Origin: Propylenella binzhouense
GTDB lineage: Bacteria > Pseudomonadota > Alphaproteobacteria > Rhizobiales > Afifellaceae
Length of the DNA: 35,609 nt
Direction: 5' to 3'
NCBI RefSeq assembly: GCF_009866965.1
Contig: NZ_SPKJ01000039.1
Span: 1 to 35,609 of the forward strand
The position numbers were made by a program, and so were the translations under genes. The notes under the pieces were generated by a model. It worked only from the letters and a program-made list of their open reading frames with translations, did not search any database and was not told the DNA's origin. How positions within the stretch are numbered: the first letter of the stretch is position 1; the number at the start of each line of letters is the position of its first letter. This document shows positions 1 to 35,609 of this stretch, one piece after another.

Positions 1-1381
1 CCGACGGCGCCTCGTCGGCGCCGGTGCCCAAGGGGCCGAACCGGCGCTGGTCGCGGCCGCGCCGTGCCGCGCCGCTCCTCTGGAATCCGCCGCCGCGGGC
101 ACCGCCGAATTCGCGCGCCGCCCGCTCGCGGACCGCGGCCTCGTAATGGCGGCGGACGTCCGGATCGCCGATCGTCGCGACCGATTCCCGCAGCATGCGC
201 TCGACCCCGGCCCGGCGCTCCGGCGTATCGAGCCGCTGGCCGTGGACCGCGCGCCGCCACAGCATGTCCACGAGCGGATGCGGCTCCTCGATCACCTGGC
301 GGAAGGCGGCCGGGCCGTCGCGGCGGATGAGATCGTCCGGGTCCTGTCCCTCCGGCAGCAGGGCGAAGCGGAGGCTCTGGCCGGGCTTCAGGTGGGGAAG
401 CGCCGTCTCCACGGCACGGAACGCCGCCTTCAGGCCTGCTTCGTCGCCGTCGAAGCAGAGCAGGGGCTCGTCCGCCATCTGCCAGAGCAGGCGGAGCTGG
501 TCCTCCGTGAGCGCCGTCCCGAGCGGGGCCACCGTCGCCTCGAAGCCCGCCCCGACGCAGGCGATCACGTCGACATAGCCTTCGACCGCGATCAGCGTCG
601 ACTTGCGGGATGCCGCGCGTGCGGCGTGGCCGTTATAGAGGACGCGCCCCTTGTGGAAGAGCGGGGTCTCCGGGGAGTTGAGATATTTCGCCTGCGCCTC
701 GGGGGAGAGCGCGCGGCCGCCGAAGGCGATCACCCTGCCGCGCAGGTCCGTGATCGGGAACATGACGCGGTCGCGGAAGCGGTCGTAGGAGACCGGAATG
801 TCCGCCCCCGCGACGAGGAGGCCCGCCTCCACCATCTGCTCCTGGGAAAGGCCGGCGCCGGCGAGAGCCTCCTTCAGGGCGTTGCGGCTCGCGGGCGCAT
901 AGCCGAGGCGGAACCGCCGCTGCGTGTCGGGCCCGAGCCCGCGGTCGCGCAGATAGGCGCGCGCCCGTGCGCCCTCCGGCTGCTGCAGCGCCGCCTCGTA
1001 GAACCGCGCCGCCGCTTCGGTGACGTCGTAGAGCGAGGTGCGGATCCGCTCGCGCTCCGCGTCGCGGAAATCCTCCTTCGGCAGCGGCACGCCGGCCTGT
1101 TCGGCGAGCTGCGTCACCGCCTCGGGAAAGGTCAGTCCCTCGGCCTCGACGAGGAAGGTGAAATGGTCGCCGGAAACGCCGCAGCCGAAGCAGTGATAGC
1201 GGCCCTTGCGGTTGTCCGCGTGGAAGGAGGGCGTCTTTTCGCCGTGGAACGGGCAGCAGGCCCAGAAGTCGCCGCGGCCCGGATTGGATTTCCGCTTGTC
1301 CCAGGAAGCCCGCCGCCCGACGACCTCCGAGATCGGGATGCGGGCTCGGATCTCGTCTAGGAGGTGCGGGGGAAAGCGCAT
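1..1381 (-). CDS. dnaG: DNA primase DnaG (3' end beyond left edge)
   Basis: This gene makes the RNA primers for replication and acts with the DnaB helicase at the fork. The visible 460 residues hold the N-terminal CHC2 zinc finger (C43, H46, C64, C67) and the catalytic core. The TOPRIM acidic residues are E267 (in AVEGYVD) and D311/D313 (in FDGDEAG), spaced as in E. coli DnaG. The reading frame is still open at base 2, in an Arg/Gly-rich linker, so the C-terminal helicase-binding domain lies outside the window; family length is about 600-650 residues. The ATG at 1381 gives the usual MRFPP start, though no clear ribosome binding site precedes it. A GatB/YqeY gene lies 100 bases upstream on the same strand, a common alphaproteobacterial pair, usually followed by rpoD. 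Confidence 0.96.
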   Translation of the reverse strand, partial: MRFPPHLLDEIRARIPISEVVGRRASWDKRKSNPGRGDFWACCPFHGEKTPSFHADNRKGRYHCFGCGVSGDHFTFLVEAEGLTFPEAVTQLAEQAGVPLPKEDFRDAERERIRTSLYDVTEAAARFYEAALQQPEGARARAYLRDRGLGPDTQRRFRLGYAPASRNALKEALAGAGLSQEQMVEAGLLVAGADIPVSYDRFRDRVMFPITDLRGRVIAFGGRALSPEAQAKYLNSPETPLFHKGRVLYNGHAARAASRKSTLIAVEGYVDVIACVGAGFEATVAPLGTALTEDQLRLLWQMADEPLLCFDGDEAGLKAAFRAVETALPHLKPGQSLRFALLPEGQDPDDLIRRDGPAAFRQVIEEPHPLVDMLWRRAVHGQRLDTPERRAGVERMLRESVATIGDPDVRRHYEAAVRERAAREFGGARGGGFQRSGAARRGRDQRRFGPLGTGADEAPS

Positions 1382-1481
1382 CGGGAACCCGGATCAGCAC
1401 TGCCGAACGAGAAAGCAAGTCTATTCGCAAGAGTGCGCCGTCGTCCCCGGTTTTCACAGGGCGGGACGGCGCCCGGGGGTC

Positions 1482-1931
1482 CTACTTCAGGATCTCCTTC
1501 ACGACGGCGCTTGCCTTGGAGAAATCCATCTTGCCGGGATAGCGCTCCTTGAGCAGGCCCATGCAGCGGCCCATGTCGCGCAGGCCGTTCGCGCCGACCT
1601 CGCCGACCACGGCCCGGCAGACCTGCTTCACTTCCTCCTCCGCCATCTGCTTGGGCAGGAAGTCGCAGATGACCTTGATCTCGTCCCGCTCGCGGCCGGC
1701 GAGGTCGAGCCGGCCCGCCTCCTCGTAGAGGCGGAAGGATTCCTCGCGCTGCCGGATCATCTTGGCGAGAATGCCAAGGATCTCCTCGTCGGAGACCCCG
1801 TCGCGGCCCTTGCCGCGCGCCTCGATGTCCCGGTCCTTGATCGCGGCCAGGATGAGACGCAGCGTCGCGATCCGCGTCTTGTCGCGGCTCTTGGTTGCTT
1901 CCTTCAAAGCGTCGTTGAACGCCTCGCGCAT
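1482..1931 (-). CDS. GatB/YqeY domain protein
   Basis: This is a 149-residue stand-alone GatB/YqeY domain protein. The family resembles the tRNA-binding tail of GatB, the amidotransferase subunit that converts mischarged Asp-tRNA(Asn) or Glu-tRNA(Gln); the function of free-standing members is not settled. The sequence begins MREAFNDALKEA and is almost entirely helical and charged. It carries the family's CDFLPKQMAEEE and GLLKERYPGKMD blocks, the latter close to the C-terminus, and its length is normal. A GAGGTG ribosome binding site sits six bases before the ATG at 1931. It is transcribed toward dnaG, probably as one operon, and is divergent from carA. The aspS in this window has residues of a non-discriminating enzyme, so a role near tRNA amidation is attractive but only inferred. 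Confidence 0.9.
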   Translation of the reverse strand: MREAFNDALKEATKSRDKTRIATLRLILAAIKDRDIEARGKGRDGVSDEEILGILAKMIRQREESFRLYEEAGRLDLAGRERDEIKVICDFLPKQMAEEEVKQVCRAVVGEVGANGLRDMGRCMGLLKERYPGKMDFSKASAVVKEILK

Positions 1932-2015
1932 CGAACACCTCGGGATAGCTGCGACCCGGGCGGGTCCGCCCGGCTGCAAAGCCATCATCTTGTCATGAAA
2001 GTCAAAGATTGAGCG

Positions 2016-2033
2016 CGGCCGTTGGATCGGCCG
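2016..2033. repeat. Inverted repeat in yqeY/carA intergenic region
   Basis: Perfect 6-base arms (CGGCCG) flank a 6-base loop. It lies between the divergent yqeY and carA starts and could be a weak hairpin or a binding site. Arms this G+C-rich can arise by chance in this genome. Confidence 0.3.
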
Positions 2034-2083
2034 ATCACCCCGCTTGCGTTGACGAGCCCCGAGCCGGTCACTACGTTTCCGTC

Positions 2084-2100
2084 CGCTGCATGATGCAGCG
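2084..2100. promoter_or_regulatory. 17-bp dyad upstream of carA, candidate operator
   Basis: CGCTGCA-TGA-TGCAGCG is a perfect 7-base inverted repeat with a 3-base centre, ending 77 bases before the carA ATG. A -10-like TATATA lies at 2114-2119, just downstream, so a protein bound here would sit over the -35 region. No known operator is recognised; the call rests on symmetry and position only. Confidence 0.35.
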
Positions 2101-2177
2101 CACAAGCACGCAATATATAGGGATCGTAGGCCCGGCCGCAACAGCGTCCGGACGCCGGCGGTCAGCGACGAGGCAGC

Positions 2178-3386
2178 ATGGATATCACCCCGCCCTGGAG
2201 CGAAGCGAAGCCGACGGCCCTGCTCGTCTTCGCCGATGGCACGATCGTGGAGGGAACGGGCGCCGGCCTGGTCGGCAAGGCGACCGGCGAGGTCTGCTTC
2301 AACACGGCGATGACGGGTTACGAGGAGATCCTGACCGACCCGTCCTATGCCGGCCAGATCGTCACGTTCACCTTCCCGCATATCGGCAATGTCGGAGCCA
2401 ACGAGAACGACATCGAGACCGTGAACATGGCGCAGGCATCCGGGGTGCGGGGCTGCGTCCTGCGCGCGGACATCACGGCGCCGTCGAACTGGCGGGCGAC
2501 CCGGGACTTCGACCAGTGGCTGAAGGCGCGGGGAATCGTGGCGGTGACGGGCGTGGACACGCGCGCGCTGACGGCGCTGATCCGCGACAGGGGCATGCCG
2601 AACGCCGTCATCGCGCACGATCCGAAGGGCGAGTTCGACCGCGACGCGCTGGTGCGCGAGGCGGCGGCGCTTCATTCGATGGCCGGCCTCGACCTCGTGC
2701 CCGAGGTCACCACCGGGCAGACCTTCACCTGGGACGAGACGGCCTGGCAGGACGGCGTCGGATACGGGCGCCAGGAGGCGCCGGAATTCCACGTCGTGGC
2801 GGTCGATTACGGGATCAAGCGCAACATCCTGCGGCTCTTGGCGAGCCGCGGCTGCCGGATCACCGTGCTGCCGGCGACGGCGACCGCGGAGGACATCCTC
2901 GCCCACGATCCCGACGGCGTCTTCCTGTCGAACGGTCCCGGCGACCCGGCCGAGACCGGAAGATATGCCGTTCCGGCCATCCGTGAGGTGGTCGACGCGG
3001 GTGTTCCCACCTTCGGCATCTGCCTCGGCCACCAGATGCTGGGTCTCGCGCTCGGCGGACGTACGGCCAAGATGGGGCAGGGTCATCACGGGGCGAATCA
3101 CCCCGTGAAGGACTTCACCACCGGGAAGGTCGAGATCACGTCGATGAACCACGGCTTCGCGCTCGACCGCGACAGCCTGCCGGCCGACGTGGAGGAGACC
3201 CATGTCTCGCTCTTCGACGGCTCGAATTGCGGCATCCGGCTCAAGGGCCGGCCGGTCTTCTCCGTGCAGTACCACCCGGAGGCCTCGCCTGGCCCGAAGG
3301 ACAGCCACTATCTCTTCGGCCGGTTCGTCGACCTCATGCGCGAGCGGCGCGCGGCGGAGAAGGGGGACCTGGCCGAGGCGAGCTGA
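2178..3386 (+). CDS. carA: Carbamoyl-phosphate synthase small subunit CarA
   Basis: This is the glutamine-hydrolysing subunit (402 residues) that passes ammonia to CarB for carbamoyl phosphate, the precursor of arginine and pyrimidines. The N-terminal CPSase small-chain domain has the typical FNTAMTGYEEILTDPSY stretch. The class I glutamine amidotransferase domain follows, with SNGPGDP, the nucleophile C282 in GICLGHQ, and H366/E368 in YHPEA. A purine-rich GACGAGGCAGC precedes the ATG. The gene is divergent from yqeY and dnaG, as in many alphaproteobacteria, but the next gene is a convergent bamE, so carB is not adjacent and must be elsewhere. A 17-bp dyad and a -10-like TATATA lie upstream. 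Confidence 0.97.
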   Translation: MDITPPWSEAKPTALLVFADGTIVEGTGAGLVGKATGEVCFNTAMTGYEEILTDPSYAGQIVTFTFPHIGNVGANENDIETVNMAQASGVRGCVLRADITAPSNWRATRDFDQWLKARGIVAVTGVDTRALTALIRDRGMPNAVIAHDPKGEFDRDALVREAAALHSMAGLDLVPEVTTGQTFTWDETAWQDGVGYGRQEAPEFHVVAVDYGIKRNILRLLASRGCRITVLPATATAEDILAHDPDGVFLSNGPGDPAETGRYAVPAIREVVDAGVPTFGICLGHQMLGLALGGRTAKMGQGHHGANHPVKDFTTGKVEITSMNHGFALDRDSLPADVEETHVSLFDGSNCGIRLKGRPVFSVQYHPEASPGPKDSHYLFGRFVDLMRERRAAEKGDLAEAS

Positions 3387-3388
3387 GG

Positions 3389-3420
3389 AGGCGGGCCGAG
3401 GATTTCCCCCGCCCGCCTTT
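3389..3420 (+). terminator. Hairpin terminator between carA and bamE
   Basis: An 8-bp stem (AGGCGGGC with GCCCGCCT, 3389-3396 and 3411-3418) begins three bases after the carA stop and is followed by TTTCT. It lies between convergent genes, and on the other strand AAAGGCGGGC precedes the same stem, so it may serve both. Confidence 0.65.
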
Positions 3421-3423
3421 CTG

Positions 3424-3888
3424 CTACTGGACGGCGCCGAAGTTCCCGGCGGCCGACAGGAGCTGGCTGATGAAGGAGAAGTCCTTGCCCGCGGTCGGCG
3501 TCGTCTGCGCCACGAAGTCGAAGACGCGGCCATCCTTCAGGCCGTAATCCGCAATCTGCCGGACCTGCTGGTTCTCGTCGAAATAGACGGCGAGCACGTG
3601 CTGGTCGACGATGTGCGGGTTCATGAACGCCACCGGCCGGGACGCCGTCTGGGAGATGTAGTAGAAGGCCTCGCCGCCGAAATCCGCCGTGGTGGACGGC
3701 GTGCCGAGCGCCACGAGAACCTGTTCGCGGGGCGCGCCGATCGGGACCTGCTCGATCGCCGTCTGCGACATTACATATCCGCGATGGAAGGTCTCGCCGA
3801 TGCAGCCTGTGAGCAGCGTGCTCGCGAAGAGGGTGGCCGCAGCCGCCGCAGTCTTGAAGAAACCGGTCCTGGCGATCATGGAGAACAT
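3424..3888 (-). CDS. bamE: Outer-membrane assembly lipoprotein BamE (SmpA/OmlA)
   Basis: BamE is a small lipoprotein of the BAM complex that folds beta-barrel proteins into the outer membrane. The product has 154 residues with a lipoprotein signal ending in LLTGC, so C29 would be lipidated. The SmpA/OmlA domain follows with IPIGAPREQVLVALGTPS-like family sequence (here VPIGAPREQV and ALGTPSTT) and the repeated aromatic strand EAFYYIS. I chose the ATG at 3888 because AAGGA lies six bases before it; the ATG at 3894 is two codons longer but abuts that site. Divergence from the CBP3-like gene upstream of plsX-fabH is a conserved alphaproteobacterial arrangement, which supports the name. Confidence 0.9.
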   Translation of the reverse strand: MFSMIARTGFFKTAAAAATLFASTLLTGCIGETFHRGYVMSQTAIEQVPIGAPREQVLVALGTPSTTADFGGEAFYYISQTASRPVAFMNPHIVDQHVLAVYFDENQQVRQIADYGLKDGRVFDFVAQTTPTAGKDFSFISQLLSAAGNFGAVQ

Positions 3889-4004
3889 GCTCATTCCTTC
3901 TCTGCCGCGTAGCTAGCCGTGACCGTTCTCCGTGGCAATGGTGCGGCGGACCCGGCGCGGCGCCCGTCCGCCGGCCCGACCCCGCAGGAAGCTGGAAAAG
4001 AACG

Positions 4005-4556
4005 ATGCTGAGACACTGGCGCCGAAGCCGAGAGGAACGCGATTCGGCCGAACGGCTCTATGCCGCCGTCGTCGACGCCGCGCGGAGACCCGAATTCTAC
4101 GAGGGGCTCGGCGTGCCGGATACCGTGGAGGGGCGATTCGAGCTGCTCGCCCTCCACTTCTATCCGGTGATCCACCGGCTGATGTACCGCCCCGACGGCG
4201 ATCCGGAGCTGGCGCGCCGGCTCTCGGAGGCGTTCGTCCGCGACATGGACGCGGTCCATCGCGAGATGGGGATCGGCGACATCAGCGTGCCGAAGCGCCT
4301 GAAGAAGCTCTACGGCGTGTTCGCCGGCCGGATCAGCGCCTACCGGGACGGCCTCCGGCAGGGCGGGGAAGCGCTGGCGGACGTGCTCGACCGGACGATC
4401 TTCTTCGGGCGGTCCGACCGTCAGGCCGCGGCGCGGCTCGCCGCCTATCTCGCCGAGGCCGTCGCCGGCCTCGAGGACGCCGATCTCGCGGAATGGCGCG
4501 CCGGCGCGGTGCGCTATCCGGGCCCGCCCGCCGAAGCAATGGAGGCGAATCGATGA
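4005..4556 (+). CDS. Ubiquinol-cytochrome c chaperone family protein (CBP3-like)
   Basis: This 183-residue protein belongs to the ubiquinol-cytochrome c chaperone family, whose mitochondrial member Cbp3 assists cytochrome b synthesis and assembly of complex III. It is helical throughout, with the family pattern PEFYEGLGVPDTVEGRFEL, then LHFYPVIHRL, a DMDAVHREMGIGD segment and PKRLKKLYGVFAGR. There is no signal peptide or membrane segment, so it should be cytoplasmic or peripheral. GGAAAAGA precedes the ATG at 4005. The stop overlaps the start of the yceD-like gene by four bases (ATGA), so the two are translationally coupled. The bacterial function is inferred from the family. Confidence 0.88.
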   Translation: MLRHWRRSREERDSAERLYAAVVDAARRPEFYEGLGVPDTVEGRFELLALHFYPVIHRLMYRPDGDPELARRLSEAFVRDMDAVHREMGIGDISVPKRLKKLYGVFAGRISAYRDGLRQGGEALADVLDRTIFFGRSDRQAAARLAAYLAEAVAGLEDADLAEWRAGAVRYPGPPAEAMEANR

Positions 4557-5080
4557 GCGCTCCCGCTTTCTCCTACGCCGTCCCGGTCGGCGACATATCC
4601 GACCAGGGCAGGAGCTATCGCATCGAGGCGGATGCCGTGCAGCGGACCGCGCTGGCGCAGGATCTCGGGATTCCGGCGGTCGAATCGCTCGCCGCCGACC
4701 TCACCCTCCGGCCGGTGCGGGGGTCGGCGTTCAACGTGCGCGGGACGCTGCGGGCCCGCGTCGTCCAGACCTGCGTCGTCTCGCTCGAGCCGGTGACGCA
4801 GGAGGTGGTCGAGCCGGTCGACGTCCTGCTGGTGCAGGAGGAGAGCGAGAACCGCCACCAGAAGGAGGTCTTCGTCGACGCCCTCGAGGCCGACGGGCCG
4901 GAGGTCTACCGCAACGGCCGAATCGATCTCGGCGTCATCGTCGCCGAGCATCTGGCGCTCGGCCTCGATCCCTATCCGCGCGCGCCGCAGACGGATTTCG
5001 GCGGCCATGTCGAGGACGAGCCCGGCCCGGAGGAGTCGCCCTTCGCCGCGCTCGGGGCCCTGAAGCCCCCGAGGAACTAG
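4553..5080 (+). CDS. YceD family protein (DUF177)
   Basis: This is a 175-residue protein of the YceD/DUF177 family, found next to plsX or rpmF in many bacteria and linked by others to 23S rRNA metabolism; its biochemical role is not established. The visible family core is the strand-rich segment LRARVVQTCVVSLEPVTQEVVEPVDVLL, followed by the acidic loop and IDLGVIVAEHLALGLDPYPR, which is characteristic of the family. It starts inside the stop of the CBP3-like gene (ATGA). An 82-base gap with a possible promoter separates it from plsX. No cysteine pairs are present apart from the single conserved C in TCVVSLEP. Confidence 0.88.
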   Translation: MSAPAFSYAVPVGDISDQGRSYRIEADAVQRTALAQDLGIPAVESLAADLTLRPVRGSAFNVRGTLRARVVQTCVVSLEPVTQEVVEPVDVLLVQEESENRHQKEVFVDALEADGPEVYRNGRIDLGVIVAEHLALGLDPYPRAPQTDFGGHVEDEPGPEESPFAALGALKPPRN

Positions 5081-5103
5081 CGCTATGGCCCCGGCCTTCC
5101 TTC

Positions 5104-5131
5104 TTGTCTTGGCGGCACCAGACGCTATTGT
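5104..5131 (+). promoter_or_regulatory. Candidate plsX promoter
   Basis: TTGTCT, a 16-base spacer and TATTGT lie in the 82-base gap before plsX. Each box matches four of six sigma-70 consensus bases. It would let plsX-fabH be transcribed independently of the upstream genes. Confidence 0.35.
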
Positions 5132-5162
5132 CCGCCGGCCGCGCCGAGGACGCTCTGGATGA

Positions 5163-6218
5163 ATGGCTGATCCGATCACGATCTCGCTGGACGCCATGGG
5201 CGGCGACCGGGCGCCGGACGTGATCATTGCCGGCGCAGCGCTTGCTCTCCAGCGATGCCCCGATCTCCGATTCGCGATCTACGGGCGCGCCGCCGCGGTC
5301 GAGCCGCTGCTGCGCCATTATGCGGCGCTCCGCGACGCCTCCGTGCTGCACGACTGCGAGGTCGTCGTCCAGATGGACGACAAGCCGAGCCAGGCGCTCC
5401 GCAAGGGGCGCTGGAAGTCCAGCATGTGGCGGGCGATCCAGGCCGTGCGCGACGGCGAGGCGAAGGCCGCGGTCTCGGCCGGCAATACCGGCGCGCTGAT
5501 GGCGATGTCGAAGTTCTGCCTGAAGATGATCGCGGGCATCGAGCGCCCGGCGATCGCGGCGATCTGGCCGACGCTGCGCGGCGAGAGCGTGGTGCTCGAC
5601 GTCGGCGCGACGATCGGCTCCGACACGCAGATGCTGGTCGATTTCGCCGTCATGGGCGCGGCCATGGCCCGGGTGGTCTTCGACCTGGAGCGGCCGACCG
5701 TCGGACTGCTGAATGTCGGCGTGGAGGAGATCAAGGGCGTCGAGGAGGTCAGGGAGGCGGCCCGCATCCTGCGCGAGAGCCTGCAGACCCATTTCGAGTA
5801 TCACGGCTTCGTCGAAGGCGACGACCTCGGGCGCGGAACGGTGGACGTCGTGGTCACGGAGGGCTTTGCCGGCAACATCGCGCTCAAGACCGCGGAAGGC
5901 ACCGCCCGGCAGATCTCCGAATATCTGAGGGCGGCGATGTCGCGCACGCTGATGGCGCGGCTCGGCTATCTCCTGGCCCGCTCTGCCTTCGACCGCCTTC
6001 GCGAAAAGATGGACCCCCGCAAGGTGAACGGGGGCGTGTTTCTGGGATTGAACGGAATGGTGATAAAGAGTCACGGCGGCACCGACGCGGAAGGCTTCGC
6101 GAGCGCCGTCGAATTGGCACGCGACATGGCACGGCACGATCTCGTGCTCCAGATCGCGCGCCACCGCATCGAGGTGGCGGGGCCGGAGCCGATCCGCGCC
6201 GGAGCGCTCAGCGCATGA
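5163..6218 (+). CDS. plsX: Phosphate acyltransferase PlsX
   Basis: PlsX converts acyl-ACP to acyl-phosphate, the acyl donor for PlsY in the first step of phospholipid synthesis, at the inner face of the membrane. The product has 351 residues, normal for the family. It opens with the diagnostic [15 protein letters not shown] and also has [20 protein letters not shown] and [18 protein letters not shown]. The ATG at 5163 follows the purine-rich GGATGA. Its stop overlaps the fabH start by four bases (ATGA), tying phospholipid and fatty-acid initiation enzymes together. The operon appears to continue to ihfA and the MerR-type gene. Confidence 0.97.
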
Positions 6219-7186
6219 TCCGATCCGTGGTACTCGGGATCGGCAGTCATCTACCCGAGAAGGTCCTGACGAACGCCGATCTCGGCACGATCGTCGACAC
6301 CTCCGACGAATGGATCGTGCAGCGGACCGGAATCCGCGAGCGGCGGGTGGCGGCCGAGGGGGAGCTCACGTCCGACCTCGCCTTGGCCGCCGCCGAGAAG
6401 GCGCTTGCCGATGCCGGCCTCGACGCGCAGGCGATCGACCTCATCGTGCTCGCCACGTCGACGCCGGACAACACCTTTCCCGCGTCGGCGGTGACAGTCC
6501 AGGACCGGCTCGGAATCCGCCACGGCGCCGCCTTCGACCTCCAGGCCGTCTGCTCGGGCTTCGTGTTCGCGCTCTCGACCGCCGACGCGCTCCTGCGGAC
6601 CGGCCAGTTCCGGCGCGCGCTCGTGATCGGGGCGGAGACGTTCAGCCGGATTCTCGACTGGACCGACCGCACCACCTGCGTCCTGTTCGGCGACGGCGCG
6701 GGTGCCGTGGTCCTCGAGGCGCGGGAAGAGGCGGGTGGAAACGCCGACCGCGGCATCCTCACGTCGCATCTGCGCTCGGACGGCCAGCACAAGCAGAAGC
6801 TCTATGTCGACGGCGGACCGTCCTCGACGCGGACCGTGGGCCATCTCCGGATGGAGGGCAGGGAGGTGTTCAAGCACGCGGTCGGCATGATCACGGACGT
6901 GATCGAGGAGGCCTTCGCCGCAACCGGGACCGGCCCGGACGACGTCGACTGGTTCGTCCCCCATCAGGCCAACAAGCGGATCATCGACGCGAGCGCGAAG
7001 AAGCTCGGCATCGCGCCGGAAAAGGTGGTCTGCACCGTCGACCATCACGGAAACACGTCCGCGGCCTCGATTCCGCTCGCCCTCGACGAAGCCTGCCGCG
7101 ACGGGCGCGTGAAGCCCGGCGACCTCGTCCTGCTCGAGGCGATGGGGGGCGGCTTCACCTGGGGATCCGTATTGCTGCGCTGGTAG
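6215..7186 (+). CDS. fabH: 3-oxoacyl-ACP synthase III FabH
   Basis: FabH condenses an acyl-CoA primer with malonyl-ACP to start type II fatty-acid synthesis in the cytoplasm. The 323-residue protein has the full catalytic triad: C113 in the AVCSGF motif, H250 in VPHQANKRI and N280 in HHGNTSAAS. Other family markers are [15 protein letters not shown] near the N-terminus and the C-terminal [13 protein letters not shown]. The start is the ATG at 6215, which overlaps the plsX stop. Length and order are those of the usual plsX-fabH pair. Primer preference (acetyl or branched) cannot be read from the sequence. Confidence 0.97.
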
Positions 7187-7206
7187 ATCGTTTGCTGCCA
7201 CACTGG

Positions 7207-7235
7207 TTGACCGCGTTCGTGGCCATCCATAGGGT
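7207..7235 (+). promoter_or_regulatory. Candidate ihfA promoter
   Basis: TTGACC (five of six -35 consensus bases), a 17-base spacer and TAGGGT (three of six) lie in the 99-base gap between fabH and ihfA. It would allow ihfA to be expressed apart from the lipid genes. Confidence 0.35.
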
Positions 7236-7285
7236 TGGCCGGCCCGGTTCCGGCCGGGGGCGTTATCTCAAGCTGCGGGTGGCCT

Positions 7286-7609
7286 ATGGGGGGCAAGACA
7301 GTCACGCGCGCGGACTTGGCGGAGGCCGTCTATCGACGTCTCGGTCTGTCGCGCGCTGAATCCGCCGCCATGGTGGAAATGGTGTTGCAGGAAATTTGCG
7401 AATCGATCGTCCGCGGCGAAAGCGTGAAGCTGTCGTCGTTCGGTTCCTTCGTCGTACGTGAAAAGGGCTTGCGGGTCGGCCGCAATCCCAAGACCGGGCT
7501 CGAGGTCCCGATCCCGCCGCGCCGGGTGACCGTGTTCAAGCCGAGCAACATCATGAAGCAGCGGGTGAATTCCGGCCTGGCGACGGTGCCGGCGGAGGCA
7601 GCCAAGTAG
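7286..7609 (+). CDS. ihfA: Integration host factor alpha subunit IhfA
   Basis: IhfA pairs with IhfB to bend DNA sharply in replication, recombination and sigma-54 promoters. The 107-residue protein has the HU/IHF fold: helical [16 protein letters not shown], then the [13 protein letters not shown] strand region and the DNA-inserting beta arm [17 protein letters not shown], whose proline intercalates in the family. The C-terminus is [14 protein letters not shown] chose the ATG at 7286, with GGGTGG upstream; an in-frame TTG at 7235 would add 17 residues unlike the family. Location between fabH and a MerR-type gene is the standard alphaproteobacterial place for ihfA, which favours alpha over beta or HU. 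Confidence 0.95.
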
Positions 7610-7619
7610 ACCTCGCGAG

Positions 7620-8162
7620 ATGAAGAGCCCGGAAGCGTTCCGAACGATCAGCGAGGTCGCGGAGGACCTCGCCCTCCCGCAGCACGTCCTGCGCTTCTGG
7701 GAGACCCGATTCGCGCAGATCAAGCCGCTGAAGCGGGGCGGCGGACGGCGCTACTATCGTCCGGACGATGTCGGGCTTCTGCGCGGCATCAAGGTGCTCC
7801 TCTATGGCGAAGGGTTCACCATCAAGGGCGTGCAGCGCCTGCTGAAGGAAAAGGGCGTAGCCTTCGTCATCGCGGTCGGACAGGGCGGCTCGGTCGAAGC
7901 CGCCTCCACCCCCGAACCCTCGGTGCCGGCCGCGGATGCCGGGCCGGAGAGGGAAGCGGCGGTCGAAGCCTGGGGCGAGGAGGACGAGCCGGTCGAGCCG
8001 GTCGGCGCGGAAGCCTGGCAGGTCGAGCCCGAGCGCTCCGAGGAGGCGGACCATCGGCCTCGCGCCCGGTCCCCTGCATCGGGCGAAGCGGAGCGGCGGC
8101 TGCTCGAATCGGCCCTCACCGAACTTCTCGAAGCCAAGCGGATGCTCGATCAGGCACGCTGA
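7620..8162 (+). CDS. MerR-type transcriptional regulator
   Basis: This 180-residue protein has an N-terminal MerR winged helix: [43 protein letters not shown], residues about 9-51, followed by the wing helix [23 protein letters not shown]. After residue 85 it turns into a Glu/Ala/Pro-rich linker and a short C-terminal helix. It has no cysteine at all, so it is not a metal or redox sensor of the classical type. No effector domain is recognised. It sits ten bases after ihfA, a conserved pairing, and is probably cotranscribed. Its targets cannot be read from the sequence. Confidence 0.9.
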
Positions 8163-8282
8163 ACCGTTCCGGGCATGCGGGTCGTTGCGCCGCTTGCCGC
8201 GGCGGGGCCCTTGTGCCGGCCGCGGCTCGACCGCCGCAACCGAAGTCTCCCGCGCCCTCGAATGGCCGCCGGAGCCGGGGAG

Positions 8283-8359
8283 TGGTCGGAGCGAGAGGAT
8301 TTGAACCTCCGACCCCCTGCACCCCATGCAGGTGCGCTACCAGGCTGCGCTACGCTCCG
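8283..8359 (-). tRNA. tRNA-Pro (anticodon GGG)
   Basis: This is a 77-base tRNA with a 7-bp acceptor stem (CGGAGCG with CGCTCCG), discriminator A and an encoded CCA at 8283-8285. The D arm contains AGCCTGGTAG. The anticodon stem CCTGC/GCAGG closes the loop ATGGGGT, giving anticodon GGG, which reads CCC and CCU. The T loop is GTTCAAATC. A good promoter lies directly upstream. It separates the merR gene from the polysaccharide module. Confidence 0.97.
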
Positions 8360-8368
8360 ACGGCGCGG

Positions 8369-8397
8369 ACTATAGTGGCGCCGTTTCGGCGGTTCAA
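8369..8397 (-). promoter_or_regulatory. Promoter of tRNA-Pro
   Basis: TTGAAC, a 17-base spacer and TATAGT lead to a start of transcription a few bases before the tRNA 5' end. The -35 box overlaps the stop codon of the Wzy-like gene (8394-8396), so the tRNA promoter sits inside the end of the polysaccharide operon. Confidence 0.6.
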
Positions 8398-9680
8398 GGG
8401 CGCACCGCGGCGATCAGCACTTCGCGATAGCCCGCGCCCGATGCCGGCTTCGGCGGCCTGACGAGATCCGCCGTCCGCCTCATGTTGAGCGCGCGCGTGC
8501 CCCAGATCAGGCCGAGCAGAAGGTAGATGTGGCGCCAGTGGTCGATGTCGATGACGGTCGCGACGAGGATGTGGCCGACGAAGACGACATAGGCGACCTG
8601 GACCACGCCCTGCATCGGCCCGGAGCGGAAGCAGAGGGGGAAGCCGACGAGAATCGTCGAAACGGTGAGCGCGAGAAAGGCGATGAAGCCGAGCCAGCCA
8701 TAGGTCGTGAGCGACTTCAGCCAGATGTCGTGCTCGTCCTCCCCCAACAGCTTGCCGAATTCGGCGTAGCCGAGGCCGAGCGGATGCTCGAGCATCAGGT
8801 TGAAGCCGATGATGTGGCGCTCGAAGCGTCCGAGGTGGCCGGCATCGTAGTCCTGGACGATCTGCGCCCGCTGGACATAAAGCTTCTGGACCGCCGGGAG
8901 GGACAGGACGCCGGCGAGCATGACGGCGAGCGCGATCAGTCCCGACACCGACAGCGCGATATATCTGGCGCGCACCGACGAGCGCCGCTCGTTGATGAAG
9001 AGGAAGAGCGCCATCGCGCCCGTCGACACCACCGTCAGTCCCCAGGCGGCGCGCGAGAAGGACAGGAAGATCCCGAACAGGATGACGAGGGCCAGTCCTC
9101 CGTTCTTCGGGAGCCGGCGGAGCGGCTCCGTCAGGATGCGCCGGACCAGGATCACGAACGGGAAGACCAGGAACGGACCGAAGACGTTCGGGTCCTTGAA
9201 GCCGCCCGCGGCGCGGTCGTAGAGCGTGAAGAGCCCGTTCGGCGTCAGCCCGAAATAGCCGATCATGCCGAGGAGCGAGGTGCCGATCGCCGCCGCGATA
9301 TAGGCCGAGATCACGATTCGGACGGCGTCGGGCCGCTGCGCGACGAGCGAGGCGTAGAAGAAGGCGGTGACCGCGAGGAAGGCCGTGACGGCAACGAAGA
9401 TCGGCTGGTTCGTCAGCCGGAAATCGTAGGACTGCGTCATGGCGAGCATGCCGCCCGCGACATAGAGGAGAAGCAGCCAGACGAGCGGACCGATGCTCTT
9501 CGGCAGCCGCAGGCCGCTCAGGAACCAGACCGGGATCGCGGCCGCGAAGATCAGCTCGTGCGGCGAGGGCTCGTAGAACACGAAGCCCCCCGAGAAGACG
9601 GCCAGCCAGAGCACGCCGTCCGAAAGCGCCTGGACGGGAAGGCCCGTCGGCCTGGCGACGGCGGACGCCGGGAGGCTCAA
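8394..9680 (-). CDS. O-antigen ligase/polymerase-like membrane protein (Wzy/WaaL family)
   Basis: This is a polytopic membrane protein of 428 residues with roughly ten to twelve hydrophobic segments and a large loop near residues 270-330. Its family polymerises or ligates undecaprenyl-linked sugar repeats at the periplasmic face. Visible family marks are the GGFKDPNVFGPFLVFPF segment, the LSFSRAAWG block, and NLMLEHPLGLGYAEF with the following HDIWLKSLTTYGWLGF. The start is probably TTG at 9680, overlapping the stop of the sugar transferase (TTGA), with GGAG eight bases upstream. It is the last gene of a three-gene operon behind the export lipoprotein and the WcaJ-type transferase. Polymerase and ligase cannot be told apart from sequence alone; context favours an exopolysaccharide polymerase. 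Confidence 0.85.
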   Translation of the reverse strand: MSLPASAVARPTGLPVQALSDGVLWLAVFSGGFVFYEPSPHELIFAAAIPVWFLSGLRLPKSIGPLVWLLLLYVAGGMLAMTQSYDFRLTNQPIFVAVTAFLAVTAFFYASLVAQRPDAVRIVISAYIAAAIGTSLLGMIGYFGLTPNGLFTLYDRAAGGFKDPNVFGPFLVFPFVILVRRILTEPLRRLPKNGGLALVILFGIFLSFSRAAWGLTVVSTGAMALFLFINERRSSVRARYIALSVSGLIALAVMLAGVLSLPAVQKLYVQRAQIVQDYDAGHLGRFERHIIGFNLMLEHPLGLGYAEFGKLLGEDEHDIWLKSLTTYGWLGFIAFLALTVSTILVGFPLCFRSGPMQGVVQVAYVVFVGHILVATVIDIDHWRHIYLLLGLIWGTRALNMRRTADLVRPPKPASGAGYREVLIAAVRP

Positions 9681-11203
9681 TAGGCGTTCTCCGCGGCGAT
9701 CAGCTTCAGCGGGGTGAGGAGCAGGATGTAGAGGTCGAGGAAGACCGACCAGTTCTCGATGTAATAGAGGTCGTGCTCGACGCGGTGGCGGATCTTCTCC
9801 TCGCTGTCGACCTCTCCGCGCCAGCCATGGACCTGAGCCCAGCCGGTCAGGCCCGGCTTCACGCGATGGCGCGCGAAGTAGCCGTCGACGACCTCCTTCC
9901 AGAGTTCGTTGTGCCCGACCGCGTGGGGGCGCGGGCCGACCAGCGAGAGATCGCCGCGAAGCACGTTGATGAGCTGCGGAAGCTCGTCGATCGAGAACTT
10001 CCTGATGATCCGTCCGACCCGGGTCACGCGCGGATCGCCTCGGGTGACCGCCTTGCGGGCCTCGAGGTCGGCGCGCTCGTGATACATCGAGCGCAGCTTC
10101 AGGACCTCGATGACCTCGTTGTTGAAGCCGTAGCGGCGCTGCCTGAAGAAGACGGGCCCCGAGGATTCGAGCTTCACGGCGGCCATCGCGGCGAGGAGAA
10201 GCGGCGACAGGGCGACCAGCGCGAGCGACGCGATCACGATGTCGAAGGTGCGCTTTACCACGGCGTCCCAATCGGCGATCGGGCGGTCGAACACGTCGAG
10301 GAACGGCACGGCCCCGATGAAGGAATAGGAGCGCGGACGGAAGCGGAGCTGGTTGGACTGGGCCGAGAGGCGGATATCGACCGGCAGCACCCAGAGGGTG
10401 CGCAGGAGCTCGACGAGGCGGCGCTCAGCGGTGAGCGGGAGCGCCACGATCAGGAGGTCGATGTCCGCCTGCCGGCCGAACTCGACGAGTTCGTCGATGC
10501 GGCCGAGGAGCGGATATCCAAGCCTGGCGGCCGGCACGCGCGTCTCGTCCCGGTCGTCGAAGATGCCGCAGATGCGGATGTCGTTGTCCTTCTCCGCCGT
10601 CAGCGCCCGCAGCAGCTCGACGCCCTCGGGCCCTCCGCCAACGAGGACCGCGCGCCGCTCGAGGATCCCGGCGCGGATCCAGCCGTGCACGAGCCGGGTG
10701 AAGCCGACCCGGTTTGCGGTCAGGATCAGGAACCCGCTCGCGAACCATGTCGCGAGCCAGATGCGGGAGAAGTCCTCGCCCATCTTGAGGAAGAACAGGA
10801 CGAGGGTGAAGCATCCGAACACGGCGGCCCACAGTCCGGCCGTGCGGCCGACCTGCACGACCGGGCGCCGGTAGGCCCCGAAGCTGTAGCCGCCGAACGA
10901 GCCGACCAGGATCACGGTGGCGAGCGGCACCAGCGCGAGCGCCGCGAAGTAGCGCAGGCCGACATCGTCCGTCCCGGCGACATAGAGCCAGAGAATGGCG
11001 GCCCCGAGCGCTGCGAGGGAGCCGAAATCGGCGAGCCGGGCGAGGGCGCCGAGGAGGACGGGAGAGACCTTGCGCGGGCTGAGCGCGCGCGCCGCATTGA
11101 TTGCGGCCGCGCTCAGCGTGTCGACGCCGCCGGCCGGCGGTTTCGGGGCGAGGGCTGCGCCGCTGGAGGCGACTGCGGTCGGGTCGATCGTGATGTCGGA
11201 CAT
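9677..11203 (-). CDS. Undecaprenyl-phosphate sugar phosphotransferase (WcaJ/ExoY-type)
   Basis: This 508-residue enzyme would transfer a hexose-1-phosphate from a UDP-sugar to undecaprenyl phosphate, starting polysaccharide assembly at the inner membrane. The order is four to five N-terminal membrane segments, a Rossmann-like CoA-binding-type domain (AVLVGGGPEGVELLRAL), a further membrane helix beginning KRTFDIVIASLALVAL, and the bacterial sugar transferase domain. That domain shows FRQRRYGFNNEVIEVLKLRSM, RKFSIDELPQLINVLRGDLSLVGPRP and VKPGLTGWAQV. The ATG at 11203 gives MSDITIDPTA; no strong ribosome binding site is visible, so a slightly different start is possible. The sugar (glucose, galactose or other) cannot be read. 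It follows the export lipoprotein gene after a 97-base gap with an A+T-rich island. Confidence 0.92.
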   Translation of the reverse strand: MSDITIDPTAVASSGAALAPKPPAGGVDTLSAAAINAARALSPRKVSPVLLGALARLADFGSLAALGAAILWLYVAGTDDVGLRYFAALALVPLATVILVGSFGGYSFGAYRRPVVQVGRTAGLWAAVFGCFTLVLFFLKMGEDFSRIWLATWFASGFLILTANRVGFTRLVHGWIRAGILERRAVLVGGGPEGVELLRALTAEKDNDIRICGIFDDRDETRVPAARLGYPLLGRIDELVEFGRQADIDLLIVALPLTAERRLVELLRTLWVLPVDIRLSAQSNQLRFRPRSYSFIGAVPFLDVFDRPIADWDAVVKRTFDIVIASLALVALSPLLLAAMAAVKLESSGPVFFRQRRYGFNNEVIEVLKLRSMYHERADLEARKAVTRGDPRVTRVGRIIRKFSIDELPQLINVLRGDLSLVGPRPHAVGHNELWKEVVDGYFARHRVKPGLTGWAQVHGWRGEVDSEEKIRHRVEHDLYYIENWSVFLDLYILLLTPLKLIAAENAY

Positions 11204-11251
11204 GGCTGGCCAGAGGAGGGACGATCCGGCCGCCCATACGCCCAAACCCGT

Positions 11252-11275
11252 CAAAAAAAGCAAAATATTGACTGA
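11252..11275. other. A+T-rich island between export lipoprotein and sugar transferase genes
   Basis: A run read on the minus strand as TATTTTGCTTTTTTTGAC is strikingly A+T-rich for this genome. It lies in the 97-base gap inside the operon. Only weak stems flank it, so it is not a clear terminator; it could be an attenuation site, a promoter element or a site for an A+T-binding regulator. Confidence 0.35.
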
Positions 11276-11300
11276 GTTAGGGTTACTCGCCGCTTGTCCT

Positions 11301-11882
11301 TCAGAACAGCCGTTCCGAGACGTAGATCGTATCGCCGGGCCGGATCGGCTGCACGACGGCGATGCGACCCTCGTAGAGCTTGCCATCAACGGTCCGGCTG
11401 ATGCGGACCGTCCGCTCGTTCGCACGCGCGGTGAAGCCGCCGGCGGCGGCGATTGCGGTCTCGGCCGTCATGCCGGGGACGTACTCGTACTGGCCGGGCG
11501 CGCCGACCTCGCCGAGGACGAAGAAGGGCCGATAGTTGGCGACCTCGATCGTGACGTCCGGCTTCCTGAGGACCGTCGAGCCGAGGCGCTGTGCGATGCG
11601 GGCCTGCAGTTCGTCGGTGGTCGCGTTCCGGGCCGCCACGTCGCCGATCAGGGGAAGCGCGACGTTGCCGGCCTGGTCGACCCGGTACGTGTTCGTCAAG
11701 GAAGGCTGATCGAACACGACGACCCGCAGCACGTCCCCGCTGTCGAGCCGGTACGGGCCCTCGACGGTGGCGGACGCGGAGGCAAGCGGCGGACGTTCGC
11801 CGGCGCACCCGCCGAGACCGGCAAGGACCGCGCAGAGCAGCAGCGTCCGAAGAAGAGGTGGCCAATTAACGAGGATTCGCAT
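11301..11882 (-). CDS. Polysaccharide export lipoprotein (Wza family)
   Basis: This 193-residue outer-membrane lipoprotein is of the polysaccharide biosynthesis/export family, which forms the channel for secreted chains. The signal peptide ends in the lipobox AGLGGC (C26). The export domain follows: GPYRLDSGDVLRVVVFDQPSLTNTYRVDQAGNVALPLIGDV, and then a SLBB-type domain around FFVLGEVGAPGQYEYVPGMTAETAIAAAGGFT. It is much shorter than E. coli Wza (about 380 residues), lacking the C-terminal part that spans the outer membrane there. Short forms are common in alphaproteobacteria. The ATG at 11882 is chosen; a TTG three codons upstream is possible. It is the first gene of the minus-strand polysaccharide operon. 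Confidence 0.9.
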   Translation of the reverse strand: MRILVNWPPLLRTLLLCAVLAGLGGCAGERPPLASASATVEGPYRLDSGDVLRVVVFDQPSLTNTYRVDQAGNVALPLIGDVAARNATTDELQARIAQRLGSTVLRKPDVTIEVANYRPFFVLGEVGAPGQYEYVPGMTAETAIAAAGGFTARANERTVRISRTVDGKLYEGRIAVVQPIRPGDTIYVSERLF

Positions 11883-11906
11883 CGGGGCCAACTTGGCTGT
11901 GCATGG

Positions 11907-11922
11907 TTAACGCATCCCTAAG
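11907..11922. promoter_or_regulatory. CtrA-like site 1 (TTAA-N7-CTAA)
   Basis: TTAACGCATCCCTAAG matches the alphaproteobacterial CtrA consensus TTAA-N7-TTAA with one changed base. It lies in the 126-base region between the divergent export lipoprotein and chain-length genes. Confidence 0.45.
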
Positions 11923-11948
11923 ACGCGCCTTCGGCAGAGTAGGCGCCG

Positions 11949-11964
11949 TTAACTTCAACCTAAC
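11949..11964. promoter_or_regulatory. CtrA-like site 2 (TTAA-N7-CTAAC)
   Basis: TTAACTTCAACCTAAC matches TTAA-N7-TTAAC with one changed base, the same base as in site 1. The two sites are in the same orientation and start exactly 42 bp apart, four turns of B-DNA, so they face the same side. Confidence 0.5.
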
Positions 11965-12008
11965 CACGATGGAACAGGTTGGGGACCTCGGTTGGGAGTG
12001 GTATCGAC

Positions 12009-14075
12009 ATGGGTGATGTCCGGGAGACGGAACTCGACCTCGGCGCGTTGGCCGCCGCCCTGTGGCGGCATGCATGGATCCTGGGCCTGGTCACCGTGGT
12101 GGCCGCGATCCTCGCCTATGTCCTCCTCAGCGCTGTCGAGCCTCTCTACACCGCCGATACGCGCATCCTGATCGAGGACCGCGAATCGCCGCTCACCCGT
12201 CCGCGCGACGCGGCGGCCGTCACGGCCGAACGCTACGACGAATCGGCCATCCAGAGCAGGGTGGAAGTACTGCGTTCGCGCGACATCGCAACCACGGTCA
12301 TCGACCGGCTCGACCTCACGCACCGGCCGGAATTCGAGCCGGCCGCCAAGCCGTCGCTGGTCGATTCGATCCTCATCGCGGTCGGCATGAAGAGGCCGGC
12401 CCCCGCCGCCGCCACGCGCGAGCGCGTGATGGACACCTATTTCGCCCGGCTTTCGGTCTATCCGATCGACAAGTCGCGCGTGATCGGCGTCGATTTCGAG
12501 GCGCCGAACGCCCAGCTCGCCGCCGACGTCGCCAACGCCATCGCGGAGGCCTTCGTCGACCTCCAGCAGAAGGCGGAGCAGGAATCGTCGATGGCCGCGA
12601 CCGCGTGGCTGGAGCGGGAGATCGACCGGCTTCGCGGCCGGGTCGAGCAGGCGGAGGCGGACGTTGCCGCGTACCAGTCGAGCGAGGGCCTGTTCGACAC
12701 CTCGTCGAACGCGGCGGGGACGACGAGCCTTTCCAGCCAGCAGCTCACCGACCTCAACGCCGAGCTCTCGCGCGCGAAGGCGGCGAGGGCGGAGGCGCAG
12801 TCGCGCGCCGCCCTGGTCAGGGAGGTGCTCGCCAATGGCGGCTCGCTCGAGACGTCGCAGGAAGTTCTGAATTCGCCGCTGATGCAGCGTCTTCGCGAGC
12901 GGCAGGTGGCGCTTCGCTCCGAGATCGCTCAGCTCTCGACCAGCCTTCTGCCGGGGCATCCGCGCATCGCCGCGCTCCAGACCGAGCTCGGCAACCTCAA
13001 CCGGCAGGTCCGCGACGAGGCCCAGAAGATCCTCCAGTCGCTCGAGACCGCCGCGCGCGTGGCGCAGGCGCGCGAGGACTCGCTCGTGAAGGATCTCAAC
13101 ACCGCGAAGGCGGCGGTCGCGAGCAGCAACGAGAAGGAGATCAGGCTGCGCGCGCTCGAGCGCGAGGCGCGGGCCCAGCGCGATCTGCTGGAGACGTTCC
13201 TCGGCCGGTACCGCGAGGCGGTGGCCCGGAGCGATGCGGAATACGTGCCCGTCGATGCCCGGATCATCTCGCGCGCGGTTCCGCCGCGCAAGCCGTCCTG
13301 GCCGAAGAAGGGCCTCCTGACGGTGGTGGTCGGGCTCGCGGTCCTTCTCCTCGGCGCGACGGCGATCCTCGTCCGCGAATTCACCTCCGGGCGCGCCTTC
13401 AGGATCATCGCAGGGGAGCCGCTCGCCATCCCGGACGCCTTGGGCGAACCCGCGAGGCCGGCCGAGCCGCCATCGGTGTTCGGCTCGGCCGCACGGCTTG
13501 CCGCGCGGGAGCGGCCGGGGACGGCCGAACTCGCCGAGGTGCTCGTCCAGCCGGGCGTCCGCACGGTGCTCTTCGCGGGGCTGGCGGGCGGGGAAGGCGC
13601 CGGCGAGATCGCGGTCGCGGCCGCGCGGCTGGCGGCGCGGGAGAACGTCCGCCCGATCATTCTCGACATCGGCGTTCCGGGATCGCCGGCCCTGCGCGGC
13701 GAGGGACCGGGCCTCGGCGAGCTGCTCGCCGGCAATGCCGCCTTCGGCGAGGTGATCCGGCGCGACGACACCTCGCGCGTCCACTACATCGCGATCGGGG
13801 CGACCGACGAGGATCCGCCGCTCCAGCGGCTGACCCTCGTCGTGGCGGCGCTCGCCCACACCTACGACAAGGTGATCGTGGTGGCCGACTCGCTCGAGGA
13901 CTGGCCGAACGAGCACGTCAGGCCCGATCTCGCCGCGGTGCTCTGCCGGGCCGGCGTCTCCGAAGCCGAGCGCCGGCGCGCCTATCAGGACGTCCTCGAA
14001 CGCGGCGCGCGAAGCGCCATCCTCGTGCGCCTCGAGGACGGCGTGGAGGCCGAACCGGAGACCGTCGCCGCATGA
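12009..14075 (+). CDS. Wzc/GumC-type polysaccharide co-polymerase with degenerate kinase domain
   Basis: This 688-residue inner-membrane protein has the layout of ExoP/Wzc/GumC chain-length regulators. It comprises membrane helix 1 (about 23-43), a Wzz-type periplasmic domain, long coiled coils (about 190-410), the proline-rich RAVPPRKPSWPKKG motif, membrane helix 2 (about 434-456) and a C-terminal MinD-like domain. In that last domain the Walker A loop reads FAGLAGGEGAGEIAVAA, without the essential lysine. The A' segment (PIILDIGVPG) keeps only its aspartate, Walker B reads VIVVADSLED, and there is no C-terminal tyrosine cluster. It is therefore unlikely to be an active tyrosine kinase. GGGAGTGG precedes the ATG at 12009. 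The stop overlaps the deacetylase start (ATGA). Confidence 0.9.
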   Translation: MGDVRETELDLGALAAALWRHAWILGLVTVVAAILAYVLLSAVEPLYTADTRILIEDRESPLTRPRDAAAVTAERYDESAIQSRVEVLRSRDIATTVIDRLDLTHRPEFEPAAKPSLVDSILIAVGMKRPAPAAATRERVMDTYFARLSVYPIDKSRVIGVDFEAPNAQLAADVANAIAEAFVDLQQKAEQESSMAATAWLEREIDRLRGRVEQAEADVAAYQSSEGLFDTSSNAAGTTSLSSQQLTDLNAELSRAKAARAEAQSRAALVREVLANGGSLETSQEVLNSPLMQRLRERQVALRSEIAQLSTSLLPGHPRIAALQTELGNLNRQVRDEAQKILQSLETAARVAQAREDSLVKDLNTAKAAVASSNEKEIRLRALEREARAQRDLLETFLGRYREAVARSDAEYVPVDARIISRAVPPRKPSWPKKGLLTVVVGLAVLLLGATAILVREFTSGRAFRIIAGEPLAIPDALGEPARPAEPPSVFGSAARLAARERPGTAELAEVLVQPGVRTVLFAGLAGGEGAGEIAVAAARLAARENVRPIILDIGVPGSPALRGEGPGLGELLAGNAAFGEVIRRDDTSRVHYIAIGATDEDPPLQRLTLVVAALAHTYDKVIVVADSLEDWPNEHVRPDLAAVLCRAGVSEAERRRAYQDVLERGARSAILVRLEDGVEAEPETVAA

Positions 14076-15157
14076 CGAAGGAGATGAAGGCGCCGAGCGC
14101 GTTCGCCAGGCCCGCCGCGCGGCGGCTGGGGGCGCGGGACAGGCTGGTGGGCCAGGGCCTGCGGGCGCTCGCGCTCCTGCATGCCGACCGCTGGCTGGAG
14201 AGCCGGGACGGCACGAGCGTGGCGGTGACGCTGCATCACGTGCGTCCCGACGATCCGCGCCCGTTCGATCCGAACGCGCACCTCTCGATCACGCCGGAAT
14301 TCCTCGATTCCTTCATCGCTTCCATGAAAGGGAACGGCTGGAAGTTCGTCACGGTCGATGGCCTCTTCGAGGCGGCTCCCGAAACGGCCGACCGCCGGAT
14401 CGCCGTCACGCTCGACGACGGCTACCGGGACAATCTCGAATACGCCCTGCCGGTCTTCCGGCGGCATGGCTGCCCGTTCACGATCTTCGTGACCCCCGGT
14501 TATTGCGATCGGACCGCCGAACTGTGGTGGGAGGCGCTCGACCGGATCATAGCGGGGGCAGACGTTCTGGAGGCCGTCCCCGGCGGCCCGCCGAAGCTGC
14601 CGCTCAGGACCGTAGCCGAGAAGGAGGCGGCCTTCCGCGTCTGGTCCGGCTATCTCACCACGGAGCTGGACGAATTCGCGCAGCGCGCGGCAATCCGTCG
14701 CGTCGCGGACGATCACGGCCTCGACCTTGCCGCGCTTGCGGCCGAGCTCGTGATGGATTTCGACGAGGTGAGGGCGATCGCGGCCGATCCGCTTTGCCGC
14801 ATCGGCGCCCATACCATGACGCATCCCGCGCTGAAGCGCCTGCCCGAAGAAGTCGCGCGGCGCGAGATGCGGGAGAGCGCGGATCGGATCGAGGCGGAGA
14901 TCGGGTATCGACCCACGGCCTTCGCGTTTCCGTACGGCTATTCGGCGGCGGCCGGCCCGCGCGAGGCGCAGCTTGCCGAGCAGGAGGGCTTCGTCGCCTC
15001 CTTCACGACACGGCCCGGCTGCATCGAGCGGGACGGACGGCGTCACGGCCTGCCGCGCATCTCGCTCAACGGCAAATATCAGGACCCGCGCCTCTATCCC
15101 GCCCTGTTCGTGCCGAACGTCTGGCGCCTCGCGCGCTGGCTGCGCTCGCCCGGCTAG
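14072..15157 (+). CDS. Polysaccharide deacetylase (NodB homology, CE4)
   Basis: This 361-residue protein has a NodB-type carbohydrate esterase 4 domain. Such enzymes remove N- or O-acetyl groups from polysaccharides with a bound metal. Motif 1 is ITLDDGYRDN-like (here VTLDDGYRDN), supplying the catalytic and metal aspartates, and motif 2 is HTMTHP, giving the two metal-binding histidines. RPTAFAFPYGYS matches the downstream motif. A CPFTIFVTPGYCD strand lies between them. There is no signal peptide or membrane segment, so it may act in the cytoplasm on lipid-linked sugar, or be exported another way. It is coupled to the co-polymerase gene by an ATGA overlap. Its stop shares the tetranucleotide CTAG with the convergent DUF2842-like gene. 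Confidence 0.9.
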   Translation: MTKEMKAPSAFARPAARRLGARDRLVGQGLRALALLHADRWLESRDGTSVAVTLHHVRPDDPRPFDPNAHLSITPEFLDSFIASMKGNGWKFVTVDGLFEAAPETADRRIAVTLDDGYRDNLEYALPVFRRHGCPFTIFVTPGYCDRTAELWWEALDRIIAGADVLEAVPGGPPKLPLRTVAEKEAAFRVWSGYLTTELDEFAQRAAIRRVADDHGLDLAALAAELVMDFDEVRAIAADPLCRIGAHTMTHPALKRLPEEVARREMRESADRIEAEIGYRPTAFAFPYGYSAAAGPREAQLAEQEGFVASFTTRPGCIERDGRRHGLPRISLNGKYQDPRLYPALFVPNVWRLARWLRSPG

Positions 15158-15369
15158 GGGCGCGGCCGGTCGGGCTTCGCCATCCACCAGACCAGCACGG
15201 CGGCCGGGATCACCCAGACCAGTCCGCCCACCACGAAGAAGGCGAGCTGCACCCAGCTTGACGTGCCGGGCAGCTTTGCGGCCGCGATTGTCATCACGAC
15301 GAGAGCGTAGAGGAGTACGAAGGCGACGAGCACCAGCGTGCCCACCAGTTTCCGGATTCTTTGCCGCAT
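15154..15369 (-). CDS. Small two-helix membrane protein, DUF2842-like
   Basis: This 71-residue protein has two hydrophobic helices, GTLVLVAFVLLYALVVMTIAA and VQLAFFVVGGLVWVIPAAVLVWWM, joined by a short loop, with a basic start (MRQRIRK) and a charged tail. It resembles the alphaproteobacterial DUF2842 family, often found beside ctaA, of unknown function. GAAGGATCGG before the ATG at 15369 supports the start. It is divergent from ctaA across a 129-base gap and convergent with the deacetylase, its TAG stop lying within the same CTAG as the other gene's stop. Confidence 0.8.
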   Translation of the reverse strand: MRQRIRKLVGTLVLVAFVLLYALVVMTIAAAKLPGTSSWVQLAFFVVGGLVWVIPAAVLVWWMAKPDRPRP

Positions 15370-15498
15370 TCCGATCCTTCGAGGCGGTTCGCCGGCGCGC
15401 CGGCATAAGACCGCCGTCCGAGGCGACACCTAGCGGCGATCTGTCACCGGCGCCAGCGGGGACTTGCCCGGGTCTTCGCGCGCGGCTAACGAGGCGGA

Positions 15499-16560
15499 AT
15501 GTCGGTATCAGCAGTGCCCTTGGTCGACCACGCGGCGGCACGCGCCCGTCGAGAGGGGCGCGGTGCACTCCGCGTCTGGCTCGGCACCCTGATCGCGATG
15601 GTGTTCGCGATGGTGGTGGTGGGCGGTGCGACACGGCTCACCGATTCCGGGCTCTCGATCACGGAGTGGAAGCCCGTCGTGGGCGCCGTCCCGCCGCTCT
15701 CGAGCTCGGCCTGGACGGAGGAGTTCAACCGGTATCGCCTGACCTCGCAATACCGGGTCCTGAACCAGGACATGACCCTCCGCGAGTTCAAGACGATCTA
15801 TTGGTGGGAGTGGAGCCACCGCCAGCTCGGCCGGCTCATCGGGGCCGTCTTCCTCTTCGGGCTGATCTGGGCGGCCGTCACCCGGCGGGTCGACTTCCGC
15901 ACCGGCACCGCGCTCCTCGGAATGGGGGTGCTTCTCGGCACCCAGGGCCTGGTCGGCTGGATCATGGTCGCCTCCGGGCTGCAGCCCGGCATGACGGCGG
16001 TCGCACCGGTGAAGCTCGCACTCCACCTCACGCTCGCCTGCCTGTTCTTCTCGGCCCTCGTTGCGCTCTATGTCCGGATCGGCCAGCAGAGCTGGACCAC
16101 CGTGCCGCGCTGGACCCGCCGGGCGGCCATCGGCATCGTCGTTCTCGTCTTCGGGCAGATCGCGCTCGGCGCGCTCGTCGCCGGGCATGACGCCGGCCTC
16201 ACCTACAACACCTGGCCGCTGATGGACGGGCGCTTCGTGCCGCAGGGCCTCTGGCCGTTCGAATCGGTCTGGCGCAGCCTCGTCGACGACATCACGACCA
16301 TCCAGTTCAACCATCGGATCGGCGCCTATCTCCTCAGCGCGGCGATCCTCCTCTACGTGGCGCTCTCGCACCGGCTGGTCGGGGAGACGGGGCGTCGCCA
16401 GCAGCGCATGCTGCTGGCCGTCGTCGCTCTCCAGGTGTGCCTCGGCATCCTGACGCTGGTCTTCGTGGTTCCCCTCCCGCTGGCGCTCGCCCACCAGGCG
16501 GTAGCGCTTCTCCTTCTCGGCGGAAGCGTCGCGCACGCGGCGACCCTTCACGCCGCCTGA
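15499..16560 (+). CDS. ctaA: Heme A synthase CtaA/COX15
   Basis: This inner-membrane enzyme oxidises a methyl group of heme O to make heme A for aa3-type cytochrome oxidase. It has 353 residues and about eight membrane helices in two four-helix halves. Four conserved histidines that bind the two hemes are visible: H107 in EWSHRQLGR, H176 in LALHLTL, H272 in QFNHRIGAY and H332 in LAHQAVA. GGATRLTDSGLSITEWKPV, in the first periplasmic loop, is diagnostic of the COX15 (type 2) branch, which lacks the Bacillus cysteine pair. GAGGCGGA precedes the ATG. The gene stands alone, convergent with purN. Confidence 0.97.
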   Translation: MSVSAVPLVDHAAARARREGRGALRVWLGTLIAMVFAMVVVGGATRLTDSGLSITEWKPVVGAVPPLSSSAWTEEFNRYRLTSQYRVLNQDMTLREFKTIYWWEWSHRQLGRLIGAVFLFGLIWAAVTRRVDFRTGTALLGMGVLLGTQGLVGWIMVASGLQPGMTAVAPVKLALHLTLACLFFSALVALYVRIGQQSWTTVPRWTRRAAIGIVVLVFGQIALGALVAGHDAGLTYNTWPLMDGRFVPQGLWPFESVWRSLVDDITTIQFNHRIGAYLLSAAILLYVALSHRLVGETGRRQQRMLLAVVALQVCLGILTLVFVVPLPLALAHQAVALLLLGGSVAHAATLHAA

Positions 16561-16575
16561 CCGGTTCCGTATCTC

Positions 16576-16597
16576 GGCCCCGGTCCCGGCCGGGGCC
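16576..16597. terminator. Hairpin between convergent ctaA and purN
   Basis: GGCCCCGG and CCGGGGCC form a perfect 8-bp stem with a 6-base loop, centred in the 43-base gap between two converging genes. There is no T tract on either side, so intrinsic termination is uncertain. Confidence 0.45.
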
Positions 16598-16603
16598 CGC
16601 GCT

Positions 16604-17266
16604 TCAGGCGGACGGATCCGGAACGAGGAGCGAGCGTCCGCCGAGATCCGGCGCTTCGGCATCGACGAGCACGCGCTCGCCCACGACTCGGGCGACCTTG
16701 CGCGCGACGAGCGCAAGCGCCTGCGGATAGAGCCGGTGCTCCGCCGCCAGCACGCGGGCCGCGAGCGTCTCGGCGTCATCGCCGGACAGGACCGGGACGG
16801 CGACCTGGGCGATGATCGGGCCCGAATCCACCTCCGGCCGAACGAAGTGTACGGTCGCGCCGTGGATCCGGACGCCGGCCTCGAGCGCCCGCTGGTGCGT
16901 GTCGAGCCCCCTGAAGGCGGGCAGCAAAGACGGGTGGATGTTGATCATCCGGTCGCGCCAGCGCGCCACGAACGAATCGGAGAGGAGGCGCATGAAGCCG
17001 GCGAGGCAGACGATCTCCACCTTGGCGGAATCGAGGGCCGCCTGGATGTCCGCCTCGAAGTCGGCCTTGGTCGGATAGCGCCTGTGATCGATCACAATGG
17101 CGGGCACGCCGGCCGCCGCCGCGAAGCGCAGGCCGGCCGCCTCCGGGCGGTTGGAGAGGACGAGCGCGACCTCGGCCGGATAGGCGGGATCGCGCGCCGC
17201 GGCGAGGAGCGCGGAAAGGTTGCTGCCCCGGCCCGAGATCAGGACGGCGGTTCTGACGCGGGCCAT
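16604..17266 (-). CDS. purN: Phosphoribosylglycinamide formyltransferase PurN
   Basis: PurN adds a formyl group from 10-formyl-tetrahydrofolate to GAR, the third step of purine synthesis, in the cytoplasm. The 220-residue protein has the phosphate loop LISGRGSNLSAL, the catalytic N109 and H111 in INIHPSLLPAFRG, and D147 in RPEVDSGPII, matching E. coli N106, H108 and D144. The ATG at 17266 lies four bases after the purM stop, so the two form one unit. The C-terminus extends slightly beyond that of E. coli PurN (212 residues). Confidence 0.96.
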   Translation of the reverse strand: MARVRTAVLISGRGSNLSALLAAARDPAYPAEVALVLSNRPEAAGLRFAAAAGVPAIVIDHRRYPTKADFEADIQAALDSAKVEIVCLAGFMRLLSDSFVARWRDRMINIHPSLLPAFRGLDTHQRALEAGVRIHGATVHFVRPEVDSGPIIAQVAVPVLSGDDAETLAARVLAAEHRLYPQALALVARKVARVVGERVLVDAEAPDLGGRSLLVPDPSA

Positions 17267-17270
17267 GCCG

Positions 17271-18335
17271 TCAGGGCAGCCGCAGCCGGCCGGCGTAACG
17301 GACGGGCGCATCTTCGCGCGCGACGATCCGGCCGAGCCCGGCGACCCTCTCCCCGGACCGGGTGAGGAGGTCGGAGACGAGTCCCGCCTCGCCGGCGCCC
17401 ACGACGAGCACCATGCCGATCCCGCAATTGAAGCTCCGCAGCATCTCGGCCTCCTCGACCGGGCCGGCGGCCGAGAGCCAGCCGAAGACGGCCGGCACGT
17501 CGATCGCGGCGAGGTCGATCTCGGCGGCGAGATGGTCCGGAAGCACGCGCGGGACGTTCTCCGTGAGGCCGCCGCCGGTGATGTGGGCGAGCGCGCGGAC
17601 GGCGCCGGTCTCCCGGATCGCCCGCAGGCAGGAGCGCACATAGATCCGGGTCGGGGCGAGAAGCGCCTCGCCGAGGGTCGCCTCCGGCCGGAACGGTGCG
17701 GGATCCGACCAGCCGAGGCCCGCCTTCTCGACGATCCGGCGGACCAGCGAGAAGCCGTTGGAATGGACGCCGCTCGAGGCGAGCCCGAGCAGCAGGTCGC
17801 CTTCGGACACGCCGCGCGGCAGGATGTCGCCGCGTTCGACGGCGCCGACGGCGAAGCCCGCGAGATCGTAGTCGCCGGCCGCGTAGAGCCCGGGCATCTC
17901 GGCCGTCTCGCCGCCGACAAGGGCGGCCCCGGCCTGGCGGCATCCCTCGGCGATGCCGGCGATGACCGCGCCCGCCTGCTCGACGGAGAGCGCGCCGGTC
18001 GCGAAATAATCCAGGAAGAAGAGCGGTTCGGCCCCCTGCACGACGAGGTCGTTCACGCACATCGCGACGAGATCGATGCCGACCGTGTCGTGCCGGCCGG
18101 TGTCGATGGCAAGCTTCAGCTTGGTCCCGACACCGTCGGTCGCGGAGACGAGGATCGGATCCCGGAAGCCTGCGGCCCGGACGTCGAACAGGGCTCCGAA
18201 GCCGCCGAGGCCGCCGAGCGCGCCCTCGCGTCGCGTCGATGCGGCGAGCGGCTTGATGCGGTCGACGAGCCGGTTGCCGGCGTCAATGTCGACGCCTGCG
18301 TCGCGATAGGTGAGGGGCAGTCCTTGTCCGGCCAT
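17271..18335 (-). CDS. purM: Phosphoribosylformylglycinamidine cyclo-ligase PurM
   Basis: PurM (AIR synthetase) closes the imidazole ring of FGAM using ATP, the fifth step of purine synthesis. The 354-residue protein starts with [17 protein letters not shown] and has the family motifs [38 protein letters not shown], and [11 protein letters not shown]. The C-terminal half includes [16 protein letters not shown]. The ATG at 18335 gives a normal start. The operon continues directly to purN. It is divergent from the CDP-alcohol phosphatidyltransferase gene with an 87-base gap; I see no purine riboswitch there. Confidence 0.97.
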
Positions 18336-18422
18336 GGGCTAGCGCCTAGAGCCGGAACGTGGTGAATGCAAGCGGCCGCGAGCGCCCGGTGCTCGGCGCG
18401 ACAGCAACTTTCGGAACCTGAC

Positions 18423-18965
18423 GTGACCATCCCGAACTTCATCACGCTTGCGCGGCTTCTCGCTGTTCCGGTCGTCGTCTGGTTCGTGATCAGCGGATGG
18501 TTCGCGGCCGCGCTGATCCTGTTCGTCCTCGCCGGCGTCTCGGATGCGGCCGACGGATTCATCGCCAAGCGGTTCGGCGCCGCATCCGATCTCGGCGCCT
18601 ATCTCGACCCGTTCGCCGACAAGACGCTTCTCGTTTCGCTGTTCGTCTCGCTCGGCGTGGACGGCTATCTGCCGGTCTGGCTCACGCTCCTGGTCGTGAG
18701 CCGCGACTTCCTGATCATAGGCGCGGTCGCCCTTTCCTACATGCTGGCCAATCCGGTGGCGATCCATCCGCTCTGGATCTCCAAGCTCAACACCGCCGCC
18801 CAGATCATCCTCATCGCGCTGGTCCTCGCCCGCGAAGCGGGCACCGACGCGCTTCAGCCCGTGCTCCTCCCCATGATCCTCATCACGGCCGCCTTGACCG
18901 TTCTTTCGGGCGCTGCCTATCTCCTCGGATGGCTGAGGCACATGGCGGGCGGAGGCAGATCCTGA
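18423..18965 (+). CDS. CDP-alcohol phosphatidyltransferase (PgsA-like)
   Basis: This is an integral membrane enzyme of 180 residues that joins a CDP-diacylglycerol phosphatidyl group to an alcohol. Candidates include glycerol-3-phosphate (PgsA) or phosphatidylglycerol (cardiolipin synthesis). The catalytic signature runs from D41 to D66: DAADG, then AKR, a spacer to G58, D62 and D66 in GAYLDPFADK. About five membrane segments are visible. I chose GTG at 18423, which gives MTIPNFITLARL as in the family; an ATG at 18366 would add 19 non-homologous residues. The substrate alcohol cannot be read. It leads a plus-strand run through ppx. Confidence 0.88.
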   Translation: MTIPNFITLARLLAVPVVVWFVISGWFAAALILFVLAGVSDAADGFIAKRFGAASDLGAYLDPFADKTLLVSLFVSLGVDGYLPVWLTLLVVSRDFLIIGAVALSYMLANPVAIHPLWISKLNTAAQIILIALVLAREAGTDALQPVLLPMILITAALTVLSGAAYLLGWLRHMAGGGRS

Positions 18966-20062
18966 CCGGCCGAGAGGGACTGAGCTTCCGGCGTCAGGCC
19001 ATCTTCTGGTCCGCGGCGCTTGCCGCGGCGCTCGCCTTCCTCTGGCTCTTCAGCGATATCCTGCTGCCCTTCATCATGGGGATGGCGCTCGCCTATCTCC
19101 TCGATCCGATCGCGGACCGGCTCCAGCGGGCGGGCCTCGGCCGGCTATGGGCGACGCTCACGATCCTGCTCGTCTCCGTGCTGCTCTTCGCCATGGTGCT
19201 GCTCGTGCTCGTGCCGGTCCTCGGCAGCCAGCTGATGACATTCCTGGCGCGGCTCCCCGCTTTGGTGACGCGCCTGCAGGAGATCGCGGACGAACTGTTC
19301 ACGGCGAAGCTTTCCGAGGTCCTGGGCGGCGGCGACGCCCGAGCGACGATCCAGCAGTTCGTGGGACAGGCCGCAGGATGGCTTGGAACGCTCATCGCGT
19401 CGCTGTGGGCGGGCGGCCAGGCGATCGTCAACATCGTCAGCCTCTTCGTGGTCACGCCCGTGGTCGCCTTCTATCTCCTCCTCGACTGGGACCACATGAT
19501 CGAGCGCCTGGACGCGCTCCTGCCGCGCGAGCACGTCGACACGATCCGGAGGCTCGGACACGAGATCGACACGACGCTTGCCGGCTTCGTGCGCGGCCAG
19601 CTCACCGTCTGCGTCCTGCTCGGCACGTTCTATGCCGTGGGGCTCAGCCTGGTCGGCCTCAATTTCGGGGTGCTCATCGGATCGACCGCGGGCGTGATCA
19701 GCTTCATTCCGTATATCGGCACGATCGTCGGCTTCTTCCTCTCCGTCGGGGTGGCCCTGGTGCAGTTCTGGCCGGACTGGATCTGGATCGCGGCGGTGAT
19801 CGGCATCTTCGTCGTCGGCCAGTTCATCGAGGGCAACATCCTGCAGCCGCGCCTCGTCGGGTCGAGCATCGGCGTGCACCCGGTCTGGCTCATGTTCGCG
19901 CTCTTCGCCTTCGGCTCGCTGTTCGGATTCGTGGGCCTGCTGCTCGCGGTCCCGCTCACGGCGGCGCTCGGCGTGCTCGTCCGGTTCGCGGTCGCGCGCT
20001 ACCAGGAGAGCCGGATCTATCAGGGCGGGAGCGCCGAGCTGCCGCCGGACGCTTCGGTCTGA
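18929..20062 (+). CDS. AI-2E family transporter (PerM/YdgG-like)
   Basis: This is a polytopic membrane protein (377 residues from this start) with the topology of the AI-2E/PerM family: two to three N-terminal helices, a soluble loop with amphipathic helices ([12 protein letters not shown] region), and then five more helices. Family marks are [43 protein letters not shown] and [27 protein letters not shown]. Members have been reported as autoinducer exporters or Na+/H+ antiporters, so substrate is open. The ATG at 18929 overlaps the previous gene by 37 bases without a ribosome binding site. A CTG at 18962 overlapping the previous stop has GGAGG six bases upstream and may be the true start. 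It ends at TGATG, shared with hdaA. Confidence 0.9.
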
Positions 20063-20766
20063 TGCCGACGACGACACCCCGCCAGCTTCCGCTCGCGCTC
20101 GGCCACGACGTGCAGTACGGCCGCGGCTCGTACGTCGTCGGACCGGCCAATCGCGATGCGCTCGCCTTCGTGGAGCGCTGGCCGGACTGGCCGGGCCCGG
20201 TGCTCGTCCTCTCCGGGCCGGCCGGCTCCGGCAAGACGCATCTCGTCCATATCTGGGCCGAGCGGGCAGGGGCGGCGATCGTCTCCGGGCTCGACGCGGA
20301 ATCCGACGGCAGCATCGCGGCGCTCGGCCGCCAGCCGCTCGCGATCGACCGGATCGCGCCGGGGCGCATTCCCGAGCGGCTGCTCTTCCATCTCATCAAC
20401 ACGGCACGGGAGAACGGGACGGCGCTTCTCCTCGCCGCCCGGGAGCCGCCTTCGGCATGGCAGGTCGGGCTGCCGGATCTCGCCTCGCGGCTCCGGCTGG
20501 CCGCGCATCTGCGTCTCGGCGAGCCAGACGAGGACCAGCTGCGCCAGGTGCTCGTCAAGCTGTTCACGGACCGCCAGATCGACGTCGACCGCGCCGTCGT
20601 CGATTTCATGGTGAAGCGGATGGAGCGGTCCTTCACGGCTGCCGTCCGGCTCGTCGACACCCTGGACGAGGAGGGGCTCGTCGCCGGCCGGCCGATCACG
20701 CGTGCGCTCGCCGCCGCCGTCCTCGCCAGGACCGGCGAAGCGCAGGCGTTTCCCGACTCGCTCTAG
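20062..20766 (+). CDS. hdaA: DnaA regulatory inactivator homologue HdaA
   Basis: HdaA binds the replication clamp and stimulates ATP hydrolysis by DnaA to prevent re-initiation. The 234-residue protein begins with a clamp-binding hexapeptide, QLPLAL at residues 8-13. An AAA+ domain like that of DnaA follows: Walker A GPAGSGKT (52-59), a Walker B position that reads PLAIDRI (only one acidic residue), and the [11 protein letters not shown] box VII with the arginine finger. It lacks the DnaA DNA-binding domain, as expected. A DnaA paralogue of other use is the alternative, but the clamp motif and location before ppk are typical. The start overlaps the previous stop by one base (TGATG). Confidence 0.9.
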
Positions 20767-20825
20767 GCTGTCATCATGACGCCGTGAGGCCGGATTATCG
20801 CTTCGGCCTCATCCGGGAAGGAATC

Positions 20826-23021
20826 ATGCAACAGGAAGCGAACGAATTGGTCAGCGAGTTGCCCGAGGCGGGGGGCGGGCTGGTCCTCGACCAGGAGCTT
20901 GCGGCGAGCCCCAAGCGGTTCATCAACCGCGAAATTTCATGGCTCGAATTCAATCGCAGGGTGCTCGAGGAATCCGGCAACAAGCACCATCCGCTGCTGG
21001 AGCGGCTGCGCTTCCTTTCGATCTCCGGCAGCAATCTGGACGAGTTCTTCATGGTCCGCGTGGCCGGGCTGAAGGGGCAGGCGCGGGAGGGCATCGCGCC
21101 CCTGAGCGACGACGGCCTGACGCCGACGGAGCAGCTCCGGCAGGTCGACGGCAAGGTCGGCGAGCTCGTGCTCGAACAGCAGACCCAGTGGCGGGCCCTC
21201 CGCGACGGGCTGTCCCAGACCGGCATCGTTCTCCTGCCGGTCTCCGGGCTTTCCGAGAGCGATCTCGCATGGCTCGACGACCACTTCCTGGAGGCGATCT
21301 TCCCGGCGCTGACGCCGCTCGCCATCGACCCGGCCCATCCTTTCCCGTTCATCCCGAATCTCGGCTTCTCGCTGGCGCTCGAGCTCTCCGCCCAGGACGG
21401 CCGTCCGATGACGGCGCTGGTGCGCATTCCCGGAACGCTCGCCCGCTTCATCCGCCTGCCGCGCGAAGGCGACGACGGAGCGATGCGCTTCGTCAGCATC
21501 GAGGACACCGTCATCGAGTTCATCCCGCGCCTCTTCCCGGGCTATCTCGTGCGCGGGCAGGGCGCGTTCCGCGTCATCCGCGATTCCGACATCGAGATCG
21601 AGGAGGAGGCGGAGGATCTTGTCCGCACGTTCGAACGCGCCCTGAAGCGGCGGCGGCGCGGTTCCGTGATCCGCCTCGAATTCGGCGAGGAGATGCCGGA
21701 GGACCTGCGGCAGCGCGTCCAGCAGGCGCTCGGCGTCGACGACAGCGAGACGCACATCATTCCGGGCCTGCTCGGGATCAGCGACCTCTCGCAGCTCGTC
21801 GCGGTCGACCGGCCGGACCTCAAGTTCCCGCCCTACACCCCGCGCTTCCCGGAGCGCATCCGCGAGCATGGCGGCGACTGCTTCGCCGCGATCCGGCAGA
21901 AGGACATCATCGTCCACCACCCGTACGAATCCTTCGACGTGGTGCTGCAGTTCCTGCGCCAGGCGGCGCTCGATCCCGACGTGGTGGCGATCAAGCAGAC
22001 GCTCTACCGCACCTCGAACGATTCCCCGATCGTGCGGGCGCTGACCGAGGCGGCCGAGGCGGGCAAGTCGGTGACGGCCCTCGTCGAGCTGAAGGCGCGG
22101 TTCGACGAGGAGGCGAACATCCGCTGGGCGCGCGACCTCGAGCGCGCCGGCGCGCAGGTGGTCTACGGCTTCCTCGAACTGAAGACGCACTCGAAGCTGT
22201 CGCAGGTGGTCCGCCGCGAGGGCGCGAGCCTCGTGAGCTACGTCCATATCGGCACCGGCAACTATCATCCGATCACCGCGCGCATCTACACCGACCTCAG
22301 CTACTTCACGGCGGACCCGGTGATCGCGCGCGACGTGGCGCGGCTCTTCAACTTCCTGACCGGCTACGCCCCGCCGCAGGAGGTGAAGAAGATCGCCGTC
22401 TCGCCGCTCAACCTGCGCAAGCGCATCCTGCAGCACATCGACGACGAGATCGGCCATGCGCGGGCCGGCCGGCCGGCGCAGATCTGGATGAAGATGAACT
22501 CGCTCGTCGACCGCGAGATCATCGACGCGCTCTACCGCGCGAGCCAGGCGGGCGTCCGCATCGACCTCGTCGTCCGCGGCATCTGCTGCCTCAGGCCGGA
22601 GGTGCCTGGCCTTTCGGAGAACATCCGCGCGAAATCGATCGTCGGGCGGTTCCTGGAGCATTCGCGCATCCTCGCCTTCGGCAACGGGCAGGGGCTCCCC
22701 TCGAACGCAGCCACCGTCTATATCGGCTCCGCCGACATGATGCCCCGCAACCTCGACCGGCGCGTGGAGGCGATGGTCTCGCTCGAGAACCCGACCGTCC
22801 ACATGCAGGTGCTCGACCAGATCATGGTTGCCAATCTCAAGGACAACCAGCAGAGCTGGCGCATCCTGGCCGACGGCACCTCGCGCCGGATCGTGCCGGC
22901 GGAGGGCGAGGAACCCTTCAATGCGCATCATTTCTTCATGACGAATCCGAGCCTGTCAGGACGTGGAAAGTCGCTCAAGGGTGCAACACTCCCCAGCTAC
23001 AGACCCGCGATCCGGGTCTGA
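20826..23021 (+). CDS. ppk: Polyphosphate kinase 1
   Basis: Ppk1 makes long-chain polyphosphate reversibly from ATP and is peripheral to the inner membrane. The 731-residue protein carries the N domain ([18 protein letters not shown]), a head domain and two PLD-like C domains. The autophosphorylated histidine is H474 in VHIGTGNYH, and the second conserved histidine is H612 in LEHSRIL, equivalent to H435 and H592 of E. coli. [15 protein letters not shown] and [16 protein letters not shown] are also diagnostic. GGAAGGA precedes the ATG at 20826. The 3' end overlaps the ppx gene by about 40-60 bases, so synthesis and breakdown of polyphosphate are coupled. Confidence 0.97.
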
Positions 23022-24531
23022 TCCGGTCCCCGCGCAGGGGCGGATCGCCGGGCGCGGCCCGATCGCCGTCGTCGACATCGGGTCGAACTCCGTCCGGCTC
23101 GTCGTCTACGAGCGCCTCGCGCGCTCGCCGACGCCGCTCTTCAACGAGAAGGTGCTCGCGGGGCTCGGCGCGGGCGTCGCCGCGACCGGCAGGCTTGCCA
23201 CCGACGCGGTCGCCAAGACGCTCGCCTCGCTCCGCCGCTTCGCCGTGCTCGCCCGCGAGATGGAGGTTGTCGAGATCGACGTGCTCGCCACCGCCGCCAC
23301 GCGCGAGGCCTCGAACGGGGCCGCCTTCCTCGCGGAGATCGAGCGCATTTTCGGCGTGCCGGTGACCGTCCTCAGCGGCGCCGACGAGGCGAAGGTCTCC
23401 GCGCTCGGCGTCATCGCCGGCGTGATGCGGCCCGACGGCGTGGCCGGCGACCTGGGCGGCGGCAGCCTGGAGCTCACCGACATCCGCGGCCGCCGGATCG
23501 GTCACGGCGAGAGCCTGAAGCTCGGCAGCCTGCGGCTCCAGACGGATGCGCGCAACTCGCTCAAGGCGGCGCGCCAGATCGCCGCCAGCGCGATCGAGGG
23601 CTCCGAGGTGATGCGCTCGCTTCCGGGGCGCACCTTCTACGCAGTCGGCGGCACCTGGCGCTCGCTCGCCAGGCTGCACATGCGCCGCACCGGCTACCCG
23701 CTCCACGTCATGCACGAATATGCGATCGAGGTGGACGAGTTCGACGAGTTCCTGAAGGTGGTGGCGCGCGGATCGCTGGAGACGCTCGCCGGCATCAGCG
23801 CCGTCTCCAAGCAGCGCCAGGCGCTGCTGCCCTATGGCGCGCTGGTGCTCTCGGAGATCCTGCGCGTGGGCCGGCCGAAGGCGGTCACGATCTCCGCGCT
23901 CGGCCTGAGGGAGGGGCATCTCTATTCCAAGCTGACGGCCGAGGAGCAGCGCGAGGATCCGCTCGTCGAGGCGGCGCGCGAGCTCTCGATCCTGCGCTCG
24001 CGCTCGCCCGCGCACGGCGAGGAGCTGATCCCCTGGACCGGCGAGGCGCTGCGGGCGCTCGGCGTCGACGAGACGCCGGAGGAGAAGCGGCTGCGCGCGG
24101 CGGCATGCCTGCTCGCCGATATCGGCTGGCGGGCGCATCCGGACTATCGCGGCGAGCAGAGCCTCAACATCATCGCCCACGCCTCGTTCGTGGGCGTCGA
24201 CCATCCGGGCCGCGTCTATCTCGCGCTCGCCGTCTACTACCGCCATTCGGGGCTTTCCGAGGACGAGCTCGGCTCGCGCATCCGCGAGCTCGCGCCGATC
24301 CGCTACGCGGAGCGGGCGCGCGCGCTCGCGGGGGCCTTCCGCGTCGCCTATCTCATCTCGGCCGCGATGCCCGGCGTCGTGGGGCGGACGCGGATCCACC
24401 GCGCCGGCAAGAAGCTGGAGCTCGTGCTGCCCGCCGACCTCGCCATGCTCGCCGCGCCGCGCCTCGAGACGCGGCTCAAGCAGTTCGCCGCCCTCGCCGG
24501 GCTCAATCCGGTCATCCGGATCGAGGGCTGA
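22963..24531 (+). CDS. ppx: Ppx/GppA family exopolyphosphatase
   Basis: This 522-residue enzyme belongs to the ASKHA-fold Ppx/GppA family, which removes terminal phosphates from polyphosphate or hydrolyses pppGpp. The two ATPase-fold motifs are [15 protein letters not shown] and [13 protein letters not shown], and a C-terminal HD-like helical domain includes the segment [25 protein letters not shown]. No ATG is available near the start; GTG at 22963 or GTG at 22981 are the options, both inside the end of ppk. Context beside ppk favours exopolyphosphatase, but guanosine pentaphosphatase activity cannot be excluded. It converges on rnd with a 32-base gap. Confidence 0.93.
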
Positions 24532-24563
24532 GCGGGCGCCGCGGCAAGAGCGACGGCGAAGGG

Positions 24564-25760
24564 CTATTCCGCCGCCTTCTGCGGCCGGCCCTCGGCGGCG
24601 ACGATCGTCATGCCCTTCGGCGAGAGCGCGAGCGCGATCTCGCCGCGCTTCAGCGCGAGCGCCTGCTCGCCGAAGAGCTCGCGCCGCCAGCCGCGCAGCG
24701 CCGGCACGTCGGCATGCTCGCTCGCGGCGATCTGCTCGAGATCGTCGGCGCCCGCGATGATGCGGGCAGCGACGCCGTTCCGCTCGGCGACCATCTTCAG
24801 GAGCACCTTCAGGAGATCCGCCGCGGCACTTGCATGCTCGGGCGCCGGCCGGCTCCGCGGAATGCGCGGCAGCGCATCCTCGGGAATTGCGAAGGCCTCC
24901 TCGACCGCCTTCAGGATGCCGGCCGCGGCGGCGGAGCGCTCGAAGCCCCTCGGAATGCTCCTGAGCCGGCCGAGGCTCTCCGGATTGCGCGGCTGCTGCA
25001 GGGCGATCTCGTAGATGGCGTCGTCCTTCAGCACCCGGGAGCGCGGCACGTTCCGCTGCTGCGCCTCGCGCTCGCGCCAGGCAGAAACGCGTTGCAGCAC
25101 AGCGAGCTGGCGCGGCTTCTTGACCCTGAGCTTCAGGCGCTGCCAGGCTTCCTCGGGATGCGTGACATAGGTGGCGACGTCGGTGAGCACCGCCATCTCC
25201 TCGGCGACCCAGTGGCTGCGGTCCTGCTCTTGGAGGCTCGCCTTCAGCGCGAGATAGACCTGGCGCAGATGCACGACGTCGTCGGCGGCGTAGCTCAGCT
25301 GCCGGCCGGAGAGGGGGCGCTGGGCCCAGTCGCTGAAGCGGGAGGACTTGTCGATCTGATGCCCGGTGATCCGGTAGACGAGCTGCTCGTAGCTCACCTG
25401 GTCGCCGAAGCCGCAGACGGCGGCGGCGATCTGGGTGTCGAACAGCGGATGCGGCACGGTGCCGGTCTGCTTGACGAAGATCTCGATGTCCTGGCGGGCG
25501 GCGTGGAAGACCTTCACCACGCCGGGATTGGCGAGGAGGGCGTGGAACGGGCCGAGATCCATGCCGGGGGCGAGCGGATCGACGACGGCGACCTCGTCCG
25601 TGCTCGCGATCTGGACGAGGCAGAGCTGCGCCCAGAACGTGCTCTCGCGCATGAACTCCGTGTCGACCGTCACATAGGGCATTCGTGCAAGCCGCTCGCA
25701 AAGCGCGGCAAGCGCGCCCGGATCGGTGACAAGCTGGTATTCGGGAGAACTGCTCGGCAT
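24564..25760 (-). CDS. rnd: Ribonuclease D
   Basis: RNase D is a 3'-5' exonuclease that trims tRNA precursors. The 398-residue protein has the DEDDy exonuclease core: D33 and E35 in VDTEFMRE, D91 in HAARQDIEI, and Y157/D161 in SYAADDVVHL. One or two HRDC helical domains follow, including RLRSIPRGF. The ATG at 25760 gives MPSSSPEYQLV. A perfect inverted repeat (TTCCGC, 7-base loop, GCGGAA) lies immediately upstream and includes the ribosome binding region. It is divergent from aspS, a conserved pairing in alphaproteobacteria. Confidence 0.95.
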   Translation of the reverse strand: MPSSSPEYQLVTDPGALAALCERLARMPYVTVDTEFMRESTFWAQLCLVQIASTDEVAVVDPLAPGMDLGPFHALLANPGVVKVFHAARQDIEIFVKQTGTVPHPLFDTQIAAAVCGFGDQVSYEQLVYRITGHQIDKSSRFSDWAQRPLSGRQLSYAADDVVHLRQVYLALKASLQEQDRSHWVAEEMAVLTDVATYVTHPEEAWQRLKLRVKKPRQLAVLQRVSAWREREAQQRNVPRSRVLKDDAIYEIALQQPRNPESLGRLRSIPRGFERSAAAAGILKAVEEAFAIPEDALPRIPRSRPAPEHASAAADLLKVLLKMVAERNGVAARIIAGADDLEQIAASEHADVPALRGWRRELFGEQALALKRGEIALALSPKGMTIVAAEGRPQKAAE

Positions 25761-25779
25761 TTCCGCGCCTATAGCGGAA
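25761..25779 (-). promoter_or_regulatory. Hairpin abutting the rnd start codon
   Basis: TTCCGC and GCGGAA form perfect 6-base arms around TATAGGC (minus-strand sense), ending right before the ATG. In the RNA this stem would cover the GCGGAA that would act as ribosome binding site, so it could lower translation. Confidence 0.35.
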
Positions 25780-25818
25780 GCGGGCCGTGCTGTCGCCCCT
25801 CGCCGCCGCCGGGCAGCC

Positions 25819-25847
25819 TTGACACCCGGCGGGCCATCTGCGCTTTT
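25819..25847 (+). promoter_or_regulatory. Candidate aspS promoter
   Basis: A perfect TTGACA lies at 25819-25824, followed after 17 bases by GCTTTT, a weak -10 box. It is 41 bases from the ATG of aspS and within the rnd/aspS divergent region. Confidence 0.4.
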
Positions 25848-25888
25848 CCCGGCCGTCTCCCGAACTCCTCTGCAGGCGCCGACTGGCA

Positions 25889-27661
25889 ATGCATCCCTAT
25901 AGAACACATAGCTGCGGCGCGCTGCGCGCCGAAGACGACGGCAAGACGGTCCGGCTTTCCGGCTGGGTGCACCGGGTCCGGGACCATGGCGGGCTGCTCT
26001 TCATCGACCTGCGCGACCATTACGGCCTGACCCAGATCGTGGCGGACCCCGATTCGCCGGCCTTCGCCGCCGCCGAGCGCGTGCGCGCGGAATGGTGCAT
26101 CCGCGTCGACGGCCTGGTGAAGCTGCGCGAGCCGGGGACGGTGAACACGAACATCCCGACCGGCGCGATCGAGATCTTCGCGCAGGAGATCGAGGTGCTG
26201 TCGGATGCGCCGGAGCTGCCGCTGCCGGTCTTCGGCGAGCCGGACTATCCGGAGGACACGCGGCTCAGGTACCGCTTCCTCGACCTCCGCCGCGAGACGC
26301 TCCACCGCAACATCATGACCCGCACCGCGGTCATCGCGAAGCTCCGCCAGCTCATGGTGGGGCAGGGGTTCAACGAGTTCCAGACGCCGATCCTGACGGC
26401 CTCGTCGCCCGAGGGCGCGCGCGACTTCCTGGTCCCGTCGCGCCTCTATCCCGGCAAGTTCTACGCGCTGCCGCAGGCGCCGCAGCAGTTCAAGCAGCTC
26501 ATCATGGTGGCCGGCTTCGACCGCTACTTCCAGATCGCGCCCTGCTTCCGCGACGAGGATCCGCGCGCCGACCGCCTGCCGGGCGAGTTCTACCAGCTCG
26601 ACATCGAGATGAGCTTCGTCGAGCAGGAGGACGTCTTCACCGCGATGGAGCCGGTGATCCGCGGCGTGTTCGAGAGCTTCGCCGAGGGGCGCCCGGTCAC
26701 CGCGGAATTCCCGCGCATCGCCTATCGCGACGCCATCCGCCTCTACGGGTCCGACAAGCCGGACCTCCGCAATCCGATCCGGATGGCGGAGGTGACGGAG
26801 CATTTCGCGGGCTCCGGGTTCCGGATCTTCGCCAACATGATCGCCGCCGACGAGACGGTGCAGGTCTGGGCGATCCCCGCGCCCGGCGGCGGCAACCGGG
26901 CGTTCTGCGACCGCATGAACGCGTGGGCTCAGGGCGAGGGCCAGCCCGGGCTCGCCTACATCTTCTTCCGCGAGGACGAGGGCGGCGCCGGACCGGTCGC
27001 CAAGAACATCGGGCCGGAGCGGACCGCGGCCATCCAGGCGCAGCTCGGGCTTCAGCCCGGCGACGCCGTCTTCTTCGTGGCCGGCAATCCCGACAGCTTC
27101 GCCGCCTTCGCGGGCAGCGCGCGCCAGCGGATCGGCCGCGAGCTCGGCCTCATCGACGAGGATCGGTTCGAGCTCGCCTGGATCGTCGACTTCCCGATGT
27201 ACGAGTGGAACGAGGACGAGAAGAAGATCGACTTCTCGCACAATCCGTTCTCGATGCCGCAGGGCGGGCTGGAGGCGCTCGACACGCTCGATCCGCTCGC
27301 CATCAAGGCGTTCCAGTACGACGTCGTCTGCAACGGCTACGAGATCGGATCGGGCGCGATCCGGAACCACCGGCCGGAGATCATGAAGCGGGCCTTCGCC
27401 ATCGCCGGCTACAGCGAGGACGTGCTCGAATCCCGCTTTGGCGGCATGCTCAGGGCGCTCCAGTACGGAGCGCCGCCGCATGGCGGCATGGCGGCCGGCA
27501 TCGACCGCATCATCATGCTGGTCTGCGGCGCGAAGAACCTGCGCGAGATCACCATGTTCCCGATGAACCAGCAGGCTATCGACCCGCTGATGGGCGCGCC
27601 GGCCGAGGCGACGCCGAAGCAGCTCCGCGAGCTCCACCTGCGGATCAACCGGCCGGCCTGA
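25889..27661 (+). CDS. aspS: Aspartyl-tRNA synthetase, probably non-discriminating
   Basis: This enzyme charges tRNA-Asp, and probably tRNA-Asn, with aspartate in the cytoplasm. The 590-residue protein has the bacterial-type layout: an OB-fold anticodon domain ([22 protein letters not shown]), class II motif 1, motif 2 ([21 protein letters not shown]), the GAD insertion domain and motif 3 ([13 protein letters not shown]). H33 and G83 fall where the non-discriminating Pseudomonas aeruginosa enzyme has His31 and Gly83; E. coli has leucine and lysine at these places. With GatCAB this would provide Asn-tRNA by amidation. The ATG at 25889 has only a weak purine stretch upstream. Confidence 0.96.
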
Positions 27662-27755
27662 GCCGAAGCGGCGCGAGGCAGCCTCCGCCCGAGCCGAGGC
27701 CCGGACCGCCGAAGCGGAAGTTGGCGCCGCGCGCCTTCGCGCGCGGCGGCCGGGC

Positions 27756-28904
27756 TCACTCGGGCGTGTTGGCCGTCACCTTGGCGTTGAGCTTGTCCGG
27801 CAGCGACTGCGGCGCGGTCGCGGCGACCTCGAGGATCTCCGCGCCGGTGAGCGGCGCGGCCGGGGCGATCTCGACCGTCAGCGATTGCGGATCGGTCAGG
27901 AAGCTTCCGACCGCGCCCGCCACCTGGTTCTGGAACTCCGGATTGTTCAGGGTCATCAGGAGAAACGGCAAGGCGGCCGAGAGCTGCTGCGCGTACTGGT
28001 CGGGGGGGACGCCCTGGCGCCGCGCCTGGTCGTCGAGGACACGCCTGGCGAGGGACTGGTCCTCGTAGCGCAGGGTCAGCTTATGGACGACGAGCTGGCT
28101 GGCGAGCCCCGCCGCATCGACGCTCTCGGCCGAGGGCGAAAGCGGCACGTTGCCCACCTGCCCGGAGAAGGTGAGCACGCCGCCATTCTCCATCGTGACG
28201 TCGAGCTTCTGGATGTCGAGCAGCTTCGTCTCGGCGTCGAGCCTGCCGTCCCAGCTCACGTCGAGCACGATCGAATCGTAGCCGAGCATCTGCGGGCTGA
28301 AGGCGAGGCCCTGGAACAAGGCGGACGGAATGACGAGGCTCTCGATCCGCCCGTCCGATTCCTGCGGCATGCTGCCGGTGTAGTTGGCGGTGTTGACGAC
28401 GATCCGGGCGATCGTGACGTCCGCCGGCGCGTCCTCCCCGCGCAGCGACAGGCCCGAAGCCTCGGCCGAATCATAGAGGATGCGCTGGTTCCGCCCGGCA
28501 GGATCCGGGGCGGCTCCCGCCGGCTCCGGAAGGATCCGGGCATTGGTGATGCTGGCTTCGGCGACCGTTCCCGAGGTCTCCCCCGTCACCGCCCCCGAGC
28601 TCATCGTGATCTTGGGGCTCGTCAACGCGAACTCGGTGCCTTCCGCCGGGGAGGCGATCACGGTCCGCTCGAACCGGACGGCATTCTCCCCGCTCTCGCC
28701 GCCGAAGGTGAGGCCCTTCACGACGACGTCGCTGCCCTCCTGCGTCGCCTCCTCGAAGTGCCCGGCGTTCTCGACCCCGTTCGCGAGGGCGGTCGCGAGG
28801 ATACGTGCGGCGGCCTGAGGCTCGATCGCGGCGGCGGAATCGAAGCTGAGAGCGACAGCGACGAGGCCGACGAGCGCGGAGGCCGTCATGCGGGTGGGCA
28901 ACAT
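27756..28904 (-). CDS. Exported protein of unknown function
   Basis: I do not recognise this 382-residue protein. It has a clear signal peptide (MLPTRMTASALVGLVAVALS, then SAAA before I27). The mature part is rich in short beta-prone segments with Asp/Gly/Thr, such as VVVKGLTFGGESGENAVRF and LTSPKITMSSGAVTGETSGTVAEASI, suggesting a repetitive beta-sheet domain. A helical block follows (residues about 285-350: ASQLVVHKLTLRYEDQSLARRVLDDQARR and then QQLSAALPFLLMTL). It has no cysteine in the mature region. GGAGAG lies five bases before the ATG at 28904, which strongly supports the start. It follows phaC on the same strand after 106 bases containing several hairpins. A periplasmic location is inferred. 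Confidence 0.8.
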   Translation of the reverse strand: MLPTRMTASALVGLVAVALSFDSAAAIEPQAAARILATALANGVENAGHFEEATQEGSDVVVKGLTFGGESGENAVRFERTVIASPAEGTEFALTSPKITMSSGAVTGETSGTVAEASITNARILPEPAGAAPDPAGRNQRILYDSAEASGLSLRGEDAPADVTIARIVVNTANYTGSMPQESDGRIESLVIPSALFQGLAFSPQMLGYDSIVLDVSWDGRLDAETKLLDIQKLDVTMENGGVLTFSGQVGNVPLSPSAESVDAAGLASQLVVHKLTLRYEDQSLARRVLDDQARRQGVPPDQYAQQLSAALPFLLMTLNNPEFQNQVAGAVGSFLTDPQSLTVEIAPAAPLTGAEILEVAATAPQSLPDKLNAKVTANTPE

Positions 28905-28927
28905 GAATCTCTCCAGCTGATGGGTGG

Positions 28928-28940
28928 CGCCAATTTGGCG
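28928..28940. repeat. 13-bp palindrome upstream of the exported-protein gene
   Basis: CGCCAA-T-TTGGCG is a perfect inverted repeat with a one-base centre, 24 bases before the start of the minus-strand gene. It could be an operator or a small hairpin in the leader. Confidence 0.35.
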
Positions 28941-28979
28941 ACACGGACCAGGGTCGGCAAGCGCCGGCCGACGCCTTCT

Positions 28980-29000
28980 CCCGATACGGCAAATATCGGG
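28980..29000 (-). terminator. Hairpin downstream of phaC
   Basis: CCCGATA and TATCGGG form a perfect 7-bp stem with a 7-base loop, beginning ten bases after the phaC stop. No T tract follows, so it may protect the phaC message or terminate weakly. A second 6-bp stem (GTCGGC/GCCGAC) lies just beyond it. Confidence 0.4.
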
Positions 29001-29010
29001 CGCGCAAATC

Positions 29011-30828
29011 TCAGGCGCGCACCTGCACATAGCTTCCGGGTGCGTCCTCGATCGGCTTGAGCTTGCCGCCGCCCGGCCGACGCCTGCGCACCCGCGCATC
29101 GTCGAGGCCCTCGATCCACGCCTGCCAGTCGGGCCACCACGAGCCCGGATGCTCCTCGGCACGGGCAAGCCATTCGTCATAGTCCCCGACGGGCTCTCCG
29201 CCCGTCCAGTACTGGTACTTCCGCCGGTCGGGCGGGTTCACCACGCCGGCTATGTGGCCGGATCCGGCAAGGACGAACCGGACCGGCCCGCCGAACGCGC
29301 GGCAGCCGAGGAAGACCGAACGGGCCGGCGCGATGTGGTCCTCCCGCGTGGCGAGGCTGTAGATCGGGATGGTGACCTCGCGGAGGTCCAGCCGGCGGCC
29401 GCCGACCTCCATCTCGCCCCGCGACAGGCGGTTCTCCAGATAGCAGCTGCGCAGGTAGAAGGAATGGTTCGCCGCCGGCATGCGGGTGGCGTCGGCGTTC
29501 CAGTAGAGGAGGTCGAACGGGAAGGGCTCCTTGCCCTTCAGGTAGTTGTTGACGACGTAGGGCCAGATGAGCTCGTTCGAGCGGAGCAGGTTGAAGGCCG
29601 TGGCCATCTTGCCGCCCTCGAGATAGCCGGCCTTCCGCATCCGCGCCTCGACCGCGTCGATACGCTCGGGGTCGGCGAACACCTTGAGATCGCCGGCATG
29701 CTCGAAATCGATCTGGGTGGTGAGGAAGGTGGCGCTCGCGATGCGATCGTCGCCTGCGGCCGCCGCGAAGGCGAGGGCGATGGCGAGGAGGGTGCCGCCC
29801 ACGCAATAGCCGACCGCGTTCACCTTCCGCTCGCGCGTCGCCCTCTCGATCACGTCGAGGGCGTGGAGGATGCCCTCGTCCATGTAGTGGTCGAAGCTCT
29901 TGCCGGCGTGGCGCTCGTCCGGATTGACCCAGGAGATCACGAACACGGTGTGCCCCTGGCCGATCGCCCACCGGATCAGCGACTTTTCCGGCGTCAGGTC
30001 GAGCACGTAGAACTTGTTGATCCAGGGCGGCACGATGAGGAGCGGGCGCTTCAGCACCTTCTCGGTCGTCGGCTGGTACTGGATGATCTGGCAGATCTCG
30101 TTCTGGTCGATCACCTTGCCGGGCGTCGTCGCGAGATTGTGGCCGACCCGGAACTGCGTGTGGTCGGAGTGCCGGATCCGGAGGCCGCCCTTGCCCGCCT
30201 CGATGTCGTCGGCGAGCATGCGCATGCCGCGCGCGAGGTTCTCCGCGTTCGTGCTCGCCGTCTCGCGCAGCACTTCGGGGTTGGTCAGCGCGAAATTGGT
30301 CGGCGCGAGCGCGTTGTTGATCTGGTCGATGTAGAAACGCGCCTTGTGGCGCGTCGCCGGGTCGAGGCCCTCCGCCTCGTCGACGAGCTCCTCCATCCAG
30401 CGCGAGGTGGCGAGATAGAGCTGCTTCAGCGAATCGAAGATCGGGTTCTCGGACCATTCCGGATCGCCGAAGCGCCGGTCTCCGGCCCTCGGCTCGATCC
30501 TGTGCTCCGGCTCCTCGCCCGAGGCGCGCCTCAGCGCGCCCGACCAGATCGAGAGATAGTTGCCCCAGAGCCGCGTCTGCGCCTCGATGAGCCGGGACGG
30601 GTCGGAGGCCCAGTACTCGCCCACCCTGCCGATCGTGCGCAGCACCTCCTGCGACTGCTCCGCGAGCTCCGTCGCCGGGCTTTCGCCGGAATCGCGCGGC
30701 TTCAGGAAGGCAGCCAGGGCGCGGCCGCCTTCCTCGATCGCCCGGGCAAGATTGCGGGCGAAAAGCTCCGGGTCGCTTGCCAGATAGGGTGGCTTTACGG
30801 GCGCCTTTCCGTCCGTGTTGCCGCTCAT
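29011..30828 (-). CDS. phaC: Class I poly(3-hydroxyalkanoate) synthase PhaC
   Basis: PhaC polymerises hydroxyacyl-CoA (usually 3-hydroxybutyryl-CoA) into storage granules. The 605-residue protein has the N-terminal PhaC domain ([18 protein letters not shown] and [10 protein letters not shown]) and an alpha/beta hydrolase core. The catalytic triad is C342 in the lipase-like box GYCVGGT, D497 in TREDHIAP and H525 in [19 protein letters not shown] near the end is diagnostic of class I enzymes, which work as a single subunit; no phaE or phaR partner is seen. The ATG at 30828 has AGGGGA six bases upstream. It is divergent from a small lipoprotein. No phaA, phaB or phasin gene is in the window. Confidence 0.97.
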
Positions 30829-30842
30829 GTGCATTCCCCTGC

Positions 30843-30855
30843 GCGGTTGCACCGC
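30843..30855. repeat. Inverted repeat upstream of phaC
   Basis: GCGGT-TGC-ACCGC is a perfect short dyad 15 bases upstream of the phaC start. It could be an operator for a PHA-responsive repressor, but no known site is matched. Confidence 0.25.
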
Positions 30856-30954
30856 ATCGTGCTGCCGTGGCGAGCTTGCCGCGCGTGTTGGTGATATAGG
30901 ACCATGACAAGCAAGATACAGGCCCGTCGGGCCCAGCCGGATGATCGTGACGAG

Positions 30955-31389
30955 ATGAGCCGCGAATTGCCATCGAACGTTGGTTGGAGAGCGATCGCGG
31001 CGGTGCTGCCGCCGCTCCTGCTCGGGGGCTGCTTCGGCCCCGATCTTGAGGAGGGCGCGACGCTCGATCCGAAGGCCGTCGACAATCCCGCGCGCACCGC
31101 GGCGATCGGCGAGATCCGGAGCGAGGCCGCGAATGCCGGCACGGCCAGCTCGGGCTTTCCCTTCGTCTTCGACAATCCGGTGAAGACGGCCGGAACCGTG
31201 AAGAGCAGCGACGAGATCAGGACGACGGAAGCCGACCTCGCCTCCGCCGCGCGCAAGGCGTTGGGCCGGGTCCCGGCCTCGGAGCGCGCCGAGCTCGAGG
31301 CGGAGGCGGCGCGGCTCCACGCGATCGGCGATACGCATGTCGCCGAGACCGAGAAGGTCATCCTCGGCTCGACGCCGGCATCCGAATAA
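30955..31389 (+). CDS. Small putative lipoprotein of unknown function
   Basis: I do not recognise this 144-residue protein. From the ATG at 30955 it has a lipoprotein signal: one arginine, a hydrophobic stretch ([14 protein letters not shown]) and a lipobox cysteine at C26. The mature part is hydrophilic and helical, with Ala/Glu-rich segments ([34 protein letters not shown]). An ATG at 30904 in frame would add 17 charged residues ahead of the signal and lies beside a -10-like TATAGG, so the later start is preferred. It is divergent from phaC and precedes alaC by 73 bases. Confidence 0.7.
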
Positions 31390-31462
31390 AGCGGCGAGCC
31401 ATTTCTCTTGCGTCCTCCGGTCGATGGCGCGAGAAGCGGTGTCCCCGCTCCAGGTGGTGAAG

Positions 31463-32683
31463 ATGGACGAGTTTCATAAGGTCAGGCGGCTCCCGCCCTA
31501 TGTGTTCGAAGAGGTCAACCGGCTCAAGGCTTCGGCGCGAGCCCAGGGCGCCGACATCATCGACCTCGGCATGGGGAACCCGGACCTGCCGACGCCGCAG
31601 CACATCCTGGACAAGCTCGTCGAGACCGTCGCCAAGCCGCGCACGAACCGCTATTCGGCGTCGCGCGGGATAGCCGGCCTGCGCCGGGCGCAGGCGGCCT
31701 ATTACGCCCGCCGGTTCGGCGTCAGGCTCGACCCGGACCGGCAGGTGGTGGCGACGCTCGGCTCGAAGGAGGGCTTCGCCAACATGGCGCAGGCGATCAC
31801 CGCGCCGGGCGACGTCGTGCTGGTCCCGAACCCGAGCTATCCCATCCACGCCTTCGGATTCCTGATGGCGGGCGGCGCCATCCGGCACGTGCCGGCGGAG
31901 CCGGGGCCGGAATTCTTCCAGGCGCTCGACCGCGCGGTGCACCATTCCATCCCGAAGCCGATCGCCGTCGTCCTCTGCTACCCGTCGAACCCGACCGCCT
32001 GCGTCGCCGACCTCGACTTCTACCGGGACGTGATCGCCTTCGCGCGCCGTCACGGCATCTTCGTGCTCTCCGACCTCGCCTATTCGGAGGTCTATTTCGA
32101 CGATGCCAATCCGCCGCCCTCCGTCCTGCAGGTGCCGGGCGCGATGGAGGTCGCGGTGGAGTTCACCTCGATGTCGAAGACCTATTCGATGGCGGGTCTC
32201 CGGATGGGCTTCGCGGTCGGCAACGAGCGCCTGATCGCCGCGCTTTCGCGCGTGAAGTCCTATCTCGACTACGGCGCCTACACGCCGATCCAGGTGGCGG
32301 CCGCGGCGGCGCTCAACGGCCCGCAGGACTGCGTCGAGGAGATGCGGGCGATCTACCGCCGCCGTCGCGACATCATGGTCGAATCCTTCGGCCGCGCCGG
32401 CTGGCCGGTGCCGGCGCCGCAGGCGAGCATGTTCGCCTGGGCGCCCATCCCGCCGCGCTTCCGCGAGCTCGGCAGCCTGGAATTCTCCAAGCTCCTGATC
32501 GAGAAGGCGGATGTCGCCGTGGCGCCGGGCGTCGGCTTCGGCGAGCACGGCGACGGCTTCGTCCGGATCGCGCTCGTGGAGAACGAACAGCGCATCCGCC
32601 AGGCCGCGCGGAACGTGGCCCGCTTCCTTGCCACTGCCGAGGAAACGTTGCACAACGTCGTGCCGATCAGCGCCAGCCGCTGA
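31463..32683 (+). CDS. alaC: Pyridoxal-phosphate aminotransferase, AlaC-like
   Basis: This class I/II aminotransferase of 406 residues is close in sequence pattern to E. coli AlaC, the glutamate-pyruvate aminotransferase. It opens with [13 protein letters not shown], then [28 protein letters not shown] and [12 protein letters not shown]. Cofactor residues are N176 in YPSNPTA, D204 and Y207 in SDLAYSEV, and the Schiff-base lysine K239 in [14 protein letters not shown]. The ATG at 31463 is preceded by AGGTGGTGAAG. The family is often annotated as LL-diaminopimelate aminotransferase, which remains an alternative. It precedes hom and glpX, a common alphaproteobacterial order, consistent with aspartate-family or alanine metabolism. 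Confidence 0.9.
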
Positions 32684-32717
32684 TCGCGGAGACTTCAGCA
32701 ACAGGATTGACCGCGTG

Positions 32718-34034
32718 ATGCAAGAACCGCTGCGCGTCGGCATTGCGGGGCTCGGCACCGTCGGCGCCTCCGTCGTGCGGATGCTGCGCACGAATTCCGC
32801 ATCGATCGCGCTCAAGGCCGGAAGGCCGGTCGAGGTCGTCGCGGTCAGTGCGCGCGACCGGGCGCGCGACCGCGGGTTCCGGCTCGAAGGGATCGAGTGG
32901 TTCGACGACCCGGTGGCGCTCGCGCATTCGAACGCGATCGACCTCTTCGTCGAGCTGATCGGCGGGGAGGACGGCGTGGCGCGCGCGAGCGTGCGCGCCG
33001 CGCTCGGCTCCGGGCGCAGCGTCGTCACCGCGAACAAGGCGCTCCTGGCGGCGCACGGGCTCGAGCTCGCCGGCCTCGCCGAGCGCGGCGGGGGAACGCT
33101 CTCCTTCGAGGCCGCGGTGGCGGGCGGCATCCCCGTCGTCAAGACGCTGAGGGAGGCGCTCGCCGGCAATCGCATCGACCGCGTCTACGGGATCCTGAAC
33201 GGCACCTGCAACTACATCCTGACGCGGATGGAGGCGGAGGGCCTGACCTTCGGCGCCTGCCTCAAGGCGGCGCAGGAGCTCGGCTATGCCGAGGCGGATC
33301 CGACCTTCGACGTCGAGGGCTGGGACACCGCCCACAAGCTCGCGATCCTGACGAGCGTCGCCTTCGGGACGGAGATCGACCGCGAATCGATCTTCGTCGA
33401 GGGCATTGCGAGCATCGAGCCGGAGGACATCGCCGCGGCGGACGAGCTCGGCTACCGCATCAAGCTGCTCGGCATCGCGCAGCGGACCGAGACGGGGATC
33501 GAGCAGCGTGTCCATCCGGCGATGGTGCCGAAGGATTCCGACATCGCCCGCATCGCGGGGGTCACCAACGCGGTCGCCGTCGAGGGCGACTTCGTGGGCT
33601 GCGTGGTGCTGTCCGGGCCGGGGGCGGGCGGCCACGCCACCGCCTCCGCGGTGGTCGGCGACATCCTCGACGTCGCGCGCGGGCTGCGGGTGGCGCCGCT
33701 CGGGCGGCCGATTGCGGCGCTCGAGCCTTATGTGCGCGCGCAGATGCGGACCCATGAGGGCGGCTACTATCTCCGCCTGCGCGTGCCCGACCGGCCGGGC
33801 GCCTTCGCGGCGATCGCCCAGCGCATGGCGGACCACAACATCTCGCTCGATTCGATCGTGCAGCGGAACCGGCCGCCGAGCAGTGCGCCCCGTCATCTTT
33901 GCGACCAGGCCCAGCCTGTAACGATCATCACGCACGAGACGACCGAACGCGCGATCCGCTCGGCGCTCGGGCAGATCGAGGCCGACGGCGTCGTCGTCGG
34001 CCGTGCGCAACTGATCCGTATCGAAAACCTCTGA
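32718..34034 (+). CDS. hom: Homoserine dehydrogenase
   Basis: Hom reduces aspartate semialdehyde to homoserine for threonine and methionine synthesis. The 438-residue protein has the NAD(P) loop GIAGLGTVGASV (8-19), TANKALLA with K107, the signature GILNGTCNYIL, and the catalytic K207 in DVEGWDTAHKLAI. A C-terminal ACT domain (about 353-438, YYLRLRVPDRPGAFAAIAQRMADHNISLDSIVQR) suggests feedback control by threonine. It is monofunctional, without an aspartokinase. The ATG at 32718 directly follows a GTG at 32715, which is equally possible. It lies 34 bases after alaC. Confidence 0.96.
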   Translation: MQEPLRVGIAGLGTVGASVVRMLRTNSASIALKAGRPVEVVAVSARDRARDRGFRLEGIEWFDDPVALAHSNAIDLFVELIGGEDGVARASVRAALGSGRSVVTANKALLAAHGLELAGLAERGGGTLSFEAAVAGGIPVVKTLREALAGNRIDRVYGILNGTCNYILTRMEAEGLTFGACLKAAQELGYAEADPTFDVEGWDTAHKLAILTSVAFGTEIDRESIFVEGIASIEPEDIAAADELGYRIKLLGIAQRTETGIEQRVHPAMVPKDSDIARIAGVTNAVAVEGDFVGCVVLSGPGAGGHATASAVVGDILDVARGLRVAPLGRPIAALEPYVRAQMRTHEGGYYLRLRVPDRPGAFAAIAQRMADHNISLDSIVQRNRPPSSAPRHLCDQAQPVTIITHETTERAIRSALGQIEADGVVVGRAQLIRIENL

Positions 34035-34051
34035 TTCGCCTGGAGATCCGA

Positions 34052-35047
34052 ATGACCGTCGCCCAACCGGCCAAAGCAATGGACCGCGTTCTTACGCTGG
34101 AGCTCGTCCGCGTGACCGAGCGCGCCGCGGTGGCCGCAGCCATGGTCCGCGGCCGCGGCGACGAGAAGCTCGCCGACCAGGCCGCCGTCGATGCGATGCG
34201 CACCGAGCTCAACCGGCTCGATATAAAAGGCCGTGTCGTGATCGGGGAGGGCGAGCGCGACGAGGCGCCGATGCTCTATATCGGCGAGGAGGTCGGCAGC
34301 GGAAACGGGCCGGAGGTCGACATCGCGCTCGATCCGCTCGAGGGCACCACGATCTGCGCGAAGAACCTCCCGAACTCGCTCGCGGTGATCGCGATCACCC
34401 ATCGCGGCGGGCTGCTCAACGCGCCCGACGTCTACATGGACAAGATCGCGATCGGCCCGGGCTATCCGGAAGGGCTGATCGATCTCGACATGCCCCCGCA
34501 GGAGGCGATCAGCCGGCTGGCGAAGGCGAAGGACGTGCGGCCCCGCGACATCTCGGCCTGCATCCTCGACCGCCCGCGCCATGCCAAGCTCATCGAGGCG
34601 GTGCGCGCGACCGGCGCCTCGATCCGCCTGATCGGCGACGGCGACGTCGCCGGCATCATCCACACGACGGCGCCCGACGATACCGGGATCGACATCTATC
34701 TCGGCACCGGCGGCGCGCCGGAGGGCGTACTCGCCGCAGCGGCGCTGCGCTGCATCGGCGGCCAGATGTGCGGCCGCCTGATCATCGATTCCGACGAGAA
34801 GCGGGCGCGCTCGGAGCGCATGGGGATCTCCGATCCGAACCGGGTCTACCGGACCGAGGACATGGCCTCGGGCGACGTGCTCTTCGCCGCGACCGGCGTG
34901 ACCGACGGCAACCTGCTGCAGGGCGTCAGCTTCAACCAGGGGATCGCGACCACGCACACGATCGTCACCCGCTCCTATACGGGAACGCAGCGCTGGGTGC
35001 TCGCCAAGCACCGCCTTTCCGGCGGCAAGTTCGGCTTCATCGACTGA
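34052..35047 (+). CDS. glpX: Class II fructose-1,6-bisphosphatase GlpX
   Basis: GlpX removes the 1-phosphate of fructose-1,6-bisphosphate in gluconeogenesis; in some bacteria it also acts on sedoheptulose bisphosphate. The 331-residue protein has the family's metal and phosphate motifs: VVIGEGERDEAPML, DPLEGTT (94-100), LIGDGDVAGII and the GTGGAPEGVLAAAAL loop. GGAG lies six bases before the ATG at 34052. It follows hom after 17 bases and is probably in the same transcript. A strong hairpin follows the stop codon. Confidence 0.97.
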   Translation: MTVAQPAKAMDRVLTLELVRVTERAAVAAAMVRGRGDEKLADQAAVDAMRTELNRLDIKGRVVIGEGERDEAPMLYIGEEVGSGNGPEVDIALDPLEGTTICAKNLPNSLAVIAITHRGGLLNAPDVYMDKIAIGPGYPEGLIDLDMPPQEAISRLAKAKDVRPRDISACILDRPRHAKLIEAVRATGASIRLIGDGDVAGIIHTTAPDDTGIDIYLGTGGAPEGVLAAAALRCIGGQMCGRLIIDSDEKRARSERMGISDPNRVYRTEDMASGDVLFAATGVTDGNLLQGVSFNQGIATTHTIVTRSYTGTQRWVLAKHRLSGGKFGFID

Positions 35048-35052
35048 AATCG

Positions 35053-35075
35053 GGGCCGGCCGGATAGGCCGGCCC
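35053..35075. terminator. Hairpin between convergent glpX and infA
   Basis: GGGCCGGCC and GGCCGGCCC form a perfect 9-bp stem with the 5-base loop GGATA, six bases after the glpX stop and three bases from the infA stop. No T tract follows; its place between converging genes suggests a two-way terminator. Confidence 0.5.
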
Positions 35076-35077
35076 GC

Positions 35078-35356
35078 TCAGCGCTTGCGGGGAGGCGGGC
35101 GGCGCGGCGGCGGAGAGCCTGCACGCATGCCCGAATCGCCCTTGTGGCGGAAGTTGATGCGGCCTCTGTCGAGGTCGTACGGCGACATCTCGACCACCAC
35201 CCGGTCGCCCACACCCGTGCGGATGCGGAATTTCCGCATCTTGCCCGCCGTGTAGGCCAGGATCTCGTGGTCGTTGTCGAGCCGGACGCGGAAGTTTCCG
35301 TCCGGCAGCAGCTCGGTCACCGTGCCTTCGAACTCGAGAAGCTCTTCTTTCGCCAT
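35078..35356 (-). CDS. infA: Translation initiation factor IF-1 with basic C-terminal tail
   Basis: IF-1 binds the A site of the 30S subunit during initiation. The 92-residue protein has the complete S1-type OB fold: [44 protein letters not shown], and [20 protein letters not shown]. About twenty further residues, rich in Pro and Arg ([12 protein letters not shown] at the end), extend past the usual 72-residue length. The ATG at 35356 has the strong site GGAGGTGAA directly upstream. It lies 11 bases after the stop of a gene with an Arg/Gly-rich tail. It may be a second, specialised IF-1 paralogue rather than the main one. Confidence 0.92.
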
Positions 35357-35367
35357 TTCACCTCCAA

Positions 35368-35609
35368 TCAATGTTGCCCGCGGCGCTCGCCGGTCTGCTT
35401 GCGCGCGCCGCCCTGACGGCCTCCGGCCGGGCGATTCTGCATGAAAGCTACACCGGATATGGCGGAGCGTCCGCCGTCCTGCCCGTCCGGCTCCTGGCTG
35501 TGCGGCGCGCGGCGCGAATGATCGCCGCCGCCGGAGGCGGGCTTGCGACGGCGCCTGCGGGCGCCGGGACGGTTGCCCGCCGCCTCGCGGTCCCCCGGAC
35601 GGGGGGCCG
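35368..35609 (-). CDS. C-terminal Arg/Gly-rich tail of a protein entering from the right edge
   Basis: This open frame on the minus strand runs from the right edge to a TGA at 35368-35370, with no start inside the window. The 79 visible residues are low-complexity and basic, with [28 protein letters not shown] and QTGERRGQH. Such tails occur on DEAD-box RNA helicases (RhlE type) and other RNA-binding proteins, and a helicase-infA pair would make sense, but no catalytic motif is visible. The frame is supported by its tight spacing to the infA ribosome binding site. Confidence 0.55.

Follow-up and report, generated by a model that had tools for sequence, protein, structure and literature searches.

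The window analyzed here, a stretch of 35,609 nucleotides from Propylenella binzhouense, contains a cluster of polysaccharide genes that lie on either side of a 126-bp intergenic gap. The gap separates the ATG of a wza-type export lipoprotein gene (position 11882, minus strand) from the ATG of a wzc-type co-polymerase gene (position 12009, plus strand), and its G+C content is 58% compared with 69% for the window (Table 1). The listed ORF for the Wzy_C protein overlaps the one for the phosphotransferase and has its true start further in, with the Sinorhizobium meliloti homolog aligning at positions 8475–9662. When compared with NCBIfam, the phosphotransferase scored above the cut-off of the WcaJ model and weakly against the HfsE model (312 bits, cut-off 750). 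The cluster is of the Wzy type, as it contains wza and wzc along with a gene for an initiating hexose-phosphate transferase.

Six of the 12 proteins encoded in the corresponding S. meliloti neighborhood (O-antigen ligase, transferase, wza, wzc, DUF2842, and COX15) have matches in the window, with order and orientation kept, and the other six are without a match there. The window cluster is partly syntenic with this S. meliloti polysaccharide cluster, and its product is perhaps a unipolar adhesin. The uppABCDEF cluster of Agrobacterium tumefaciens is likewise of the Wzy type, and its initiating transferase, UppE, is described as homologous to HfsE (excerpts of PMC4018554); the window cluster is likened to upp by gene content.

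Table 1. Genes and predicted regulatory features around the wza-wzc intergenic gap
Feature	Position	Strand	Basis
Wzy_C (O-antigen ligase/polymerase-like) protein, listed ORF	8394..10271	-	Pfam
Undecaprenyl-phosphate glucose phosphotransferase, listed ORF, start uncertain	9677..11425	-	Pfam; TIGR03023 461.9 bits, cut-off 410.75
wza-type polysaccharide export lipoprotein (Poly_export, SLBB)	11301..11882	-	Pfam
Predicted -10 of wza promoter, CAAGTT	11890..11895	-	Letters and 73-pair alignment; 26 nt from box start
Box 1, CtrA-type, toward wza	11903..11921	-	TTAGGGATGCGTTAACCAT, 11/12 fixed positions
Box 2, CtrA-type, toward wzc	11949..11967	+	TTAACTTCAACCTAACCAC, 10/12 fixed positions
Predicted -10 of wzc promoter, CAGGTT	11975..11980	+	Letters and 73-pair alignment; 26 nt from box start
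wzc/GumC-type polysaccharide co-polymerase (Wzz)	12009..14075	+	Pfam; GNVR slightly under cut-off; TIGR01005 below cut-off
Polysaccharide deacetylase, 3' of wzc	14072..15157	+	Pfam

On the plus strand of the gap, TTAACGCATCCCTAAG occupies positions 11907–11922 and TTAACTTCAACCTAAC positions 11949–11964, 42 bp from start to start. The first-pass annotation had described these as paired CtrA-like sites, and its letters, coordinates, spacing, and gap length were all reproduced. It had also called TTAA rare in this G+C-rich window, and the counts agree: TTAA is present three times compared with ∼20 expected from base composition. Two of these copies are the intergenic sites and the third, at 11866, falls within the start of wza. 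The pattern TTAA-N7-YTAAS has two matches in the window compared with an expectation of 0.03, and two matches were obtained in none of 100 shuffles.

The two sites had been taken to share one orientation, which is correct for the plus-strand letters but not once the palindrome GTTAAC is read on the minus strand. Because of this palindrome, site 1 can be read there as TTAG-N7-TTAACCATG, so the two sites point apart. Read outward, TTAG-N7-TTAACCAT on the minus strand faces wza and TTAA-N7-CTAACCA on the plus strand faces wzc. In this reading, site 1 agrees with TTAA-N7-TTAACCAT at 11 of its 12 fixed positions, and the N7 spacing of the half-sites is exact in both boxes, with one mismatch in box 1 and two in box 2; the CtrA site is known as TTAA-N7-TTAA(C), a repeat of half-sites at 11 bp. 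The impression that both sites differ from the motif at the same base was an artefact of reading one strand, since in the outward reading the deviation falls in the left half of site 1 but in the right half of site 2. A scan of the whole genome gave 10 places with no more than one mismatch, site 1 among them, and 33 places with two, site 2 among them; the genome-wide rank that the first-pass annotation had suggested checking is thus good, but neither site is unique.

The genome (4.70 Mb in 229 contigs) encodes a CtrA ortholog that is 83% identical to a Caulobacter CtrA query and almost identical to it in the C-terminal DNA-binding part; the next best regulator is 38% identical. This ortholog scores 423.7 bits against the NCBIfam equivalog model NF045991 (cut-off 350). 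In all, the query has 34 matches in the genome, which holds many related regulators. The motif TTAACCAT is found 80 bp upstream of ctrA, on the ctrA strand, and also near the Flp-pilus gene cpaB. Matches to TTAA-N7-TTAAC or TTAG-N7-TTAAC are located between eipA and an HPTransfase gene, which we take to be of the ChpT type, in another gap on the side of a DUF1465 gene that is presumably of the RcdA type, upstream of the MinC domains encoded by a long ORF, and ahead of a gene for pilus formation. CtrA motifs have been published for minC, chpT, and rcdA of S. meliloti (excerpts of PMC3616915). Other matches, such as those at kinase/pyrophosphorylase and aminopeptidase genes and at the alcohol dehydrogenase gene on the opposite side of the DUF1465 gap, are without a known tie to CtrA.

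Across the genome as a whole, the motif is only modestly enriched. TTAG-N7-TTAAC is present five times compared with four for the reversed control, TTAA-N7-TTAAC has 10 placements (7 distinct) compared with two for the reversed pattern, TTAACCAT is present 18 times compared with 13, and the full box with at most two mismatches is present 43 times compared with 19. The sole perfect copy of TTAA-N7-TTAACCAT in the genome lies at positions 39118–39136 of contig C150, on the minus strand, and on one side it adjoins an outer-membrane beta-barrel gene (OMP_b-brl).

Conservation was analyzed at 107 wza loci, a chosen subset: from 147 genomes with a match, those for which the searches gave loci and about one per further genus, and in addition 20 weaker matches. 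At 87 of these loci, which represent 36 families and 70 genera, wza and wzc are divergent. The 20 wza loci that were left out (19 in which the stretch lacks a wzc match and one in which it is too far away) have a box of at least 9/12 toward wza in 14 cases, and it is absent in 6. Some named wzc relatives (L056–L059) were also left out, as a wza match was absent from the stretches searched. From the named relatives, we infer that the order of the compared genomes is Hyphomicrobiales.

Both best boxes reached at least 9/12 in 78 of the 87 divergent loci, compared with 2.7% of 1740 regions resampled from the gaps by a first-order Markov model, which is not an exact dinucleotide shuffle. When at least 10/12 was required, these values were 47 of 87 and 0.34%. 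Non-overlapping pairs at a threshold of 9/12 point outward at 73 of 87 loci and inward at 7, and at a threshold of 10/12 these numbers are 46 and 0; the direct-repeat orientation of the earlier description is not supported by these counts. Outward pairs at the threshold of 9 were found in 25 of the 36 families and 57 of the 70 genera, and 11 families are without one. As the divergent loci are kin by descent, these counts are not independent. CcrM sites (GANTC) are not enriched in the 87 gaps (82 compared with a shuffle mean of 89.9).

Within the family, a wza match is present in all 11 genomes compared. An outward pair at a divergent locus was seen in 10 of them, this genome included, whereas in the eleventh (G003) there is a 46% wza match only, with no adjoining wzc and no good box. 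Among named genomes, the S. meliloti sequence CP090106.1 has divergent wza and wzc genes with both boxes at 10/12. Upstream of wzc, both boxes are 10/12 in Shinella, and they are 10 and 9 of 12 in Methylobacterium aquaticum (in both cases the wzc side alone was examined). CP090106.1 is a 3.7-Mb sequence labeled as S. meliloti plasmid pSymB that carries argC and COX15/CtaA, and its size and content suggest that it may be the chromosome, wrongly labeled. In six genomes of the same class from beyond the order, wzc was divergent in every case and the boxes were weaker, with scores toward wza and away from it of 9 and 9 of 12 in three (L190–L192), 9 and 8 in L186, 7 and 9 in L184, and 7 and 8 in L185. 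In four of these six, weak outward boxes (8–9 of 12) flank the gap on either side, and the layout may therefore be older than the order.

Because ctrA is present and both sites are conserved in relatives, neither of the findings that the first-pass annotation had named as fatal to its proposal, a genome lacking ctrA or a lack of conservation in close relatives, was made. Its identification of the sites as CtrA-type is supported by these same two observations, and the conservation that it suggested looking for upstream of wza and wzc is seen as outward pairs at 73 of 87 loci. The two boxes could instead be chance AT-rich matches, an explanation that the lower G+C content of the gap would favor. 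This is contradicted by the window expectation of 0.03 and the shuffles, by the retention of an outward pair in 10 of 11 family genomes, and by the 2.7% of resampled gap regions that yield a pair, and we regard its probability as negligible.

For the analysis of geometry, we used the 73 of the 87 loci in which both best boxes were at least 9/12, faced outward, and were at least 20 bp apart; these 73 aligned pairs and the 73 outward-pair loci above are sets picked by different rules. Box spacing, measured between the left edges of the two 19-mers, is 41–54 bp in the family and 23–185 bp over the 73 pairs, and it has no significant helical phase over these pairs (Rayleigh R 0.18, p ∼0.09). The first-pass annotation had placed the two sites four turns apart, on the same face of the helix, an arrangement that would suit cooperative binding of CtrA and that agrees with the 42 bp between the plus-strand copies in this genome. 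The comparative spacing data contradict helical phasing, and the boxes face outward across the divergent loci, which leaves this geometry scarcely credible. With spacing this variable, the four helical turns are accidental, and given outward boxes with free spacing, no meaning attaches to them or to the direct repeat.

When the 73 pairs were aligned on their boxes, an A at +27 and a T at +31 emerged on both sides, at positions that had not been used for choosing the boxes. A -10-like element (NANNNT) is present at offset 26 from the box start in 28 of 73 cases for box 1 and 31 of 70 for box 2, compared with a shuffle maximum of 15; a lesser peak occurs at offset 27 (10 of 73 and 19 of 70, respectively). 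In the window, as across the alignment of the 73 pairs, a box over the -35 region is combined with a -10-like element at this fixed distance. The offset-26 geometry is the published layout of CtrA-activated promoters (excerpts of PMC6180460). Elsewhere among the CtrA-like sites of the genome, this element is not clearly shared, being present at offset 26 at 5 of 26 distinct sites, site 1 included (loci were available for 30 of the 43 places).

The implied transcription start is at about +38/+39, 23–24 nt past the end of the box. In Rhodobacter sphaeroides, 5'-RACE placed the starts of CtrA-activated promoters at 23–24 nt past the site, a distance described as agreeing with Caulobacter (excerpts of PMC6180460). 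By this measure, wza transcription is predicted to start at about 11882–11883 and wzc transcription at about 11987–11988. Because the predicted wza start falls on the ATG (region 11880–11883), wza may be transcribed as a leaderless mRNA. At the predicted start of wzc there is no purine, which is a mild point against the model. A σ70 consensus promoter is absent at 11850–12050, as is expected if an activator is needed.

Occupancy of both boxes by CtrA might mainly repress transcription, with the genes turned on when CtrA is cleared. This possibility gains from the closeness of the predicted wza start behind box 1 and from Agrobacterium dgcB and Atu3318, whose expression rose when the TTAA of predicted CtrA sites was altered to AATT (excerpts of PMC7003649). 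The boxes, however, cover the -35 region and are followed by the -10 at a constant offset of 26 nt, and activating CtrA sites are reported near -35, whereas repressing half-sites overlap the -10 (excerpts of PMC6180460). We therefore consider repression unlikely and activation the preferred reading.

The boxes are imperfect in a conserved manner. In box 2, the first base of the right half is off consensus here and in 69 of the 73 pairs, being G or C in 65 and T in 4. In box 1, this base is T in 72 of 73 pairs and the left half is degenerate. These off-consensus bases may set the affinity for CtrA. The same conserved but non-consensus right half, together with the many related regulators in the genome, could point to a different OmpR-type response regulator that reads direct half-sites 11 bp apart. 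Against this, box 1 carries TTAACCAT, a reported variant of the CtrA motif (excerpts of PMC6180460), and the box motif is also present before ctrA and near typical CtrA targets, making a regulator other than CtrA very improbable.

Based on the above results, we propose, with a probability of roughly 0.8, that the 126-bp gap holds two independent, divergent, outward-facing promoters of the polysaccharide cluster that are activated by CtrA. Toward wza and the genes that follow it, phosphorylated CtrA (CtrA∼P) would occupy the -35 region by binding TTAG-N7-TTAACCAT (11921–11903, minus strand); toward wzc and the deacetylase gene, it would do so by binding TTAA-N7-CTAACCA (11949–11967, plus strand). 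The extent of each operon is presumed. Bound CtrA would then aid RNA polymerase at the weak -10 elements CAAGTT and CAGGTT, 26 nt from the box starts. At high CtrA∼P, the export, initiating-transferase, and polymerase genes would be activated together with the co-polymerase gene on the opposite side, which would place these polysaccharide genes under cell-cycle control. Weighing against the proposal are the off-consensus right half of box 2, the 11 families that have no pair at the threshold of 9, the modest motif enrichment, the -10 element not clearly shared by further CtrA-like sites, and the predicted starts themselves, with no purine at wzc and no leader at wza.

The promoter layout has a precedent in flgB2p-fliI2p of R. 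sphaeroides, where a short gap likewise contains two CtrA sites that act independently, one activating each divergent promoter, with a start 23–24 nt beyond the site, as predicted here. There, as described in excerpts of PMC6180460, the genes are flagellar, the half-site spacing is altered, and the proof is experimental, whereas here the genes are for polysaccharide, N7 is kept, and the promoters are predicted from sequence. The holdfast gene hfsJ of Caulobacter crescentus is directly activated by CtrA through a comparable site with an imperfect left half and a TTAACCA right half, but in the available sections of PMC3900383 it is a single glycosyltransferase gene, with neither a wza/wzc export pair nor a divergent promoter pair. 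In Agrobacterium, putative CtrA sites are reported before succinoglycan genes, and the influence that the cell-cycle phosphorelay has on attachment is traced mainly to dgcB and c-di-GMP (excerpts of PMC7003649). The CtrA link described there runs via dgcB, unlike the promoter pair proposed here. Our searches of an open-access library turned up no mention of CtrA sites in the interval from wza to wzc, and published ChIP-seq tables may contain one. We regard the wza-wzc gap as a putative new target of CtrA, a regulator already known, with a promoter layout that has been described before.

A broader proposal, which we offer tentatively and judge somewhat short of an even chance, is that across the order a single ancient promoter, built back to back, lets CtrA directly and jointly activate the two arms of a pole-adhesin machine, and that the conserved off-consensus bases have been selected for low affinity, so that expression coincides with the peak of CtrA∼P. 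If true, a conserved CtrA promoter pair serving the export and co-polymerase genes would connect the cell cycle directly, at the level of transcription, with surface polysaccharide in a wide bacterial group, and the conserved imperfection of the boxes would allow the dependence of timing on CtrA affinity to be studied in a natural setting.
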